A model generated the notes under the pieces. It was not told the origin of the DNA. It did no database searches and saw only the letters and a program-made list of their open reading frames with translations. Below are positions 1 through 64,000 of a stretch of DNA of 64,000 nucleotides, piece after piece (the first letter of the stretch is position 1; every line of letters starts with the position of its first letter). Made by a program: the position numbers and the translations under genes. The stretch comes from Gemmatimonadaceae bacterium (GTDB lineage Bacteria; Gemmatimonadota; Gemmatimonadetes; Gemmatimonadales; Gemmatimonadaceae): contig JAIEMN010000045.1 in the NCBI GenBank assembly GCA_019752115.1, positions 1 through 64,000 of the forward strand, given 5' to 3'.

Positions 1-70
1 GCTTGGACATGGGGGTACTGGTCTGCCAGGGCATCGAGCTCCTCCGCGTGGAGCTCAAAACATGGCCCAG

Positions 71-118
71 TGTCACCCATCATCCCGGTCTCGGTGTCAC
101 CCATCATCCCGGTCTGAA
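71..118. repeat. Two-copy 24-bp direct repeat
   Basis: The word TGTCACCCATCATCCCGGTC occurs at 71 and again at 95, so the period is 24 bp. Only two copies are present, and nothing suggests that it is coding. Confidence 0.7.
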
Positions 119-124
119 CAGACA

Positions 125-146
125 TGAGCGGTGAGCTCACCGCTCA
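125..146. repeat. 22-bp perfect palindrome
   Basis: TGAGCGGTGAG is followed directly by its reverse complement, with no loop. No T-run follows, so an intrinsic terminator is unlikely. A protein-binding site or a remnant of a larger inverted repeat is possible. Confidence 0.6.
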
Positions 147-201
147 CTTCTCGATGCTCACGGCTCGGTTCTCGGCTCTCAAAGAAACCCCAACCGAACC
201 C

Positions 202-633
202 TCAATCCGTGTTGTCCATGTCCACCTGCCCACTCAACCGCCGCTGCACGTGGCTCCAGTTCATGCCGACCGCGAGCAGCATGGCCGTGCAGAAGAGCAC
301 GACGTGCGTGATGCCGCGGCTGGAGCTGGCGCTGACGACGCCGAAGTCCATGAGGACCCAGGTGACGCAGGCGGAGAGCGCCATGATGAGCAGCGCGCCG
401 GCAATGCCGATGGAGCGGCGGGTGGCGTTGATGAACACACCCCAGGCGCCGAGGAGGAGGATGCCGACGAGCACCTTCACGGAGGCGGGGCCGGCGGTGG
501 GGGTGCCGGTGCGCAGAGGCGCGATCGCCCAGTGGAAGTATGAGAGGCCTTCCGGATTGTACGTGCCGAACACGAGCACGAGCGCGGCGACGGCGCGGGC
601 GGCGATGCCGCCGGAGCTTGGGGATTCGGGCAT
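202..633 (-). CDS. Small multi-pass membrane protein, DUF6524-like
   Basis: This 143-residue protein starts MPESPSSGG. It has about four hydrophobic segments (near residues 10-25, 45-62, 68-90 and 103-120), short loops and a charged C-terminus (QRRLSGQVDMDNTD). The size and the phrase NPEGLSYFHW recall DUF6524 membrane proteins; that assignment is from memory. The start codon shares one base with the stop of the upstream gene (TAATG), so the two are probably translationally coupled. No catalytic residues are visible and the function is unknown. Longer upstream readings in this frame are shadows of the neighbouring gene. Confidence 0.8.
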   Translation of the reverse strand: MPESPSSGGIAARAVAALVLVFGTYNPEGLSYFHWAIAPLRTGTPTAGPASVKVLVGILLLGAWGVFINATRRSIGIAGALLIMALSACVTWVLMDFGVVSASSSRGITHVVLFCTAMLLAVGMNWSHVQRRLSGQVDMDNTD

Positions 634-1145
634 TAGCGGGACGAAGAGAAGCGGCGCGACAGCGCCACGAGACACCAGAGACCGGCGGCGAGGACCAGCA
701 AGAACTTGAGCGTCGCGACGAGGCCGGCAAGGGCGGCGCCGACCGGTGTGACGTTCGTTTCCAGCATGCGCCAGAGGACGAAGTTCTCGGTCGCGTCGAG
801 TGGGGTGCAGAGGAGGACGGCCCCGGCCACCCACTGGCCGATACGGTCAAAGCGCGTGGCCACGCCGCGGCGCAGCAGCAGCTGGCAGGAGCTCCGGAAG
901 AACCACGGATAGGCCAGCAGGAAGGCGACATCGAGCCCGAGGCTGACGCGCGCGGTTTCGAGCGCATCCATGCCCCGCCACGCCTCGAGGATCTGTCGAG
1001 CCCTGGCAGCGGTGAACGCCAATTCGTAGCCCACGATGCCGAAGGGCGTCTCGGGGGAGATCAGCGACTGATCGAGCCCTCGCAGCTGCAGCAGCAGGAT
1101 GACCGACAGCGTGGCAAAGAAGAGCCAGCGGAGAATGACGCCCAT
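633..1145 (-). CDS. Hypothetical membrane protein (170 aa)
   Basis: The protein opens with a hydrophobic helix (residues 3-22) followed by a soluble stretch of about 45 residues (ARARQILEAWRGMDAL). Three more hydrophobic segments follow (near 73-90, 108-122 and 133-155), and it ends in basic residues. I recognise no family with confidence. It is first in a two-gene unit with the downstream membrane protein. The ATG lies five bases after a TACCCT hexamer on the same strand, with no Shine-Dalgarno, which fits a leaderless transcript. It is divergent from the DUF4126 gene at 1203. Confidence 0.8.
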   Translation of the reverse strand: MGVILRWLFFATLSVILLLQLRGLDQSLISPETPFGIVGYELAFTAARARQILEAWRGMDALETARVSLGLDVAFLLAYPWFFRSSCQLLLRRGVATRFDRIGQWVAGAVLLCTPLDATENFVLWRMLETNVTPVGAALAGLVATLKFLLVLAAGLWCLVALSRRFSSSR

Positions 1146-1202
1146 GCCACAGGGTAGCGCCCGGCATTCGCTTCCGGAACCGGATTGGGGTATCTCTCCC
1201 GC

Positions 1203-1853
1203 ATGCTCGCCGCGCTTGCTGCCCTCGATCTGCCCGGTACCGACGCGCTCATTGGCGTGGCGGTGGGGCTCGGACTCGCGGCGGCGGCGGGGTTCCGGGT
1301 GTTCGTCCCGCTACTGGCGGCGGCAATTGCCGCCAAGACCGACGTGCTGCCGCTCTCCCCCGAGTTTGCGTGGCTCACCAGCACGCCGGCGCTCGCGGCG
1401 CTCGCCACGGCGACCATTCTCGAGGTGGGCGCGTACGCCATTCCGTGGCTCGATCAGCTGCTGGACGTTGTCGCCACGCCGGCGGCGATGCTGGCCGGCA
1501 TGCTCGCCGCCGCCAGCGTCGTGGTCGATCTGCCGCCGCTCCTCAAGTGGAGCGCGGTGCTGCTGGCCGGTGGCGCGGCCGGCGTGACGCAGGGTGCCAC
1601 GGTGTTCACACGCTTCAAGAGCACCACGCTCACCGGCGGGCTGGGCAATCCCGTCGTGGCGCTGCTGGAGCTGATCGGCGCAGTCGTGACGAGTGCGCTC
1701 GCGATTTTCCTGCCGGTCGTCACGCTCGTCGCGGTGCTGTTGCTGCTCGTGTTCTTCGCGCGGCGTGTGCACTCGTTGATGTTCGGGCGCACCGCCGCAC
1801 GGCGCGCGGCGGCGGAGACGCCGACGGCGCCGCGAATCCCGCGCGGTCCTTGA
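1203..1853 (+). CDS. DUF4126 family membrane protein
   Basis: The protein is hydrophobic, about 216 residues, with a glycine/alanine-rich start (VAVGLGLAAAAGFRVFVPLL) typical of DUF4126. About five membrane segments follow, along with the family-like stretch FKSTTLTGGLGNP and a basic tail. I chose ATG at 1203 over the in-frame TTG at 1185 because a TATCTC hexamer (1191-1196) sits six bases upstream, a leaderless-type arrangement. The molecular role of the family is not established. The gene runs into a long inverted repeat and is convergent with the anti-sigma gene. Confidence 0.85.
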   Translation: MLAALAALDLPGTDALIGVAVGLGLAAAAGFRVFVPLLAAAIAAKTDVLPLSPEFAWLTSTPALAALATATILEVGAYAIPWLDQLLDVVATPAAMLAGMLAAASVVVDLPPLLKWSAVLLAGGAAGVTQGATVFTRFKSTTLTGGLGNPVVALLELIGAVVTSALAIFLPVVTLVAVLLLLVFFARRVHSLMFGRTAARRAAAETPTAPRIPRGP

Positions 1854-1899
1854 AGGCGTTGGGCGAGAGCGTGTTGGATTCTGGGGATGCCGAAGGGAT

Positions 1900-2032
1900 C
1901 GTCGGGATTACTGAAACAGCACTGGGGGATTGAGGGGATCTTATGGATTTCGCGGATACCACAACACCATGTGGTATCCGCGTAATCCACTTGATCCATT
2001 GAATCCCTGCTGCTGTTTCAGTGATCCCCTCA
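1900..2032. repeat. Long imperfect inverted repeat between convergent genes
   Basis: The centre is a perfect 12-bp stem, 1951-1962 paired with 1971-1982 (CGCGGATACCAC and its complement), around an 8-base loop. Farther out, 1910-1921 (ACTGAAACAGCA) pairs perfectly with 2011-2022. Between them, GGGAT words on the left face ATCCC words on the right with gaps. The structure fills the gap between the DUF4126 gene and the convergent anti-sigma gene, and it could act as a two-way terminator. Confidence 0.8.
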
Positions 2033-2090
2033 TCCCACCAAATCCCTCCAAATCCCACCGAGTCCCGCCAAATCCCGCCAGATCCCCGGC
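2031..2090. repeat. 10-bp tandem repeat (AATCCCNCCA), six units
   Basis: Six consecutive decamers follow the pattern (A/G/C)ATCCCNCCA, with one unit reading AGTCCCGCCA. They extend the right arm of the inverted repeat up to the end of the anti-sigma gene. There are no unique spacers, so this is not a CRISPR array. Confidence 0.8.
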
Positions 2091-2091
2091 A

Positions 2092-2367
2092 TCACGGGGT
2101 GCGGAATCCCTCGGCGGCGAGCCGCGCAAGCACGCGCTGCCGCAGGGTCTCCTCCGACAGCGCGGCCGGCGCCGCTGCCTCGTGCACGGCGCGCAGGAAG
2201 GCGCGCGAGAACGAGACATGCTCCGAGCACTCGGCGCACGCGGCGAGATGCTGCTCGACTTCGGCGAAGCGTGGGGCGTCGAGCTCGGCGTCGAGATAAT
2301 CCCAGAGACGGCGAACCGCGGTATCGCAGTCGATGACGGCGACCGGATCAAAGTGGGGCGAGCTCAT
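2092..2367 (-). CDS. Putative zinc-finger anti-sigma factor
   Basis: This 91-residue protein has the zf-HC2 anti-sigma signature: a Cys near residue 14 (DCDTAVRRLWDYLDAELD) and HLAACAEC around residues 40-47, giving the His-X3-Cys-X2-Cys zinc site. No transmembrane helix is present, so it is cytosolic, like redox-sensing ZAS proteins. It overlaps the sigma gene by four bases (ATGA), the usual arrangement of a sigma factor and its antagonist. Inference: it sequesters the upstream ECF sigma factor and may release it when the zinc thiols are oxidised. Confidence 0.85.
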   Translation of the reverse strand: MSSPHFDPVAVIDCDTAVRRLWDYLDAELDAPRFAEVEQHLAACAECSEHVSFSRAFLRAVHEAAAPAALSEETLRQRVLARLAAEGFRTP

Positions 2368-2960
2368 GGGCGGGACTCCTGAGCGGGTGACGAAGGCTGG
2401 CGAACGACGCCGGCGTCGCGCGCATAGTCGAACAACTGTTCCTGCAGGAGTCGCCGCGCCCGAAAGAGTCGCGAGCGCACCGTCCCGACGGGGACGCCCA
2501 GCACCTCGGCGGCCTCGTCATACGCGTAGCCGTCCACATCCACCAACTGCGCGGCGGCACGGAAGGGCGGCGCGAGTCCGTCAATGGCGGCGCGTATCGC
2601 CGGCCCCACGTCGAGCGTGTTCACAAAGCGATCCAAGCCGCTGCGCTGGGCCGCCACGTGCCCCATCACGGCACCCAGCGTCTCCAGTTCGGCGTCGTCA
2701 CCATCGGTGGTGAGCACCAACCGCTGCTCCCGCTGCGCGATGCGCAGCCACGCGTGATGACAGATGGTGAAGAGCCACCGTCGCACATCGGCGCCCGGCT
2801 GAAACGACGCATACCCCCGATAGGCGAGGAGAAAGGTCTCCTGCACGAGATCATCCGCCGCGGTGGCGTCCTTCGTGAGCGAGCGCGCGAAGCGGGCCAC
2901 GTCGCCAAGACAGGCCAACGCCTCCCGCTCAAAGGCGGCATCACGCTCCGAAGCGGTCAT
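2364..2960 (-). CDS. ECF-type RNA polymerase sigma factor
   Basis: The 198 residues show sigma region 2 (about 14-80, with DDLVQETFLLAYRGYASF and the DNA-facing RRWLFTICHHAWL). Sigma region 4 follows (about 128-182, with a helix-turn-helix around EAAEVLGVPVGTVRSRLFRA). The linker is longer than usual and acidic. The gene starts two bases after the stop of the Met-repeat protein gene and overlaps the anti-sigma gene, so the three form one operon. The stimulus is not visible in the sequence; the gene content suggests oxidative or hypochlorite stress. Confidence 0.92.
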   Translation of the reverse strand: MTASERDAAFEREALACLGDVARFARSLTKDATAADDLVQETFLLAYRGYASFQPGADVRRWLFTICHHAWLRIAQREQRLVLTTDGDDAELETLGAVMGHVAAQRSGLDRFVNTLDVGPAIRAAIDGLAPPFRAAAQLVDVDGYAYDEAAEVLGVPVGTVRSRLFRARRLLQEQLFDYARDAGVVRQPSSPAQESRP

Positions 2961-2962
2961 GC

Positions 2963-3238
2963 TCAGCGCTTGACGGTGTCTTTCTTGGCGGGCGCCTTGC
3001 CCATGGCATCCTTCTTCATCTCGTGCTTCATCTCGTGTTTCATGGCGTCGGTCTTTGCCATGCCATCATGCTTCATGGCGTCGCCCTTGGCCATGCCATC
3101 GTGCTTCATGGCATCTTTCTTGGTCATTGCGCCCTTCTTGGCGCTGTCGCCCTTCGCCTTCATGGCATCCTGCGCGTGCAGCGTGGTGGCCGACGCGACG
3201 ACGAGCGCCACGGTGGGGAGCAGCTGGGACATTCGCAT
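2963..3238 (-). CDS. Exported Met/Lys/Asp-repeat protein (MxKDx type)
   Basis: Residues 1-22 form a signal peptide ending in TTLHAQ. The mature ~69 residues are built from imperfect pentads such as KKDAM, KHDGM, KGDAM, KTDAM and KHEM, with ten methionines, many lysines and no cysteine or aromatic residue. This matches the small exported pentapeptide MxKDx repeat family. Known biology: a similar Met-rich periplasmic peptide, MrpX of Azospira suillum, acts as a sacrificial hypochlorite scavenger regenerated by a YedY-type reductase. Here the gene leads an operon with an ECF sigma and an anti-sigma, divergent from a YedY-like enzyme, so the same role is a good inference. Confidence 0.85.
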   Translation of the reverse strand: MRMSQLLPTVALVVASATTLHAQDAMKAKGDSAKKGAMTKKDAMKHDGMAKGDAMKHDGMAKTDAMKHEMKHEMKKDAMGKAPAKKDTVKR

Positions 3239-3258
3239 GGGTCGAGTTCCGGTTGGGG

Positions 3259-4137
3259 TTGAGCCGGTCGATCAACCGGCGCAACACAGGTAGACCGACG
3301 CCTTCCGGGAAGTTCCCGGCGCCCGCGGGAGGGGCGAACGGGAACTGCCATGCGGGGTCGCGTCTACGTGAGCGCACGACCACGCCCTCGCCTCGTCATC
3401 ACCCAATCGCCCGCGCGACCCACTGGATCTCCGCGGTTGCCGTGCTCGTCATGGCGGCATCCGGGCTCCGGATCTTCAATGCGTCGCCCGCCTTCGCTCC
3501 CAAAGGCAGCGCGCCGTGGGCGCTCTGGCCCTTTGAGGGGATGCGTGCGCCTGATGCCATCACCATTGGCGGATGGCTGGGCGGCGCCCGCCACTGGCAC
3601 TTTGCCATGATGTGGGTGCTCGGTCTCAATGGCCTCGTATACCTCGCGCATCTGTATCAGCGTGGCCGTTGGCGGACCATTGTCCCCCGGGTGTCGCGAT
3701 GGCGGGATGCGCTCGAGATGGCGCGCTTCTATCTCTTCCTGCGCCGCGATCATCCGGTCCAGGGGAAGCACAATGCGCTGCAGCAGTACGCGTATACGAC
3801 CATGCTGGTGTGTGCGGCGGTGCTGATCATCTCCGGGCTCGCCATCTGGAAGCCGGTGAGCCTCGGCTGGCTCACCTCGCTGCTGGGGGGCTACGCCTGG
3901 GCGCGCTGGTGGCATTTCAGCGCGATGCTGCTCCTCGGGCTGCTCGTGGTCGTGCACGTGTTCATGGTCTTTACGGTGGACCCCTACGCGCTGCGGGCCA
4001 TGACGTCGGGCGGGTACGACGCCGAGCGGTGGTCGCCGGAAGCGCGCAATGCGCGGCCGCTGCTGCATCTGTTGCCGCGCCGCGCGCACGTGTCGGCACC
4101 CATCACAGAGGCGCCGGCGCCAACGGAGGTCGCATGA
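3259..4137 (+). CDS. Cytochrome b561-type membrane protein
   Basis: The conserved part begins with HHPIARATHW, the heme-binding opening of the bacterial cytochrome b561/Ni-hydrogenase b family. It continues with about four helices, including HWHFAMMWVLGLNGL and WWHFSAMLLLGLLVVVHVF, whose histidines can ligate two hemes. The start is unresolved: no in-frame ATG precedes HHPIARATHW. TTG at 3253 or 3259 is possible, GTG at 3442 would lose the first heme motif, and a start-region frameshift cannot be excluded. The stop overlaps the start of the molybdoenzyme gene (ATGA), so the two are coupled. Likely role: electron donor to that periplasmic enzyme. Confidence 0.8.
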   Translation: MSRSINRRNTGRPTPSGKFPAPAGGANGNCHAGSRLRERTTTPSPRHHPIARATHWISAVAVLVMAASGLRIFNASPAFAPKGSAPWALWPFEGMRAPDAITIGGWLGGARHWHFAMMWVLGLNGLVYLAHLYQRGRWRTIVPRVSRWRDALEMARFYLFLRRDHPVQGKHNALQQYAYTTMLVCAAVLIISGLAIWKPVSLGWLTSLLGGYAWARWWHFSAMLLLGLLVVVHVFMVFTVDPYALRAMTSGGYDAERWSPEARNARPLLHLLPRRAHVSAPITEAPAPTEVA

Positions 4138-4931
4138 ACCGGCATGGGCTCGCGACGTTGCGCCGGATCATCACGACCCGCGTGGAAACGACCGCCGAGT
4201 CGCTGCAGGCACGCGGGGCACTCGATCGCCGCGCGTTCGTACGGCTCATGAGCCTCGGGGTGGCGGCGCCGCTGGTGGCCGCCTGCAGCGCCCCCGGCAG
4301 CGATCAGGTGGATCGCGTGCTCAAGACCGTCGGCCAGGGGAACGAGCGCCTGGAGCGTTGGCTGCTGCGTCAGGCCAATCGAACCGATCGCGTCCCGCGC
4401 GGCGTGATGGTGGCCGGTGACGCGTTCCCGTCCTACTTCATATCAGACCAGGTGCCGACCTGGAATGCGATGATGCGCGGTGCGTGGACGCTCGAGGTCA
4501 CCGGTGCGGTGAAGACCCCGCTGCGCCTCACGTACGACCAGGTGCGCGGCATGGCCACGCAAACGCAGCGCGTGCATCACTACTGCGTGGAAGGGTGGAG
4601 CGCGGCGGTGGAGTTCCAGGGAGTTCCGTTTCGCACGCTCGCCGCGCTCGCACAGCCCACGGCCGATGCCGGGTATGTGGACTTCGCCTCATTCGACAGC
4701 GACTACCACGAGAGCTGGGATGTGGAGAGTGCGATGCATCCCCAGACGCTCGTGGTGGTCGCGAAAGACGGAAAGGCGCTCTCACCGGCCTACGGGGCGC
4801 CGGCGCGCATTCACTCCCCCATCAAGCTCGGCTACAAGAACACCAAGTACCTGACGCGCATCACCTTCATGCCCGCTCCCAATGGCGGGTATTGGAGCGA
4901 CGAGGGGTATGAGTGGTTCGGCGGGACCTGA
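4134..4931 (+). CDS. YedY/sulfite-oxidase-fold molybdopterin enzyme
   Basis: The 265-residue protein has a twin-arginine-like export signal (RRAFVRLMSLGVAAPLVAAC, about residues 37-56) that also offers a lipobox. A molybdopterin-binding sulfite-oxidase-fold domain follows. VHHYCVEGWS contains the conserved cysteine that ligates molybdenum, and GAPARIHSPIKLGYKNTKY matches the family's C-terminal part. It is translationally coupled to the cytochrome b, which mirrors the MsrP/MsrQ (YedY/YedZ) pairing, although MsrQ is a different heme protein. Inference: a periplasmic reductase, perhaps for methionine sulfoxide in the Met-rich protein encoded divergently. Confidence 0.87.
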   Translation: MNRHGLATLRRIITTRVETTAESLQARGALDRRAFVRLMSLGVAAPLVAACSAPGSDQVDRVLKTVGQGNERLERWLLRQANRTDRVPRGVMVAGDAFPSYFISDQVPTWNAMMRGAWTLEVTGAVKTPLRLTYDQVRGMATQTQRVHHYCVEGWSAAVEFQGVPFRTLAALAQPTADAGYVDFASFDSDYHESWDVESAMHPQTLVVVAKDGKALSPAYGAPARIHSPIKLGYKNTKYLTRITFMPAPNGGYWSDEGYEWFGGT

Positions 4932-4953
4932 GTGGGCCGCACCATGGGCCTTG

Positions 4954-5910
4954 CTACTTGGCCGAGCGCGCCGGCGTGATCACGATGTTGCGGTACTCGA
5001 TGCGCCCGTGATCGCCCTGCAGGTAGATGGGGCCCGGCTCGCCTTCCTTGCTGTCGATGGCGCCGCCGGTGATGCCGGGGATCGTCTGATCGACGATGAT
5101 CGCCTTGCCGTTGAGCACGACCGTGACGCGGCGCCCGATCAGCGTGATGTCGAACGTCTGCCACTGATTGGGCCCGGTGTAGACGTTCTCGTTGGGCACC
5201 AGGAAGCCGTAGACGCCACCCATGTGCGTGGACTTGGGTTCCACGCCGACGGAGTCTTCGACCTGCACCTCGTGACGGCCGCGGAGGTAGATGCCGCTGT
5301 TCCCGCCGGGCGGCAGACGCACCTCGGCGTGCAGCTTGAAGTCTTCGAAGACCTGCTTCGTGCGCAGGTTGGCGCCGCCGCGGGCATTGGTGAGGATGCC
5401 ATTCACCACGCTCCAGCGGCTGTTGTCGCCCATCGGCTCCCAGGCATTCATGGTCGTGCCGTCGAAGAGCGCGATGGGCTTGTCCCACACCGGCGCGGCG
5501 GTGCGGCGCAGCATTGGAGCGCGCACGCCGACGAGCGCGTGCTTCTCGCCGCTCACCGTGGTGAGCGTGCCGCGCAGCGTGTCGTTGGCGAGCGTCGCTT
5601 CGACCTGCAGTTCGCCGTTCCCGCCCTCCCACTGTGGCGGAATGGCAAAGCGCACCACGTTGTTGGCGAACGTCACCTTCGCCACCGGGCGCGCGCTGCC
5701 GCCGTCATGCACGAAGCGGCCCACGAGCGTGCGACTGCCGGAGAGATAGACCTCGAGCCACGAGGGGTACTCGCGATCGGGACCCTGCACCGTGAGGTCC
5801 CAGCGGCCGGCGACCGCGGTATTGACCGGTTGCGCAGCAACGCGCGTGGCGAGGATCGACGAAACGACCGTCAGCGCAACAGCCGCCGTGGCACGAACAC
5901 GAACAGACAT
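4954..5910 (-). CDS. Secreted DUF1080 (3-keto-disaccharide hydrolase-like) protein
   Basis: A signal peptide (about residues 1-26, ending VAAQP) precedes a ~110-residue beta-rich N-terminal part (WDLTVQGPDREYPSWLEVYL). The DUF1080 jelly-roll domain runs from about residue 140 to the end, with IALFDGTTMNAWEPMG, GGNSGIYLRGRHEVQVEDS and QWQTFDITLIGRRVTVVLNG as family landmarks. DUF1080 proteins are concanavalin-like, and some cleave 3-keto-glycosides; the substrate here is unknown. It lies seven bases downstream of the 2Fe-2S subunit gene on the same strand, so co-transcription with the molybdenum hydroxylase is likely. Confidence 0.88.
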   Translation of the reverse strand: MSVRVRATAAVALTVVSSILATRVAAQPVNTAVAGRWDLTVQGPDREYPSWLEVYLSGSRTLVGRFVHDGGSARPVAKVTFANNVVRFAIPPQWEGGNGELQVEATLANDTLRGTLTTVSGEKHALVGVRAPMLRRTAAPVWDKPIALFDGTTMNAWEPMGDNSRWSVVNGILTNARGGANLRTKQVFEDFKLHAEVRLPPGGNSGIYLRGRHEVQVEDSVGVEPKSTHMGGVYGFLVPNENVYTGPNQWQTFDITLIGRRVTVVLNGKAIIVDQTIPGITGGAIDSKEGEPGPIYLQGDHGRIEYRNIVITPARSAK

Positions 5911-5917
5911 GCGAAGC

Positions 5918-6451
5918 TCAGCGTGAGCGGGTGGGTGACGCGTCGGCCGCGGGAGGGGTCGCGTCTGGGGAGGTGGTCAACTGCTGCGCCGCCGCGTGAA
6001 TGGCGGCGCGAATGCGCGGATACGATCCGCAGCGACACAGGTTGCCCTGCATCGCACTGTCAATATCGCTGTCGGACGGCGATCGGTTACTGACCAGGAG
6101 CGCCACGGCGGCCATGACCTGCCCGGACTGGCAGTAGCCGCACTGCGCGACGTCCTGCGCGACCCAAGCGTCCTGCACCGCGCGGGCTACCGTCACGGCG
6201 CTGCCTTCGCCGGTGACGCCTTCGATGGTCGTGACCGCTCGCGCACCGACCGCACCAACGGGGGTGATGCAGGCGCGCGTCGGGATGCCGTCGAGATGCA
6301 CCGTACACGCTCCGCAGAGCGCCATGCCGCACCCGAACTTGGTGCCGGTGAGCTGAAGCGTTTCCCGCAGAACCCAGAGGAGCGGGGTCTCGGGTGCCAC
6401 GTTCAGCGCGCGCGAGGCGCCGTTCACCTGCAGCGTGATGCTTTCGCTCAT
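5918..6451 (-). CDS. 2Fe-2S subunit of a molybdenum hydroxylase (IorA-like)
   Basis: The protein has 177 residues. The plant-type ferredoxin cluster is GCGMALCGACTVHLDG (around residues 40-55), and the second, helical 2Fe-2S domain has CGYCQSGQVM and GNLCRCGSYPRI. Together these are the standard electron-transfer subunit of xanthine dehydrogenase/isoquinoline oxidoreductase enzymes. The start overlaps the stop of the large-subunit gene (ATGA). It has no export signal, so it probably crosses the membrane with its Tat-bearing partner, as known for IorAB-type enzymes. Confidence 0.93.
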   Translation of the reverse strand: MSESITLQVNGASRALNVAPETPLLWVLRETLQLTGTKFGCGMALCGACTVHLDGIPTRACITPVGAVGARAVTTIEGVTGEGSAVTVARAVQDAWVAQDVAQCGYCQSGQVMAAVALLVSNRSPSDSDIDSAMQGNLCRCGSYPRIRAAIHAAAQQLTTSPDATPPAADASPTRSR

Positions 6452-8745
6452 GGCGCCCGCCCCACGAGCTGCCCGCTTGGCACGCGCAGCGGCAGCGAGC
6501 GCAGGCGCGTGCCGGTGAGCACGAAGAGCGCGTTGGCGACGGCCGGCGCGATGGGCGGCAACCCCGGCTCGCCCACCCCGGTGGGGGGCGCACTGCTCGG
6601 CATGATGATCGTGTCGATGATGGGCGTGTCGGCGATGCGCAGCGGCTGCAGCGTATCGAAGTTGCCTTCGCGCACGCGCCCCTGGTCAATGGTGATGGCG
6701 CCGCCGAGGGCGGCCGAGAGGCCGAAGATGATCCCGCTCTCCATCTGTTGCCGGATCCCGTTGGGATTCACCGCGAGCCCACAGTCCACGGCACAGGTGA
6801 CGCGATGCACGCGAATGCGTTCGTTCTCGCCGAGTGAGACTTCGGCGATCTGTGCGACCGTGGTCCCGAAGGCCATGTGGAGCGCGAGCCCGCGCGCGCG
6901 CGGGCGACCGTCTTCGCCTGCGGCCAGTGGCGTGCCCCAGCCCGCGCGCTCGGCCACCGCCTTGAGCACCGCCGTGGCGCGCGGATGCCTGGTGAGCAGC
7001 GACAACCGGAAGGCCAGCGGATCCTGCATGGTCGCGGCGGCAAGTTCGTCGATGAACGACTCGAAAAAGAACGCCTGATGCGAATGCCCGACGGCGCGCC
7101 ACGATCCGACGGGCACGGGAAACGCACAGTCGGCGTGCGAGGCGCGCAGGGCGGGGAACTCGTACGGCTGATCCCACGTGCCTTCGCTGGTGGTACGATC
7201 GGGGCCGTTCTCGGTCCAGATGAGCCGCACGCGTCGGCTCAGCTCGCGGAACGGCGCCTGCCCCGCCGAATGCGCCACGACGCCGGTGATGGCGCCCGCG
7301 GCATTGATGCCGGCACGCAGTCGTGCGACGGTGGCCGGGCGATAGGGCGCGTGCCGCGTATCGTCTTCGCGGGCATAGAGGAGCTGCACCGGCGTGCCAG
7401 GCACTGCCTTCGCAATGGCGGTGCATTGCGCGATCACGTCCACTTCCAGGCGCCGACCGAAGGCGCCGCCCAGCAGCTGCTGATGCAGCGTGACCTGCTC
7501 TTCGCTCACGCCGGCGATGCGCGCGAGCGCCTTCACGGCAAAGGTGGGCACCTGGGTGCCGACCCAGCACTCGACGGCATCGGCGGTGACGCGCACCGTG
7601 GCGTTCATCGGCTCCATCGGCGCGTGCGCCAGATACGGCGCGTCGTAGACGACATCTACCACGCGATCGGCAGCGGCCAGCGCGCCCATCGCATCGCCAC
7701 TGCTGCGCATGGGGAGGCCGTCGTCGGTGAGCGCCTGCGATCGCAGCGTTTCCATCAGGCCGGGTGTGGACAGCGCACCGGCGGGGCTCAGGCTCCATTG
7801 CACGTTGAGCGCGGCGACGCCCTGACGCGCCTGCCACCACCCATCGGCCACCACGGCGACGGCGGGCGGATCGCCGCAGTCGCTGCCCGGCAATGCGACC
7901 ACGGCGCGCACGCCGGGTTTGGCCATGGCTGCTGCCTGGTCGTAGCGCAGCGGCGTACTGCCGAATGCCGGAGGCATGGCGACGGCCGCGTACTTGAGGC
8001 CGGGGACGCGCACGTCGATGCCGAACGTCGCCGCTCCGGTGACCTTGTCGCGCCCTTCCAGCCGCGGCCGGTCCTTCCCGATGAGGGTGAAGGCGCCGGG
8101 CGCCTTGAGGGTGACGTCGGCCGGCTTCACCGCGGCGGCCTCGGTGACGAGTTCGCCAAAGCGCAGGGTGCCCTTGGCGCTCGTGATGACGCCGTTGGCC
8201 ACCGTGCACGCCGCGGGCGCCACGTTCCATCGCTGCGCCGCCACCTGCACCAGTGCGGTGCGCGCCGTGGCGCCGGCGACGCGCGCGATCTCCCAGCAAT
8301 CGCGCACACTGCTCGACCCACCGGTCATCATGACGCCGGCCTCGCGGATGGTCTTCGCGGTCAGCCAGCGCAGCGCACGGACTCCGGCGTTGTCATCGAG
8401 GTCCGGGTGGAAGGGCAAGCCATCCACGATGGCCGCGACGTTGTTGTAGATCGCATCCACCGGGCTGTAGCGGACGCTCACCTTGGCCCAGTCGCACCCC
8501 AGCTCTTCGGCGATGAGCATGGCGAGCGCGGTGTGGACCCCCTGTCCCATCTCCGCTTTGGGCGCGATGATGGTGACGGTGTCGTCGGGGGCAATGGCGA
8601 GCCAGCCATTGAGGGCGATCGCGCCGGCGGGGAGCGCCGGCGTGGCCGATCCGCGCAGCCGCTGCCGCGGCGGCACCAGGGACCATCCCAGAAAGAGGGC
8701 ACTGCCGGCCCCGAGCCCTGCCAGCAGGAAGGTCCGCCGTCTCAT
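6448..8745 (-). CDS. Molybdopterin-binding large subunit (IorB-like aldehyde/xanthine oxidase family)
   Basis: The 765-residue protein begins with a Tat-type signal (MRRRTFLLAGLGAGSALFLG). It carries the aldehyde oxidase/xanthine dehydrogenase domains typical of the Tat-exported IorB group. Landmarks are KAEMGQGVHTALAMLIAEEL early on, then LLGGAFGRRLEVD, GSWRAVGHSHQAFFFESFID, and VTCAVDCGLAVNPNGI with GVGEPGLPPIAPAVANALF near the end. It oxidises an unknown aldehyde or N-heterocycle. The paired 2Fe-2S subunit follows, and no FAD subunit is nearby, as is usual for this group. A TATCTT hexamer six bases before the ATG suggests a leaderless transcript. Confidence 0.93.
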   Translation of the reverse strand: MRRRTFLLAGLGAGSALFLGWSLVPPRQRLRGSATPALPAGAIALNGWLAIAPDDTVTIIAPKAEMGQGVHTALAMLIAEELGCDWAKVSVRYSPVDAIYNNVAAIVDGLPFHPDLDDNAGVRALRWLTAKTIREAGVMMTGGSSSVRDCWEIARVAGATARTALVQVAAQRWNVAPAACTVANGVITSAKGTLRFGELVTEAAAVKPADVTLKAPGAFTLIGKDRPRLEGRDKVTGAATFGIDVRVPGLKYAAVAMPPAFGSTPLRYDQAAAMAKPGVRAVVALPGSDCGDPPAVAVVADGWWQARQGVAALNVQWSLSPAGALSTPGLMETLRSQALTDDGLPMRSSGDAMGALAAADRVVDVVYDAPYLAHAPMEPMNATVRVTADAVECWVGTQVPTFAVKALARIAGVSEEQVTLHQQLLGGAFGRRLEVDVIAQCTAIAKAVPGTPVQLLYAREDDTRHAPYRPATVARLRAGINAAGAITGVVAHSAGQAPFRELSRRVRLIWTENGPDRTTSEGTWDQPYEFPALRASHADCAFPVPVGSWRAVGHSHQAFFFESFIDELAAATMQDPLAFRLSLLTRHPRATAVLKAVAERAGWGTPLAAGEDGRPRARGLALHMAFGTTVAQIAEVSLGENERIRVHRVTCAVDCGLAVNPNGIRQQMESGIIFGLSAALGGAITIDQGRVREGNFDTLQPLRIADTPIIDTIIMPSSAPPTGVGEPGLPPIAPAVANALFVLTGTRLRSLPLRVPSGQLVGRAP

Positions 8746-8751
8746 ATTGTG

Positions 8752-8757
8752 AAGATA
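8752..8757 (-). promoter_or_regulatory. Possible leaderless -10 element for the molybdenum hydroxylase operon
   Basis: On the minus strand, TATCTT is followed by six bases and then the ATG at 8745. No Shine-Dalgarno is seen. I see no clear -35. Confidence 0.45.
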
Positions 8758-8794
8758 TTCAGCTCCTCACCGCTCCGCCTTCCCCGTCCAGCCG

Positions 8795-9205
8795 ATGTTT
8801 CGCTTCCGTCTGATCGCTGCCGCCGCGCTGTGCGCCGCGGTGGGCTGCGCCAAGAGTGACCCCCAGGATGCCGCCGTGCAGGCAGCCGCCAAGCAGGTGG
8901 CGCAGACGCGGCTCCTAGGCCCGGATGACCTGCAGATGGTGAGCGCCGACGGGACGATCGCCATCGAGGTGATCGGCGACACGGTCCACATGATGACCCC
9001 CAACAGCAAGGTCAGTGTGCCGGCCACCTATCTGGAGAACGTCAAGTTCGCCGACGGGCGCCTGAGCTTTGCCGTGAAGGGGGTGGGCGCCCAGATGTTC
9101 GACGTGGGGAATGGCGCGACCGGGGCGGTGTTCCGCCCGGACGAAGTGCTGGCGTTCGTGTCGGTCGTGCTGGACCGCCAAAACTCGCTGGAGAAAAAGC
9201 CGTAG
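8795..9205 (+). CDS. Putative lipoprotein, paralogue of the next gene
   Basis: This 136-residue protein has a short signal peptide ending in the lipobox AVGC (Cys at about residue 19). The body is beta-rich, with SADGTIAIEVIGDTVHM and VPATYLENVKFADGRLSFAV, and ends in a short helix (RPDEVLAFVSVVLDRQ). The following gene shares the same layout and similar motifs, so the two look like a tandem duplication. I recognise no family and the function is unknown. The gene is divergent from the molybdenum hydroxylase operon. Confidence 0.8.
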   Translation: MFRFRLIAAAALCAAVGCAKSDPQDAAVQAAAKQVAQTRLLGPDDLQMVSADGTIAIEVIGDTVHMMTPNSKVSVPATYLENVKFADGRLSFAVKGVGAQMFDVGNGATGAVFRPDEVLAFVSVVLDRQNSLEKKP

Positions 9206-9266
9206 GGACTGCTGGGCGCATCGCGGCGCCCGCCACCCGATCCCTCGAGATTCTCAGGAGCGCATG

Positions 9267-9842
9267 ATGGCACGGACGACGGGAATACTGCTGCTCGCCA
9301 TGGGCACGCTGGTGAGTGCGTGCGGCGAGAAGACACCGGACGACACCTCGAGCAAGTCCTCGGTGGCGGTGCAGTTCAGCCCCGATACCAAGGAAGTTGC
9401 CGCGGTTGGCGACGGCGACGTGAAGATCACGAGCACCGACGGCGCGCTGGTGCTCGCCGTGGTCGGAGATTCGGTCGTGATTCAGCTCTCCGACAGCCTG
9501 CGGCAGAGCGTCGCCGACAGCATCAAGAAGGAAACGGGCGACAAGGGCGGCGTGGGCGCGATCATCGGCAACGCGGTGAGCGCGGCGGTGAATACCGCGA
9601 TGGGGTTCAAGGTGCGCGTGCCGGCGAAGGACGTCGAGAACCTGCGCTATGAGAATGGGGAGCTGCATTTTGATGTTCATGAGGGGGTAGTGAACATCAA
9701 CAGTGGAGAGACGAACGGCGGGAAGACGAACCGCGGGAAGACGCACAGCGGCAAGACGAACGGCGGACGCTTCTCGGAAGAAGACGCCCGCCGGTTCATC
9801 GAGGCGGTGAAGGCGGCGCAGGGGAAGCAGCCCGCCATGTAG
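9267..9842 (+). CDS. Putative lipoprotein with internal GGKTN-type repeat
   Basis: The lipobox is LVSAC (Cys at about residue 19). The body resembles the preceding gene (STDGALVLAVVGDSVVI, VPAKDVENLRYENGELHFDV, and a C-terminal EEDARRFIEAVKAA). Two regions are absent from the paralogue: an alanine/glycine stretch (GGVGAIIGNAVSAAVNTAMG) and a run of five-residue repeats (about 145-168) of the type NGGKT encoded by 15-bp tandem DNA repeats. ATG at 9267 fits best, six bases after AGGAG (9256-9260); ATG at 9264 is also possible. The function is unknown. Confidence 0.82.
   Translation: MARTTGILLLAMGTLVSACGEKTPDDTSSKSSVAVQFSPDTKEVAAVGDGDVKITSTDGALVLAVVGDSVVIQLSDSLRQSVADSIKKETGDKGGVGAIIGNAVSAAVNTAMGFKVRVPAKDVENLRYENGELHFDVHEGVVNINSGETNGGKTNRGKTHSGKTNGGRFSEEDARRFIEAVKAAQGKQPAM
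9699..9770 (+). repeat. 15-bp tandem repeat inside a lipoprotein gene
   Basis: There are five units of the pattern AACGGCGGGAAGACG (9699, 9714, 9729, 9744, and a partial unit at 9759), in frame, encoding NSGET-NGGKT-NRGKT-HSGKT-NGGR. The same DNA word recurs in the HrpB gene at 51314-51406. The neighbouring paralogue lacks it, which points to an insertion or expansion. Confidence 0.88.
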
Positions 9843-9868
9843 CGCTCCGCGCTGGCGCGCGCGGCGCG

Positions 9869-11431
9869 CTAGCTCGAACAGGACAGCATCGAACAGCCGG
9901 CCTTGGTCTTCGCCCACTCGGGGCGACGTTGCGCAAACGCGGCGTGGGCCGGCTGTTCGTCGTAGGGGGTGCGCAGCACGTCGAGCAGCGTGCGCACGAG
10001 GCTCGGATCGCCGGCTTCGGCGGCATCGATGGCCTGCTGCGCCACGTAATTGCGCAGCACGAACCACGGGTTCACGGCGTGCATGCGCGCGCGCCGTTCG
10101 GCGAAGGGCACGCCCGTCTCCCGCACCATGGCGTGCCAGCGCTCGAGCCAGGCCTGCACGTTCGCGGCTTCGGCATCGCGCCGGGCGTCGTCGTAGAACA
10201 CATCGCCGAGCAGCGTGACCGCCGGCGTGGCCGGGAGCTCGTCGGGGATCTCGCCGAGCGCACGGAAGAACAACGTGTAGTCGACTTCGGCGTCGTAGAG
10301 CAGCTTGAACGCCTCGCGCATGAGCGTCTTGGCGTCGTCCGTGATCGGCAGCCCGAACTTGGCGGCGTTCATGGCATCGTACTCGCGCACGAATGTGGCC
10401 GCGAAGCGATCGATGCCGGCCTGCAGGTGCTCACCCGGCGGCATGACCGGCGCGATGGCTTCGGCGAGGCGCACGAGGTTCCACTGCGCGATCGTGGGCT
10501 GCTGCCCGAAGCGATAGCGACGCCCATGCGCGTCGGTGGTGTTCGGCGTCCACGTCGGATCGAAGTTGTCAACCCAACCATACGGGCCGTAGTCGATCGT
10601 CAGTCCGAGGATGGACATGTTGTCGGTGTTCATCACGCCGTGCACGAAGCCCACGCGCATCCAGTGCACGACCATGATCGCGGTGCGTTCGGCGACCTCG
10701 GCAAACCACGCGATGCGCTTCTCGTCGGTGGTACCGGTGAGATGCGGATAGTCACGCGCGATCGTGAAATCGACGAGTTGCGCCAGCAATTCGAGTTCGC
10801 CGCGCGCGGCGAAGATCTCGAAGTTGCCGAACCGGATGAAGCTGGGGCTCACGCGGCACACGATCGCGCCCGGTTCTTCGCGCGCGTTGCCGTTGTAGAA
10901 CATATCGCGCACCACCGCTTCGCCGGTCGCCACGAGCGACAGGGCGCGCGTGGTGGGCACCCCCAGATAGTGCATCGCTTCGCTGCACAGAAACTCGCGA
11001 ATGCTCGAGCGCAGCACCGCGCGCCCATCGGCGGTGCGTGAATAGGGCGTGGGGCCGGCTCCCTTGAGCTGGAGCTCCCACCGCTGGCCGTGCGCGTTCA
11101 CGACTTCGCCCAGGCTGATCGCGCGCCCGTCGCCGAGCTGGCCGGCCCAGTTCCCGAACTGGTGCCCGCCATAATTGGCCGCATAGGGGCGCATGCCGGG
11201 CAGCAGCGCGTTGCCGCCGAAGACATTCGCGAACTCGGGTGCGTCTTGGGCGCCGGGCTCGAAGCCCACGAGGGCCATGACGTCGGGCGACACCGCGAGC
11301 ACACGTGGCGCGGCCACTGGCGTGGGTTCCACGGGGCTCCACGCCGCGCCGAGCACCTGGCGGCGCGTGTTCGCGGGATTGGGGTCGCCGGGGAGGCGGG
11401 TGGTGAACTGGTTGTCGAAGGTCAGGGGCAC
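9869..11431 (-). CDS. selO: Protein adenylyltransferase SelO (YdiU/UPF0061)
   Basis: The 520 residues match the SelO pseudokinase family throughout. Landmarks are [33 protein letters not shown] cited in parts ([17 protein letters not shown]), [18 protein letters not shown]-like [34 protein letters not shown] and IDYGPYGW. It ends MLSCSS, the usual bacterial end with Cys in place of the selenocysteine found in some homologues. SelO transfers AMP to proteins and is linked to redox stress. The GTG start at 11431 lies six bases after a perfect TATAAT, so the message is probably leaderless. It is divergent from msrB-msrA. Confidence 0.95.
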
Positions 11432-11437
11432 GCGAGG

Positions 11438-11443
11438 ATTATA
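11438..11443 (-). promoter_or_regulatory. Perfect TATAAT -10 for selO, leaderless arrangement
   Basis: TATAAT on the minus strand is followed by six bases and the GTG start at 11431. No recognisable -35 lies 17 bases upstream; that position falls inside the inverted repeat at 11457-11638. Confidence 0.65.
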
Positions 11444-11456
11444 CCCTGATGTGGTG

Positions 11457-11638
11457 GATCGGATCTCGGACTTCGGGGCTCGATCGGGCCTCGGACCTCG
11501 GTCTCGGGCGCGGACAACAGAAGTCGGACCTCGGAATTCATTCCGGCGATGGCAGAATCCTGAGGGTCCGACATCCGATCTCCGCTGCCGAGACCGAATT
11601 CCGATGCCTGACTGGTGGCCGAGGTCGGAAGTCCGATC
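11457..11638. repeat. ~185-bp inverted repeat, family copy 1 (selO/msrB gap)
   Basis: The left half aligns without gaps to the reverse complement of the right half over about 88 bases. Both ends carry GATCGGA(C/T). The arms share GAATTCGGTCTCGG-like words with the copies at 20544-20730 and 56246-56434. The element fills the divergent promoter region between selO and msrB. No internal gene and no target-site duplication is evident. Confidence 0.85.
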
Positions 11639-11682
11639 AACTACCGTGGGAACTCGGTACCCCGCAAATCACTACAACCAGT

Positions 11683-12156
11683 ATGTCCGACCACACCAAG
11701 ACCTACGCCAAGCCGTCCAAGGACGAGCTCGCGAGCAAGCTCTCGCCCGAGCAGTTCGCCGTCACCCAGCAGTGCGGCACTGAACCGCCGTTCCGGAACG
11801 CCTACTGGGACAATCACGAAGCCGGCCTGTACGTCGATATCGTGAGTGGCGAGCCGCTCTTTGCCAGCACCGACAAGTTCGATTCCGGCACCGGGTGGCC
11901 GAGCTTCACGAAGCCGGTCGCGCCGAACGTGACGGAGCACGCCGACACCAGCTACGGCATGCGCCGCGTCGAAGTGCGCTCCAAGCATGGCGACTCGCAC
12001 CTCGGCCACGTCTTCCCCGATGGCCCGCGCGAGGCCGGTGGCCTGCGCTACTGCATCAACTCGGCGTCGCTCCGGTTCATTCCGGTCGCTGACCTCGAGA
12101 AGGAAGGGTACGCAGAGTACGCGCATCTCTTCTCCAACGGCGGCGCGCATGGCTGA
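11683..12156 (+). CDS. msrB: Peptide-methionine (R)-S-oxide reductase MsrB
   Basis: This is a 157-residue single-domain MsrB. Landmarks are [49 protein letters not shown] and the catalytic [13 protein letters not shown]. The two CxxC zinc pairs of zinc-type MsrB are not evident, so it is the zinc-free form. It reduces the R epimer of oxidised methionine in proteins. It overlaps msrA by eight bases, and no signal peptide is seen, so it is cytosolic. Confidence 0.95.
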
Positions 12157-12649
12157 CGCGCGTCCGCAGGAAGTCGCCATTCTGGCCGGCGGCTGCTTCT
12201 GGGGGATGGAAGAGCTGCTGCGCGAAATCCCCGGCGTGCTCGACACCGATGTCGGGTACACCGGCGGGTGGCTCGAGCATCCCACGTATCACGACACGCA
12301 CGACAGCAAGAGCGGGCATGCCGAAGCCGTGCGCATCGTGTTCGACCCCACGGTGCTGACCTACGAGTCGCTGCTCGAGAACTGGTTCTTCCGCATGCAT
12401 GACCCCACCACGCTCAACCGGCAGGGGAACGACATCGGGACGCAGTACCGGAGCGCGATCTTCTACACGACGCCGGAGCAGCAGGAGACGGCGGAGCGGG
12501 TGAAGGCGCGCGTGCAGGCGAGTGGGCTGTGGAAGAAGCCGATCACCACCGAGATCTCACCCGAGGCGACGTGGTGGACGGCGGAGGGGTACCACCAGGA
12601 CTATCTCCGCAAGAATCCTGGCGGGTATACCTGTCATTGGATGCGGTGA
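12149..12649 (+). CDS. msrA: Peptide-methionine (S)-S-oxide reductase MsrA
   Basis: The 166 residues begin with the catalytic motif GGCFWGMEE (Cys at about residue 16). [45 protein letters not shown] and a C-terminal [20 protein letters not shown] follow, all typical of MsrA. It reduces the S epimer of methionine sulfoxide and complements MsrB, with which it is translationally coupled. Start codon ATG at 12149. Confidence 0.96.
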
Positions 12650-12661
12650 GATCGCGTCTGT

Positions 12662-12869
12662 GATCGGTGTCCGGACCGGATATGGAATTGGGAGTCGGGA
12701 CGGTTGTCGGAGGTGTGGGTCGGAGTGCTGGGGGCCGCACCGTGCCGGTCACGCTGTTGGCTGAACCACGGAGCGCAGCAGGCCCTCGCTGCGGGCACTC
12801 CGACCCCGACGTCCGAGCCCGATCTCGACTCCCACCTCCATCGTTGTCCCTAGTCCGACTTCCGAATCC
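12662..12869. repeat. Long inverted repeat between msrA and the Fer4 gene
   Basis: The best part of the stem is about 39 bases aligned without gaps (GGAGTCGG to GGTCGGAGTGC on the left against its complement on the right). The outer arms pair more loosely with one ~10-base length difference. The style and the GATCGG end resemble the ~185-bp family but the sequence is more diverged. The right arm runs into the last codons of the ferredoxin-like gene. Confidence 0.7.
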
Positions 12870-13071
12870 TCAATGCCCCGCTGGGGCACCGCGCCACCGC
12901 CGCTTCGATCTCTGCGTCGGTGGCGTGTTCCGTTTCCACCCATGGCTGGCGGCGCGGATTGAACACGCGTGGATTGGCCCGCACACAATTGCCGCTGTGC
13001 TGGCAGAGGGGCTGGCGCCACTCGACGACGAGGGCGCCGGCGGGATACTCGCGGGTGGGGGTGTCGTCCAT
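12850..13071 (-). CDS. Small ferredoxin-like Fe-S protein (Fer4_19 type)
   Basis: This is a 73-residue protein with the Fer4_19 layout: LCQHSGNCVRANPRVFNP, then PWVETEHATDAEIEAAVARCPSGALRI cited in part (AVARCPSGALRI). Three cysteines are visible (C23, C29, C62), which suits the divergent cluster type of this family rather than a full four-Cys 4Fe-4S site. A role in electron transfer is probable but the partner is unknown. The C-terminus lies in the inverted repeat described separately. Confidence 0.8.
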   Translation of the reverse strand: MDDTPTREYPAGALVVEWRQPLCQHSGNCVRANPRVFNPRRQPWVETEHATDAEIEAAVARCPSGALRIRKSD

Positions 13072-13210
13072 CGGGAGTCCGGTCAGGGTCTCTCAAAGTA
13101 CACAGGGCACCGACGCCGGATAACGGCGCGCTCATCGTTCGGGCCGCTTACCAGCCCCTGCCGTTGCTCCTATGTTTGCCGGGCACGCCTGTCGGTCCCC
13201 TCCACTGACC

Positions 13211-15757
13211 ATGCCCGACCTTCGCTCCAAGCTGCAAACGGCGCTCGGCGATCGTTACCGGATCTCGCGCGAGCTGACCGGTGGCGGAATGTCCCGCATC
13301 TACCTCGCCGAGGACCGTGTCCTCGAGCGCGAGGTGGTCGTGAAGGTGCTGGCCCCTGATCTCGTCGACGAAGAGCGCATCGGGCGCTTCCGGCTCGAGG
13401 TCCTGCAGACGGCGCGCATGCAGCACCCCACCATCGTCCCGGTCATCGAGGTCGGGGCGATCGAGGATACCGTGGGGCATCACATCCCGTACTACGTGAT
13501 GCCGTACGTCCGCGGCGAATCGCTGCGCAGCCGCATGCAGCACGACGGGCGGCTGTCGATCGGTGCCACGGTGCGCATTCTGCGCAACGTCTTCGATGCG
13601 CTGGCCTGTGCGCACGCGTATGGGGTCATTCACCGTGACCTCAAGCCCGAGAACATCTTCCTCGCCGGCACCAGTGCGGTGCTCGCCGACTTCGGCATCG
13701 CCAAGGCCATCACCGGCCCCGGCGCGGCGCGGGGCACCACGCAGCCGGGAGTCGTGCTCGGCACGCCGACGTACATGGCGCCCGAACAGCTGGTGGACGC
13801 CGAAAACGTGGGCCCGCACAGCGACATCTACGCGGCGGGCGTGGTGGCGTACGAGATGCTCGCCGGTCGGGTGCCGTGGACCGGGCGGACGCCCACCGAG
13901 TCGCTGGCGGCGCAGGCGCAGAATGCGTTCACGCCGCTGCGGGCGATCCGTACGGATGTGCCGCCCACGCTGGCCGCGCTCGTGGAATCCTGCCTGGGGT
14001 GGGACCCGGCCACGCGCCCGGAGTCGGCGGCGCGGGCGCTGACCATCCTCGAAGGCATTCCACTCGATAGCAGCCTCGGCAGTGGCGAGTACGGCGCCAT
14101 CAACAGCGACCCCGGACGCGGGACGCCGCCGTCGGTCTCGGCCACGTACGCCACACCCGAACAGGCCGCCCGTGGGTTCGCCACGCCGGTCGAGGCCACC
14201 CCACCCGCGGGTCGCCGTCGCGGCTGGCGCCCGGCACTCGCCGCGCTGGGCGTGGTGGCCGCCGCCGCCATCGGCGTGTGGACGCTGCGCACGCGCGATG
14301 TCACCCCCCGCGTGCAGCGGCTGACCGTGCTCGCACCGGAACTGCCGGCGTCGGTGCCCAATGCGACCGCGCTGCGCGATCAGCTGCTGCATCTGCTCAC
14401 GGCGCAGCTGAGCCCCGTCTCCGGACTGCGTCTGCTGGGACAGGTCTCGGTGCAGCGTCTCTTCGAGGCGAGTCTCACCAGCAGTCAGGTCGCGGACACG
14501 TTGCGTGCCCAGGGACTCGACTCGGCCGTGGTCATCGTCGGCACGCCGCAGCGCGACGGGACGCTGGCATTGCGCCTCGAGCTGCGCACGCTTTCCGGCA
14601 CGCTCAAGCAGACACTCGCCGGGCCGCTGACGTTGCGGGTGCGCGATTCGTTGCCGCTCGATACCCTGACGCACACCGTACGCACGCTGGCCGGACAGGC
14701 GGTGGCGCGACTGTCACTCAGCACCGATGGCGCAGCGGCAGCCGTGCCCCGCAAAGCCGATGCGTTCGTCGAATGGCTGATGGGGCGTGAGCAGGTCTCC
14801 AAGCGCACGCCGGAAGGATTCCGCGCGGCCATCGTGCACTTCGAGAAGGCGCTGCAACTCGACTCGACCTATGCACAGGCGAGTTCGGAGCTGTCGAATG
14901 CGCTCGCGCTGTCGGTGTTCTATCGCTATCGGCAGGACGACGGCGAATACGTGCTCGCGTCGCGCGCGCTCGCCCTCGCTGATCGGGCCGTCGCGCTGCG
15001 CGCTGATCTCGGCGACGGGTCCCTGTCGCGCGCGCTCATCGGGACGATCACCGGGGCGCCGGTGGAGTATCTCGCGGAGCATTTCGGTCGCGCCGACCGC
15101 TTGAGCGCGGGGAGTCCGTTCCTTGCGACGTTCCGCGCGGGGCTGTTTGCGCGGCAGGGGCGCTGGGATGACGCCCTCGCCCTGGCCGAAGCCGAAGTGC
15201 GGCTCGATCCGCGGTCGGCCGGGCAGCGCGTGGCCTCGGCGCTCTATTCCATTCCGTCGCATCAGTTCGCGACGACGGTGCGCAACGGCAGCGTCGCCCG
15301 CAGCATGCTCCCCGACGTGCCGATCATTTCGCAGATGGAGCTGCTGGGCCGCTTGCAGCTGGGCGGCAGCGCGCTGGCCGACTGCCCCGGTGTGCCGGCC
15401 GGCCCGTACCTCGGCGTGCGCGCGCTCTGCCTGGAGCGCACCGGCGCGCCGGCCGAGGGCAAGCGTCTGGCCGATAGTCTGGAAGCGATGCTGACCGGCA
15501 AGGCGCCGGTGGATTCGACGTACGCGCTGTCGCTCGCGATGGGTGAGCTCGCGCTCTATCACGCGGCGCACGGCGAGCGCGAGGCGGCCCAGCAGTGGAT
15601 CCGGCAGGCCTTCCTGGAGTCGCCGTCGGGGATCGATTTCCGCGTCATGCGCTCTGGGTTCTTCGATCCGTCGCTGATCGCGCTGGCCGACTCGCTGCAG
15701 ACGGCGGCCTGGGCGCGGGTGGTGGCCGGCGCGCAGGAGAAGGCGAAGGACCGGTAA
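13211..15757 (+). CDS. Membrane-anchored Ser/Thr protein kinase with large C-terminal sensor region
   Basis: The 848-residue protein has an N-terminal PknB-type kinase domain (about 15-280). It has the glycine loop LTGGGMSRIY, Lys45 in VVVKVL, catalytic HRDLKPEN at 141-148, DFG at 160-162 and GTPTYMAPEQ. All catalytic residues are present. A proline-rich linker and one transmembrane helix (about 343-360, ALAALGVVAAAAIGVW) follow, then about 480 residues with TPR-like repeats in the latter half. ATG at 13211 gives a normal kinase N-terminus; the upstream in-frame start at 13172 adds an unlikely leader. Confidence 0.92.
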   Translation: MPDLRSKLQTALGDRYRISRELTGGGMSRIYLAEDRVLEREVVVKVLAPDLVDEERIGRFRLEVLQTARMQHPTIVPVIEVGAIEDTVGHHIPYYVMPYVRGESLRSRMQHDGRLSIGATVRILRNVFDALACAHAYGVIHRDLKPENIFLAGTSAVLADFGIAKAITGPGAARGTTQPGVVLGTPTYMAPEQLVDAENVGPHSDIYAAGVVAYEMLAGRVPWTGRTPTESLAAQAQNAFTPLRAIRTDVPPTLAALVESCLGWDPATRPESAARALTILEGIPLDSSLGSGEYGAINSDPGRGTPPSVSATYATPEQAARGFATPVEATPPAGRRRGWRPALAALGVVAAAAIGVWTLRTRDVTPRVQRLTVLAPELPASVPNATALRDQLLHLLTAQLSPVSGLRLLGQVSVQRLFEASLTSSQVADTLRAQGLDSAVVIVGTPQRDGTLALRLELRTLSGTLKQTLAGPLTLRVRDSLPLDTLTHTVRTLAGQAVARLSLSTDGAAAAVPRKADAFVEWLMGREQVSKRTPEGFRAAIVHFEKALQLDSTYAQASSELSNALALSVFYRYRQDDGEYVLASRALALADRAVALRADLGDGSLSRALIGTITGAPVEYLAEHFGRADRLSAGSPFLATFRAGLFARQGRWDDALALAEAEVRLDPRSAGQRVASALYSIPSHQFATTVRNGSVARSMLPDVPIISQMELLGRLQLGGSALADCPGVPAGPYLGVRALCLERTGAPAEGKRLADSLEAMLTGKAPVDSTYALSLAMGELALYHAAHGEREAAQQWIRQAFLESPSGIDFRVMRSGFFDPSLIALADSLQTAAWARVVAGAQEKAKDR

Positions 15758-15849
15758 GGGGCGGGGGCCTCGCTCAACGCGGGATTGCCGCGCACGTTAT
15801 CCCCCGGGCACACAGCCCTCGATGGTCCCCCTTCCCACCCATCCGTCTC

Positions 15850-18800
15850 ATGTCCCGTTCCCTGCGCAGGATCGCTCCCTTGGCGATCCTGTCCCTGGCC
15901 GGCGCGTCGGCCCCGCTCGCGGCGCAAGCGCCCAAGGGGAAAGCACCGGCCAAGGTCGCGGCGGCCCCGGCGCCGCTGGCGCCTGTCCCGGTTGCGACCG
16001 AATTCGACAAGCTGCACTTCCGCTCCATCGGCCCGGCCACGATGTCGGGGCGCATCGCCGACTTCGCCGTCTACGAAGCCAATCCGGCGATCTACTACGT
16101 CGGCACCGCGCACGGTGGCGTGTGGAAGACCACCAACAACGGCGCGACCTACACCCCGATCTTCCAGGACCAGGGGCTCATCGCGATCGGTGATGTCGCG
16201 GTGTCGCAGTCGAACCCCGATCTCCTGTGGGTCGGCGCCGGCGAGTCGAACAACCGCCAGAGCACGAGCTGGGGCGGGGGCATCTGGAAGAGCACCGACG
16301 GCGGCAAGACATTCGCGCTGATGGGGCTGCCGGAATCGAAGCACATCAACCGCATCGTCATTCATCCGACGAACAACGATGTGGTTCTGGTGGCCGCGAC
16401 GGGCCCGCTCTTCGGCCCCGGCGGTGAACGCGGGGTCTACAAGACCACCGACGGCGGCAAGACGTGGAAGCAGGTCCTCAAGGTCGACGACGAAACGGGT
16501 GCGAATGACCTCGTGATGTCGGCGCAGGACCCGAACGTGCTCTACGCGAGCACTTATCAGCGTCGCCGAACGGCCTGCTGCATGAATGGTGGCGGCCCGG
16601 GCAGCGCGCTCTGGAAGAGCACCGATGGTGGTGACACGTGGACCAAGGTCACCGGTACGGGCTTCCCCACCGGCTCACTCGGTCGCATCGCCGTCGACGT
16701 GTTCCGTAAGGATCAGAACATCGTCTACGCGCAGGTCGAAGGGCCGGCGCCCATCGTGGGCGGACGTGGCGCCGCGGCGCCGGCCGAGGGCGCAGAGGGC
16801 GCCGGCGCGCCGGCGGAGGGACGCGGAGGAGCGGGCGCGAATGCGGGCGTGACGGGCACCTACCGGAGCACCGACGGCGGCGCGACGTGGACCAAGATGA
16901 GCGCCACCAACGCGCGCCCGATGTACTTCTCGCAGATCCGCATCGATGCGAACAACAGCGATCGCATCTACGCCGGCGGCGTGGGGCTGCATCTCTCGCT
17001 CGACGGCGGCAAGACGTTCGAGACCGACGCCGCGCTTGTCGTTCATGACGACATCCACGCCATCTGGATCGACCCGAAGAACGGCGATCATGTGCTGATC
17101 GGCGGTGACGGTGGCGTGGCGATGTCGTACGACATGGCCAAGACGTGGCAGGCGCACCTCACGATCCCGGTGGGGCTCTTCTACCATGTCGGTTACGACA
17201 TGGAGTATCCGTTCAACGTGTGCGGCGGTATGCAGGACAACTATGACTGGTGTGGCCCGAGCGCCTCGCGTCATAGCCGCGGCATCTACAACTACGACTG
17301 GTTCCAGATCCTTGGCGGCGACGGCTTCGTGGCCATCCCCGACCAGTTCGACTCGCGCATCATCTATACCGAGTCGCAGGACGGCAACATGATCCGCCGC
17401 AACAAGGTGACCGGCGAATCGCGCTCCATCCGCCCGACGCCGCAGAATGTGGTGAATGCCACCAAGGGCGAGACGTATCGCTTCCACTGGGATACGCCAC
17501 TGCTGCTGAGCGGTGCCGATGCGCACGTGCTGCTCGCCGCCGGCAACCGGGTGTTCCGTTCGCGCGACCGCGGCGACTCGTGGGAAGCGATCAGCCCCGA
17601 TCTCACGAAGAACGAGATCCGCGACTCCATCGTGACGATGGGGCTCAAGGGCAAGGACATCACGATCGCCAAGAACGACGGCATTGCCGCCTGGCCCACG
17701 ATCGTGGCGCTTGCCGAAAGCCCGAAGCAGCCGGGGGTGTTCTACACGGGCACCGATGACGGCACCGTGAGCATGTCGAAGGACAACGGCAAGACGTGGA
17801 CGAACATCACGAAGAACCTGCCGGGCTTCCCCGCGGGGCATGCGTTCGTGAGTGAAGTCGTGCCGAGCCGCTTCGATGCGGCCACGGTGTACGTCACGGT
17901 CGACAACCATCGCCTCAACGACTACCAGAGCTACATCTGGGTGTCGAAGAACTACGGGCAGACGTTCACGAAGCTCACGAACAACCTGCACGATGAAGTG
18001 GTGAAGACGCTCACCGAAGACACGAAGAACCCGGACGTGCTCTATATCGGCACCGAAACGGGGATCTTCCTGTCCATCGATCGCGGCACCACGTGGAAGC
18101 GCTTCAAGGCGAACTTCCCCACGGTGCGCGTGGACGAGCTCACGATCCACCCGCGCGACAACGCGCTCATCGTGGCGTCGCACGGCCGCGCCATCTGGAT
18201 TCTCGATCACCTCGAGCCCATCCAGGAGTACGCTGCGGCGCAGGCGGCCGATGCGAAGCTCTTCACGCCGGGCCCGTCGCTGCAGTGGAAGAGCAAGGAT
18301 GATCGCAACGAAGAGTTCTGGGGCCACCAGTTCTGGACGGGCGAGAACCCGCCCACGGATGCGGTGATCCAGCTGCACTTCAAGAAGCCAGTGGGCAATC
18401 CCTCGCTGCGCATCACCGATGCGAATGGCACGCTCGTGCGGGAACTGCCGGTGCCGGCGGCGAAGAATGTCGCGGGCATCCAGACGGTGTGCTGGGATCA
18501 TCGCGTCGAACCGATTCGCGATGCGAATGCGCCCGCCGGCCCGCCGGCCGGTGGCGGTCGCGGCGCCGGTGGTCCGGGGGGCTTCCAGCCGCGCGTGGTG
18601 ATTCCGGGGTATCCGGAGAACCTGCCGCCGGTGGGGTATCAGGCCGAGAATCCGTGCGGCAACGCCGGCGGTTTCGGTGGCTTCGGCCGTGGCGGTGGTG
18701 GCGGCCCGCAGGGCCCGCAGGTGCTGCCGGGCACGTATAACGTCGCCCTGGTAGCCGACGGCAAGACGGTCGAAACCAAGAAGCTCACGATCGTCATGGA

Positions 18801-19320
18801 CCCGCAGGTGACGCTCACGGGTGCAGAGCGCGCGGCGTGGAACGCCAAGGCGATGGAGCTGCACACCGCACAGCAGCAGGGCACCGATCTCGCGGCGAAG
18901 CTCACCACGCTCAACACGGCGCTGCGCGCCGCGAAGGCGAAGCTCGATTCGACGCCGAGCGCGAGTGCCGATGTGAAGGCGCAGTTCGATGCCTTCCAGA
19001 AGGAGTGGGATGCGTTCCGGCCGAACCTCGGCGTGGGCGTGTCGGCGTTCGGCGGTGGCTTCGGTGGTGGTGGCGGCGGTGGTGGTGCCGCAGCGGCCGC
19101 GGCGGCGCAGAACGCGTTGCAGCAGGTCGCCGGTGCGAAGGGCAACCTGCTCGGCGAGTGGGCCGTGCCGGGTGATGGGCAGCAAAAGCAGATGGCGGCG
19201 GCGCTCTCGGCGCTCAGCGCGGCGATGAGCGAAGGGCAGGCGATGCTCGCGAAGGCGCGTGCGCTGGCCGCAGCGCTGCAGGGTGCCGGCGTGACACTGA
19301 CGGTGCCGGCGGGGATGTAA
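15850..19320 (+). CDS. Secreted Asp-box/BNR repeat protein (VPS10/sortilin-like)
   Basis: The 1156 residues start with a signal peptide (to about residue 26, LAAQA). At least ten Asp-box turns are spread over 80-740: NNGATY, STDGGKTF, TTDGGKTW, STDGGDTW, STDGGATW, SLDGGKTF, SRDRGDSW, SKDNGKTW, SKNYGQTF, SIDRGTTW. They imply one or two beta-propellers like those of VPS10/sialidase-type proteins. The C-terminal third has a beta domain (TDAVIQLHFKKP), two glycine-rich stretches and a helical region. No glycosidase catalytic set is identifiable, so enzymatic activity is uncertain. A strong hairpin terminator follows at 19350-19378. Confidence 0.9.
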   Translation: MSRSLRRIAPLAILSLAGASAPLAAQAPKGKAPAKVAAAPAPLAPVPVATEFDKLHFRSIGPATMSGRIADFAVYEANPAIYYVGTAHGGVWKTTNNGATYTPIFQDQGLIAIGDVAVSQSNPDLLWVGAGESNNRQSTSWGGGIWKSTDGGKTFALMGLPESKHINRIVIHPTNNDVVLVAATGPLFGPGGERGVYKTTDGGKTWKQVLKVDDETGANDLVMSAQDPNVLYASTYQRRRTACCMNGGGPGSALWKSTDGGDTWTKVTGTGFPTGSLGRIAVDVFRKDQNIVYAQVEGPAPIVGGRGAAAPAEGAEGAGAPAEGRGGAGANAGVTGTYRSTDGGATWTKMSATNARPMYFSQIRIDANNSDRIYAGGVGLHLSLDGGKTFETDAALVVHDDIHAIWIDPKNGDHVLIGGDGGVAMSYDMAKTWQAHLTIPVGLFYHVGYDMEYPFNVCGGMQDNYDWCGPSASRHSRGIYNYDWFQILGGDGFVAIPDQFDSRIIYTESQDGNMIRRNKVTGESRSIRPTPQNVVNATKGETYRFHWDTPLLLSGADAHVLLAAGNRVFRSRDRGDSWEAISPDLTKNEIRDSIVTMGLKGKDITIAKNDGIAAWPTIVALAESPKQPGVFYTGTDDGTVSMSKDNGKTWTNITKNLPGFPAGHAFVSEVVPSRFDAATVYVTVDNHRLNDYQSYIWVSKNYGQTFTKLTNNLHDEVVKTLTEDTKNPDVLYIGTETGIFLSIDRGTTWKRFKANFPTVRVDELTIHPRDNALIVASHGRAIWILDHLEPIQEYAAAQAADAKLFTPGPSLQWKSKDDRNEEFWGHQFWTGENPPTDAVIQLHFKKPVGNPSLRITDANGTLVRELPVPAAKNVAGIQTVCWDHRVEPIRDANAPAGPPAGGGRGAGGPGGFQPRVVIPGYPENLPPVGYQAENPCGNAGGFGGFGRGGGGGPQGPQVLPGTYNVALVADGKTVETKKLTIVMDPQVTLTGAERAAWNAKAMELHTAQQQGTDLAAKLTTLNTALRAAKAKLDSTPSASADVKAQFDAFQKEWDAFRPNLGVGVSAFGGGFGGGGGGGGAAAAAAAQNALQQVAGAKGNLLGEWAVPGDGQQKQMAAALSALSAAMSEGQAMLAKARALAAALQGAGVTLTVPAGM

Positions 19321-19349
19321 CCCGCGCGTGTGCCGTGATGTAACAAAAG

Positions 19350-19378
19350 GCGGGCACCGGAGCGTCTCCGGTGCCCGC
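19350..19378 (+). terminator. Strong hairpin after the BNR gene
   Basis: A perfect 13-bp stem, GCGGGCACCGGAG with its complement, encloses a 3-base loop. It sits 30 bases after the stop codon, with AAAA before it and a weak T-stretch (GCGCATTTT) shortly after. It separates the BNR gene from the M50-like gene. Confidence 0.8.
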
Positions 19379-19405
19379 TTGCGCATTTTCGGCCATCTTG
19401 TGCCC

Positions 19406-20545
19406 ATGTCCCGCACTGCCGCTCCGCCCCAGACCCCCGCACGCCGCGCCTCACCCGTGCGTATGGTGCTGACGATTCTCGTCATGGCCGCGGTGGGGCT
19501 CGGCGTCGGCGCCCTCGGCGGTACCCTGGCCAAATCATCGGGTCGCGACGTGATCGGCGTCGAGCGCACGCCGCTTCCGATCATTGGCGTGGTCGTCTTC
19601 CTGGGCTTGTGGACGGTGTTGCTGGTGCACGAGCTGGGGCACCTCATCGCCGGGCTGGTGCAGGGGAACCGCTTCATGCTCTTCGCGGCGGGTCCTCTGG
19701 TGGTGCGGCGAATCGATGGCGCGGTGCGTGTGCAGTTCAATCGCACGGCCGCGCTCTGGGGCGGGGTGGCTGCCACCATCCCGGCGGCCGTTCCGGGGCC
19801 AGCACTGCGGGCCAACCTCACCCGCGTCGTGATGTGGGGCCCGCTCGCCTCGCTGCTGCTGACCGCGTCGTGTGCGGCGTTACTGCCACTCGGTGAACGG
19901 ACCGCACGCCTGTATCTCGTGCTTACGGCGTTGGCGTCGTTCGGCATCTTCCTGGCGACCACGGTGCCATCGCGCACGGGTCAGTTCTATACCGACGGCG
20001 CGCGGCTCCGCATGTTGCGCGCGGGCGGCGAGGCGGCCGATCGCTGGTGCTACTCGTCGGCGCTGGCCTCGCTGGCGTCGGCGGGAGTGCCGGCCAGGGA
20101 GTGGGACCGCGCCCTGCTCGAGCGCGCCGCACACTTGGCCGATCACTCGCTCGACGGGACGATGCTGCATCTCATGCTGTATAGCCACGCCACCGAGGTC
20201 GGCGATGATGCCCGTGCTGCGGTGCACATGGCCGAGGTTCGGGCGGCGCGTGAGACGCTTTCACCCACACTGCAGTCATATGTGACGCTCGAATCGGCGT
20301 ACTGGGCGGCCGTGGGTGAACGCGACGCGGCGCGGGCGCGCGCGGAACTGCAGGCCGCCACTCCATCGCCGTTCGAATCACCCATCGCGCGGCTGCGTAC
20401 CGAAGGCGCCGTGCGCGTTGCGGCAGGCGAGCGCGAGACGGGGATGGCGACGCTCGAGGAAGCCGAGCGGCGTGTGCAGGCGTCGAAGGATCCGGCGATG
20501 CGCGCCGAGTTGACGCGCATCGCGAGGGCCCGCGCGCTCGTGTGA
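19406..20545 (+). CDS. M50-like membrane metalloprotease
   Basis: The protein has about 379 residues. A membrane segment (about 15-35) is followed by a second containing VHELGHLIAG, whose HExxH (75-79) is the zinc site of site-2 type proteases. Two or three further hydrophobic segments follow (115-160), and GQFYTDGARLRMLR resembles the second M50 motif (with Asp). The C-terminal ~150 residues are soluble and helical, TPR-like. The substrate is unknown. The start at 19406 places the N-terminus right after a terminator. The stop codon overlaps the first bases of the ~185-bp inverted repeat. Confidence 0.85.
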   Translation: MSRTAAPPQTPARRASPVRMVLTILVMAAVGLGVGALGGTLAKSSGRDVIGVERTPLPIIGVVVFLGLWTVLLVHELGHLIAGLVQGNRFMLFAAGPLVVRRIDGAVRVQFNRTAALWGGVAATIPAAVPGPALRANLTRVVMWGPLASLLLTASCAALLPLGERTARLYLVLTALASFGIFLATTVPSRTGQFYTDGARLRMLRAGGEAADRWCYSSALASLASAGVPAREWDRALLERAAHLADHSLDGTMLHLMLYSHATEVGDDARAAVHMAEVRAARETLSPTLQSYVTLESAYWAAVGERDAARARAELQAATPSPFESPIARLRTEGAVRVAAGERETGMATLEEAERRVQASKDPAMRAELTRIARARALV

Positions 20546-20730
20546 TCGGGCTTCAGACATCGGAGCCTGATCGGGCTTCAGAATTCGGTCTCGGTCGCGG
20601 AGATCGCTCTTCGGGCCTCGGGATTCAGACATCAGTGGCGATTTCTGAATCCCGGGGCCCGATGGCTGATGTCAGATGGCGAGACCGAATTCGGATGCCT
20701 GATCGGGGCTCTGAATTCTGAGGTCCGATC
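20544..20730. repeat. ~185-bp inverted repeat, family copy 2 (convergent gap)
   Basis: The left 90 bases align without gaps to the reverse complement of the right 90. Shared blocks include GATCGG ends, AGAATTCGGTCTCG and CGGGATTCAGA. The right arm is nearly the same as that of copy 1 (GCGAGACCGAATTC, then GATGCCTGA, ending TCCGATCAACT). It fills the gap between the M50-like and SRPBCC genes and begins inside the stop codon of the former. Confidence 0.9.
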
Positions 20731-20736
20731 AACTGC

Positions 20737-21552
20737 CTACGCGGCGGGGGCAGGGAATCGCGCCTGCATCCACGACTCCCACACGCCCTGCTCACGCTGC
20801 GCGCGTTCCTTCGCGTCGCTGCCGTAGTGATAGAAGTTCACCGCCACCATCGTGTGGTCCGCGCCGGGATACGTGTACACGCCCAACGCACCAATCGCTT
20901 CGCCCGGCGCACTCACACGGAAGAGCGCATCCTTGGGATCATCAGTGTAGAACTCGAGCACGCCGGCGTACTCCGGCGCGCCAGTGGGCGCCGAGAATGA
21001 CTCGCCCACCGCGCGCCCCTTTACGCCCACCATCGTGGTGAGCGCGTCCCACGCCTCCGCCTCGCTCATCGCGGCCGGGATCGCGATCTGCATCACGGCG
21101 CTCGGCTTGCCCAGGAAGTGCGTGCAGTAGATACGCAGCGTGCGCAGGAAGCCACCAAAGGCCCCGCTCGCGCCGAGGAGCTGATCGTCCCAGTCGGCGT
21201 TATCGGCGAAGAGGCTGTACACGATGCGAATGGTGCACGCGTCGCCGCTCTTGGCCTCGACGTGCCACTCGGTGGCGAGCGGCGGTGAGCCGGGAATCCA
21301 CCCCTGCATTTCGGTCGCGAACATCCGCGGGGCGTCCCACGCCGTCACCTTCGAGCGCGCCACCATGTCGGGGCCAAAGGTCGAGGCCTGCACGACTACT
21401 TTGCCGTCCTGCATTTCGAACTCGGTCGGTTGAAACCAGCTCGACACGCCTTCGCTGGTGGCGATGGCCTGCCAGATCTGTTCGGGCGTGCCCGGCACGT
21501 CGACTTCGATGGACACGGACCGACGTCCGTTGGGATCCTGATGCACGCTCAT
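20737..21552 (-). CDS. SRPBCC (AHSA1-like) domain protein
   Basis: The 271-residue protein starts MSVHQDPNGRRSV. The N-terminal half is a START-like AHSA1 domain (VDVPGTPEQIWQAIATSEGVSSWFQPTEF). The C-terminal half (about 150-271) looks like a second, more diverged helix-grip fold (GAPEYAGVLEFYTDDPKDALFRVSAPG). Such proteins bind hydrophobic ligands and often pair with ArsR-type regulators. Its start overlaps the stop of the regulator gene (ATGA), so the pair is co-translated. The ligand is unknown. Confidence 0.88.
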   Translation of the reverse strand: MSVHQDPNGRRSVSIEVDVPGTPEQIWQAIATSEGVSSWFQPTEFEMQDGKVVVQASTFGPDMVARSKVTAWDAPRMFATEMQGWIPGSPPLATEWHVEAKSGDACTIRIVYSLFADNADWDDQLLGASGAFGGFLRTLRIYCTHFLGKPSAVMQIAIPAAMSEAEAWDALTTMVGVKGRAVGESFSAPTGAPEYAGVLEFYTDDPKDALFRVSAPGEAIGALGVYTYPGADHTMVAVNFYHYGSDAKERAQREQGVWESWMQARFPAPAA

Positions 21553-22166
21553 GAGAGCTCCGTTGGGGTAGGCGGCAGCGGGGGCTGCGGCAGAGGGAGT
21601 GGATGCGCCGCCACAATGAGACGATGGGCGCGGGAGCCCGGCGCGGTGGGGTGGTGGTACGTCGCCACGAGGTCGGCGACCGCGTTGGCGAGTTCGTGCG
21701 TGAACGCCGCGCGATCGGCGGGCGAGGCGAAGTGCACCTCGGTATCGATCGACAGCGTCGCCAGCCGCTTCCCGGCGTCGTGCGCCCGCCGGACCAGGGC
21801 GCCCACTTCGCGCACCATGCGCGCGCCGAGGGCCACGAGGTAACTGGCCGAGAGCCGATCGCGCGTCCGCTCGGGCGTGATGGCCGCCGGGCCCAGCGCC
21901 TGCGGCGACACCATGTAGCTCGCCGCCGACGCCACCAGCCGCCGTTCCGTCAGGCCGCCCCACTGCTTCTCCTCGGCCAACTGCACCAGCCCGTGTGCTT
22001 CGAGGGCGCGCAGGTGGTAGTTGACCTTCTGCCGGGCGAGCCCGACCCGGGTGGCCAGGGTGGCCGCCGAGGCCGGCTCGGCGAGCTCCGCGAGGAGGCG
22101 AGCGCGGACCGGGTCGAGGGCGACGGTGGCCGCGGCGGGGTCGTCGATGACGTGGACGTCGAACAT
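21549..22166 (-). CDS. ArsR-type winged-helix transcriptional regulator
   Basis: The 205-residue protein starts MFDVHVIDDPA. The winged helix-turn-helix spans about residues 15-85 (LLAELAEPASAATLATRVGLARQKVNYHLRALEAHGLV in parts, with a recognition helix around GLARQKVNYHL). An effector-type helical part and a proline-rich tail follow. I chose ATG at 22166 because a TTGACA-N17-TACCCT promoter ends seven bases before it; the ORF open to 22232 would run over that promoter. It probably controls itself and the SRPBCC gene through the palindrome at 22183-22202. Confidence 0.9.
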   Translation of the reverse strand: MFDVHVIDDPAAATVALDPVRARLLAELAEPASAATLATRVGLARQKVNYHLRALEAHGLVQLAEEKQWGGLTERRLVASAASYMVSPQALGPAAITPERTRDRLSASYLVALGARMVREVGALVRRAHDAGKRLATLSIDTEVHFASPADRAAFTHELANAVADLVATYHHPTAPGSRAHRLIVAAHPLPLPQPPLPPTPTELS

Positions 22167-22173
22167 GGGAGGT

Positions 22174-22202
22174 AGGGTACCTTTGACAAACTTTCTTGTC
22201 AA
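22174..22202 (-). promoter_or_regulatory. Promoter with overlapping inverted-repeat operator for the ArsR/SRPBCC operon
   Basis: On the minus strand TTGACA (22202-22197) is 17 bases from TACCCT (22179-22174), which is seven bases before the ATG. The perfect inverted repeat TTGACAA-N6-TTGTCAA (22183-22202) covers the -35 element, a good position for autorepression. Confidence 0.7.
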
Positions 22203-22288
22203 TAGCGAGTCTCGCCTCATCCTGACCCTCACCGGGCTGGGGGCAATCCCCGACGCCCCGAGCGAACGCGGGGGCGTACTGTCGCCCC

Positions 22289-24022
22289 ATGCCGACCCCC
22301 CGTCGACCCCTCAGTGCCGCGGCGTGCGCCGCCCTCCGGCCGCTGTGCCGTGAGCACGACGGGGCGACCACCGCGGCCAAGCTGGCGTTGCTCCGGGCCA
22401 TCGCCCGGCGCGGGGTCCGGCTCCGCAGCTACCGAGCGCTCGATGCGCTCCAGGAGGATCTGCTCTTTCTCTGCGCGTTTCCCGACTCGATCGCCGTGCG
22501 CGACGCCGCGCGGGGCGCGCTTCGGCGTATCGAGCCGGCGCTGCGCGCGCTGTCGCCCCGCCAGCGGGCCCTCGCCAACGACAGCGGCATGGCCGGTAGC
22601 GTGAGCGCGTATTCGCCGACCGCCGAGATCGCGCACTGGATCACCGCGCGCTGGCCGCGCGCGGCCGAATTGGACTGGGCGGCCATCGACGACACGAGTG
22701 CGATCGATGCGATGATCCGCCCGTTGCTGCATCCCGCGGAAGACGACGGCTTTGAAAGCGGCGAGTTCAGCACGCGGGCGTGGATGGATGGCGAACGCGA
22801 TCGCCGCCAGGAGAGCGCCCTCGCCTGGCTCATGGCCAGCGCCGCAGCCGCGCCTCCAGCGGCATACGCGGCGTTCCGGGCGCAGTACGATCTTCAGCCA
22901 CCGCCGGTGCGCTGGTCGTTGCGGCAATCGGAGGGGTCGGTCACGCACAACGCGCTCACGGAGCCGACCGTGGTCCCGCGCCGCGCGATGCGCCGTGTGA
23001 CGGGCGATCCGATCGCCGGCATCGCCACGCCACTGCCGGATATCGAGTTGCTCAGCGAGCCACGCGCGCGTGCGGTGATCGACGTGGCGCGTGCGGTGCT
23101 CGCCGCCCGCTGCCGCGAAGTGTACGCCTTCTCGCACGCGAACCCGGCGGAAGTGTGGTGGTGTTCGCTGGGCGAGGGCGTGGCTCTGGCGGTGTTGGGG
23201 GTGCGCCCGGAACGGCGGCTCAGCCTCGAATCGAACTACGGCTACGTGCTGTTCTCGAACACCGTGCCGGTGGGCTATGGCGGCGTGACGCCGCTGTGGC
23301 ATCAGGCGAACACGGGGCTCAACATCTTCGCGCCCTTCCGCGGATCGGAGGCGGCGTTCCTGTGGCAGCAGACGCTGCGGGCGTTCCACACGCTGTTTGG
23401 CGTCACGCGCTTTGTCGTGGACGCGGTGCAGTTCGGCGAGGAGAACGACGAAGCGATCGCGAGTGGCGCGTACTGGTTCTATTGGCGCCTGGGGTTCCGC
23501 CCGTACGAGCCGGCGTTACGTGAGCGCGCCGAGCGTGAGGCGGCGCGGCTGGCGCGCGCGAAGGTGAAGAAGTCATCGGCCGCCACGCTGCGCGCACTGG
23601 CACATGGCACGATGCAGCTCGTCCTCCCCGGCGGCGACGCGTACCCGTACTTCCCGGAACCGTGGCTCGCGCGGTGCGCGCACGGGGCGGCGCAGCTGCT
23701 GGAGCGGACGCACCCGCATGATCACCGCGCGGCGGCCAGGGAGATCGCGGAGGCGCTGGCACGTGCGCTGGGGCTGCCGGCGGCGGATCCGTTTGCGGGG
23801 TTCAGTGCGGCGGAGCGGGAGGGATTTGTACGGTTGGCGCCGTTGGTGCGGCTGGGGGGCGCCGTGCCGCGGTCAACGCGAGGGCGAATCGCGATGCTCC
23901 AAACGCTTCGCGCCAAAAGCGGTGCCACGGAGCAGCCGTTTGTGGCGGCGGCGATGGCATCGCCGATGCTCGCTTGCTTGTATGCGTTTGCGCGCGACTG
24001 GACGGTGGGGCGGGGATCCTAG
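22289..24022 (+). CDS. Unknown protein with GNAT-like C-terminal half
   Basis: I do not recognise this 577-residue protein as a whole. The N-terminal ~200 residues are helical and charged (AALRPLCREHDGATTAAKLA, ERDRRQESALAWLMASAAAA). Residues ~265-420 contain YGYVLFSNTVPVGYGGVTPL, ANTGLNIFAPFRGSEAAFLW and SGAYWFYWRLGFRPYEPALR; that order resembles a GNAT-type acyltransferase core. No signal peptide or membrane helix is present, so it is probably cytosolic. A TACTGT hexamer six bases before the ATG suggests leaderless transcription. It is divergent from the ArsR gene and convergent with the nuclease-helicase. Confidence 0.75.
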   Translation: MPTPRRPLSAAACAALRPLCREHDGATTAAKLALLRAIARRGVRLRSYRALDALQEDLLFLCAFPDSIAVRDAARGALRRIEPALRALSPRQRALANDSGMAGSVSAYSPTAEIAHWITARWPRAAELDWAAIDDTSAIDAMIRPLLHPAEDDGFESGEFSTRAWMDGERDRRQESALAWLMASAAAAPPAAYAAFRAQYDLQPPPVRWSLRQSEGSVTHNALTEPTVVPRRAMRRVTGDPIAGIATPLPDIELLSEPRARAVIDVARAVLAARCREVYAFSHANPAEVWWCSLGEGVALAVLGVRPERRLSLESNYGYVLFSNTVPVGYGGVTPLWHQANTGLNIFAPFRGSEAAFLWQQTLRAFHTLFGVTRFVVDAVQFGEENDEAIASGAYWFYWRLGFRPYEPALRERAEREAARLARAKVKKSSAATLRALAHGTMQLVLPGGDAYPYFPEPWLARCAHGAAQLLERTHPHDHRAAAREIAEALARALGLPAADPFAGFSAAEREGFVRLAPLVRLGGAVPRSTRGRIAMLQTLRAKSGATEQPFVAAAMASPMLACLYAFARDWTVGRGS

Positions 24023-24037
24023 AACGCCTTGTCGCGC

Positions 24038-25972
24038 CTACTCCTCTCGACGCTCCAGGAGCTCGGTCATGCCCGAGTCCACGAGGTATCGGTAGGTCTC
24101 GTTGAGGCACTCGAGTGGCGGGACGTATACCACCGTGGCGTCGCGACCGCGTGTGAGGAGCACGCGATATGCGTTCAGCCGAAGCTGAAACGCATCACGT
24201 ACCAGTGATCGCTGACGATATCCGCTAGCGCGCGCGTTGGACCAGAGGCCATCGTGACGGATGAAGTCCGTGCCCCACGCGAGCAGCGCGGCGTCTAGCT
24301 CAAGGCCCTGTGCGCCAAACTCGGTGACACAGGTCTCCAGGCGACGACAGCTGTGCCCACCGTAATCCCGCTCATGGTCGCCATACCACGGCCCCATCTT
24401 GACCCGCTTGGTGGACTGAAAGTCGTTGGGAACGCCGAATGCGGCCAGGTCCCGATCTTTCGAGGAAGCGATCATGCCAAAGCGGGCGTTGCGATCTTCT
24501 CCATATCGATCACGCAGATAGCGCTTGGCAACATCAAGCGATCGCGTGATGCGCAGGTGAAGTCCATCGGCATTCAAGCGGTGAGCGATGGGTGCTAACT
24601 GTGCCGCCTCCACGCCGTCGAGCAGCTGCGCCACATAGCGGTGCAGGTCCTTTGCTTGATGAAAGCGAAGCTCTGTGTCGAGGTTCAGCGCCGGCGTGAG
24701 TTCAAATTCGACCGTGCCGCTACGAAACAGTCCGGCGACGGCGGGTGGCGCATGAATGGTCCACTCGTTCGACTTCGAGGATCCCTCCACCGCGATGCGC
24801 CACTGCGCCAGGCCGGCCTCCTCGCCAACGTGAATCTCTTGGCCGCTGCCGATGAGTCCTACGACGACACACCAGTCTGGTATGCGATCCGCGAAGGTAA
24901 TGAATTCCTCTGGCTCGCTTCGTGCCGCGTCATTCTTGTGTGACGCGCGCATCTTGTCGCGGTCATACGCACGTTGCGCCTCATCGAAAATCAGCACGTG
25001 CTCTGGCGGTATGGGCGAGCGCGCTGACGAGTAGCGCTTGACGTACTCCTTCACGCCGCGCACGAACGTTTTGCCGTCACCGCCCGCGCTTTTCATTTCG
25101 TATTGCAGCACCTCGACCAACGGGCCGTTTCCACTGAGATAGACGGCTGGCGCGGACGGCTTCGCGTTCCCGCGGTCCACTGCGAGATCATCGAGAAAGC
25201 GGGCGTGCACCGTTTGCAGGCCCACGAGTGTCTTCCCCGCCCCTGGAACCCCCGTCAGCAGGATCAGGTGTCGAGACTTGGTCGCCGCTGCCAAGTGGAT
25301 CAGTCGCGTGATCTCCTCGAGCGCCGGCTTGGTTGCCGCGTGCGCACGAGAGATCGTGCGCAACGTACCGGAGGCCATCAATTCACGCGCCGCTTCCACA
25401 ATGGTCGGTAACGGGCAATAAGCCTCTTCCGACAGGAAGGCTTGTCGGTTGATAACGGGCTCCCGTCGTGCGCGAGTAATCTCTGCGACTAGGTCGTCCA
25501 GCGCATCGGGGCCGGCTACATGCACGCCATCGATTTGGTGCTGATAGCCGCGCGCGCGTGTGGGTACCAGCACCGGCACGACGTCCCGATTCGCGCACTC
25601 GCGGTGATAGTTGCGTAGATCACGGGCGTACGCGGCCGCCTGATCCAGATCCGCCTGGGAAGGCGACAGCTTTCCCTTGAGCTCAACGACCATCACTCCG
25701 GCGCCCACGAGCAGAATCACATCGGGACGACGGGACTCCATCGGCAGCTCATACTCGAGAATCGCCGAATACTGTCGTGCCAGCTCGTCGCGAATCAGCA
25801 CTTCCGACACCTCAGCCTGCAAGGGCGGAATAGAATCTGCCCAGGCGCGCCGCTGCTCTTCCGATGCATCCACGACAAATTCTGCGAGCCGTTCACGGAT
25901 CGTGCGGGGTGGAGCTTCCCGGAATTCCGCGAAGGAGGACTCCCAACCGGAGGCAGGTCGATTCGATTTCAT
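24038..25972 (-). CDS. PD-(D/E)XK nuclease and DUF2075 helicase fusion, candidate defence protein
   Basis: The 644 residues combine an N-terminal restriction-type nuclease fold (RPDVILL with Asp84 and VVELKGK with Glu97-x-Lys99) and a DUF2075 P-loop helicase-like domain. Walker A is GVPGAGKT (241-248), the DEAQ box is 330-333, and C-terminal helicase motifs include TEFGAQGLELDAALLAWG and LLTRGRD. Proteins of this build occur in phage-defence settings, but no partner gene is visible here. The base composition looks less G+C-rich than its neighbours and the codon choice is more mixed, suggesting transfer. It ends 15 bases from the convergent upstream gene. Confidence 0.85.
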   Translation of the reverse strand: MKSNRPASGWESSFAEFREAPPRTIRERLAEFVVDASEEQRRAWADSIPPLQAEVSEVLIRDELARQYSAILEYELPMESRRPDVILLVGAGVMVVELKGKLSPSQADLDQAAAYARDLRNYHRECANRDVVPVLVPTRARGYQHQIDGVHVAGPDALDDLVAEITRARREPVINRQAFLSEEAYCPLPTIVEAARELMASGTLRTISRAHAATKPALEEITRLIHLAAATKSRHLILLTGVPGAGKTLVGLQTVHARFLDDLAVDRGNAKPSAPAVYLSGNGPLVEVLQYEMKSAGGDGKTFVRGVKEYVKRYSSARSPIPPEHVLIFDEAQRAYDRDKMRASHKNDAARSEPEEFITFADRIPDWCVVVGLIGSGQEIHVGEEAGLAQWRIAVEGSSKSNEWTIHAPPAVAGLFRSGTVEFELTPALNLDTELRFHQAKDLHRYVAQLLDGVEAAQLAPIAHRLNADGLHLRITRSLDVAKRYLRDRYGEDRNARFGMIASSKDRDLAAFGVPNDFQSTKRVKMGPWYGDHERDYGGHSCRRLETCVTEFGAQGLELDAALLAWGTDFIRHDGLWSNARASGYRQRSLVRDAFQLRLNAYRVLLTRGRDATVVYVPPLECLNETYRYLVDSGMTELLERREE

Positions 25973-26300
25973 TCGATGTCGGCTGACGAGGCAGTGGACG
26001 GCGTCACATTCACCGGCGCGACGGTTAGCCGACCGCGCCGAGAGTCGATTTTCTCCGAAACTAGCGCGTGTTCAGAACCGCGGCGAAGTAGGGACGAAAT
26101 CCCTCCCTGCGGTACCCCGACTCTCTGGTCTGATCGCGCCGGCGCTGCCCTCGTTCGCGGGGAACTCCCACGTGCACGCCCGGATGAAGCCGCGATCGAG
26201 CGCTCGCCGTTTGCGCGCGCCTTTCTGGATGGGTTCGCCAAATAGGTCGCACCGCGTGCACAATACGGAGTCCCGCCTCTTCACCTCATCTGGTCGTTCG
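25973..26300. other. 328-base stretch without a supported gene
   Basis: Open frames exist on both strands (25976-26245 plus, 25969-26241 minus), but their products are low-complexity, Arg/Ser/Ala-rich and unlike any family I know. The stretch contains the upstream regions of the nuclease-helicase and DUF4256 genes. I see no clear promoter or repeat. Confidence 0.5.
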
Positions 26301-26846
26301 ATGAAAGCCGCTGAGAAGACTGCCCTGCTGGCTACGCTGCGCGCCCGCTTCGACACGCACGCGGCCCGACACAAGGGCATCACCTGGGAGCAGGTGCACG
26401 CACGCCTCGAGGCGAGCAAGACCGCGCTCGATGTGCTCAAGGCGATGGAGGACACCGGCGGTGAGCCGGATGTGATTGCCTGCGATGCCAAGAGCGGGGC
26501 CGTCACGTTCTGCGATTGCTCGGCGGAAAGCCCGAGTGGTCGCCGCAGTCTGTGCTACGATCAGGAGGCGCTCGACGCACGCAAGGAAGCGAAGCCGGTG
26601 GGGAGTGCCGTGGGGATGGCCGCCGCGATGGGTGTGCAGCTGCTGGATGAAGCGCAGTACGCGGCGCTGCAGCAGCTCGGGTCATTCGATCTCAAGACAT
26701 CGAGTTGGCTGCTGACGCCGCCCGCAGTGCGGAAACTCGGTGGATCGATCTTTGGTGATCGGCGCTATGGGCGGGTCTTTACGTACCATAATGGGGCCCA
26801 GTCGTACTATGCCGCGCGCGGTTGGCGGGGGCAGTTGGTCGTGTAG
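26301..26846 (+). CDS. DUF4256 family protein
   Basis: The 181-residue soluble protein matches DUF4256 in LRARFDTHAARHKGITWEQV, MEDTGGEPDVIACD, FCDCSAESPSGRRSLCYD, LLDEAQYAALQQLGSFDLKT and VFTYHNGAQSYYAARGWRG. It is close to the usual family length of about 185. The conserved cysteines (FCDCSAE, SLCYD) might bind metal, but no activity is established. ATG at 26301 gives the standard N-terminus (MKAAEKTALLATLRARF). Confidence 0.9.
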   Translation: MKAAEKTALLATLRARFDTHAARHKGITWEQVHARLEASKTALDVLKAMEDTGGEPDVIACDAKSGAVTFCDCSAESPSGRRSLCYDQEALDARKEAKPVGSAVGMAAAMGVQLLDEAQYAALQQLGSFDLKTSSWLLTPPAVRKLGGSIFGDRRYGRVFTYHNGAQSYYAARGWRGQLVV

Positions 26847-26998
26847 ACGCCAGGAAGCGAGGACACCGTCGGGCCGTGGTGCTCTCGCGGCGGGCATTCG
26901 TGTCGTGCATTTCACGAAAATGTGCGAACGCGTCGTTCGGCATTCGCGTATAGTCGAGGCTGCTGTAGAGTTTCCTGCCTCCTTCCGTGCGAGCGACG

Positions 26999-28546
26999 AT
27001 GCCGCCACGAAAGCCCGACGATGGGCTTCCTGCCGAGCTGTCCCAGTCCCTGGCGTCCATTCTTGCGGCGCTCCCGACGCAACTCGCGGTCCTTCGACCC
27101 GACGGGCGATATCTGTACGTCACACCGAGTGCGATCGGTGATCCCGAAGTGCGGCAGTGGATCGTCGGCAAGACCGATGCGGAATACGGGCATCGGCGCG
27201 GACTGCCCGTCGATGTCGCGGTTCGACGCCTGAATGCCGTGCGACGGGTCGCGCGCACCGGCGAGCCCTGCTCCTTCGACGAAAGCTTCACCGCCCGCAG
27301 CGGGGAGACGCGCCACTACCGCCGGATGCTGCTGCCGTCCTTTGCGTCAGATGGCGAGGTCGAGTACGTGCTGGGTTTCGGCACCGACATCACGGAGCAG
27401 CGGCACGCCGAGCTGGCGCAGGAACAGTCGCAGCGCATGGAGTCGGTCGGGCGACTGGCCGCCGGACTGTCCCACGATTTCAACAATCTGCTGACGGTGA
27501 TCGGCAGCATCTGCGACAACCTCCGGGAGACGCTGCCCGCCGGCGACGCCCAGACTGATGTGCGGACGATGCGCGATGCCGTGGACCGTGCCGCCCAGCT
27601 CACGCGGCAGCTGCTGACGTTCAGTCGTCAGACCCCCACGGCGCGCCGCTTCGTGTGCGTGCACGAGCTGCTGCGCGGCATGACGCCGATGCTGCAGCGA
27701 CTGCTGGGTGAGCAGATTCGCATTGATCTGCAGTTGGACGCCACGCGCACGGTGGTGAAGATCGATGACGGGCAGCTGTCGCAGGTCATCGTGAATCTGG
27801 CCACGAACGCGCGTGATGCCATGCGCGGGCGTGGCACGCTCGTCGTGGCCACGCGGAATCCCGCATGGGTGGCCGGTGGCACCGTGGACGCCTTGACGGA
27901 TCTCGAGCTGACGGTGCGCGATACCGGCGCCGGCATGAGCCCGTCGATCATGGCGCGCATCTTCGAGCCGTACTTCACCACGAATGCGGAACGGAGTGGC
28001 TTTGGTCTCGGGCTCGCGACCGTCTACGCCATCGTGAATAGCAATGGTGGAACGATCGGCGTGACCTCGCAGCTCGACCACGGCACGGTCTTCACGATTC
28101 ACTTGCCGGCCGCGGCCGAGCCGCCGTCTCCCACCACCGTGGAACGCCCGAACATTGCGCGCGCCATCACGCGTGTCGAAACCCTGCTCGTCGTTGACGA
28201 CGATCTGGGCGTTCGCGTCTACGTGGCGCGCGGGTTGCGACGCGCCGGCTACACGGTGCTCGAGGCCTCTGGCGTGGACGATGCCCTGCATCTGGTGCGC
28301 GCACACGAGGGACCGCTGCATGCGGTGATCTCGGACATCACGCTCGCGGACGGCGACGGCCATGATCTGGTGGCGCAGTTGCGCACCCTCCGCACCCCGC
28401 TCCCGGCGGTACTGATGAGTGGCTACCTGACGCCGGAGGAGACCGCAACGGTGCAGGACTCGGTGCTGCTGATGGCGAAGCCATTCGGATCGGCCGAGCT
28501 CCTGGCGGCATTGGAGCGGATCTGGGAGTCGGCTGTGGCAGGCTGA
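26999..28546 (+). CDS. Hybrid PAS sensor histidine kinase with receiver domain
   Basis: The 515-residue protein has an N-terminal PAS-like domain (about 15-135: LPTQLAVLRPDGRYLYVTPSA in parts, ending YVLGFGTDITEQRHAE) and a HisKA domain with GLSHDFNNLLTVIG (phospho-His). The HATPase domain shows NLATNARDAM, DTGAGMS, and GFGLGLATVYAIV. A C-terminal receiver domain (about 390-510) has LLVVDDDLGVR, the acceptor Asp in ISDITLADGDG, and Lys in LMAKPFG. There are no transmembrane helices, so it senses a cytosolic cue. No DNA-binding regulator is adjacent. GTG at 26987 is an alternative start. Confidence 0.93.
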   Translation: MPPRKPDDGLPAELSQSLASILAALPTQLAVLRPDGRYLYVTPSAIGDPEVRQWIVGKTDAEYGHRRGLPVDVAVRRLNAVRRVARTGEPCSFDESFTARSGETRHYRRMLLPSFASDGEVEYVLGFGTDITEQRHAELAQEQSQRMESVGRLAAGLSHDFNNLLTVIGSICDNLRETLPAGDAQTDVRTMRDAVDRAAQLTRQLLTFSRQTPTARRFVCVHELLRGMTPMLQRLLGEQIRIDLQLDATRTVVKIDDGQLSQVIVNLATNARDAMRGRGTLVVATRNPAWVAGGTVDALTDLELTVRDTGAGMSPSIMARIFEPYFTTNAERSGFGLGLATVYAIVNSNGGTIGVTSQLDHGTVFTIHLPAAAEPPSPTTVERPNIARAITRVETLLVVDDDLGVRVYVARGLRRAGYTVLEASGVDDALHLVRAHEGPLHAVISDITLADGDGHDLVAQLRTLRTPLPAVLMSGYLTPEETATVQDSVLLMAKPFGSAELLAALERIWESAVAG

Positions 28547-28569
28547 GCGACCGAACGGCGGTCGGATCG

Positions 28570-28620
28570 CGGAGGTGAGGAATCCCTCCTTCCTGATGCC
28601 TGAGGGGTTCCTGACCTCCG
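28570..28620 (+). terminator. Imperfect hairpin between kinase and oxidase genes
   Basis: The arms 28570-28588 and 28602-28620 (CGGAGGTGAGGAATCCCTC against its near complement) form a ~19-bp stem with about three mismatches and a 13-base loop. There is no T-run. It probably separates the histidine kinase gene from the multicopper oxidase gene. Confidence 0.55.
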
Positions 28621-28641
28621 CCGTCCGAGGCAGTTTCGACC

Positions 28642-30567
28642 ATGCTTCCATTCCTCACTGCCGCTCTTCTCGCCGCCGCGCCTCCCGCCCTGCCGCGCGC
28701 CGGTCTCGAGGACTACCGCGTCCCCGCCGGCACGCGCGTCGGCGATACGCTGCGCGTCGCCTTCAACATCCAGGAAGTCGGCTGGCGCCCCGAAGGCGCC
28801 ACCGGCGCCGATCTGCCGGCGTACGCCTTCGTGGAGGTGGGCAAACCGGCACGCGTGCCGGGACCCTTGCTGCGCGCACCGTCGGGGACCGTGGTGCGCG
28901 TGACGCTGCGCAACACGCTCGGCGTGTCACTGATGGTCTTTGGGCTGCAGGATCATGCCGCCGGGAAAGGGACGGATTCGGTGGCGCTCGCGCCCAATGC
29001 GACGCGCACGGTCAGCTTCACCGTCACCGCCGCCGGATCGTACTACTACTATGCGCGCGTCCGGCCCGCGGTGCAGCATCCCACCGCACCGGTGCCCGAC
29101 GAATGGGCGAGTGGCGAGAAGCAGGAAGGGCCGCTCGTGGGCGCGCTTATCGTCGATGCGCGCGGGAGCACACCGCCGCGCGGCGAGCGGATCCTGCTCA
29201 TTACGCGATGGCTGGATGACGACGATCCGCGTGTGCACCACGATCCGTCGTTCAAGATGATGGTGAACGGCGCCAGCTGGCCGAACACCGAGCGCTTGCG
29301 TTACACGGTGGGCGACACGGTGCGTTGGCGCGTCATCAATGCCACCGCGGCGCAGCACCCGATGCATCTGCACGGCTTCTACTACATGGTGACGGCGCGC
29401 GGTGATGGCATGCTCGACACGCTGTACGCGCCCGGACAGGCACGTCGCGTTGTGACGGAGATGCTCCCCCTCAACGGCACGATGTCGCTGACGTGGGTGC
29501 CGGAGCGAGCGGGCAACTGGCTCTTCCACTGCCACCTCGTGCGGCACATGGCGTTGGTGCAGCAGATCGAGCCGCGCGCGCCCTCCCACGAGGCCCATGC
29601 GGCGGTGAACCACGCCGAAGAAAACATGGCGGGGTTGGTGATGGGGATTCACGTGGCGCCGCGACCCGGACGGACCGCGGCGGCGACGCTCGCGCTGGCG
29701 AGCGGGAAGAATCCGGGCGTGCCGGCGCGACGCACGATGCGCCTGGTGGCGACGCAGCGAGCCAATGTGTTCGGCACGCACGCCGGGCAGTCGTTCGTGC
29801 TGCAGCAGGGCGGGGCGGAGCCGGCGCGTGATTCGGTGCCGTTCCCCGGCTCGACGCTGGTGCTGCGCCGTGGCGAACCCACCGCCATCACCGTGGTGAA
29901 TCGCCTCGCGTCGCCACTCGCGGTGCACTGGCACGGCATGGAGATCGAAAGCTGGTTCGACGGTGTCGGCGGCTGGAGCGGTGCGGGCGCGAGCGTGCGC
30001 CCACCCATCGCCCCGGGCGACTCGTTCATCGTGCGTATGACCCCGCCGCGCGCCGGCACCTTCATCTATCACACGCATGATGAAGCGGGCAGCGAGCTGT
30101 CCACCGGCCTCTATGGGGCACTGATCGTCGAGGAGCCCGGCGCACCACGCGACACCACGCGCGATCACGTCATCGTGCTGGGCATGCTGGGGGCGCCGGG
30201 CGCCCATCTGCCCAGCATCAACGGCCGCACGGCGCCCGGGCCACTGATGCTCGCACCGGGCACACACCGCCTGCGGATCATCAGCATTCCGGTGGACGAG
30301 CAGCTCAACGTGGCCCTCGTGCGCGATTCCACCGTGCAGTCGTGGACGCTGCGCGCCGTGGATGGCGCCGATCTCCCCGCGGCGCAGCAGCGCACCGTGC
30401 GCGCCAGCAAAACGGTGAGCGCCGGGCAGACGTTCGATGTGGAGATCACCGTTCCCGCCAGCGCCCAGAACTTCGCGTTGCGACTCACGACGCGCTGGTA
30501 TCCGACCGATCCGCGTGGCGAGAAGGGCCCGATGGTCACCCTGTTGCCAATTCGGACGCAGCCATGA
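28642..30567 (+). CDS. Exported multicopper oxidase with duplicated, complementary halves
   Basis: The 641-residue protein has a signal peptide (about 1-18) and four cupredoxin-like domains. The N-half has a first domain without copper ligands (FGLQDH at 100-105, YYYYAR at 134-139 where HWHG and HxH would be) and a second with HPMHLHG (239-245) and HCHLVRHM (296-303), the usual C-terminal type 1/type 3 sites. The C-half has HWHG (429-432) and HTH (477-479), the usual N-terminal sites, followed by a ligand-free domain. All four motifs are present, but in swapped order. It probably oxidises metals or phenols outside the cytoplasm. It overlaps the next gene (ATGA). Confidence 0.9.
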   Translation: MLPFLTAALLAAAPPALPRAGLEDYRVPAGTRVGDTLRVAFNIQEVGWRPEGATGADLPAYAFVEVGKPARVPGPLLRAPSGTVVRVTLRNTLGVSLMVFGLQDHAAGKGTDSVALAPNATRTVSFTVTAAGSYYYYARVRPAVQHPTAPVPDEWASGEKQEGPLVGALIVDARGSTPPRGERILLITRWLDDDDPRVHHDPSFKMMVNGASWPNTERLRYTVGDTVRWRVINATAAQHPMHLHGFYYMVTARGDGMLDTLYAPGQARRVVTEMLPLNGTMSLTWVPERAGNWLFHCHLVRHMALVQQIEPRAPSHEAHAAVNHAEENMAGLVMGIHVAPRPGRTAAATLALASGKNPGVPARRTMRLVATQRANVFGTHAGQSFVLQQGGAEPARDSVPFPGSTLVLRRGEPTAITVVNRLASPLAVHWHGMEIESWFDGVGGWSGAGASVRPPIAPGDSFIVRMTPPRAGTFIYHTHDEAGSELSTGLYGALIVEEPGAPRDTTRDHVIVLGMLGAPGAHLPSINGRTAPGPLMLAPGTHRLRIISIPVDEQLNVALVRDSTVQSWTLRAVDGADLPAAQQRTVRASKTVSAGQTFDVEITVPASAQNFALRLTTRWYPTDPRGEKGPMVTLLPIRTQP

Positions 30568-31076
30568 CGCGACACCACACGGCGACCCTGACCGCACTCG
30601 TGGCCCTCTCCGCGGCGCTCGGCGTGGGCCAGACGGCAAGCGCGCAGGCCCCCATCGGCACCTGGGAGCTCGTCTCGCGCACCGACAGCTCCGCCGCCGG
30701 CGTGCAACCGGCGGATGGACCGCTCGGGTCAGACCCCATTGCGTGGATCAGCTATGACACGCGCGGGCATGTGCAGGCGCAGTTGATGGCGCGCGATCGC
30801 GCGAAGGCCGCCACGGCGGCCGCGCCGAGTGTCGCCGATCCGAATAACAGCGCCGCGAGTGGCGGCTACGACGCCTATTTCGGGACGTATACCTTCGACG
30901 CGAAAACGGGGACGGTCACCCACCACCTGATCGGCGCGCTCAGCGCCGGCGACATGGGGCGCACCCTCACGCGGCATGTGGTGCGCCGCGGTGATGAGAT
31001 GGTGATCTGGTTTGAGGCGAGACGCGGGGATGGAGCTGTCGTGACTCGACGGCTCCGGTGGCGGAAAATCGGGTGA
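30564..31076 (+). CDS. Exported lipocalin-like domain protein
   Basis: The 170-residue protein has a signal peptide (about 1-26, TASAQA). A Lipocalin_5-like beta-barrel follows: APIGTWELVSRTDSS, AWISYDTRGHVQAQLMARDR, YDAYFGTYTFDAKTGTVTHH and a final strand VVTRRLRWRK. Such proteins bind small hydrophobic ligands; the specificity is unknown. It is translationally coupled to the multicopper oxidase (ATGA), so a shared process is likely. The gene is followed by a long inverted repeat. Confidence 0.85.
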   Translation: MTRHHTATLTALVALSAALGVGQTASAQAPIGTWELVSRTDSSAAGVQPADGPLGSDPIAWISYDTRGHVQAQLMARDRAKAATAAAPSVADPNNSAASGGYDAYFGTYTFDAKTGTVTHHLIGALSAGDMGRTLTRHVVRRGDEMVIWFEARRGDGAVVTRRLRWRKIG

Positions 31077-31103
31077 AAAAAGGGAGAGCATTTTTTGGGG
31101 TGA

Positions 31104-31210
31104 AACCCTGAGAGTTCAGGGGGAAGAACGTCAGGGGGGAGAGCTCAGGACCGCAACGGCGGTCCTGAGCTCTCCCCCCTGACCTTCTACGCCCTGAGCT
31201 CTCGGGGGTT
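31104..31210. repeat. ~107-bp near-perfect inverted repeat between convergent genes
   Basis: The arms of about 52 bases pair closely around CAAC. The inner half (TCAGGGGGGAGAGCTCAGGA and its complement) is almost perfect, and the outer half (AACCCTGAGAGTTCAGGG) has a few mismatches. An A6...T6 stem lies just before it (31076-31096). It probably ends transcription of both the lipocalin-like and hydrolase genes. Confidence 0.85.
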
Positions 31211-31250
31211 ACCGACCTCCGATGTCAGGACATCTGACGTCGGAATCAGC

Positions 31251-32366
31251 TCACCGCCGCTCGAACGTCTTCGCCCCACCCGCCAGCGGAAGCACCTTCT
31301 GCACCATCGTCAACAGAAACAGTCCGGGTTGCTCGAACATGACGAAGTGCGCACTCCGCTCGAAGGTGATGAACTCCTTCTTGGGCGCAGTGATGCGATC
31401 GAAGTAGACCTTGGCGCCATCGTAGGTCGTCATGAGATCGTAGCGACCGTGCAGCATCACGACCGGCACGTCGAAGTGATCCGGCAGCGTGGGTCGATGA
31501 TTGCCGCTGTCGACGAGATGCTTGCCCATCCACCCCATCGCCGGCCCGACGCCGGCCGCTTCCTCGAGGGTGTAATCGGGGCCCCAGGCGGGCAGCGCGT
31601 AGTAGAGGCTGAGATCCTTCTTGCCGTACCAGTTGCCGTCGAACATCGCCGTGTAGCGGCGAATGACGTTGAGCTCCCGGTAATTCGGCGCGCGATCGGT
31701 GGGCGGATACGGGGCCATCGCCAACAGTTCGCGCACCACGGCGGTGTCGCCCTTGGCCCGCGCGCGGCGCAGCACTTCCTGATAGTTGATGCGCTCGTTG
31801 TCGGCCGTGCTCATCTGCCCGACGCTCACATAGGCGGCGTACCAATCGGGGTGCCGCTGCACGAGAAACGGCCCAATGGACGTGCCGTACGAGAAGCCGA
31901 GCACGATGATCTTGCGATTGCCGAACTGCCGGCGCAGCTGCTGCACCACGACCTCGGCGTCATCGACCAGTTGCTTGGGCGACAGCGTGGCACCCAGCCG
32001 CGCGGAGTCGGCCGCACTGAAGTTCTTGCCGACGCCGCGCTGCTCCCAGTTCACCACCGTGAAGAAGTCTTCCCACGGCTTCTGATACGCCCACGTCATG
32101 CCCAGCAGTGCACTGCCGGGGCCCCCATGCAACACGAGCAGCAGTGGATTGTCGCGGTTGAGGCCGCGAATGCCGATCCACTGCGTGCTGCCATTCACCT
32201 CGAGCTGCTGGAGCGTGTCGATCCCCTCGGGCGTGTGAATGCCTTCGAGGTTCCGCAGGCGCGCGGCAATCGTGTCACGCGGCACCGTCGCCGCCACCCG
32301 CTGGGCGTGAGCGACACCGGCGAGGAGCAGCGACGCAACCACCAGCGAGTGACGAATCCGACGCAT
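31251..32366 (-). CDS. Exported alpha/beta hydrolase, proline iminopeptidase-like
   Basis: The 371 residues begin with a signal peptide (about 1-22, GVAHAQ). The S33-type fold shows LVLHGGPGSALLG (oxyanion HGGPG), NWEQRGVGKNF, the nucleophile GFSYGTSIG, the acid in HGRYDLMTTYDGA and the histidine in ERSAHFVMFEQP. All catalytic residues are intact. It is likely an extracytoplasmic aminopeptidase or esterase; the substrate is undetermined. It is followed by the long hairpin at 31104-31210 and preceded by ridA on the same strand nine bases away, so co-transcription is probable. Confidence 0.9.
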   Translation of the reverse strand: MRRIRHSLVVASLLLAGVAHAQRVAATVPRDTIAARLRNLEGIHTPEGIDTLQQLEVNGSTQWIGIRGLNRDNPLLLVLHGGPGSALLGMTWAYQKPWEDFFTVVNWEQRGVGKNFSAADSARLGATLSPKQLVDDAEVVVQQLRRQFGNRKIIVLGFSYGTSIGPFLVQRHPDWYAAYVSVGQMSTADNERINYQEVLRRARAKGDTAVVRELLAMAPYPPTDRAPNYRELNVIRRYTAMFDGNWYGKKDLSLYYALPAWGPDYTLEEAAGVGPAMGWMGKHLVDSGNHRPTLPDHFDVPVVMLHGRYDLMTTYDGAKVYFDRITAPKKEFITFERSAHFVMFEQPGLFLLTMVQKVLPLAGGAKTFERR

Positions 32367-32375
32367 GCGATCTCC

Positions 32376-32756
32376 TTACTTGCGGGCGATAGCTTCGATT
32401 TCCACGCGGGCACCGAGCGGCAGACCCGCGACGGCCACGGTCGTGCGCGCCGGGTACGGCGCCTGGAACGCCTCGCCGTAGGCCTTGTTCATCGCGGCGA
32501 AGTCGGCCATGTCGGTGAGGTACACGTTGCACTTCACCACATCGTTCATGTCGAGACCGGCGTCGTCAAGAATGAGCGCGATGGTTTCGAAGATGCGGCG
32601 CGTCTGGGCCTCGACGTCGCCCTCGATCAGCTTGCCGGTGGCCGGGTCGATGGGGGTCTGACCGGAGCAGTAGAGGAGCTTCCCGGCCCAGACGGCGTGG
32701 GAATAGGGGCCGAGGGCGGCGGGACCACGGGACACTTTAGCGGCTTTCCGGGGCAT
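32376..32756 (-). CDS. RidA family reactive-intermediate deaminase
   Basis: The 126-residue protein matches the RidA/YjgF fold: GPYSHAVWAGKLLYCSGQTP, IDPATGKLIEGDVEAQTRRI, VVKCNVYLTDMADFAAMN, and PARTTVAVAGLPLGARVEIE with the conserved arginine and glutamate. RidA hydrolyses enamine/imine intermediates made by PLP enzymes. Start ATG at 32756; an upstream extension in the same frame is not family-like. The hydrolase gene begins nine bases downstream of its stop. Confidence 0.93.
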   Translation of the reverse strand: MPRKAAKVSRGPAALGPYSHAVWAGKLLYCSGQTPIDPATGKLIEGDVEAQTRRIFETIALILDDAGLDMNDVVKCNVYLTDMADFAAMNKAYGEAFQAPYPARTTVAVAGLPLGARVEIEAIARK

Positions 32757-32872
32757 GGCAGGGTCGAGCGGAGGGTGGGGCGTTCCGGTGGCGGCGTGAC
32801 TGTTTCGCGGCCGGAACGAATGCTGGGACCAGAAGAAAATACGCGCCGGACGTGCCGAGACTACCGAAAGAA

Positions 32873-34363
32873 ATGTCACTTTCTCTCCGCGCCTCCGCCG
32901 CCGCCGATCAACCGGATGCCGTCCAGCTGCGCCTCAAGCGCATTCTGGAAGGGTCGGACTTCCCGGCGTTGTCGAAGCAGATCGTGGAGACGATCAGTGC
33001 CCTCGACGATGATCTGGCCTCGCTCCAGCGCCTCGCCAACCGGGTGCTCAACGAGTACTCGCTGACGCTGGGCGTCGTCCGCACGGCAAACAGTGTGCAC
33101 TATCGGCGCAGCAATCGCGCCATCCAGAGCGCGACGCACGCCATGATGATGCTCGGCGCGCGCACGGTGCGGCAGATTGCCAGCGGGCTCCTGCTCTTCG
33201 ACAACTACGCCAAGAAGAGTCCGGCGCTCAAGGAGCTCATGCTGATGAGTCTCCTCACCGCGAATCACGCGCGCGCCACGGCGACGGAGATGGGGCTCAT
33301 GGAGCCCGAGGAAGCGCATCTCTGCGGCATGTTCCGCAATCTCGGGGAGGTGCTCATCGCCGGTCACTTCCCCGACGACTACATCCGCATCCGCACGTTG
33401 ATGACGGATGAAGGGATCTCCGAGAACGCGGCCGCGAAAAAGGTGTTGGGCTTTCCGTACGCCGACCTGGCCGTTGAAGTGTGCCGGCAGTGGGGGATGC
33501 CCGATGTCGTGGTACAGGGCATCCGGGCGCGCCCGTCTGCCTCGGCGAGCATCACGGCGGCGGTCACCGCCTTCAGCCACGATCTCACGCAGGCGCTCTA
33601 CCGGCAGGAGGTGCCCGATGATGCGGTGGCGATGGCGGTGAGCGAGGTGCTCGAGCAGCATGAGGGCAAGATCAAGCTCTCACGCGAGAAGGTTGGCGCC
33701 GTGGTCACCGAAGCGCTGCAAGAAACGCGGGAGCTGTTTGTGAGCCCGCAGATCGCCACCGATCGCATGCGCTTCCGCCAGCTCGCCAAGGCGGCGCGCG
33801 CGGCGCTGGGCGAAACGATCACCGCGACCGAAGAAGAAGGACCGCCCCGGGCGGCGCACACGTCGTTGCGCGCCCAGCTCCGGCTGGAGCTCGAGGAGCA
33901 CGTGAATCCCGCGTCGGGGTCGAGTGTGGGGGAGGTCGTGCTGAACGCCATGGAGACGGTGCTCCGGACCGGCCCCTTCGATCGCGTCCTCGTCTGCTTC
34001 CTGTCGCCCGACAAAACGCAACTCACGGCGCGTACGGGGCTCGGGCATGAGGTGGAAGCGCTCCTGCCGCGCTTTGATTTCCCGGTGAGTGTGCGCGGTG
34101 GTCCAATCGTGACGCTGACCCAGCAGCGCTCGAGCGTCTATCTGCCAACGGACCGCTCGTTCACGAGCGCCGAAGCCAAGTGGGCCCAGGATATGGGCGT
34201 GCGGCAGTTCGGCGTCTTCCCCATCATCGTGCTGGGGAAGATCGTGGGCTGCCTGTACTGCGACCGCGTGGGCGACGCCGAAAGCCCCGACCGCGCGACC
34301 GTGCGGTATGTGAAGGGGATCGTGGATCTGGTGGTCGAAGCGATCGTGAAGCGGCGCAGCTAA
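32873..34363 (+). CDS. HDOD and GAF domain signalling protein
   Basis: The 496 residues contain an HDOD domain (about 15-215: LEGSDFPALSKQIVETISAL, RVLNEYSLTLGVVRTANSVH, HLCGMFRNLGEVLIAGHFPD), a helical linker and a C-terminal GAF-like domain (about 340-490: FDRVLVCFLSPDKTQLTART, VFPIIVLGKIVGCLYCDRVG). HDOD domains lack HD hydrolase activity and act as signalling scaffolds. ATG at 32873 is preceded by GAAAGA; GTG at 32852 is an alternative. It is divergent from ridA. Confidence 0.88.
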   Translation: MSLSLRASAAADQPDAVQLRLKRILEGSDFPALSKQIVETISALDDDLASLQRLANRVLNEYSLTLGVVRTANSVHYRRSNRAIQSATHAMMMLGARTVRQIASGLLLFDNYAKKSPALKELMLMSLLTANHARATATEMGLMEPEEAHLCGMFRNLGEVLIAGHFPDDYIRIRTLMTDEGISENAAAKKVLGFPYADLAVEVCRQWGMPDVVVQGIRARPSASASITAAVTAFSHDLTQALYRQEVPDDAVAMAVSEVLEQHEGKIKLSREKVGAVVTEALQETRELFVSPQIATDRMRFRQLAKAARAALGETITATEEEGPPRAAHTSLRAQLRLELEEHVNPASGSSVGEVVLNAMETVLRTGPFDRVLVCFLSPDKTQLTARTGLGHEVEALLPRFDFPVSVRGGPIVTLTQQRSSVYLPTDRSFTSAEAKWAQDMGVRQFGVFPIIVLGKIVGCLYCDRVGDAESPDRATVRYVKGIVDLVVEAIVKRRS

Positions 34364-34371
34364 CGCGTCGC

Positions 34372-34953
34372 TTACTTGCGATAGGCGCGCGCGGCGAGAA
34401 TGCCGCCGATGAACCCACCGAGATGCGCCTGCCAGCTCACCCCCGGCTGGCTTGGCGCGATCCCGAGCACGAGACCGCCCCACAGGCCGGCGGTGATGAG
34501 ACTCAGCACGATGCTGCCGACGCTGCGGGTGTAGACACCGGCGAGCAGCAGAAAGCCCAGATAGCCCATCACCACGCCGCTCGCGCCGATGTGCACCGAT
34601 CCCGGCGAGCCAAGCAGCCAGGCGCCGAGCCCCGCGCCGAGCATGCTGTAGAGCGTCACGGGCACGAAGTGGCGGCTGTCGCGGAGCATCACCATCCAGC
34701 CCAGCGCCAGAAACGGCAGCGTGTTGCTGATCAGATGCGCGAGATTGCCGTGCAGGAAGGGCGCGAAGAGAATGCCGCGCAGCCCGGTGATGGTGCGCGG
34801 CACCACGCCGAACTGCGTGAGCGCACCGCCCAGCATCGTGTTCACCACGAACGTCGTCCAGAACGCCCCCACGGCGGTGCCAAGGGTGGTGATCTGCTGC
34901 TTCGCGGTGCGGGCCACCTTCTTGGTGGTACGGGCGACGGACGACGACGGCAT
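34372..34953 (-). CDS. Rhomboid family intramembrane serine protease
   Basis: The 193-residue protein has six hydrophobic segments. FLHGNLAHLISNTLPFLALG carries the family's H-x-x-x-H-x-x-x-N, IGASGVVMGYLGF has the catalytic serine, and AHLGGFIGGILAA the catalytic histidine. It cleaves within membrane helices; substrates are unknown. A TAGCTT hexamer lies seven bases before the ATG, with no Shine-Dalgarno. It is convergent with the HDOD gene, eight bases apart. Confidence 0.93.
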   Translation of the reverse strand: MPSSSVARTTKKVARTAKQQITTLGTAVGAFWTTFVVNTMLGGALTQFGVVPRTITGLRGILFAPFLHGNLAHLISNTLPFLALGWMVMLRDSRHFVPVTLYSMLGAGLGAWLLGSPGSVHIGASGVVMGYLGFLLLAGVYTRSVGSIVLSLITAGLWGGLVLGIAPSQPGVSWQAHLGGFIGGILAARAYRK

Positions 34954-34960
34954 GAGGGGA

Positions 34961-34966
34961 AAGCTA
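34961..34966 (-). promoter_or_regulatory. Possible leaderless -10 element for the rhomboid gene
   Basis: TAGCTT on the minus strand, seven bases before the ATG at 34953. Confidence 0.4.
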
Positions 34967-34992
34967 GCGGCGAATCCGGGAAAGTCGACGCA

Positions 34993-36354
34993 TCAGAAGC
35001 CGCTGTTGCTGAGGAGGCGGAACGAGTCGAGCCGCGGATTGACGATGGTGTTGTAGATGGAGCCGAAGGTGTAGCTCAGCCCCACATAGGTGAAGTACTG
35101 GTATCCGGTCGCCAGCGCCCGCTGCCGCACCAGAATCTCCTCGTTCGAAAGACCACCGGCGGGGAGGTAGAGCTGGTCGCGCACACGGGAGTACCGTCCG
35201 TCGATGGTCAGCGAGAGCCCGCGGATGAGCTGCAACTGCACCGATCCGCCGAGCGAGAGCTCATAGCGGTTGAGGTCATGGAGATACTGGGAGCCGCGCG
35301 CGGTGAGGTCGAGCGAGCCCCACTTCTGGCGGCTGTTCGTGGCCACCGTGAGGACCTGACTGGGCCGCTGCTCGGCGATCTTCCCGAAGACGGTGCGCTC
35401 GAGATAGCGAAAGTCGTTCCAGGCGAGCGCATAGCTCGCCGTCAGCTGACGCTGCGTGGCTTCGCGCCACGGAAAGAGATTCGCTTCGATGACCGGACCA
35501 CCGCGCGCGGCGAGGCGCGTATTCAGGAAGTCGCTGCGGCGCGCCGACCCCACCACGCCGGCGGACCAGCGCGGTGACAGGGAGTGCACGGCACGCAGGC
35601 GGGCGCCATCGTTGCGAATGATGTTCGTGAACTCCGTCGCCCCATCGCCAGTGTCGTTCAGCGTGAACCGCGACTCGTTGTACTCGGATTCGGCCGCGAC
35701 CACCAGCTTCCAGCTCTCGGTGATCCGTCGCGCTTCGACCGAGGCGCCGAAGTTCGCGAAGCGCTGCCGCTGTTCACCATTGAGGAACATGTTGAGCTCC
35801 GTCTCAATGGTCCAGAAATTCCAAGGATCACGCACGGACTCCGGCGTCTTTGCGGCGGCCTGCGCGGGTCGCTCGTACTGCACGCGGAACTGCGGGGCCA
35901 GCGGCGTCCGTTGCACGAAGCGGAACAGGCCGCGCAGGAACTGATCACGCAACGCACGCCGAATGTCGTCTTCGGAGGCGTTGGGAAGCGTCGTGGTCTT
36001 GAGGGTGTCGGCCAGGCCGCTGAACCGCTCGCGGCCGATGAAGGCGACCGTCCACTCATCGCCGCCACTGCCCGTGGTGAGCGTGGTGACGAGGAGCTGC
36101 ACATCGGCGAACAGTCGATCGCGGGTCCAGTTGGCGAAGGGAAGTTCGACGACGAAGTAGTCCAGCGCGCAGCCGTCGGCCTCACGCGGACAATCGAGAA
36201 AGATCTTGAGCGCGGCCGGTTCGGTGGCGGCGGTCGCAGGCCGGGTCGGCGCGGTGGGGCTGGCGCCCTGCGCGCTCGCCGGGCGGCTGCTGAGGAGTAC
36301 GACGGCGGCACTGCCGAGTGCCATGGCCCGCCAAAAAGAGCGTCGGAGACACAT
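34993..36354 (-). CDS. Putative outer-membrane beta-barrel protein
   Basis: The 453 residues carry a signal peptide (about 1-28, SSRPASAQ). A ~170-residue periplasmic-type part follows (KIFLDCPREADGCALDYFVV), then a long run of alternating polar/aromatic strands (SWKLVVAAESEYNESRFTL, YELSLGGSVQLQLIRGLSLT) ending ...LDSFRLLSNSGF, the terminal aromatic typical of outer-membrane barrels. I cannot name a family. The start at 36354 gives a signal peptide; ATG at 36324 is also possible. It is divergent from the MFS transporter gene. Confidence 0.8.
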   Translation of the reverse strand: MCLRRSFWRAMALGSAAVVLLSSRPASAQGASPTAPTRPATAATEPAALKIFLDCPREADGCALDYFVVELPFANWTRDRLFADVQLLVTTLTTGSGGDEWTVAFIGRERFSGLADTLKTTTLPNASEDDIRRALRDQFLRGLFRFVQRTPLAPQFRVQYERPAQAAAKTPESVRDPWNFWTIETELNMFLNGEQRQRFANFGASVEARRITESWKLVVAAESEYNESRFTLNDTGDGATEFTNIIRNDGARLRAVHSLSPRWSAGVVGSARRSDFLNTRLAARGGPVIEANLFPWREATQRQLTASYALAWNDFRYLERTVFGKIAEQRPSQVLTVATNSRQKWGSLDLTARGSQYLHDLNRYELSLGGSVQLQLIRGLSLTIDGRYSRVRDQLYLPAGGLSNEEILVRQRALATGYQYFTYVGLSYTFGSIYNTIVNPRLDSFRLLSNSGF

Positions 36355-36448
36355 ACGGATAGAAACGGAGGGCGGGAGGGAAGGTTTCGGGGGTGTGATG
36401 CCATCTGCGCCCCGCACGTTTACCGCTGGCCCTCGCGCCAACCGCGTG

Positions 36449-36454
36449 TAGCTT
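36449..36454 (+). promoter_or_regulatory. Possible leaderless -10 element for the MFS gene
   Basis: TAGCTT, six bases before the ATG at 36461, without a Shine-Dalgarno. Confidence 0.4.
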
Positions 36455-36460
36455 GCCGCC

Positions 36461-37828
36461 ATGGCCCTCTCCTACCCGGCCACCGCGCAGACCTTCGACA
36501 AGGTCGCCTGGCGGTTGCTGCCGCTGCTGTTCGTCTGCTACATCGTCGCGTTCCTGGACCGCGTGAACGTGGGCTTCGCCAAGCTGCAGATGGCGGGCGC
36601 GTTCCAGTGGTCGGATGCCACGTACGGGTTCGGCGCCGGCATCTTCTTCATCGGCTACTTCATGTTCGAGGTGCCGGCGAATCTGCTGCTCGAACGCGTC
36701 GGTGCGCGCCGGTGGATCGCGCGCATCATGATCACGTGGGCCATGGTGAGCGGCGGGTTTGCTTTTCTCGACGTGATCCCCTGGGGCCCGCTGCCGGCGC
36801 TCTTCGGCGTGGAGCGCACCGCGTTCAGCTTCTACGCCCTGCGCTTTCTGCTGGGTGTCGCGGAGGCCGGCTTCTTTCCGGGGATCATTCTCTACCTGAC
36901 GTTCTGGTTCCCGATGGCGCGCCGCGCGCAAACGGTGTCGATCTTCATGACGGCCATCGCGGTCGCCAACGTGGTCGGCGGCCCGCTCAGCGGCTGGATC
37001 ATGGAACACTTCGATGGGCGCGCCGGGTGGGGTGGGTGGCAGTGGTTGTTCGTGCTCGAATGTCTGCCGAGCCTGATCATGGGCGTCGTGGTCTTCTTCC
37101 GGCTGCCAAACGGACCGCAGGACGCGCGGTGGCTGACCGACGAGGAGAAGCGGGCGATTCAGGTGGCGCTCGAGCTCGATCGGACGGCGCGCGCCGAGAC
37201 GACCACGACGCGGCACACCGTGCGCGACACCTTCCGCGACTGGCGCGTGTTCGTGCTGGCGGTGGTGTGCTTCTGCGGCGCCGTGCCGCTCTACGGCGTG
37301 AACTTCTGGATGCCCACCATCATCCAGGAATTCGGGATCCCCAAGGGCGACTACCTGCGCGTCGGTCTGCTGAGTGCGATTCCGTGGGGATGCGCCGGCG
37401 TGGCGATGGTGCTGATCGGCAAGAGCTCCGACCGGCGCAACGAACGCCGCTGGCATGTCGCCGGCACGCTGATCTGTTCGGCGACGGGGATGTTCCTGCT
37501 CGCGGCGCTCAAGCACCAGCAGGTGGCGAGCATGATCGGCCTGACGCTGGTGGCGATCGGCGTCCTCGGGCAGATGGGATGCTTCTGGTCGCTACCCACG
37601 CTCTTCCTGCGCGGCAGTGCCGCCGCCGCGGGTATCGCATTCATCAACAGCATCGGCAATCTCGGCGGCCACTTCGGCCCCGATCTGATCGGCCGGCTGC
37701 GCGAGGCGACGGGGGGCAACACCGGCGCCTTCCTGACCGTCGGCGCCATCGCGGTGGTGGGGGCGATCCTGACGGTCATCGTGGCGCCACGTACGCCTGA
37801 CGCCGGCGAGCGCACGAGCGCGGGGTGA
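36461..37828 (+). CDS. MFS transporter, anion:cation symporter (ACS) type
   Basis: The 455-residue protein has twelve hydrophobic segments. Its start is typical of the ACS group (WRLLPLLFVCYIVAFLDRVN, VGFAKLQMAG), followed by FMFEVPANLLLERVGARRWI and FLLGVAEAGFFPGIILYLTF, features shared by tartrate, glucarate and phthalate permeases. The substrate is probably an organic acid. It ends before a CACAGAG-type hairpin and is convergent with the amino-acid oxidase gene. Confidence 0.92.
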   Translation: MALSYPATAQTFDKVAWRLLPLLFVCYIVAFLDRVNVGFAKLQMAGAFQWSDATYGFGAGIFFIGYFMFEVPANLLLERVGARRWIARIMITWAMVSGGFAFLDVIPWGPLPALFGVERTAFSFYALRFLLGVAEAGFFPGIILYLTFWFPMARRAQTVSIFMTAIAVANVVGGPLSGWIMEHFDGRAGWGGWQWLFVLECLPSLIMGVVVFFRLPNGPQDARWLTDEEKRAIQVALELDRTARAETTTTRHTVRDTFRDWRVFVLAVVCFCGAVPLYGVNFWMPTIIQEFGIPKGDYLRVGLLSAIPWGCAGVAMVLIGKSSDRRNERRWHVAGTLICSATGMFLLAALKHQQVASMIGLTLVAIGVLGQMGCFWSLPTLFLRGSAAAAGIAFINSIGNLGGHFGPDLIGRLREATGGNTGAFLTVGAIAVVGAILTVIVAPRTPDAGERTSAG

Positions 37829-37863
37829 CTCCGCTGGCGTCGCCGCGGAGGTGAGTTGGGTTG

Positions 37864-37967
37864 TCTCGCACAGAGGCACAGGGGGCACAGAGCTTCACAG
37901 AGAACTGCACACCATGTGTGTTGTTGTTCTCTGTGTTCCTCTGTGCCCCCTGTGCCTCTGTGCGAGA
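37864..37967. repeat. CACAGAG-type inverted repeat, copy 1 (convergent gap)
   Basis: Perfect 29-bp arms (TCTCGCACAGAGGCACAGGG... and complement) are followed inward by CACAGAGAAC blocks, with a ~15-base centre. Every arm is built from CACAG(A/G)G words. It shares TCGCACAGAG and CACAGAGAAC with the repeat at 41798-41922. It lies between the MFS and amino-acid oxidase genes, and a two-way terminator is a plausible role. Confidence 0.9.
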
Positions 37968-37999
37968 TCTCCCCTCTCCCCTCTCCCCTCTCCCCTCTC
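37968..37999. repeat. (CCCCTCT)n heptamer tandem repeat
   Basis: Four to five copies of CCCCTCT run from the hairpin to the stop codon of the amino-acid oxidase gene. There are no spacers. Confidence 0.75.
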
Positions 38000-39179
38000 A
38001 AATCACGTTCTGCTCGAGCAGCGGCGCGTCCTCGGCAATGCGATCGAATCGCAGCCCCGTCAGATCGAGCGAGCGATAGCCACCCGTCGCGATGAGCTCA
38101 GCGAGTCCGCGACCGACCGCCGGTGCTTGCTGGAGCCCGTGACCGGAGAAGCCGCTCGCCGTATACGCGTTGCGCCACGGCGTGAGCCGCCCTACGAGAC
38201 CGTTGTGGTCGAAGTCGTTCATCTCGTAGTAGCCAGCCCAGCTGCTGTGCACCTTCACCCGATCGAACGCGGGGACGCGGTTGGCGAGAATCGGCCAGAT
38301 GTGCTCCTCGAAAAGGCCATGATCCACGCGGTCGAGCGAGACATCATCCGGATCCCGATCCCGCGGCGGTGAGCCGCAGAGGAATTGCCCGCGCGCCTTC
38401 TCCGGGCGGAACCACACGCCGCTGGGGTCGATGAGCAGCGGGGCGTCGCTGATGTCCACATCGGCTTCGCAGGCAAACACGTCGCGCTTGCGGCCAAAGA
38501 CGGGCAGGGTGATGCCCAGTTCGGCGGCGATGAAACGCGACCAGGCGCCGGCAGCGATGACGACCGCGTCGGCGGCGATCGTTGACCCATCGGCGAGCCG
38601 TACGTGCGTGACCCGTTCGCCGTCGGTGGCAAAGCCGGTCGCATTTGCCTCCACAAACGTGGCGCCGGCGGCGATGGCCGCCTTCCGAAACGCCTGCATG
38701 GCGGCGTAGCCGTCGAACCATCCCTCGCCACTGGTGGCGGTGGAGAGGCCGAGCGAGCCCAGAATCACATCGTCGGTGTGCATCCACGCGTAGCGCGCCG
38801 CGAGCGCGCTGGGGGTGAGCAGGGCGGTGTGCACCTGGTGGCTCGCCTGTAGCTCGTGCTGTGCCCGCAGCACCATCGCCCCTTCTTCGGTGGCGGCGAG
38901 ATAGAGATAGCCTGGTTCGACGAGGCCGATATCGGGCACCTCATCCCCCACCGCCAGGCGCAGGCCGATCGAGCGGTAGAACGCGAGGCTCTCCTGGGAG
39001 ATGCGGATGTTGACCGACGTCGAGAACTGCTGCCGGATGGCGCAGGCCGAGCGGGCGCTCGAGGCGAGGGTGTAGCTCGCGTCGCGTTCGATGACGGTGA
39101 CGGCGGCGCGATGCTCCCGCGCAAGAAACCAGGCGGTCGCGGCGCCCATGACGCCGCCGCCGATGATGACTACCTGCAT
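37998..39179 (-). CDS. FAD-dependent amino-acid oxidase/dehydrogenase (DAO family)
   Basis: The 393-residue protein starts with the dinucleotide-binding motif VVIIGGGVMGAATAWFLARE. It continues with the DAO fold (ARSACAIRQQFSTSVNIRIS, AVVIAAGAWSRFIAAELG, AYTASGFSGHGLQQAPAVGR). It belongs with glycine/sarcosine/D-amino-acid oxidases; the exact substrate is unclear. Divergent neighbours are an ornithine cyclodeaminase-like and a D-aminoacylase-like gene, so amino-acid (perhaps D-form) catabolism is a fair inference. Confidence 0.9.
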   Translation of the reverse strand: MQVVIIGGGVMGAATAWFLAREHRAAVTVIERDASYTLASSARSACAIRQQFSTSVNIRISQESLAFYRSIGLRLAVGDEVPDIGLVEPGYLYLAATEEGAMVLRAQHELQASHQVHTALLTPSALAARYAWMHTDDVILGSLGLSTATSGEGWFDGYAAMQAFRKAAIAAGATFVEANATGFATDGERVTHVRLADGSTIAADAVVIAAGAWSRFIAAELGITLPVFGRKRDVFACEADVDISDAPLLIDPSGVWFRPEKARGQFLCGSPPRDRDPDDVSLDRVDHGLFEEHIWPILANRVPAFDRVKVHSSWAGYYEMNDFDHNGLVGRLTPWRNAYTASGFSGHGLQQAPAVGRGLAELIATGGYRSLDLTGLRFDRIAEDAPLLEQNVI

Positions 39180-39247
39180 GTCCGGACGGAGAGAGGAGAG
39201 GCGGGACACCGGGGCGGCGCCAACGAGCGCGATTCGGCTCCGGTGCG

Positions 39248-39253
39248 TAGACT
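39248..39253 (+). promoter_or_regulatory. Possible leaderless -10 element for the cyclodeaminase-like gene
   Basis: TAGACT, seven bases before the ATG at 39261. Confidence 0.4.
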
Positions 39254-39260
39254 CTTGAAC

Positions 39261-40199
39261 ATGCTCCCGCAGCTCTCCGCCGAACAGGTCCACGCGGCGC
39301 TCGATTGGGCGCCGCTCGCCGACGCCCTGGCGCGCGCCTTCGTGGCGCCGCCCGAGGCCCCCACGCGTCATGCCCACAGCATGGCGGCGCACGATCACCT
39401 GTTGCTGATGCCGGCGTGGAACGCCGATCGCATCGGCATCAAGCTCGTCACCGTCATCCCCGACGCGCCGCGGCACGGGGGGCACACGGTAGATGCCACC
39501 TATCTCCTGCTCGATCGCCAGACGGGCGCGCCGGTGGCGCTGCTCGATGGTGAGGCGCTCACCGTGCGACGCACGGCGGTGACGTCGGCGCTGGCGGCGC
39601 GGTATCTGGCCCGCGACGATGCGCGCACGCTGCTGGTGGTGGGCACCGGTCGCCTCGCCCCGTGGATGGCGCGCGCCCATGTGGCGCTCCGCCCCGGCCT
39701 GCGCCGCGTGCTGGTGTGGGGGCGTGACATCACGCGGGCGCAGCATTGCGTGGCCGAGCTGGCCGAGCACGGGATCGAAGCGGAAGCGGTGCGGGATCTC
39801 GCCACGGCGGTGCCCACGGCGGATATCGTGAGCTGTGCGACCACCTCGCACGAACCGATCGTGCGCGGGGAGTGGCTCTCCGAGGGCACCCATCTGGATC
39901 TCGTGGGGGCGTACACGCCCAGCATGCGGGAAGTCGATGACATGGCGGTGGCGCGCGCGCGGATCGTCGTCGATACCTTCGACGGCGCGCTCGCCGAAGC
40001 GGGCGATCTGCTGCAACCGCTGGCGGCGCGCGTGATCACGCGGGCCGACGTGCTGGCCGATCTGGCGGCGGTCGTGCGGGGCGACGTCGTGGTGCGCCGC
40101 TCACGCACGGAGGTGACCTTGTTCAAGTCCGTCGGACATGCGCTGGAAGATCTGGCCGCGGCGTCGCTCGCGGTCTCTCACGCCTTCGTGGGGGGATGA
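39261..40199 (+). CDS. Ornithine cyclodeaminase/mu-crystallin family protein
   Basis: The 312 residues fit the family: an N-terminal part with GIKLVTVIPDAPRHGGHTVD and VALLDGEALTVRRTAVTSAL, a Rossmann core (TLLVVGTGRLAPWMARAHVA, RVLVWGRDITRA), and DIVSCATTSHEPIVRGEWLS with THLDLVGAYTPSMREVDD. Members convert ornithine to proline or reduce cyclic imines/keto acids with NAD(P)H. The specificity is not decidable. It overlaps the next gene (ATGA), so they are coupled. Confidence 0.92.
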   Translation: MLPQLSAEQVHAALDWAPLADALARAFVAPPEAPTRHAHSMAAHDHLLLMPAWNADRIGIKLVTVIPDAPRHGGHTVDATYLLLDRQTGAPVALLDGEALTVRRTAVTSALAARYLARDDARTLLVVGTGRLAPWMARAHVALRPGLRRVLVWGRDITRAQHCVAELAEHGIEAEAVRDLATAVPTADIVSCATTSHEPIVRGEWLSEGTHLDLVGAYTPSMREVDDMAVARARIVVDTFDGALAEAGDLLQPLAARVITRADVLADLAAVVRGDVVVRRSRTEVTLFKSVGHALEDLAAASLAVSHAFVGG

Positions 40200-41764
40200 C
40201 GATGCGCGCGTCGGTCACAACCGTGCTGTGTGCGAGCGTGCTGGTTTCGGCCACGGCCGCTGCGCAGACACGGATTGACACGGTGGATGTCGTGATTGAG
40301 AACGGCACCGTGTACGACGGCCTGGGCGGCGCCGCGCGTCGCGTGGCGGTGGGGCTCCGTGGCGATCGCATCGCTTTCGTAGGCGCCGTGCCACGCGGGG
40401 CGGTGGTGAAGCAACGCCTCGACGCGACGGGCTTCATCGTGAGCCCGGGGTTCATCGATCCGCACACGCACATCTACGAGGGGTTGCCACGCGTCAGTGA
40501 AGAGCGCCGCAAGAACGCGGCGTATCTCCTGCAGGGCGTCACGACGGTCACGATCGGGCCGGATGGCCGCGGCCCGTGGGATGTGGCGCGCGTGCTCAGC
40601 GAAGGCGAGCAGCTCGGACTGGGCACCAACGCCTATGCGACGGTGGGTTTCGGCACCGTGCGCACGACGGTGATGAAGCAGAGCTCCGCGCCGGCGACGC
40701 CGGCGCAGGTCGATTCGATGCGTGCGCTGATTACCAAGGCCATGCGCGAAGGGGCCTACGGCGTGGGTTCCGGGCTGTTCTACGATCCGCAGTCGTTCGC
40801 CACCACCGAGGAAGTCATCAAAGTCGTGAGCGCCGCCAAACCCTTTGGCGGCGTCTACGACACGCATCAGCGCGACGAAAGCAGCTACACGATCGGTCTG
40901 CTCAACTCCGTGCGGGAGACGATTCGCATCGGGTGCGAATCCGGGCTCACGGCCAATGTCGGGCACATCAAGACGCTCGGCGTGGATGTGTGGGGGAAGG
41001 CCGACAGCGTGCTGGCCATCATGGACTCCGCCCGCACCAGCGGCTGCAAAGTTACCGGCGATCAGTATCCCTGGACGGCGAGCGGAACCGGCCTGAGTGC
41101 CGCGCTCATGCCGCGCTGGGTGCAGGCCGGTGGCCGCGACAGCATGATGCTGCGCCTGGCGGATCCGGCGCTCAAGGCGAAGACGCTGGTGGAGATGCGC
41201 GACAACCTGCGCCGCCGCGGCGGCGACAGCACCCTGCTGCTCGTGGGTGGCCGTCAGTATGTGGGGCAGACACTCAAGCAGGTCGCCCTCGCGCGCAACC
41301 TGCCGCCGGCGGAAACGGCCCTGCAGCTCATCATCGAAGGGCAGGACATGAGTGTCGCCAGCTTCAACATGAGCGAACCGGACATCGAGACGTTCATGAA
41401 GAATCCATGGGTCATGACGAGCTCCGACGGCTCCGGTGGCCATCCGCGCATGTATGCCACGTACCCGCGGAAGATTCGCAACTACGTGCTCGACAAGCCG
41501 GTGATCACCATGCAACGCATGATCCAGGCGTCGAGCGCCCAGGTCGCCGAGACCTATGGTATTGCCGATCGCGGGGTGCTGCGCGCCGGCGCGTTCGCGG
41601 ATGTGATCGTGTTCGATCCCAAGACGATCCGCGCCGTGGCGACCTATGTGGAGCCCACGAAGCTTTCCGAAGGCATGGTGCACGTCTTCGTGAACGGGGT
41701 CGCGGCGGTGCGCGATCGGGCGCTCACGGGGGCCACCGCGGGGCGCGGGCTTCGGCGGCGGTGA
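40196..41764 (+). CDS. Exported N-acyl-D-amino-acid deacylase-like amidohydrolase
   Basis: The 522 residues have a signal peptide (about 1-23, SATAAAQ). The amidohydrolase barrel has IVSPGFIDPHTHIYEG (metal-binding HTH), GVTTVTIGPDGRG, TANVGHIKTLGVDVWGKAD, GDQYPWTASGTGLSAALMPR and SSDGSGGHPRMYATYPRKIR, which match D-aminoacylases. It probably cleaves N-acyl-D-amino acids outside the cytoplasm. It is coupled to the cyclodeaminase-like gene. ATG at 40202 is an alternative start. Confidence 0.9.
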   Translation: MTMRASVTTVLCASVLVSATAAAQTRIDTVDVVIENGTVYDGLGGAARRVAVGLRGDRIAFVGAVPRGAVVKQRLDATGFIVSPGFIDPHTHIYEGLPRVSEERRKNAAYLLQGVTTVTIGPDGRGPWDVARVLSEGEQLGLGTNAYATVGFGTVRTTVMKQSSAPATPAQVDSMRALITKAMREGAYGVGSGLFYDPQSFATTEEVIKVVSAAKPFGGVYDTHQRDESSYTIGLLNSVRETIRIGCESGLTANVGHIKTLGVDVWGKADSVLAIMDSARTSGCKVTGDQYPWTASGTGLSAALMPRWVQAGGRDSMMLRLADPALKAKTLVEMRDNLRRRGGDSTLLLVGGRQYVGQTLKQVALARNLPPAETALQLIIEGQDMSVASFNMSEPDIETFMKNPWVMTSSDGSGGHPRMYATYPRKIRNYVLDKPVITMQRMIQASSAQVAETYGIADRGVLRAGAFADVIVFDPKTIRAVATYVEPTKLSEGMVHVFVNGVAAVRDRALTGATAGRGLRRR

Positions 41765-41797
41765 GAGGCTCGGTGGTCGCCGGCGCCGGCGCTTTCT

Positions 41798-41922
41798 TGA
41801 ACTGATCGCACAGAGCTCACAGAGCCACAGAGAACACAGCGGCGCGCTCCGGATGGCTTCGAAGTGCGCCGCCGCTTCACATGTGGCTCTGTGTGCTCTG
41901 TGTACTCTGTGCGATCAGTTCA
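41798..41922. repeat. CACAGAG-type inverted repeat, copy 2 (convergent gap)
   Basis: Perfect 18-bp ends (TGAACTGATCGCACAGAG and complement) enclose arms of repeated CACAGAG words and a GC-rich centre (GGCGCGCTCC...). It occupies the gap between the D-aminoacylase-like and copper monooxygenase genes and shares its word set with 37864-37967. Confidence 0.9.
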
Positions 41923-41961
41923 GCGTGCTGGCCGCCGACTCGGCGCTATCGAAACAGGCGA

Positions 41962-43317
41962 TCAGTACGCGTACCCGAAGATGATATTCATCTCGTCCGT
42001 CGACAGCAGCCCGAAGCCCACGGCGGTGTCGCGGACGTTGTTGTACGTCACCACCGAGACCAGCGCATCACCCACGTCCAGCACCAGCGGCGTGGCGAAG
42101 TTGATGAACGCCGGGTGCTCCCAGTCGGTGTTCACGTAGACGCTCGTTTCGGTACCGTTGGCGCGGCGCACGAGAATCTCGTAGCGCTCGCCGAGTGCGT
42201 GCATGTGCGAGGTGAGGCCCAGCACCGTGGTACGCACAGACGTCGGGAAGACGGTGCGGATGGTCGTCCGCGTTTTCGCCGGGAGCGTGAAGCTCGTGTT
42301 GGCGAGATTGAGCGATCGCGCAACCTTCTGCACCTGGGCGAGCGGCGTCGTGTACAGATTGGCCATCGCCTGCCCGGGGAGCGGCGCGGGCGAGCGGTTC
42401 ACGTAGTGCACGTTGAAATCGAGCGCCGCGTTCGCCGGGAGCTTGAGGGCGACGCCGGCGGGGAAGGTGTAGTCAAAGTCCTGCGTCATGGCCCCGGCGA
42501 AGAACACGTGGCAGGCCATGGGGAGCATGTTGACCAGATTCATCGTGCCGTCGGCATTGCGGATGTCGCGCACGACATCGGGAACCGGGCGCGTGTTGCA
42601 CGGGAACGCGGTCTTCGAGTCGTCGAACGTGTAGAGCAGCAGGTGATGGCTGCCCGGGCGCATGCGCGACTGGATGCGGGTGACGTAGAGGTCACTCGCG
42701 TTGCCGAGCCGACGGTACAGGAAGAGCTCGCGCTCCATCGTGGGCGAGACGGCAAAGCTGTCCACCGTGAGCTGCAGGCCGGTGCCCGCCGCCGGGGCGG
42801 TGAGCGGCGTGAAGCTCGCGGTCTGCGTGCGGGAGTCGAGGAGCACCGTGGTGTCCACGACATTGCCGGTGCGCGGGGCGCCGGCTTCGATCCAGCGGCG
42901 CACGAACTCGAGCTGCCCCGACGACAGCCCGGTCGTGGTGCCCATCGGCATCAGGTTGCCGTAGTCGCGGCTGTGATGCCCGGGAATCCAGGCGAGCTTG
43001 TGAAAGAGCAACGAGCTATCGGCGCGGAAAGGCTTCACGCGCTGCACGCCATCGGCCTTGGCAATGGCCTGTACCGAGTTCACCCCCACCAACTGCTGGT
43101 ACGACGAGTCGGCGGTCAGGACCAGCTGCGAGGTTTTTGCGTCGGTCGTGCCGGTCTTGTGGCAGCTCGCGCACTGCGGCGTGAGTATGTCGCGCTGAAT
43201 ACGGGCAAAGGAGCCGTCAGGCAGCGACGTGCCATTGGAGGTGCTGGCGGTGTCTGATCCCCCGCAGGCGGCCAGAAGCGCGGTACCGCTGGCGAGCATA
43301 ATGAATCGGCGAAGCAC
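41962..43317 (-). CDS. Lipoprotein fusing cytochrome c motif to copper type II monooxygenase
   Basis: The GTG start at 43317 is set by a strong GGAGGAG seven bases upstream. The 451-residue product has a lipobox (ALLAAC, Cys18), a heme c site CASCH (49-53) with MPMG as possible Met ligand, and then a peptidylglycine-monooxygenase-like pair of domains. RPGSHHLLLYTF supplies one copper site and LTSHMHALGERYE the other. The C-terminal region is beta-rich. It probably hydroxylates an unknown substrate in the periplasm with electrons passed through the heme. It is convergent with the D-aminoacylase-like gene. Confidence 0.85.
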   Translation of the reverse strand: MLRRFIMLASGTALLAACGGSDTASTSNGTSLPDGSFARIQRDILTPQCASCHKTGTTDAKTSQLVLTADSSYQQLVGVNSVQAIAKADGVQRVKPFRADSSLLFHKLAWIPGHHSRDYGNLMPMGTTTGLSSGQLEFVRRWIEAGAPRTGNVVDTTVLLDSRTQTASFTPLTAPAAGTGLQLTVDSFAVSPTMERELFLYRRLGNASDLYVTRIQSRMRPGSHHLLLYTFDDSKTAFPCNTRPVPDVVRDIRNADGTMNLVNMLPMACHVFFAGAMTQDFDYTFPAGVALKLPANAALDFNVHYVNRSPAPLPGQAMANLYTTPLAQVQKVARSLNLANTSFTLPAKTRTTIRTVFPTSVRTTVLGLTSHMHALGERYEILVRRANGTETSVYVNTDWEHPAFINFATPLVLDVGDALVSVVTYNNVRDTAVGFGLLSTDEMNIIFGYAY

Positions 43318-43354
43318 GAGATCTCCTCCGAGAAAAAGTCGGCCGCGGATTTCG

Positions 43355-43404
43355 CGGAAACGCACGGTTCCTTCCCCTCGTGCGGAAGGAACCGTGCGTT
43401 TCCG
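43355..43404 (-). terminator. Perfect 21-bp stem hairpin after transketolase
   Basis: CGGAAACGCACGGTTCCTTC begins the left arm (43355-43375), which pairs perfectly with 43384-43404 around an 8-base loop. It lies 20 bases downstream of the transketolase stop and 37 bases upstream of the monooxygenase GTG. There is no T-run, so it could be a terminator, an RNA-processing site or an attenuator for the downstream gene. Confidence 0.75.
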
Positions 43405-43424
43405 TGGTCTCTGTGGCAGGAAAC

Positions 43425-45437
43425 TCAGGTGAGCACACCCCGCGCCGCCTCGGTCACGCGCGCGGCGGTGATGCCGAACTTGTCGTACAGCACCGGCGCC
43501 GGTGCGCTCGCGCCGAACGTCTCGATGCCCACGATGGCGCCCGTGTCGCCGACCCAGCGGTACCAGCTCGCCGGATGCGCGGCTTCGACCGCCACGCGCG
43601 GCACACCGGCCGGCAGAATGCTCGCACGATATTCGGCCGACTGCTGCGCGAAGAGCTCGAGGCTCGGGCAGCTCACGACCCGCGCCTTCACCCCGTCCGC
43701 GGCCAACGTGTCGCGCGCCTTGAGGGCGATCTCCACTTCCGAGCCACTCGCCAGCAGCACCACCTGCGGCGCGCCCTCATCGGCCACGACGTACGCGCCC
43801 TTGGCCACCCCCGCCTTCGCGCGCGCGGGTTCGCCGAAGTACGCCACCTTCTGGCGCGTCAGCACGAGCGCCACCGGGCCCGTCTTGTGCGCGATGGCGA
43901 TGCGCCACGCTTCGCTCACTTCGTCGGCATCCGCCGGCCGCAGGACGAGCAGGTTGGGGATGCAGCGCAGCGCCGCGAGATGTTCGATGGGCTGGTGCGT
44001 CGGGCCATCTTCGCCCAGACCGATCGAGTCGTGCGTGAAGACGTAGATCGCCTGCACGTTCATCAGGCCGGCCAGGCGGATCGCCGGGCGCATGTAGTCG
44101 CTGAACACGAGGAACGTGCCGCCGTACGGAATCACGCCGCCGTGCAGCCCCATGCCGTTCATGATCGCGCCCATCGCGTGCTCGCGAATGCCGAACGTGA
44201 AGTTGCGCGCGCCCGGCTCGGCGGCCGAGAAGATCGGCGCACCCTTCACCATCGTCAGGTTCGAGCCGGCGAGGTCGGCGCTACCGCCGATGAGCTCCGG
44301 GATCGCCGGGGCGATGGCGTTGAGGACCACACCGCTCGCCGCGCGTGTCGCGACGGCGCCGCTCTTGGCGTCGAACGTCGGAAACGCGCCATCGATCGCC
44401 GCCGGCAGCTCGCCATGCATACGCCGCTGGAACTCGGCGGCGAGGTCGGGATGCGCCGCCTTGTAGGCGTCGAAGCGCGCATGCCAGTCGCTGTGTGCCG
44501 CCGCGCGCGTGGCCACCGCGCCGGCCCAGTGCTCCCGCACGCCGTCGGGAATGAAGAACGGCTCGCTCGACGGCCAGCCATAGGCCGCCTTCGTCAGCGC
44601 GATCTCATCCTTGCCCAGCGGTTCGCCGTGCGCCTTGGACGTATCCTGACGGTTGGGCGAGCCGAAGCCGATGTGCGTCTTCGTGATGATCATCGTGGGC
44701 CGCGCGGTCTCCGCCTTGGCGGCGGCGACGGCGGCGTCGATCTGCGCGAGATCATTCACATCGCTGATGTGCAGCACCTGCCAGCCGTAGCTCTCGAAGC
44801 GCTTGGCCGCGTCATCGCTGCAGGTGAGTGCCGTGCTGCCGTCGATCGTGATGCCGTTATCATCAAAGAAGCCGATCAGCTTGCCCAGCTTCAGGTGGCC
44901 GGCGTAGCTCGCCGCTTCGTGCGAGATGCCTTCCATGAGGCAGCCGTCGCCGGCCACGAAGTACGTGTAGTGATCGACGATCGTATGTCCGGGGCGATTG
45001 AAGGTCGCCGCGAGGTTCGCCTCCGCGATCGCGAAGCCCATCGCGTTCGCGACGCCCTGGCCGAGGGGACCGGTGGTCGTCTCCACGCCCTTGGTGTGGT
45101 GCACTTCCGGGTGCCCGGGCGTGAGGCTGCCCCACTGGCGGAACGCCTTGATCTGCTCGAGGGGCAGGTCGTACCCGGCGAGGTGCAGCGTGCCATACAG
45201 CAGCATCGAGGCGTGGCCGACCGAGAGCACAAAGCGGTCGCGATCGACCCACCCCGGGGCCTGCGGATCGTGGCGGAGATGCTTGGTATAAAGGGCGTAC
45301 GCGAGGGGGGCGAGCGCCATCGGCGTGCCGGGATGCCCCGACTCGGCGGCCTGGACCGCGTCCATGGCCAGCGTACGAACCGTATCAATCGCCAGACGCG
45401 TGACGTCGGGCGAGGAAGTGACAGAAGAAGCGGACAC
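43425..45437 (-). CDS. tkt: Transketolase
   Basis: The 670-residue protein spans the full transketolase length. The thiamine-diphosphate domain shows ESGHPGTPMALAPLAYALYT, TTGPLGQGVANAMGFAIAEA, and GDGCLMEGISHEAASYAGHL with the metal-binding Asn in FFDDNGITIDG. The central domain has GGSADLAGSNLT, FGIREHAMGAIMNGM and THDSIGLGEDGPTHQPIEHL. It moves two-carbon units in the pentose phosphate pathway. The GTG start is preceded by AGGGAG. It is a single complete gene with no phosphatase or epimerase beside it. Confidence 0.97.
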   Translation of the reverse strand: MSASSVTSSPDVTRLAIDTVRTLAMDAVQAAESGHPGTPMALAPLAYALYTKHLRHDPQAPGWVDRDRFVLSVGHASMLLYGTLHLAGYDLPLEQIKAFRQWGSLTPGHPEVHHTKGVETTTGPLGQGVANAMGFAIAEANLAATFNRPGHTIVDHYTYFVAGDGCLMEGISHEAASYAGHLKLGKLIGFFDDNGITIDGSTALTCSDDAAKRFESYGWQVLHISDVNDLAQIDAAVAAAKAETARPTMIITKTHIGFGSPNRQDTSKAHGEPLGKDEIALTKAAYGWPSSEPFFIPDGVREHWAGAVATRAAAHSDWHARFDAYKAAHPDLAAEFQRRMHGELPAAIDGAFPTFDAKSGAVATRAASGVVLNAIAPAIPELIGGSADLAGSNLTMVKGAPIFSAAEPGARNFTFGIREHAMGAIMNGMGLHGGVIPYGGTFLVFSDYMRPAIRLAGLMNVQAIYVFTHDSIGLGEDGPTHQPIEHLAALRCIPNLLVLRPADADEVSEAWRIAIAHKTGPVALVLTRQKVAYFGEPARAKAGVAKGAYVVADEGAPQVVLLASGSEVEIALKARDTLAADGVKARVVSCPSLELFAQQSAEYRASILPAGVPRVAVEAAHPASWYRWVGDTGAIVGIETFGASAPAPVLYDKFGITAARVTEAARGVLT

Positions 45438-45460
45438 GCAGGGGCTCCCTAGAGCGCAGG

Positions 45461-45500
45461 TCAGGGCCGGGCGCGCCGCTGTGGCGCGCCACAGCCCTGA
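45461..45500 (-). terminator. Hairpin between DinB and transketolase genes
   Basis: TCAGGGCCGGGCGCGCC pairs with GGCGCGCCACAGCCCTGA across a GCTGT loop, with one bulge. It lies between two minus-strand genes, so it may terminate the AlaX-DinB transcript or sit in the transketolase leader. Confidence 0.55.
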
Positions 45501-45558
45501 AATCTACTCACTCCGGGGGCGCGGTGGCGGCCCGGTTTCGCCGCGTGAGCGGCCTCGG

Positions 45559-46110
45559 CTACGCCCCGGCGAGGTACTTCTCGCGGGTCAGCGTCAGATG
45601 GTGGGCCATGTGCCCGGCCAGCATCCAGATCAGCGCCCGTGCGGTGACGGGGTGATTGCTGGAGATGCCGCTTTGGGCCACCGCGGTGTCATCGAGCGAT
45701 CGGACCAGCGCCAACGTGGCCGCGCGCACCGCCTCGATTTCGTTGAGCACATCGGCGAGCGAGCGCCGCTCGGCGCGACTTTCCGGCACCCAATCATCCT
45801 GCTCGAAGCCCGGCAGCGGCGTGCGGTCGCCGCGCGCGATGCGCAGCAGACGATACGCGAACACGCGCTCGGTGTCCGCGACGTGCACCAGCGACTCCGC
45901 GAGTGTCCACTTGCCGGGGGCATAGCGATACGTGCCGAGCGATGGATCGGCCGCGCCGAGCAGGGCGCGCCATTCGGCGGGCTGTGCGGCGAGCAGGGCT
46001 ACGACATCATCAGTGCCCCGCGCGGCCAACGCGGCGGCTGTGGCGTTCACATACGTGATGGCGTACGGGGCATGTTCACCCGCACCGGGCCGAGGGATGG
46101 AGAGTGCCAT
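45559..46110 (-). CDS. DinB-like domain protein
   Basis: The 183-residue protein is a DinB four-helix bundle. Putative metal-binding histidines lie in LAESLVHVADTERVFAYRLL and LAGHMAHHLTLTREKY, and SGISSNHPVTARALIWM precedes the last helix. DinB proteins are often thiol transferases or stress proteins; the specific role is unknown. It starts nine bases after alaX, and its TAGATT hexamer overlaps the alaX stop, six bases from the ATG. Confidence 0.88.
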   Translation of the reverse strand: MALSIPRPGAGEHAPYAITYVNATAAALAARGTDDVVALLAAQPAEWRALLGAADPSLGTYRYAPGKWTLAESLVHVADTERVFAYRLLRIARGDRTPLPGFEQDDWVPESRAERRSLADVLNEIEAVRAATLALVRSLDDTAVAQSGISSNHPVTARALIWMLAGHMAHHLTLTREKYLAGA

Positions 46111-46116
46111 GCTCGC

Positions 46117-46122
46117 AATCTA
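46117..46122 (-). promoter_or_regulatory. Possible leaderless -10 element for the DinB gene
   Basis: TAGATT on the minus strand, six bases before the ATG at 46110. It overlaps the stop codon of the upstream alaX gene. Confidence 0.4.
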
Positions 46123-47295
46123 TTCGCGAAACCCGAGCGTGGTGCGCACCGCCTCCAGCGCTTCGGCCGACGGCACTGAGCCCTGCGCGAGGCGGGGCGA
46201 TCCGCCACCGCGTCCGCCATGCGCGTGCAGCGCGGCACGCAGCGTCTGTCCCGCGTCGACGGTCGTATCGGCCGCGGTGCCGAACAGCAGCGCGAAGGTG
46301 CCGGGCTGCGTGACGAGCACCGTACACGCGCCAAGCGCTACCAGCTGCTGCACGAGCGGTTCCATGTCCTTCACCGGACCCGTCGACGACACCGCGATGC
46401 GACGCATGCCGTCGGCATCGACGGGTGCGGCGCGCCACAGGGCGTCGGCCTCGAACCCCGCGAGCTGCAGCAGCAGCTTGCGCCGCTCCCGCTCCAGCTC
46501 GAGCACGCGGGCCTGCTGGGCTTCGACGAGGGCGGGCAGGTCGCTCGGCGCGGCTGATAGCGGGCGGGCACTGCGCGTGAGCAGCTCGGCGTCGAGTCGC
46601 GCACGGGCCACCGCGCGATGGCCACAGACGAACTCGATGCGCATCTGGCCTTTGGTCTTCTCGGTGCGTCGCAGCAGCAGCGCACCGATCTCAGCCGTGC
46701 GCGACACATGGGTGCCGCCGCAGGCGCTGCGGTCGAGCCCTTCGATGGTCACAATGCGGAGCTCACCGTCGCGATCGCTGGCCTTGCGCAGCCCTTCAGC
46801 AGTGGCGGCGTCCTCGTAGCTGATCGTGATGGGGCGGTTCTCCACGACGAGGGCGTTCGCGCGCCGCTCAAGATCGGGCAGCAGTGTGGCCGGAATGTCC
46901 GCCGCCGCAACGTCGAGCGTGGAGGTTTCGTCGCCGAAGTGCACACTCACCGTGGGCCAGCCGTACGCATCGTGCAGCAGGGCCGACAGGAGGTGCTGCC
47001 CACTGTGCTGCTGCATGTGATCGTAGCGCCGGGCCGCGTCGATCTGTCCCACGACCATCGCGCCCACCGGCAGCCCGATGGGTTCGGCGAGGTGATGCGC
47101 AATGCGCGCCTCTTCATCCACCACGTCGGTGATCGCCATGTCCGCCAGCGTGCCCAGGTCGTGCGGCTGCCCCCCGGACGTGGGGTAGAAGGCCGTGCGA
47201 TCCAGATAGACCACGCGACCCCCGTCGGCGAGCGCCGTGATCGTGGCGCTGAAGCGGAGCAGAGCGGCGTCGTTGTAATAGAGGCGATCGGTCAC
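46120..47295 (-). CDS. alaX: Alanyl-tRNA editing protein, AlaX long form
   Basis: The 391-residue protein resembles the editing and C-terminal parts of alanyl-tRNA synthetase. It shows DRTAFYPTSGGQPHDLGTLA, the zinc site in MQQHSGQHLLSALL and ACGGTHVSRTAEIG, and a DHHA1-type C-terminus (VTQPGTFALLFG, LHAHGGRGGGSPRLAQG). There is no aminoacylation domain. It hydrolyses mischarged Ser- or Gly-tRNA(Ala). The only sensible start is GTG at 47295. It is divergent from the S41-like lipoprotein gene. Confidence 0.9.
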   Translation of the reverse strand: MTDRLYYNDAALLRFSATITALADGGRVVYLDRTAFYPTSGGQPHDLGTLADMAITDVVDEEARIAHHLAEPIGLPVGAMVVGQIDAARRYDHMQQHSGQHLLSALLHDAYGWPTVSVHFGDETSTLDVAAADIPATLLPDLERRANALVVENRPITISYEDAATAEGLRKASDRDGELRIVTIEGLDRSACGGTHVSRTAEIGALLLRRTEKTKGQMRIEFVCGHRAVARARLDAELLTRSARPLSAAPSDLPALVEAQQARVLELERERRKLLLQLAGFEADALWRAAPVDADGMRRIAVSSTGPVKDMEPLVQQLVALGACTVLVTQPGTFALLFGTAADTTVDAGQTLRAALHAHGGRGGGSPRLAQGSVPSAEALEAVRTTLGFRE

Positions 47296-47348
47296 GGCAG
47301 GGAGGGCATGCGGCCACGGGTGGAGCTTCGCACACCGGGCGGCGTGCG

Positions 47349-47354
47349 TATCTT
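47349..47354 (+). promoter_or_regulatory. Possible leaderless -10 element for the S41-like gene
   Basis: TATCTT, seven bases before the ATG at 47362. GGGGA in between could alternatively serve as a ribosome site. Confidence 0.4.
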
Positions 47355-47361
47355 GGGGAAT

Positions 47362-49770
47362 ATGTCGCGACCCCACCTTCCTGTGCGCGTGTTCGGCACG
47401 ACGCTGGCTGCGGTGAGCCTGATGCTCGGCGGCTGTGTGCCGGTGGCCAAGCCTCCCATGGCGACGGGGCCGCAGCCACTCCCAGAGCCCGCGGCCGCGC
47501 CCGGCGTGCGGTTGCCGCTGCTGCCGCCGCAGGCAGAACCAGACGCCGCGCCCTCCGATTCCGCCGGGATCGCCCGGCTGGTGCGATTGTCGTGGGTGTG
47601 GCATCTGGCGTCGCTGCATCATCCCGCCGCGGCCGTGCGCGGGGTGCCGCTCGATTCGGCGTACATCCGTGCGGTCACGCTGGTCCGAAGCGCAAACTCT
47701 CCCGAAGCGCTGGAAGCGGCGTATGGGCGCTTTCTGGCCGTACTCGACGATCCGCTCACCCGCGTTGAGCGTGGCGCGATGACCGCGCCCGCACCGGTGG
47801 ACGCGCGCGTGAGCGCCGAGCGCACGCGCGACAGCATTCTGGTCCTCCGGGTACCGACCGCCACGCGCTATGACGAAGCGGCGGCGGTCACCGTGCGCAC
47901 CGCCCTCGAGAACGCCCCGCTGCGCGTGGTGCTCGATCTCCGCGCCACGACGCCGGCGGATGCCGACAGTGTCGAGGCGTTCTTTGCGAACACGCAGCTG
48001 GTGGAGCAGCTCGCCAGCTTGCCGTTCACTCGCAGCAGCGTGCGCACGCGCCGCGTGGGCGGCATGCGCCTTGATGCCGGTGTGTGGCGTTTCGATGATG
48101 CGTGGCTGGGGCGCGACGGCGGCCTGCTCATTCCCCGCAGCCCCGCGCCACGTCGCGTCATGGTGCTCGCCAACGCCAACACGGTGCTGCCGCGCAGCGT
48201 GCTGGGGCTGGTGGCGAGTGCCCGCGGCACGCTGGTGGCCGAGGGCTCGGTGCGCGATGATGTGCTGGTGCCGTCGGTATCGATCGCCATCGGCGACGGG
48301 CTTTCGGTGCGGCTCCGTACGGGTGAGCTGGTGCACGCCGATGGCTCGAGCGGTCTCGTGGCCGACACGACGGTGAGCGCGGCGGCGGCGCCGAGTGATA
48401 CGGCACCGGTGCTGCGCGCGGCGATGACGCTGCTGCGCGCCGGGCGGGCACCGCGCGCCTTCCGGTTCCCGCTGGTGCGCAAGCCGGCGGCGCTGCCGGG
48501 GTACTACGACAGCGATCCGTATCCCTTCATGGGCGCACGCGTGCTCGCTGGCGCGCGTCTCTGGAGCGCGATGCGCGCCCGGCATGCGCATCGCGATCTG
48601 TACGACGACGATATCGATGCCGTCTTTGCGCGGACGGTGGGCCGCCTTGAAGGCGCGAAGACGGCGGTGCAGTATGCCGCCGCCCTGCGCGATCTCACGA
48701 CGAGCTTCGATGATGCGCAGGTGCAGCTGACGGGACCTTCCGCCGATTCGGTGCGCGGCCTGGCGAGCGCGCCCTTCCGTGTGCGGCTGGTCGAAGGGCG
48801 CGCGATCATCAGCGACGTGCTGAACGACCCCGACGTGCGCACCGCCGGACTCGAACGCGGGCTCGAGCTCCTGGCGGTGGATGGCTTCCCGATTACCGCG
48901 TGGCTTGCCGAACATCGCCGCGATGTGTCGGCGCCGAATGATGCGGCCCGCACCGAGGCGTTGATGCGGCTCCTGCCTCGGGGGCCGGAAGGTGGCATGC
49001 TGCTGCGCCTGCGCGATGCCAACAATCGCGAGCGCCAGGTCACCGTGACTCGCCGCGAGCGCTTCGTGCCCTTGCTCCCCACCGTCGAGCGCCCGCAGCA
49101 GGCCGCGTCGCTCGCGTTGCCGAACGGCATCGCGTATCTCGATGTGGATCGGCTTACCGATCAGACGGTGGACGCGGCTATTGCGCAGCATCGCGCAGCG
49201 CGGGCGTGGATCGTGGACCTGCGTGGTGAGCTGGCCGACAGCAGCCGGGTGGGCGAGCGACTGCTCGCCGCGGTGCGCGCGCGCGATGTCGCCGTCGTGG
49301 CGCGCGAGCTGCATCGGTACCAGAGCGCGCCCTGTCTCGCCGAATCGTTGCGGGAGGCCACGCAGCAGTGCGCCGATGAACGCGAGACGCGCGCGCGGGT
49401 GAGCCGTGGCGATACGACGGGGCACTACGCCGGGCGACTGGTCGCTCTGGTGGACGAACGCACGAGCGGCGCCATGGAGCGGCTCGCGCTGGCGCTCGAA
49501 GCCACCACGGAGGTCACGTTCATTGGTGCCGCCACGGCGGGGTCGCCGGCCGAGGGAGTGCACATCGCGTTGCCGGGGCGGTTGGCGGTGGATGTCCCGG
49601 CCGCGGAGCTGCGACGCATCGATGGCTCGGCGTGGCAGCGCGTCGGTATCTCGCCGGTGGTGGATGCGCGACTCACGGTGCGACTGATGCGCAGTGGCGC
49701 CGATGACGTGATGGATCGCGCCCAGCAGTGGTTGGCGCAGCAGCTCGACGGCGCTCGGCGGCGCCGCTGA
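47362..49770 (+). CDS. Lipoprotein with two degenerate S41 peptidase-like regions
   Basis: The 802 residues begin with a lipobox (LMLGGC, Cys25). Two S41-like halves follow (about 100-350 and 385-780). The second has a PDZ-like segment (LERGLELLAVDGFPITAWL), NGIAYLDVDRLTDQTVDAAI and VALVDERTSGAMERLALALE where a catalytic serine could sit. The usual T-x-GKG lysine motif reads TAGSPAEGV, so the catalytic lysine is missing. The first half is even less complete. It is probably a non-catalytic or altered protease relative at the outer membrane. Confidence 0.8.
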   Translation: MSRPHLPVRVFGTTLAAVSLMLGGCVPVAKPPMATGPQPLPEPAAAPGVRLPLLPPQAEPDAAPSDSAGIARLVRLSWVWHLASLHHPAAAVRGVPLDSAYIRAVTLVRSANSPEALEAAYGRFLAVLDDPLTRVERGAMTAPAPVDARVSAERTRDSILVLRVPTATRYDEAAAVTVRTALENAPLRVVLDLRATTPADADSVEAFFANTQLVEQLASLPFTRSSVRTRRVGGMRLDAGVWRFDDAWLGRDGGLLIPRSPAPRRVMVLANANTVLPRSVLGLVASARGTLVAEGSVRDDVLVPSVSIAIGDGLSVRLRTGELVHADGSSGLVADTTVSAAAAPSDTAPVLRAAMTLLRAGRAPRAFRFPLVRKPAALPGYYDSDPYPFMGARVLAGARLWSAMRARHAHRDLYDDDIDAVFARTVGRLEGAKTAVQYAAALRDLTTSFDDAQVQLTGPSADSVRGLASAPFRVRLVEGRAIISDVLNDPDVRTAGLERGLELLAVDGFPITAWLAEHRRDVSAPNDAARTEALMRLLPRGPEGGMLLRLRDANNRERQVTVTRRERFVPLLPTVERPQQAASLALPNGIAYLDVDRLTDQTVDAAIAQHRAARAWIVDLRGELADSSRVGERLLAAVRARDVAVVARELHRYQSAPCLAESLREATQQCADERETRARVSRGDTTGHYAGRLVALVDERTSGAMERLALALEATTEVTFIGAATAGSPAEGVHIALPGRLAVDVPAAELRRIDGSAWQRVGISPVVDARLTVRLMRSGADDVMDRAQQWLAQQLDGARRRR

Positions 49771-49780
49771 GCACGACCGT

Positions 49781-52387
49781 GTGCCGGAACGCCGCGTGAG
49801 ATTCACGAGCGCGCTGCCGATCGACGAGGCCCTGCCCGCGCTGCGCGACGCGTTGCGGACCCGCACCGTCGCGGTGCTCGAAGCGCCTCCCGGCGCGGGC
49901 AAGACGACGCGGGTGCCGCTTGCGTTGCTTGAGGAGCCCTGGCTTGGCGGGCAACGCCTCGTGATGCTCGAACCGCGCCGGCTGGCCGCCCGTGCGGCGG
50001 CGCAGTTCATGGCGCGCACGCTTGGGGAACCGGTTGGCGAAACGGTGGGCTATCGCGTGCGCGGTGATACGCGGGTGTCGCGCCGGACCCGGATCGAAGT
50101 GGTCACCGAAGGTGTGCTGGCGCGCCTGCTCTCCGCCGACGCGGCGCTCGAGTCCTACGGCGCGGTGCTCTTCGATGAGTTTCATGAGCGGTCCCTGCAT
50201 GCGGATCTCGGGCTCGCGCTCGTACTCGAATCACAGCAGGTGCTGCGTGACGATCTGCGGGTGCTGGTGATGTCGGCCACGCTCGATGGTGACGCCGTCG
50301 CGCGGCTCATCGCCGACGCCCACGGTCCGGCGCCGGTGGTCCGCAGCAGCGGGCGGATGTTTCCCATCACGACGCATCATCGCCCGCCGCGCAGCGACGA
50401 GCGGCTGGAAACCACGACCAGCCGCGTGGTGCGCGAAGCGCTCGATGCGAACGACGGTGATGTGCTCGTGTTCTTGCCGGGGGCCGGTGAGCAGCGGCGC
50501 GTGGCCGAACGCCTCAGCGGGTCGCTGCCGGCCGACGTGCGCCTGCACACGTTGCACGGCACGCTGTCGCTCGCCGAGCAGGACGCGGCGCTGGCGCCGG
50601 CCCCGCCGGGGGCTCGCAAAGTGGTGCTCAGTACGAGCGTTGCCGAAACCAGTCTCACGGTGGAAGGGGTGCGCATCGTGGTCGATGCGGGGCTCTCGCG
50701 CTTGCCGCGCTACGATGCGGCCGCGGGGCTCACGCGCCTGCGCACCACCCGTGTGAGCCGGGCGAGTGCTGATCAGCGCCGCGGCCGCGCGGGGCGCACG
50801 GCACCGGGCGTCTGCTATCGCCTGTGGGATGCCCACGAGGAGCACGGGTTCCTGCCGAGTACTCCGCCCGAGATTCTCGAGGCGGACTTGGCGAGTCTGG
50901 CGCTCGAACTCGCCGATGCCGGTGTCGTGGACCCGGCGCAGCTGCGCTGGCTGGATGTGCCGCGCGCGGGGCCGTTCGCGCAGGCGCGCGGCCTGTTGGC
51001 GCAGCTGGGCGCGCTCGACGCCGACGGGCGCATCACGGCGCATGGGCGGGCGATGGCCGCGCTTCCGTTGTCACCGCGGCTCGCGCATCTCGTGCTCGTG
51101 GGCACGGCGCGCGGCGAGGGCGCGCTGGCGGCGCTGATCGCGGCGCTGCTGGAGGAGCGCGATGTGCTGCGCGCGGAGGGGGCGTGGACGGCGATGCCGG
51201 CGGATTTGCGACTGCGGGTGGAGGCGGTGGTGGGAGAGCGGGGCGCGGGGGTGGATCGGGACTCGGTGAGGCGGGTCAAGGTGGCGGCGGGGGAGATTGG
51301 GCGGCGACTGCGGGACGGCGGAAGCCTGTACGGCGGAAGCTTGGACGGCGGAAGCTGGGACGACGGGAACGGCGGGAAGACGAACGGCGGGAAGACCAAA
51401 GGCGGGATTGAGGACGCGGCGACTGGGGGGTTACTCGCGTTGGCGTTTCCGGATCGGGTGGCGCAACGACGGGCGGGGGCGGAGCCGCGGTATGTGCTGC
51501 GCAATGGGAGTGGGGCGGCGTTGGTGAAGCACGACGCGCTTCATGATGCGCCGTACCTGGCCATTGCGGAGCTGGAGGGGCAGCCGCCGGAGTATCGCAT
51601 TGCGCGGGCGGCGCCGATTTCGTTGGAGGAGATCCTCGCCGACTTTGGTGAGCAGGTGGTGCGGGAGTCGCGGGTGCTCTGGGACGCGCGTGTGCGGCGC
51701 ATTCAGGCGGTGGAGCGCGTCACGCTCGGCGCGCTCGTGCTGGAGGAGAAGCCGCTGCGCGACGCGGACCCTTCGCTTGTGCGCGAGGCGGTGTTGGCGC
51801 ATCTCACGGAGATCGGGGTGGCGGCGTGGCCGCTCACGACCGGTGCGGAGCGACTCCGCGAACGGCTGGCGTTCGCGCATCATCATCTGGGCGGCGACTG
51901 GCCCGATGTCAGCGACGCGGCGTTGCTCGCGTCGGCCAGCACGTGGCTGGCACCGTTTCTCGATGGCGTGCGAAACTGGGGGCAGCTCGAGCAGCTCGAC
52001 TGGCATGAGGCGCTCGCGAGTCTGGTGCCTTGGAATCAGCGCGCGGCCCTCGATCGCCTCGCGCCCACGCATCTCGAGGTGCCGAGTGGCTCGCGCATTG
52101 CCGTGGACTACAGCACCCCTGAGGCGCCGACGCTCGCCGTGAAGCTGCAGGAGGTCTTTGGCTGGACGAGCACGCCGATGCTGCTCGATGGTCGCGTACC
52201 GGTCACGATGGAGCTGCTCTCACCCGCTCAGCGCCCGGTGCAGGTGACCCGCGATCTCGCTGGCTTCTGGAAGAGCAGCTACTTCGAGGTGCGCAAGGAG
52301 CTGCGCGGCCGCTACCCGCGGCATCCGTGGCCGGAGGATCCGCTCACCGCGGAAGCGACGCGGCGCGCGAAGCCGCGGGGCTCATGA
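49781..52387 (+). CDS. hrpB: ATP-dependent RNA helicase HrpB
   Basis: The 868-residue DEAH helicase has APPGAGKTTRVPLALLEEPW (Walker A), VLFDEFHERSLHADLGLALV, MSATLDGDAVARL, STSVAETSLTVEGVRIVVDA and SADQRRGRAGRTAPG. The HA2 and HrpB C-terminal domains follow, ending in YPRHPWPEDP, a hallmark of HrpB. The length matches the family except for a Gly-rich repeat insertion (about 512-542). GTG at 49781 is used; GTG at 49796 is an alternative. It is co-oriented with the S41-like gene ten bases upstream. Its 3' end overlaps the convergent HisC-like gene by six bases. Confidence 0.94.
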   Translation: MPERRVRFTSALPIDEALPALRDALRTRTVAVLEAPPGAGKTTRVPLALLEEPWLGGQRLVMLEPRRLAARAAAQFMARTLGEPVGETVGYRVRGDTRVSRRTRIEVVTEGVLARLLSADAALESYGAVLFDEFHERSLHADLGLALVLESQQVLRDDLRVLVMSATLDGDAVARLIADAHGPAPVVRSSGRMFPITTHHRPPRSDERLETTTSRVVREALDANDGDVLVFLPGAGEQRRVAERLSGSLPADVRLHTLHGTLSLAEQDAALAPAPPGARKVVLSTSVAETSLTVEGVRIVVDAGLSRLPRYDAAAGLTRLRTTRVSRASADQRRGRAGRTAPGVCYRLWDAHEEHGFLPSTPPEILEADLASLALELADAGVVDPAQLRWLDVPRAGPFAQARGLLAQLGALDADGRITAHGRAMAALPLSPRLAHLVLVGTARGEGALAALIAALLEERDVLRAEGAWTAMPADLRLRVEAVVGERGAGVDRDSVRRVKVAAGEIGRRLRDGGSLYGGSLDGGSWDDGNGGKTNGGKTKGGIEDAATGGLLALAFPDRVAQRRAGAEPRYVLRNGSGAALVKHDALHDAPYLAIAELEGQPPEYRIARAAPISLEEILADFGEQVVRESRVLWDARVRRIQAVERVTLGALVLEEKPLRDADPSLVREAVLAHLTEIGVAAWPLTTGAERLRERLAFAHHHLGGDWPDVSDAALLASASTWLAPFLDGVRNWGQLEQLDWHEALASLVPWNQRAALDRLAPTHLEVPSGSRIAVDYSTPEAPTLAVKLQEVFGWTSTPMLLDGRVPVTMELLSPAQRPVQVTRDLAGFWKSSYFEVRKELRGRYPRHPWPEDPLTAEATRRAKPRGS
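51314..51406 (+). repeat. 15-bp tandem repeat inside hrpB
   Basis: The in-frame units are GACGGCGGAAGCCTG, TACGGCGGAAGCTTG, GACGGCGGAAGCTGG, a short unit, then AACGGCGGGAAGACG and AACGGCGGGAAGACC. They encode GGSxx and GGKTN pentads at residues ~512-542. Nineteen bases ending AACGGCGGGAAGACGAAC are identical to part of the lipoprotein repeat at 9699-9770. Confidence 0.88.
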
Positions 52388-53554
52388 AAACGCGCCCGGC
52401 AGCACCGCGCAGAACTGCTGCATTTCCTCCGGCGTCCCGATGCTCACGCGGCACCAGTCGTTGTACGGCGGGAACGGGCGGCCGATCGTGAAGCCCTTCG
52501 CGGCGAAATACTTCTGCATCTCGGTCGTGGGCTTGCCGGCCTGGAAGAAGACGAAGTTCGTCTGACTGGGCGCCACCTTCTTGCCGAGCTTCGTGAGCGT
52601 GTCGGTAAGCAGCTGGCGGCTCGCGGTGTTGCGCTGCTTCACGAAGGCCTGATACTCGGTGTCCTGCAGGCTCGCGTTGGCGGCGTGCAGACCGAAGACG
52701 TTCGCATCGCCCGAGACGTACTGCTTGATCTTGTTCAGGATGTCTGGGCGCGCGATGGCAAAGCCGACGCGCAGGCCGGCGAGGCCGTGGATCTTGGAGG
52801 CGGTGCGCGTCACGACGATGTTCTCGCCCTTGAGTACGAGATCCACCATGCTCTTGTGCCCCGGCACGTCCACGAAGTCGATGTATGCTTCGTCCACGAT
52901 CACCGGCGCGCGATGGGCGGCGTTCGACACGAAGTCCCGCAGCGCCTTGTCATCGGCGAGGTTCGACGTGGGGTTGTTCGGATTGCACACGTAGACGAGG
53001 CGCGTGGACTGCCCGATGCGCGCGTCCATCTGGTAGAGATCGTGATCGAGCCGATCGTCGAGCGGAATGCGATGCACCTTCATCTGCATCGTGTCGCCCC
53101 ACCGCGGCGTGTCTTCGAAGGTGGGCCATGGCGTCACCAGTTCGCCCCCGCCCATGCCGTAGGCGACGCCCATGATCGAGAGCACTTCACTCGAGCCCTG
53201 TGTCACGAGCACGTGATCGACCGGCACGCCGACATGCCTGGCGAACGTCGCCGCAATCTCCGCGCGGATGGGCGGCGCGTACCACGTGTGCTCCACCCAG
53301 TGCCCCATCAGCGCGTCCTTGGCCTTCGGGGACATGCCGAACGGATTCTCGTTGTAGTTGAGCCGAACGGGCCCCGCGAGCCGCCGCGCCGTCGTGACGT
53401 CGCGTTCGAGCTGCTGGAGCATCCCCGTGTAGCTGATGCCATCGCCCAAGGCGCGCGCCATCTGCGACGCCGGGAGCAGACCAGGCAGCGCGGCGGTCGC
53501 GCCAAGGGCAAGGCTGGTGCGGGTGAGCCAGTCGCGGCGGGTCAGGTTGGGCAT
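52382..53554 (-). CDS. Tat-exported histidinol-phosphate-type aminotransferase
   Basis: The 390-residue class I/II PLP enzyme resembles HisC: LNYNENPFGMSPKAKDAL, VTQGSSEVLSIMGVAYGMGG, VCNPNNPTSN, VIVDEAYIDF, and TASKIHGLAGLRVGFAIARP with the PLP lysine. Unlike biosynthetic HisC it starts with a Tat-type signal (TRRDWLTRTSLALGATAALP), so it is probably extracytoplasmic; the substrate is unknown. ATG at 53554 is chosen because it precedes this signal. It is convergent with hrpB and divergent from the flippase-like gene. Confidence 0.9.
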   Translation of the reverse strand: MPNLTRRDWLTRTSLALGATAALPGLLPASQMARALGDGISYTGMLQQLERDVTTARRLAGPVRLNYNENPFGMSPKAKDALMGHWVEHTWYAPPIRAEIAATFARHVGVPVDHVLVTQGSSEVLSIMGVAYGMGGGELVTPWPTFEDTPRWGDTMQMKVHRIPLDDRLDHDLYQMDARIGQSTRLVYVCNPNNPTSNLADDKALRDFVSNAAHRAPVIVDEAYIDFVDVPGHKSMVDLVLKGENIVVTRTASKIHGLAGLRVGFAIARPDILNKIKQYVSGDANVFGLHAANASLQDTEYQAFVKQRNTASRQLLTDTLTKLGKKVAPSQTNFVFFQAGKPTTEMQKYFAAKGFTIGRPFPPYNDWCRVSIGTPEEMQQFCAVLPGAFS

Positions 53555-53579
53555 TGCTTTGGGGGGCTGGGGGGGAACG

Positions 53580-53708
53580 GCGTATACGTGGGGCGTATAC
53601 GTGGGGCGCATACGTGTAACGCATACGTACCGCGGTGACGCACCACGTCTGCGCGGTACGTCTGGGCGTTAGTTATGCGCAGTACGTGTACGCGTCTCGC
53701 ATAAGCAT
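53580..53708. repeat. Inverted repeat built of GTATACGTGGGGC words
   Basis: The left side has tandem GTATACGTGGGGC units (about 53582 and 53595) and GCATACGT variants, and the right side carries their imperfect complement. ACGTACCGCG at about 53625 mirrors CGCGGTACGT at 53652. It fills the divergent gap between the HisC-like and flippase-like genes. Confidence 0.75.
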
Positions 53709-53748
53709 TCGCTCACTCAATCGACATCAGAACCAATCCTCCCGCAAT

Positions 53749-53754
53749 TACCTT
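53749..53754 (+). promoter_or_regulatory. Possible leaderless -10 element for the flippase-like gene
   Basis: TACCTT, six bases before the ATG at 53761. Confidence 0.4.
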
Positions 53755-53760
53755 TCTGGA

Positions 53761-54777
53761 ATGTCCTGGAAGCGCTGGCTCCTGACCCTGGGTTCGTTCG
53801 CCCTCATGCTTGGCGTGTCGGGGTGGGTGGTGGCGCGGAACTGGCCGGCGGGGGGGATGCCGTGGTTGGGATGGACCGTGCATGCGGCGGCCCTCGCGAC
53901 GGTGACGGCGGAGATCTTCACGCGGGCGTTCAAGATTCAGGCATCGGCGCGGGCGTGCGGGATTCCGTTGCGCTTTGGGACGGCGATGCGGGTGTGCCTG
54001 GCGGGGGATTTCGCCGCGGCGATTACGCCGGCGCGGTCGGGGGCGGAGCCGGCGCGATTTCTGGTGTTGGCCGAAAGTGGCACGCCGGCCGCGCAGCGCG
54101 TGCTCGTGCTCTTCCTCGAGCTGTTTCTCGAGATGTGGTCGCTGGTGCTGGTCTGCACGGTGCTGGCGGTGGTCTTTCAGGGGCGAGGCGCGTCTACGAC
54201 CGGGTTGATTGCGCTGGTCGGCGGGTACAGCACGTTCGTCCTTGGCGCGGGGGCGGCGGGGTGGTTCCTGTCGCGGCGCAATGCGAACGGACCGCCGCCG
54301 GCATGGGCGCGCCGGCTCCGCCTGCATGCGGGGCGGTGGCGCGCGGTGCAACGCACCCTGCGCGCGCTCCGGAGCTCGGTGCAGGCGCTGCGTACCGCGA
54401 ATCCGCTGCTGATGCTGCTCGCCTTCGCCGGGTCGGTGCTGCACGTGCTCGGCAAGGTCGCCACGCTGCCGATTCTCGTGTACGTGGCCGATCGTGGGTT
54501 TCCGCTCACGATGGACACGCTCGCGCCGCTCGTGTTGTGGCCGCTCGCCCTCTTCTATGGCGGCGTGGCGGTACCGGCGCCGGGCGGGGGTGGTTTCATT
54601 GAGGGCGCGTTCGCGGCGACGCTCAAGAGCGCCATTCCGCCCGCGATCTTTGTGGCGTCGCTCGTCTGGTGGCGCTTCTACACCTTCTATCTGTACATCC
54701 TCGTGGGGGGCGTCGCCGCCGGTGACGCGGCGCTGCGCGCGCTCAAACCCACGGCCTCTCCGACGCCATCGACGTGA
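53761..54777 (+). CDS. Lysylphosphatidylglycerol synthase TM-domain (flippase-like) protein
   Basis: This 338-residue protein has about eight membrane segments and the family motif ITPARSGAEPARFLVLAE near residue 85. The C-terminal landmark is FYGGVAVPAPGGGGFIEGAF. Family members move or modify lipids. No catalytic MprF domain is attached, so a flippase-type role is more likely than lysyl transfer. It is coupled to the EamA gene by a GTGA overlap. Confidence 0.87.
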   Translation: MSWKRWLLTLGSFALMLGVSGWVVARNWPAGGMPWLGWTVHAAALATVTAEIFTRAFKIQASARACGIPLRFGTAMRVCLAGDFAAAITPARSGAEPARFLVLAESGTPAAQRVLVLFLELFLEMWSLVLVCTVLAVVFQGRGASTTGLIALVGGYSTFVLGAGAAGWFLSRRNANGPPPAWARRLRLHAGRWRAVQRTLRALRSSVQALRTANPLLMLLAFAGSVLHVLGKVATLPILVYVADRGFPLTMDTLAPLVLWPLALFYGGVAVPAPGGGGFIEGAFAATLKSAIPPAIFVASLVWWRFYTFYLYILVGGVAAGDAALRALKPTASPTPST

Positions 54778-55709
54778 GTGCTCGCCCCACCCCCGCCGTG
54801 CCACGCTGGCAGCTGATCGGCGGGTTTCTGATCATCTATGTGGTGTGGGGCTCGACCTATCTCGCCATCAAGTGGGCGGTGGAGACGATTCCGCCCTTTG
54901 CCCTCGGCGCGATGCGTTTCCTGCTGGCCGGCAGCGCGCTCTACGCGTGGAGCCGCTGGCGCGGCGCGCCCAAGCCGACGGCGGCGAACTGGCGGGCGAG
55001 CGCGGTGGTGGGCGTCCTGCTGCTCTTCGTCGCCAATGGCGGCGTGAGCTGGGCGAGCCAACGCGTCAGCTCGGGGATCGAATCGGTCCTGGTGGCGACG
55101 GTCCCGCTCTGGCTCGTGCTGAGCGAAGCGTGGATGGGGAAGCGCCCCCAGGTCGCGCAGGTGGTGGGGGTGCTGATCGGGCTGGTGGGTGTGGGGCTGC
55201 TGGTCATGCCCGCGCACGGGAGCGCGGGGGCCCGCACGACGGCGGTGGATCCCATCGGCGCCCTCGTCCTCGTCGTCGGCTCCCTGAGCTGGACCGTCGG
55301 ATCGCTCTACTCGCGCACGGCGCCGCAATCAAAGTCCGCCTCGCTGGCGATCAGCATGCAGATGCTCGTGGGCGGTGCCTGTCTCACTCTGCTGGCGGCA
55401 GCCACCGGCAACTGGACCGCGCTCGCCACCACCCAGGTCAGCCTGCAGTCGTGGCTGTCGCTCGCCTACCTGATCACCTTCGGCAGCCTGATCGGCTTCA
55501 GCGCGTACATGTGGTTGCTGAGCGTCGCGAGCCCCGCCGCCGTGGGGACGTACGCGTACGTGAACCCGCTGGTCGCCGTGCTGCTCGGCGTGTGGCTGGG
55601 CGGCGAGCGCCTGCCGAGCACCGCCTTCCTGGCGATGGGGATCATTGTGGGAGGGGTGGCGATGGTGAACGTGGTGGGCAGCCGGAAGAACCCGTCACCC
55701 AGGACCTAG
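54774..55709 (+). CDS. EamA (DMT) family transporter
   Basis: The 311-residue protein has ten membrane segments in two EamA repeats. The first opens FLIIYVVWGSTYLAIKWAVE and the second LVLVVGSLSWTVGSLYSRTA, followed by ITFGSLIGFSAYMWLL and AYVNPLVAVLLGVWLGGERL. It resembles YedA-type metabolite exporters. The substrate is unknown. The GTG start overlaps the upstream stop. A hairpin and a G-rich stretch follow the stop. Confidence 0.92.
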   Translation: MSARPTPAVPRWQLIGGFLIIYVVWGSTYLAIKWAVETIPPFALGAMRFLLAGSALYAWSRWRGAPKPTAANWRASAVVGVLLLFVANGGVSWASQRVSSGIESVLVATVPLWLVLSEAWMGKRPQVAQVVGVLIGLVGVGLLVMPAHGSAGARTTAVDPIGALVLVVGSLSWTVGSLYSRTAPQSKSASLAISMQMLVGGACLTLLAAATGNWTALATTQVSLQSWLSLAYLITFGSLIGFSAYMWLLSVASPAAVGTYAYVNPLVAVLLGVWLGGERLPSTAFLAMGIIVGGVAMVNVVGSRKNPSPRT

Positions 55710-55711
55710 AG

Positions 55712-55747
55712 CCCGAAACCCTGAACTGATCGGTTTGGGGTTTCGGG
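55712..55747 (+). terminator. Hairpin after the EamA gene
   Basis: CCCGAAACCC (55712-55721) pairs perfectly with GGGTTTCGGG (55738-55747), and the stem extends loosely outward. It begins three bases after the stop codon and has no T-run. Confidence 0.6.
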
Positions 55748-55758
55748 TTCTTGGTGGT

Positions 55759-55786
55759 GGGTTGTGGGTGTGGGTTTGGGTTTGGG
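55759..55786 (+). other. Potential G-quadruplex, GGG(N3-4) x 5
   Basis: Five GGG tracts are separated by TTGT, TGT, TTT and TTT, matching the classic quadruplex pattern on the plus strand. It lies in the gap between the EamA gene and the next membrane gene and may act on transcription of either. Confidence 0.7.
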
Positions 55787-55870
55787 TGTCTCCACGACAC
55801 GCTCCCGACCCGCTGAATCCCGCGCGCCCCCACCCCGTACGGATGCCTGTCCCCAACCCCGGAGTTGCAG

Positions 55871-56233
55871 GTGCGCACCCATGTGAAGGTCGTCGGGCTG
55901 GTCAATCTTGCCTACAGTGCCCTCGGGCTGCTGGCCGCTGCCGGTGTGTTGTTCGGCGGCATCTTTGGATCGCTCGGCACGTTCAACCCCGTCGTGATCG
56001 TGATCGGCACGGTGACCAGCGCGGTGATCGCGGCGGTCATCGGGATCCTGAGCGGATTGGGATTGGTGGCGAGCTTCGCGCTGCTGAACCACCAGAACTG
56101 GGCTCGCTACGTCGTGATCGGGTTGAGCTGCTTCCGCCTCTTCCGGTGGCCGTGGGGGACTGCGTTCGCGGTCTACAGCCTGTGGGTGCTCACGCATGAG
56201 GAGACCAAGCGGGAGTTCGCGCTCGGCGTGTAG
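55871..56233 (+). CDS. Hypothetical small membrane protein (120 aa)
   Basis: This small protein of about 120 residues has three hydrophobic segments (near 8-35, 42-70 and 78-108) and a charged end (THEETKREFALGV). No family is recognised with certainty. GTG at 55871 is preferred because GGAG lies six bases upstream; TTG at 55865 is possible. It is followed by copy 3 of the ~185-bp inverted repeat. Confidence 0.75.
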   Translation: MRTHVKVVGLVNLAYSALGLLAAAGVLFGGIFGSLGTFNPVVIVIGTVTSAVIAAVIGILSGLGLVASFALLNHQNWARYVVIGLSCFRLFRWPWGTAFAVYSLWVLTHEETKREFALGV

Positions 56234-56245
56234 TTGAGCCCCGCG

Positions 56246-56434
56246 GGTCGGACATCAGACCTCGGCAGCGCTCTGGCCTCAGACCTCGGTCTCGGCCACT
56301 GTGATCGGACCTCGGGCCTCGGGATTCAGGCAGCGCACGCCGCGCCTGAATCCCGAGGCCTGATCGTCTGACCCCCGCGCCCGAGACTGAATTCCGAGGC
56401 CCGATCGGGGCTCGAAATTCAGATGGTCCGACTC
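56246..56434. repeat. ~185-bp inverted repeat, family copy 3
   Basis: The left half aligns with the complement of the right half over about 90 bases with one or two gaps. The shared block GGCCTCGGGATTCAGGC is perfect in both arms. The right arm (GCCCGAGACTGAATTCCGAG... ending GGTCCGACTCACT) matches copies 1 and 2. It lies between two co-oriented genes, upstream of the GMC oxidoreductase. Confidence 0.87.
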
Positions 56435-56505
56435 ACTGCTTGTGGCGCGTTGCACCAACCGGTACCGTTGGGCGTGCCCCGCCCCGCCGTCACCCGAGAA
56501 AACCC

Positions 56506-58598
56506 GTGAGCGATTCGTATCTCTCTCCAAAACAACGAGATGCGCTCGCTTGCTTCGCGCGAATTCTCACGGAAGGGGTTGGCGATGCTCCTATGGATGT
56601 ACAATCACTGGCGCGTAACTGCTGCGAAAAAGTCGCAACAGTACCAGCCTACAAGCGCGCCCAGCTCGGCCAGGCGATCGACCTGCTGGCGAGCCCGATC
56701 GGCCCGCTCCTGGGCATCGGCCGGCTCACTCGCTTCGCCGCGCTGAGCCCGGACGATCAGCGCCGATGCCTCACGGCGTGGGGCGCCTCGCGGTTGCCGA
56801 TCCTGCGGACGGCCTATCAGGCGCTGCGCCGGTTGGTGCTCGTCACCTACTACAGTGCGCCGGCCGCGGGGCAGGCCATCGGATACCGGGGCGCCTTTCG
56901 CCACCGCACGCCGGAGCTTCCCTGGGAAGGGCCGCTGCCCCCCGCGGAACCCACGGCGCACTCCGCGCCGGCCGCGCCCGAGCCAGTGGCGCGCACGCCG
57001 ATTCGGCTGCCGGTGGATCTCCCCGCGGAAGCGCCGCCGCGCGGGGTGCATGTCCGGCTCGATCGCCCGCTCCATCGCACCGCCGACGTCGTCATTATCG
57101 GCAGCGGAGCCGGTGGGTCGGTCGCCGCGGCGGAGCTCGCCGAGGCCGGGTTCGAGGTCGTCATCCTGGACGGCGGGGGTTGGCACTCGCGCGCCGACTT
57201 CATTGAAGACGAAGCGGCCATGGCCGACCGCCTGCTCGCCGAGGGGGGCTGCGGACCACCGATGATGGCGCGATGGCGCTGTTGCAGGGCGAGACCGTGG
57301 GGGGCGGCACGACCGTCAATTGGATGCTCTGGCTCCCGACCCCGGACTTCGTGCTCGACCAGTGGGCGCGCGAATCGGGGCTCGCCGGGCTTGGCGCGGC
57401 CGATCTCGCGCCCGTCTTCCGGGAGCTCGAAGCCCGGCTGCAGGTGAGCGCCGTCCCACCGGACGCACACTCGGCGAACAACCGGCTCATCCTCGACGGT
57501 GCCGCCGCCCTCGGCTGGGCCGCACGCGGGGGGGAACTCAATGCCACGGGGTGCGTGCGCTGCGGCTTCTGCACCGCCGGCTGTCGGCATGAGGCCAAGC
57601 AGTCGGCGCTGGTCACCTGGCTGCCGCGCGCGTTGGCGGCGAACGCCCAGCTGTACGCCAACATGGCGGCGCAGCGCATCGAGCGTCGCGAGCGCGACAC
57701 CGGGACCGCCGCGGGCCAGGGCACGCCGCCGCTCAAGCGGGTGCACGCCACCGATACCCGCACCGGTGCCGCGCTCACGATCGATGCGCCCCTTGTGATC
57801 GTGGCCGGCGGGGCGGTGGGGACGCCGGCACTCCTCCAGCGCTCCGGGTTCGGGGGCGATGGCGTCGGTCAGTTCCTGCGCGTGCATCCGGTGACGTTTG
57901 GCTTTGGCGTGTACGATCGCGAAATCGCCGCCAGCACCGGGATCCCGATGACGACGCTGTGCGACGAGCATCTGCGCTGGGAGGGGACCGACTACGGCTT
58001 CTGGATCGAGACGCCGCCGGTGGCTCCCTGGTTTGCGGCGGCCGCCATTCAGCAGTTCGGGGCCGCGCACGCGGCCCGGATGCAGCAGTTCAATCGGTTG
58101 GGGGTGCTGATCAGCCTCACCCGCGACGGCGCCGAGCGGTCAGTGTCGAGTGGGCGCGTGCAGGTGAATCGTCGAGGTGAGACCTCCATCACCTACCGGC
58201 TCACCGCGCAGGATGCCCGGCGCGTGCGGGCCTCGCTGGGCGCCATGGCAGAGCTCCACTTCGCCAACGGGGCGCGCGAGGTGTTCACCAGCCATGCGGT
58301 GCCACGCGTCGCTCGCAGCCCGCGCGAGATTTCGATGCTGATGGACGCGCCGATGGGGCCCAATGAGCTCGCTCTCGGGTCGGCCCATGTGAACGGGACC
58401 TGCCGCCTGGGTGCAGACCGAGCCACCAGCGGTGCCACCCCCGACGGCGAGCGCCACGGGGTCCGCGGTCTGTACATTTCCGACGGATCGTTACTGCCGA
58501 CCGCGCCGGGCGTGAATCCCCAGGCGACGATCATGGCCGTGACGACCGTGCTCGCGCGGCGTCTCGCTGCGCGTCACGCCGGCATTCACCGCGTCTGA
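56506..58598 (+). pseudogene. GMC oxidoreductase interrupted by a one-base frameshift
   Basis: Two overlapping frames (56506-57447 and open through 57249-58598) make one protein of about 697 residues. An N-terminal gluconate-2-dehydrogenase-subunit-3-like part (about 1-150) is followed by a GMC flavoenzyme with VVIIGSGAGGSVAAAELAEA and a C-terminal PGVNPQATIMAVTTVLA. Adding one G to the G6 run at 57243-57248 restores EGGLRTTDDGAMALLQGETV followed by GGGTTVNWM, the expected family sequence. So the break is a missing base, either real or a sequencing error. It probably oxidises an alcohol with FAD. It is followed by MarR. Confidence 0.85.
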
Positions 58599-58613
58599 CC
58601 TCAGCAGGATGGC

Positions 58614-59120
58614 ATGAGCAAAGGGGACAAGAAGCGACGGCGCGCCCTCGACGCGTACAGCACGCTGCAGCGGGCCGCCGCGCTCGCCGCCGCGAGCGTC
58701 GACGATGCCGTCCAGCCCTTCGGCCTCTCGGCGTCGCAGTTCGGTGTGCTGGAAACGCTCGCCACGCGTGGCCCCGTGCATCAGCAGGAGCTCGCGGAAA
58801 GCCTTGGCCGCAGCAAGGCGCAGATGACCGCGATCATCGATGCGCTCGAAGCGCGCGCGCTGGTGCGTCGCGAACGCCACGCGGTGGACCGTCGCTTCAT
58901 CTCCGTCTATCTCACCGAAGCCGGTCGCGTCATTCTCACCGACGCGACGCCCGTGCGCACCGAGGCCATCGTGCAGCTGATGCGCGAACTGAGCGGCGAG
59001 CAGCGCACCAAGTTGACCCGTCTCTGCCGCCGGCTGTTGCGGGCGTTGGGTGATGAACCCGACGAGCCCAGCGCTGACGACGAGTCGCCCGTTGAAGCAG
59101 CAGTCTCGCCGACGAATTAG
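58614..59120 (+). CDS. MarR family transcriptional regulator
   Basis: The 168-residue protein has a winged helix-turn-helix: QPFGLSASQFGVLETLATRG, VHQQELAESLGRSKAQMTAI, and the wing VRRERHAVDRRFISVYLTEA. It begins 15 bases after the GMC gene (AGGA ribosome site), so it may be co-transcribed with it and regulate it or the following aminotransferase. The C-terminal tail is acidic. Confidence 0.92.
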   Translation: MSKGDKKRRRALDAYSTLQRAAALAAASVDDAVQPFGLSASQFGVLETLATRGPVHQQELAESLGRSKAQMTAIIDALEARALVRRERHAVDRRFISVYLTEAGRVILTDATPVRTEAIVQLMRELSGEQRTKLTRLCRRLLRALGDEPDEPSADDESPVEAAVSPTN

Positions 59121-59137
59121 CCCTCACTCCCCTGAGC

Positions 59138-60304
59138 ATGCCAGGTCGCCATTTTCTGCAGATTCCGGGACCGACTCCGGTTCCGGATCGCCTCCAGCGC
59201 GCCATGCACCGCCAGATGGAAGACCATCGTTCGAGCGCCTTCCCGGCGTTCACGCGGTCCATCCTCTCGCGCCTGCCGCACGTCGTGCACCAAACCAAGG
59301 GCGAGGCCTTCGTCTTCCCGGCCACGGGCAGCGCGATGTGGGAAGCCGCGCTGGTGAACACGATGAACCCCGGTTCGCGGCTGCTCGCGCCGCGGTTCGG
59401 TCAGTTCTCGCACCTGTTCATCCAGACGGCGCGTGCGCTCGGCCACACGGTGGATGTGATCGAGGAGCCGTGGGGTGAGGCCGCCGATCCGGCCAAGATC
59501 GAAGCCGCACTGGCCGCCGACACGAACCACGAGATTCAGGGTGTCCTGCTCGTGCACAACGAGACGGCCACCGGTGTCACCACCAATGTCGCGGCCGTGC
59601 GCGCGGCGATGGATCGCGCGAAGCATCCGGCGCTGCTGCTCGTCGATGGCGTGAGCTCCATCGCGAGTCTCGACTTCCGCTTTGATGATTGGCGCGTGGA
59701 CTGCGCCATCACCGGCTCGCAGAAGGGGTTCATGCTGCCGGCCGGGCTGGGCATTCTCTACATGAGCGACAAGGCGCTCGCGCGTGTGGATGCGTGCACG
59801 ATGCCGCGCGCGTACTTCGACCTGCGCCCGATGCGCACGAACAATGCGCAGGGCTTCTTCCCGAGCACGCCGGCGTTGAGCCTGCTCTACGGGCTCGACG
59901 AAGCGCTCACCATGCTGCTCGAGGAAGGGATGGACAACGTGGCCAAGCGCCATCGCTTCCTGGCGAATGGCGTGCGCGCGGCCGTGAAGGCATGGGGGCT
60001 TCGGGAATGTGCGAAGCGTCCGGAGATCGCGTCCGATTCGCTCACGGCCGTCGTCGTTCCCGAGGGGCACGACGCGCGCAAGGTGATCGATATCGCCTTC
60101 TCCCGCTACGACATCGCACTTGGTTCGGGGCTCAGCGAAGTGGCAGGGAAGGTGTTCCGTATTGGCCATTTGGGCGACATGAATGCGCTCACGCTGGCGG
60201 CGGCGCTGAGCGGTGTGGAGATGGCGCTGTGTGATGCCGGCATTCCGATCACGCTGGGGAGCGGTGTCGGCGCTGCGCTATCCTGCTGGCGCGTCCCGGG
60301 CTGA
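59138..60304 (+). CDS. Alanine/serine-glyoxylate aminotransferase family protein
   Basis: The 388-residue class V PLP enzyme begins with FLQIPGPTPVPDRLQRAMHR. It has VFPATGSAMWEAALVNTMNP, VHNETATGVTTNVAAVRAAM, LLVDGVSSIASLDFRFDDW, and TGSQKGFMLPAGLGILYMSD with the PLP lysine in SQK. It transaminates serine or alanine with glyoxylate, giving hydroxypyruvate and glycine in the first case. The neighbouring 2-hydroxyacid dehydrogenase, seven bases away, would reduce hydroxypyruvate to glycerate. Confidence 0.93.
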   Translation: MPGRHFLQIPGPTPVPDRLQRAMHRQMEDHRSSAFPAFTRSILSRLPHVVHQTKGEAFVFPATGSAMWEAALVNTMNPGSRLLAPRFGQFSHLFIQTARALGHTVDVIEEPWGEAADPAKIEAALAADTNHEIQGVLLVHNETATGVTTNVAAVRAAMDRAKHPALLLVDGVSSIASLDFRFDDWRVDCAITGSQKGFMLPAGLGILYMSDKALARVDACTMPRAYFDLRPMRTNNAQGFFPSTPALSLLYGLDEALTMLLEEGMDNVAKRHRFLANGVRAAVKAWGLRECAKRPEIASDSLTAVVVPEGHDARKVIDIAFSRYDIALGSGLSEVAGKVFRIGHLGDMNALTLAAALSGVEMALCDAGIPITLGSGVGAALSCWRVPG

Positions 60305-60311
60305 GACCACC

Positions 60312-61295
60312 ATGGCCAACTCCCTTCGCGTGGTCGTCACGCGCAAACTGCCGGAAGCCGTCGAGGCCGATGTCGCCTCGCGCTACGACGCGCTGTTCAA
60401 TCGCACCGACGTGGGGCTCAGCCCCGATCAGCTGGTGCAGATCCTCAAGGAAGCCGATGTGGTGATGACGACCGTCACCGACAAGTGGCATCCGGGGATC
60501 TTCGATACGCCGGGCATTCGCTGCAAGCTGCTGGCGAATGTCGGGGTGGGGGTGAATCACATCAATCTCGAAGCGGCCAAGCGCGCCGGCGTGATGGTGA
60601 CCAACACGCCCGACGTACTCACCGACGACACCTGTGACATTGGCATTGCGCTGATGCTCATGGTGATGCGTCGGCTTGGCGAAGGGGAACGGCACCTCCG
60701 GAGCGGCGCGTGGGGCGGCCTGCGCCCCACGTTCATGCTGGGGCGCACGCTCCGTGGCAAGACACTCGGCATCATCGGCTACGGGCGCATTGGCCGCGCC
60801 ATGGCGCGCACGGCGCACGCCGCGTTTGGCATGCACATCGTGTATCACGCGCCGCGTGATCCGCGCATCGACGATCCGGCAACGGCGGGCCCCGCGGGCG
60901 CCGAGCGGGTGGCCACGCTGGAGGAGCTGCTGCAGCGGAGTGATGTCGTGTCGCTGCATTGCCCGGCCACACCGGAGACGCGCCATCTCATGAATGCCCG
61001 GACGCTGGGGCTCATGAAGAAGGACGCCTACCTCGTGAACACGGCCCGCGGCGATGTGGTGGATGAGCGCGCGCTGGTGGATGCCCTCAAGGACGGCACC
61101 ATCGCCGGCGCCGGTCTCGATGTGTACGAATTCGAGCCGAGCGTGACGGCCGAGCTCAAGGACATGGAGAACGTGGTGCTGCTGCCGCACCTCGGGAGCG
61201 CGACGATTGAGACCCGCACCGCGATGGGCATGCGGGCGCTGCTCAACGTGGACGCCTACGCCAAGGGCGAGCCCCTGCCGGATCGCGTGGCCTGA
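60312..61295 (+). CDS. D-2-hydroxyacid dehydrogenase (glyoxylate/hydroxypyruvate reductase type)
   Basis: The 327 residues show the NAD(P)-binding motif LGIIGYGRIGRAMARTAHA. The catalytic residues are Arg in VNTARGDVVDERALVDAL, Glu in DVYEFEPSV and His in VLLPHLGSATIETRTAMGMR. Length and motifs fit GhrB/HprA-like reductases. With the upstream aminotransferase it forms a serine-to-glycerate module. Confidence 0.93.
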   Translation: MANSLRVVVTRKLPEAVEADVASRYDALFNRTDVGLSPDQLVQILKEADVVMTTVTDKWHPGIFDTPGIRCKLLANVGVGVNHINLEAAKRAGVMVTNTPDVLTDDTCDIGIALMLMVMRRLGEGERHLRSGAWGGLRPTFMLGRTLRGKTLGIIGYGRIGRAMARTAHAAFGMHIVYHAPRDPRIDDPATAGPAGAERVATLEELLQRSDVVSLHCPATPETRHLMNARTLGLMKKDAYLVNTARGDVVDERALVDALKDGTIAGAGLDVYEFEPSVTAELKDMENVVLLPHLGSATIETRTAMGMRALLNVDAYAKGEPLPDRVA

Positions 61296-61314
61296 GTCAT
61301 TAGTTTTCGGGGCC

Positions 61315-62178
61315 ATGATTCATTTCGGCCTCGACCACACCCTGCACCCCGAGCCGCCCGTCCCCGTGACGGCCGGCTCGGTGTTGCATTTCACGGAGAT
61401 CCGGTCGCGGTTTCTGTCGCAGGCGCATGACGTCATGGTGAGCCTGCCGCCCGGGTACCATGAGCAGCCGGAGCGGCGCTACCCCGTGCTGTATCTGCAT
61501 GACGGGCAGAACGTCTTTGATGATCTGCCGTTGTCGCCCTTCGGGGTGCAGTGGGGCGTGGATACGACGGCGCGTGCGCTGACGCATGCCGATGTCATCG
61601 AGCCGATCATCATCGTGGCCATTGGCAATGCCGGGCGTGATCGCATCGATGAGTACACGCCCACGCGCGACAACATGCACGATGCCGGCGGGCAGGCCGA
61701 TCGCTACGGGCAGATGCTCGTGTACGAGATCAAGCCGTGGGTCGATCACACCTGGCGTACCAAGCGGGGGCCGATGAACACGGCGCTGGCCGGCAGTTCG
61801 CTCGGCGGGTTGTTGTCGCTGCATCTGGGGCTCACGCATCCTGCGGTATTCGGCAAGCTCGGGCTGCTGAGCCCGAGCGTGTGGTGGGACGATCGCTGGA
61901 TCGTGAAACAGCTGGTGCAGGGGAGCGTCGGGCATCGGCCGGCGCTGCGCATCTGGCTGGATGTCGGCACCGGTGAGCGCCGCATGCTCAAGGGCACGCG
62001 GCTGCTCTATCGCATGCTGCTCCGCAAAGGCTGGCGCATCGGGCGCGACCTCGCGTACATGGAAGCCGAGGGCGCGCTGCACGACGAACGCGCGTGGGGC
62101 GAGCGCACGGGGTTGTTCCTGCGGTTCCTCTTTCCCGCCCACAGCGGCGTTGTCTTGCCGGAGGCCGTGACGGTATGA
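61315..62178 (+). CDS. Putative esterase (esterase D/Fes-like alpha/beta hydrolase)
   Basis: This 287-residue protein has the family start FLSQAHDVMVSLPPGYHEQP, YPVLYLHDGQNVFDD, and the nucleophile elbow AGSSLGGLLSLHLGL. A GLLSPSVWWDDRW stretch and a C-terminal acid/His region (DVGTGERR, EGALHDERAW) complete it. There is no signal peptide. The substrate is unknown. TAGTTT lies eight bases before the ATG. It is coupled to the DUF2461 gene (ATGA). Confidence 0.9.
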   Translation: MIHFGLDHTLHPEPPVPVTAGSVLHFTEIRSRFLSQAHDVMVSLPPGYHEQPERRYPVLYLHDGQNVFDDLPLSPFGVQWGVDTTARALTHADVIEPIIIVAIGNAGRDRIDEYTPTRDNMHDAGGQADRYGQMLVYEIKPWVDHTWRTKRGPMNTALAGSSLGGLLSLHLGLTHPAVFGKLGLLSPSVWWDDRWIVKQLVQGSVGHRPALRIWLDVGTGERRMLKGTRLLYRMLLRKGWRIGRDLAYMEAEGALHDERAWGERTGLFLRFLFPAHSGVVLPEAVTV

Positions 62179-62897
62179 GTGATACGTTCACGCAGTTCTC
62201 GCCCAAGGCGTTCACCTTCCTGCGCGGGCTCAAGAAGAACAACCGCAAGGAATGGTTCGAAGCCAATCGCAGCACGTACGAGACCGAATTGAAGGAGCCC
62301 ATGAAGCTCCTCATCGAGGAGATCGACGTCGCGCTGGCTACGATCGCGCCGGAGATCATCGGCTCCCCCAAGAAGAGCGCGTTCCGCATTCACCGCGATG
62401 TGCGCTTCAGCAAGGACAAGAGCCCGTACAAAACGCACGTGGCCTGCTGGTTCTACCATCGCGATGCCGGCCACGGCGTGGGTGGTGAGGCGGCGCATGG
62501 CGGCGCGGGGTTCTACTTCCACCTCGAGCCGGGCGGTTGCTTCTGCGGCGGCGGGATCTGGATGCCGCCGCGGCCGGCGGTGGCACGCATCCGCCAGCAC
62601 CTCGTGGACGATCTGGAGGGGTTCGAGGAGATCGTGAAGGCGCGCGGCTTCAAGCAGCGCTTCGGCGAGCTCTCCACCGAGGGCAAGCTCACCCGGACCC
62701 CGCGTGGCTTCACCCCCGACCATCCGGCCGCCGAGTGGCTCAAGTATCAGAGCTACATTGTGAGCGCTGAACTCGACGCCGATGTGGTGACGAGCAAGAA
62801 GTTGCCGCAGGTACTGGCGAAGCATTACGCGGCGATGACCCCGTTCGTCCGATGGTTGAACAGCGCGCTCGGGCTCAAGCCCGCGTCGATGCGCTAA
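62175..62897 (+). CDS. DUF2461 domain protein
   Basis: The 240-residue protein matches DUF2461: FTFLRGLKKNNRKEWFEANR, FRIHRDVRFSKDKSPYKTHV, GAGFYFHLEPGGCFCGGGIW, and ARIRQHLVDDLEGFEEIV. No activity is established for the family. There is no export signal. It overlaps the esterase gene stop by four bases. Confidence 0.93.
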   Translation: MSDTFTQFSPKAFTFLRGLKKNNRKEWFEANRSTYETELKEPMKLLIEEIDVALATIAPEIIGSPKKSAFRIHRDVRFSKDKSPYKTHVACWFYHRDAGHGVGGEAAHGGAGFYFHLEPGGCFCGGGIWMPPRPAVARIRQHLVDDLEGFEEIVKARGFKQRFGELSTEGKLTRTPRGFTPDHPAAEWLKYQSYIVSAELDADVVTSKKLPQVLAKHYAAMTPFVRWLNSALGLKPASMR

Positions 62898-62906
62898 CGC
62901 CCAGTC

Positions 62907-63698
62907 ATGCCGAAGAACCTCAAGCTCGCTCTCGACATCCTCATTGGGGCCGCCCTGCCATGGGCGATCCTCAAGTACGGCACCGCGCCGCTCGGCACGC
63001 TCCCCGCGTACCTGACGGCGGCGCTGGTGCCGGTGGCGTGGGTGCTGCTCGATCTCTTCGTCATTTCCCGGCACTTTAACTTCATCACCACGTACAGCGG
63101 CGCGAGCGCCATCATGCGCGGGGCGCTGGCGTTCTGGTACGTGGAGGGCGCGCTCTTCGCGTTCAAGGACAGCGCGAGCTATCTGCTGGCGTTTCTGGTC
63201 TTCGGGCTGACGGCCTTCTTCGGCAGGCCCGTCACACGCTCGATTGCGTGGCAGGGGCTCGGACCGGACACGCCCGAGCGTGAAGCGCAGCTCGAGCGTC
63301 TGTTCAACGAGCCCACGGTGCTGCAGGCCATGAAGAAGGCGACCCTCATGATTGGCTTCACCAATCTGGGTGCCGGGCTCGTGAACTACGTGCTCAACTA
63401 TCGGATCGTGACGGCGCACTTCAACACGCCCGCGTTCAACGATCAGGTGGCGAATGTGAACGCCATCACCCGCGTGGTGCTGGTGCTCCCCGACATGATC
63501 GCGCTCTTCTTTGCCTTCCAGCTCATGTACAAGGCGATGTACGCGCTGCTGCCGCCGGATGACCTGCCGGGGCAGCCGGAGAGCGGCGAATTCTGGGCGC
63601 TCCTCGCGCGCCGGGAGGCCGAGGGCGTGTCCGGCGGCGCCACGGCGGTGGAGAGCCGCGCGGCGCAGCAGGCCCGGAGCGAGTTCGGCATCGGCTGA
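62907..63698 (+). CDS. VC0807-like multi-pass membrane protein
   Basis: The 263-residue protein has about six membrane helices. Landmarks are LDILIGAALPWAILKYG, ALVPVAWVLLDLFVISR, FFGRPVTRSIAWQGLGPDTP and NYVLNYRIVTAHFNTPAFN. This layout resembles the VC0807 family, distantly similar to septation protein A. The molecular function is unknown. It starts nine bases after the DUF2461 gene, so an esterase-DUF2461-VC0807 operon is likely. Confidence 0.85.
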   Translation: MPKNLKLALDILIGAALPWAILKYGTAPLGTLPAYLTAALVPVAWVLLDLFVISRHFNFITTYSGASAIMRGALAFWYVEGALFAFKDSASYLLAFLVFGLTAFFGRPVTRSIAWQGLGPDTPEREAQLERLFNEPTVLQAMKKATLMIGFTNLGAGLVNYVLNYRIVTAHFNTPAFNDQVANVNAITRVVLVLPDMIALFFAFQLMYKAMYALLPPDDLPGQPESGEFWALLARREAEGVSGGATAVESRAAQQARSEFGIG

Positions 63699-63760
63699 GT
63701 GCGGTCGTGCCCCGGGCGTGATCAGGGCTGGCGCGAGGGACCCCGGCGAGGGCATTCTCC

Positions 63761-64000
63761 ATGAGCCCTCCCCCGGACCCTGCCATGGCTACGCTCGTCT
63801 CTCCGGAGTCACCAGTCGCCCCCGCGCCCGCGCGCGCCTTCCCTGCATCGACGAGTGCGCCGTGGGGTCGCCCCCGCACGCGTCGCCACGCGATCGGCCA
63901 TCACGAGCTCACGGGGCAGTATCGGATCGATCTGCGCGATCAGGCCCCGGACCTCTTCGAGGATGTGAGTGCGACCAATTGGGCGGCGCTGACCGCTCGC
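63761..64000 (+). CDS. 5' end of an unidentified gene, cut by the window edge
   Basis: An open frame starts at ATG 63761 (or, in the same frame, 63785) and is still open at 64000. The first ~45 residues are proline/alanine/arginine-rich. A more ordered stretch follows (GHHELTGQYRIDLRDQAPDL, FEDVSATNWAALTAR). There are too few residues to name a family. Confidence 0.6.
   Translation, partial: MSPPPDPAMATLVSPESPVAPAPARAFPASTSAPWGRPRTRRHAIGHHELTGQYRIDLRDQAPDLFEDVSATNWAALTAR

Follow-up and report, generated by a model that had tools for sequence, protein, structure and literature searches.

The SigF/NrsF-YedY1/YedZ1/MrpX system of Azospira suillum (Melnyk et al. 2015, as summarized in PMC8315932 and PMC8550376) scavenges hypochlorite with a sigma-controlled Met-rich exported peptide, a YedY-type enzyme and a membrane cytochrome partner, all of which have a counterpart at the locus described here. 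In the HOCl-induced BcrS/AbcS-BcrXQP system of Brucella melitensis, an ECF sigma/anti-sigma pair likewise adjoins a divergent operon, with matching promoters on both, and the products include an MsrP-like enzyme and the Met-rich peptide BcrX, which bears the annotation MXKDX repeat protein and is described as a homolog of MrpX (PMC8315932). Uropathogenic E. coli carries the operon c3566-c3567-c3568, whose genes encode, in this order, a cytochrome b, an MsrP-like protein and a Met-rich peptide, under the two-component system C3564/C3565; mutants are peroxide-sensitive, and the operon gives peroxide protection (PMC8550376). From this order and the published description, it is probably the same cassette as the one found here. 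In Neisseria meningitidis, an ECF sigma with a soluble zinc anti-sigma (sigmaE/MseR) controls MsrA/MsrB; MseR is reported not to respond to the oxidants tested and, unlike at the present locus, the regulon is not described as including an MxKDx peptide, a cytochrome b561 or an enzyme of YedY type (PMC2893595).

We analyzed positions 2092-4931 of the window (the whole 64,000-nt stretch of DNA), where reading frames and domain matches bore out the five predicted genes, arranged in two divergent operons (Table 1).

Table 1. Coordinates of the genes and promoters of the locus within the window.
Feature	Position	Strand	Description
anti-sigma	2092..2367	-	soluble zinc anti-sigma factor, RsrA-like, 91 aa
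sigma	2364..2960	-	ECF sigma factor, SigR/SigH-like, 198 aa
MxKDx	2963..3238	-	exported Met/Lys/Asp-repeat peptide; first gene of the sigma operon
promoter 1	3290..3317	-	ECF-type, GGGAACT-N15-GTCTAC; for MxKDx-sigma-anti-sigma
promoter 2	3340..3367	+	ECF-type, sequence identical to promoter 1; for CytB-MoCo
CytB	3376..4137	+	cytochrome b561-type membrane protein; ACG in start codon position
MoCo	4134..4931	+	YedY/MsrP-fold molybdopterin enzyme; TAT-like and lipobox signal

We consider it fairly probable that the locus is an oxidant-switched methionine-repair system of the cell envelope that works as follows. When its zinc-binding thiols are oxidized, the RsrA-like anti-sigma would release the SigR-like sigma, which would act on the matching promoters of MxKDx-sigma-anti-sigma and, divergently, of CytB-MoCo, while an exported MsrA encoded elsewhere in the genome, behind a looser form of the promoter motif, may belong to the same regulon. 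CytB would draw electrons from the quinol pool and deliver them to MoCo, the YedY-fold enzyme, which may reduce methionine sulfoxide both in the MxKDx peptide and in the proteins of the envelope. The peptide itself could then serve as a sacrificial sink that takes up hypochlorite or peroxide and is reduced again.

Among ECF models and structures, we found the sigma factor (PF04542 and PF08281) to be closest to the SigR/SigH type, with TIGR02947 as its best NCBIfam match (2.1e-34; 118.9 bits, under the equivalog cut-off of 251.55) and SigH as its best PDB match (1.5e-27). The anti-sigma carries a zf-HC2 domain (PF13490, 2.4e-8) and matches RsrA best, both in NCBIfam (TIGR03988, 2.4e-12; 46.8 bits, under the equivalog cut-off of 62.5) and, weakly, in the PDB (5frf, E 0.017). 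Its residues C14, H40, C44 and C47 are spaced exactly as the residues C11, H37, C41 and C44 that PMC2893595 gives for RsrA, a spacing and a soluble zinc anti-sigma that the locus shares, as far as that source describes them, with Neisseria sigmaE/MseR and Streptomyces SigR/RsrA. These matches confirm that the repeat protein is encoded on the minus strand together with an ECF sigma and a zinc-finger anti-sigma, and they set the regulator apart from the SigF/NrsF (ECF16) type, as the anti-sigma is a soluble zf-HC2 protein and the promoter reads GGGAACT-N15-GTCTAC, not GTAAC...CGAA. By comparison, the Azospira anti-sigma NrsF is described as a membrane protein, and Brucella combines an ECF16 sigma and a 6-TM NrsF-family anti-sigma with the promoter (T/C)GTAAC-N17-CGAA, and has its peptide in the repair operon instead of the sigma operon (PMC8315932). 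The uropathogenic E. coli operon, apart from its two-component regulator, differs in that the peptide follows the molybdoenzyme and in being co-transcribed with hemolysin genes (PMC8550376).

The promoter motif links the two operons. Two exact matches to GGGAACT-N15-GTCTAC occur in the 5.17-Mb genome, both between the operons (none for the reversed control), and the window held four matches at ≤2 mismatches against a mean of 0.34 in 100 window shuffles. As a matching promoter faces MxKDx-sigma-anti-sigma, autoregulation is likely. The looser form GGAACY-N15-GTCTA gave a third match in the genome, 25 nt before the exported MsrA. In congeners, the minus-strand promoter is kept, there ahead of a DsbD-like gene, and in 7/7 of those examined the CytB start follows the GTCTA of the CytB promoter at a distance of 9 nt; the same 9-nt spacing to the ATG separates the looser motif from msrB-msrA in one congener (G331). 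It also stands ahead of an AhpC/TSA-family gene in two others (G039, G074), one of which (G074) has it ahead of a full-length DsbD as well, and one off-locus match precedes rlmN, with no evident connection. Since off-locus matches were no more frequent than those of the reversed-pattern control (6 against 9 in nine genomes), their weight depends on the downstream genes and the spacing, and it is the exported MsrA and the msrB-msrA pair of G331 that point to methionine repair. When searched, ECF-linked loci that fall outside the main clade (L050-L054, L105, L155, L156) did not yield the motif, which is therefore clade-specific. Overall, the shared divergent promoter motif, the msr-linked matches and the conserved linkage described below support the idea of a sigma-controlled envelope methionine repair.

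The predicted divergent pair of a cytochrome b and a YedY-type molybdoenzyme is present as well. MoCo belongs to PF00174 (3.7e-28), and E. coli YedY/MsrP (1xdq) is its nearest relative, both by sequence among PDB entries (5.5e-20) and in Foldseek with an AF2 model of pLDDT 81 (1.1e-16). C151, E153, G154 and W155 are invariant among 41 sequences, whose core is CVEGW with one exception, CIEGW; we propose Cys151 as the Mo ligand. This Cys-x-Glu core resembles the CVEAW of MsrP and not the C-(A/S)-G-N of sulfite oxidases. With 90 bits against the cut-off of 207 of the MsrP equivalog NF003767, MoCo is a YedY-fold relative and not a formal MsrP, and upon structural comparison its VIA-align Z for YedY was tied with that for sulfite dehydrogenases, without separation; because of these two results, methionine sulfoxide is a candidate substrate only. 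The shared fold and equal Z, together with a SoxC-like sulfite dehydrogenase gene that follows the motif-bearing MsrA gene, would also fit CytB-MoCo being a dehydrogenase that passes electrons from sulfite, or from some other small sulfur compound, into the quinone pool and is linked to repair by co-regulation only. We regard this as improbable, given that YedY is the best match of MoCo by both structure and sequence, that the core of the SoxC-like protein (at C17) is CSGNGR and that this protein has a Mo-co dimerisation domain whereas MoCo matches PF00174 only, and that an MxKDx peptide adjoins CytB-MoCo in Proteobacteria.

CytB is a PF01292 protein (1.2e-26), 46-82% identical to its relatives, with conserved histidines H14, H73, H178 and H192 (alignment A2 numbering). 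It lacks the PF01794 domain of MsrQ, and in this it differs from the MsrQ/YedZ cytochrome described for Azospira and from the MsrQ homolog BcrQ of Brucella (PMC8315932). The only PF01794 gene of this genome lies at C3, next to a further PF00174 gene, and the two look like a canonical MsrPQ pair; the presence of this pair rules out CytB-MoCo as the sole methionine-repair reductase of the genome. At the proper start of the CytB frame, 3376-3378, the sequence reads ACG, whereas 7/7 relatives examined have an ATG there that is predicted to be leaderless; barring a sequencing error at this base, CytB expression is doubtful here. This could mean a decaying locus that has lost the CytB start and DsbD-thioredoxin and no longer makes CytB-MoCo, with MxKDx, seen at its position in no other congener of the set, as a leftover or neutral insertion. 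Such decay seems unlikely to us, however, as the rest of CytB and MoCo shows no interruption and retains the conserved positions, the two promoters are intact and share one sequence, and the MxKDx frame, its signal peptide and its tight junction with sigma (2 nt from stop codon to start) are preserved; a sequencing error could account for the single C in place of T, or the codon could be a weak start.

Borne out, too, was the exported repeat protein with ten methionines and no cysteine. A signal peptide and Met-x-Lys-Asp-x repeats are directly visible, the 68-aa mature part contains 10 Met, 18 Lys, 9 Asp, 4 His and 0 Cys, and the match to TIGR02953 ("pentapeptide MXKDX repeat protein", NCBIfam) is barely over its cut-off (41.2 bits vs 41). 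The ten methionines and four histidines, in MKHDG/MKHEM repeats, could bind soft metals, and MxKDx might then be mainly a copper or silver buffer, with the sigma regulon as a metal-stress response; in this line, cadmium and chromate elicit a response of SigF in Caulobacter, and systems of this SigF/NrsF kind control such peptides elsewhere (PMC3511200). We give this reading a low probability: the genes to which the regulon motif leads are those of Msr and thiol redox, His is absent from many Proteobacterial MxKDx peptides, the sole CopL match had an E of 0.58, and an unsystematic look recognized no copper or metal transport gene adjoining the analyzed loci.

The linkage expected among relatives held for four of the five genes. 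Sigma, anti-sigma, CytB and MoCo remain linked across the genus, where 11 of 13 sigma orthologues adjoin CytB-MoCo; of the remaining two, one lies where its contig ends and the other (G068) is in a genome without a MoCo match. The MxKDx peptide did not share this conservation: among the congeners searched for an orthologue at the same position, it was found in this genome alone (TIGR02953 matches in G055 and G079 left no MxKDx-type reading frame after a follow-up filter), and its position in the others is held by a DsbD-like gene and a thioredoxin or is empty. This exchange suggests that either MxKDx or the DsbD-like protein with thioredoxin can supply periplasmic oxidant buffering or repair to one regulon. 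One locus (L050) runs DsbD-Trx-sigma-anti-sigma-CytB-MoCo without a break. Other loci of the phylum have MxKDx repeats in a fusion with the thioredoxin adjoining DsbD and ECF-ZAS (L105), flanking a DM13 domain near CytB-MoCo (L164), or next to a Trx-MsrA-MsrB gene (L104). That the Met-rich peptide and the DsbD-thioredoxin relay are interchangeable outputs of a single SigR/RsrA-type regulon, with a peptide that CytB-MoCo recharges from the quinol pool replacing the thiol relay as periplasmic buffer for electrons and oxidants, and with intermediates such as MxKDx-thioredoxin fusions, is a possibility that we raise tentatively and with some doubt.

The original prediction of an independent system built from different parts is too strong and is not supported; the genuine difference is the SigR/RsrA-type regulator of this cassette. 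With the Brucella MrpX homolog BcrX annotated as MXKDX, MxKDx is not a part distinct from MrpX; among 41 Proteobacterial loci selected by MoCo alone (L245-L285), 35 have MxKDx after homologous CytB and MoCo, so that the cassette is a common one there; and control of Msr by a zinc anti-sigma is known from Neisseria. In contrast to our locus, the Proteobacterial cassettes place MxKDx immediately 3' of MoCo, and their regulator is a SigF-like ECF with NrsF in 7 loci and a two-component system in 11. What is new here is the SigR/RsrA-type control of the CytB-MoCo-MxKDx cassette and the exchange of MxKDx for DsbD-thioredoxin.

The locus thus extends regulated envelope methionine scavenging and repair from Proteobacteria to Gemmatimonadota, where the sensor is of another type. 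It also indicates that regulators of three or more kinds have come to govern the CytB-MoCo and MxKDx effector cassette. The few candidate regulon genes picked out by the promoter motif lend themselves to a single expression test, and the swap between DsbD-thioredoxin and a Met-rich peptide makes a testable prediction about the role of the poorly understood MXKDX peptides.

All five genes of the original prediction were found at 2092-4931 of the window, whose source genome is a 5.17-Mb draft in 83 contigs (see table). The named hits agree with an origin in Gemmatimonadota. The 68-residue mature MxKDx peptide lacks Cys and contains 10 Met, 18 Lys, 9 Asp and 4 His; it barely exceeds the threshold of TIGR02953 (MXKDX family). 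The presumed 5' leader of its message (3252-3280) contains the inverted repeat GCCGGT-TGATCG-ACCGGC. Translations of 5918-8745, read by eye, point to another and apparently unrelated pair of molybdenum-enzyme genes, one for a 2Fe-2S subunit and one for a large subunit resembling xanthine dehydrogenase.

Genes of the window locus
Feature	Position	Strand	Remark
MxKDx, exported Met/Lys/Asp-repeat peptide	2963-3238	minus	first in transcription order
ECF sigma factor	2364-2960	minus	second in transcription order, after MxKDx
Soluble zinc anti-sigma factor	2092-2367	minus	third in transcription order
CytB, cytochrome b561-type protein	ends 4137	plus	
MoCo, small molybdopterin oxidoreductase	4134-4931	plus	TAT-like signal and lipobox

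MoCo was closest to YedY/MsrP by sequence and by Foldseek, with sulfite dehydrogenases equal to YedY/MsrP in Z by VIA-align, and it did not reach the MsrP equivalog cut-off. Its CVEGW core, in which Cys, Glu, Gly and Trp are invariant across 41 relatives, resembles the CVEAW of MsrP. As contig C3 of the same genome carries an MsrQ-like gene paired with a PF00174 gene, the CytB-MoCo locus is an additional system. Models and structures placed the sigma factor nearest to SigH/SigR and the anti-sigma nearest to RsrA; C14, H40, C44 and C47 of the anti-sigma are spaced like the zinc ligands given for RsrA in PMC2893595. Because both proteins miss the equivalog cut-offs, we limit the label to 'SigR/RsrA-like'.

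Two divergent copies of GGGAACT-N15-GTCTAC lie between the operons and are the sole matches genome-wide at spacers of 14-16 (reversed control, 0). Across nine genomes from the genus, the looser GGAACY-N15-GTCTA matched 20 times: 14 matches fall at this locus and 6 off-locus (reversed control, 9). This genome's single extra match lies 25 nt upstream of an exported MsrA gene, and elsewhere the motif precedes msrB-msrA (G331), an AhpC/TSA-family gene (G039 and G074), full-length DsbD (also G074) and rlmN (G269). On contig C17 (L190, 3998-6028), the exported MsrA gene downstream of the motif has a gene for a SoxC-like sulfite dehydrogenase after it; at L191 (3700-7896), a divergent motif pair separates full-length DsbD from an AhpC/TSA-family gene, followed by a second TlpA-like gene; and in one congener (L194, 5467-5523) the motif sits ~30 nt upstream of rlmN.

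In 7 of 7 congeners examined, GTCTA stands exactly 9 nt before the CytB ATG, a spacing which suggests that CytB messages are leaderless. It recurs at the DsbD-like gene of L154 and at msrB of G331, where a chance match is therefore unlikely. In the window this start position (3376-3378) reads ACG, no in-frame ATG was found near it in this genome, and the remainder of CytB is conserved. Either the base is wrong, or the start is very weak, or CytB is poorly made here, and this ACG is the chief weak point of the functional claim.

CytB-MoCo is widespread in the phylum, with MoCo matches in 79 of 249 genomes and both genes at 65 of the loci analysed. The predicted linkage held for the sigma factor, whose orthologues (E below 1e-50) occur in 13 of 30 congeneric genomes and adjoin CytB-MoCo in 11 cases, the others being at a contig end and in a genome without a MoCo match (G068). 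It did not hold for MxKDx: L041, L042, L150, L152 and L154 share the usual divergent layout of CytB-MoCo versus DsbD-thioredoxin-sigma-anti-sigma, and congener loci L043 and L044 have neither MxKDx nor DsbD-thioredoxin. Operon orientation varies: members of the genus show divergent or co-directional layouts, some other genera a convergent one, and at L050 the six genes (DsbD, thioredoxin, sigma, anti-sigma, CytB and MoCo) form a single run. Since the window clusters with L041 and L150 in a concatenated tree (support 0.945; a sigma-only tree left this grouping unresolved), MxKDx would most simply have replaced DsbD-thioredoxin in its lineage.

MxKDx repeats occur in other settings in the phylum: N-terminally fused to thioredoxin beside DsbD and an ECF sigma/zinc anti-sigma pair (L105), flanking a DM13 domain <2 kb from CytB-MoCo (L164), and with DM13 adjoining a thioredoxin-MsrA-MsrB fusion gene (L104, 5980-8109). 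At L089 a 34-Met protein lies downstream of MoCo. The L105 fusion partner (5294-6600) is a TlpA-like thioredoxin, downstream of a DsbD-like gene. Among 41 Proteobacterial loci examined from the 80 found by a MoCo-alignment genome scan (selection by MoCo only), MxKDx directly follows MoCo in 35; 7 loci carry a divergent SigF-like ECF with NrsF, and 11 loci a two-component system.

The original prediction's reading of an independent version with different parts was not supported by comparison, and the kind is already known: Brucella BcrS/AbcS controls HOCl-induced bcrXQP, with BcrX annotated MXKDX (PMC8315932); uropathogenic E. coli has an operon for a cytochrome b, an MsrP-like protein and a Met-rich peptide that is under two-component control and whose mutants show sensitivity to peroxide (PMC8550376); and in Neisseria, MsrA/MsrB are regulated by sigmaE together with MseR, a zinc anti-sigma (PMC2893595). 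The E. coli operon is probably the same cassette, likened by gene order and description alone. What is new is the SigR/RsrA-like regulator type on a CytB-MoCo/MxKDx cassette, and the partner swap. The genes, the promoters, their linkage and the motif matches are direct observations. The best explanation is a SigR/RsrA-type regulon for envelope methionine repair, in which thiol sensing would trigger expression, quinol would supply electrons, methionine sulfoxide would be reduced, and the MxKDx peptide may scavenge as a re-reducible sink.
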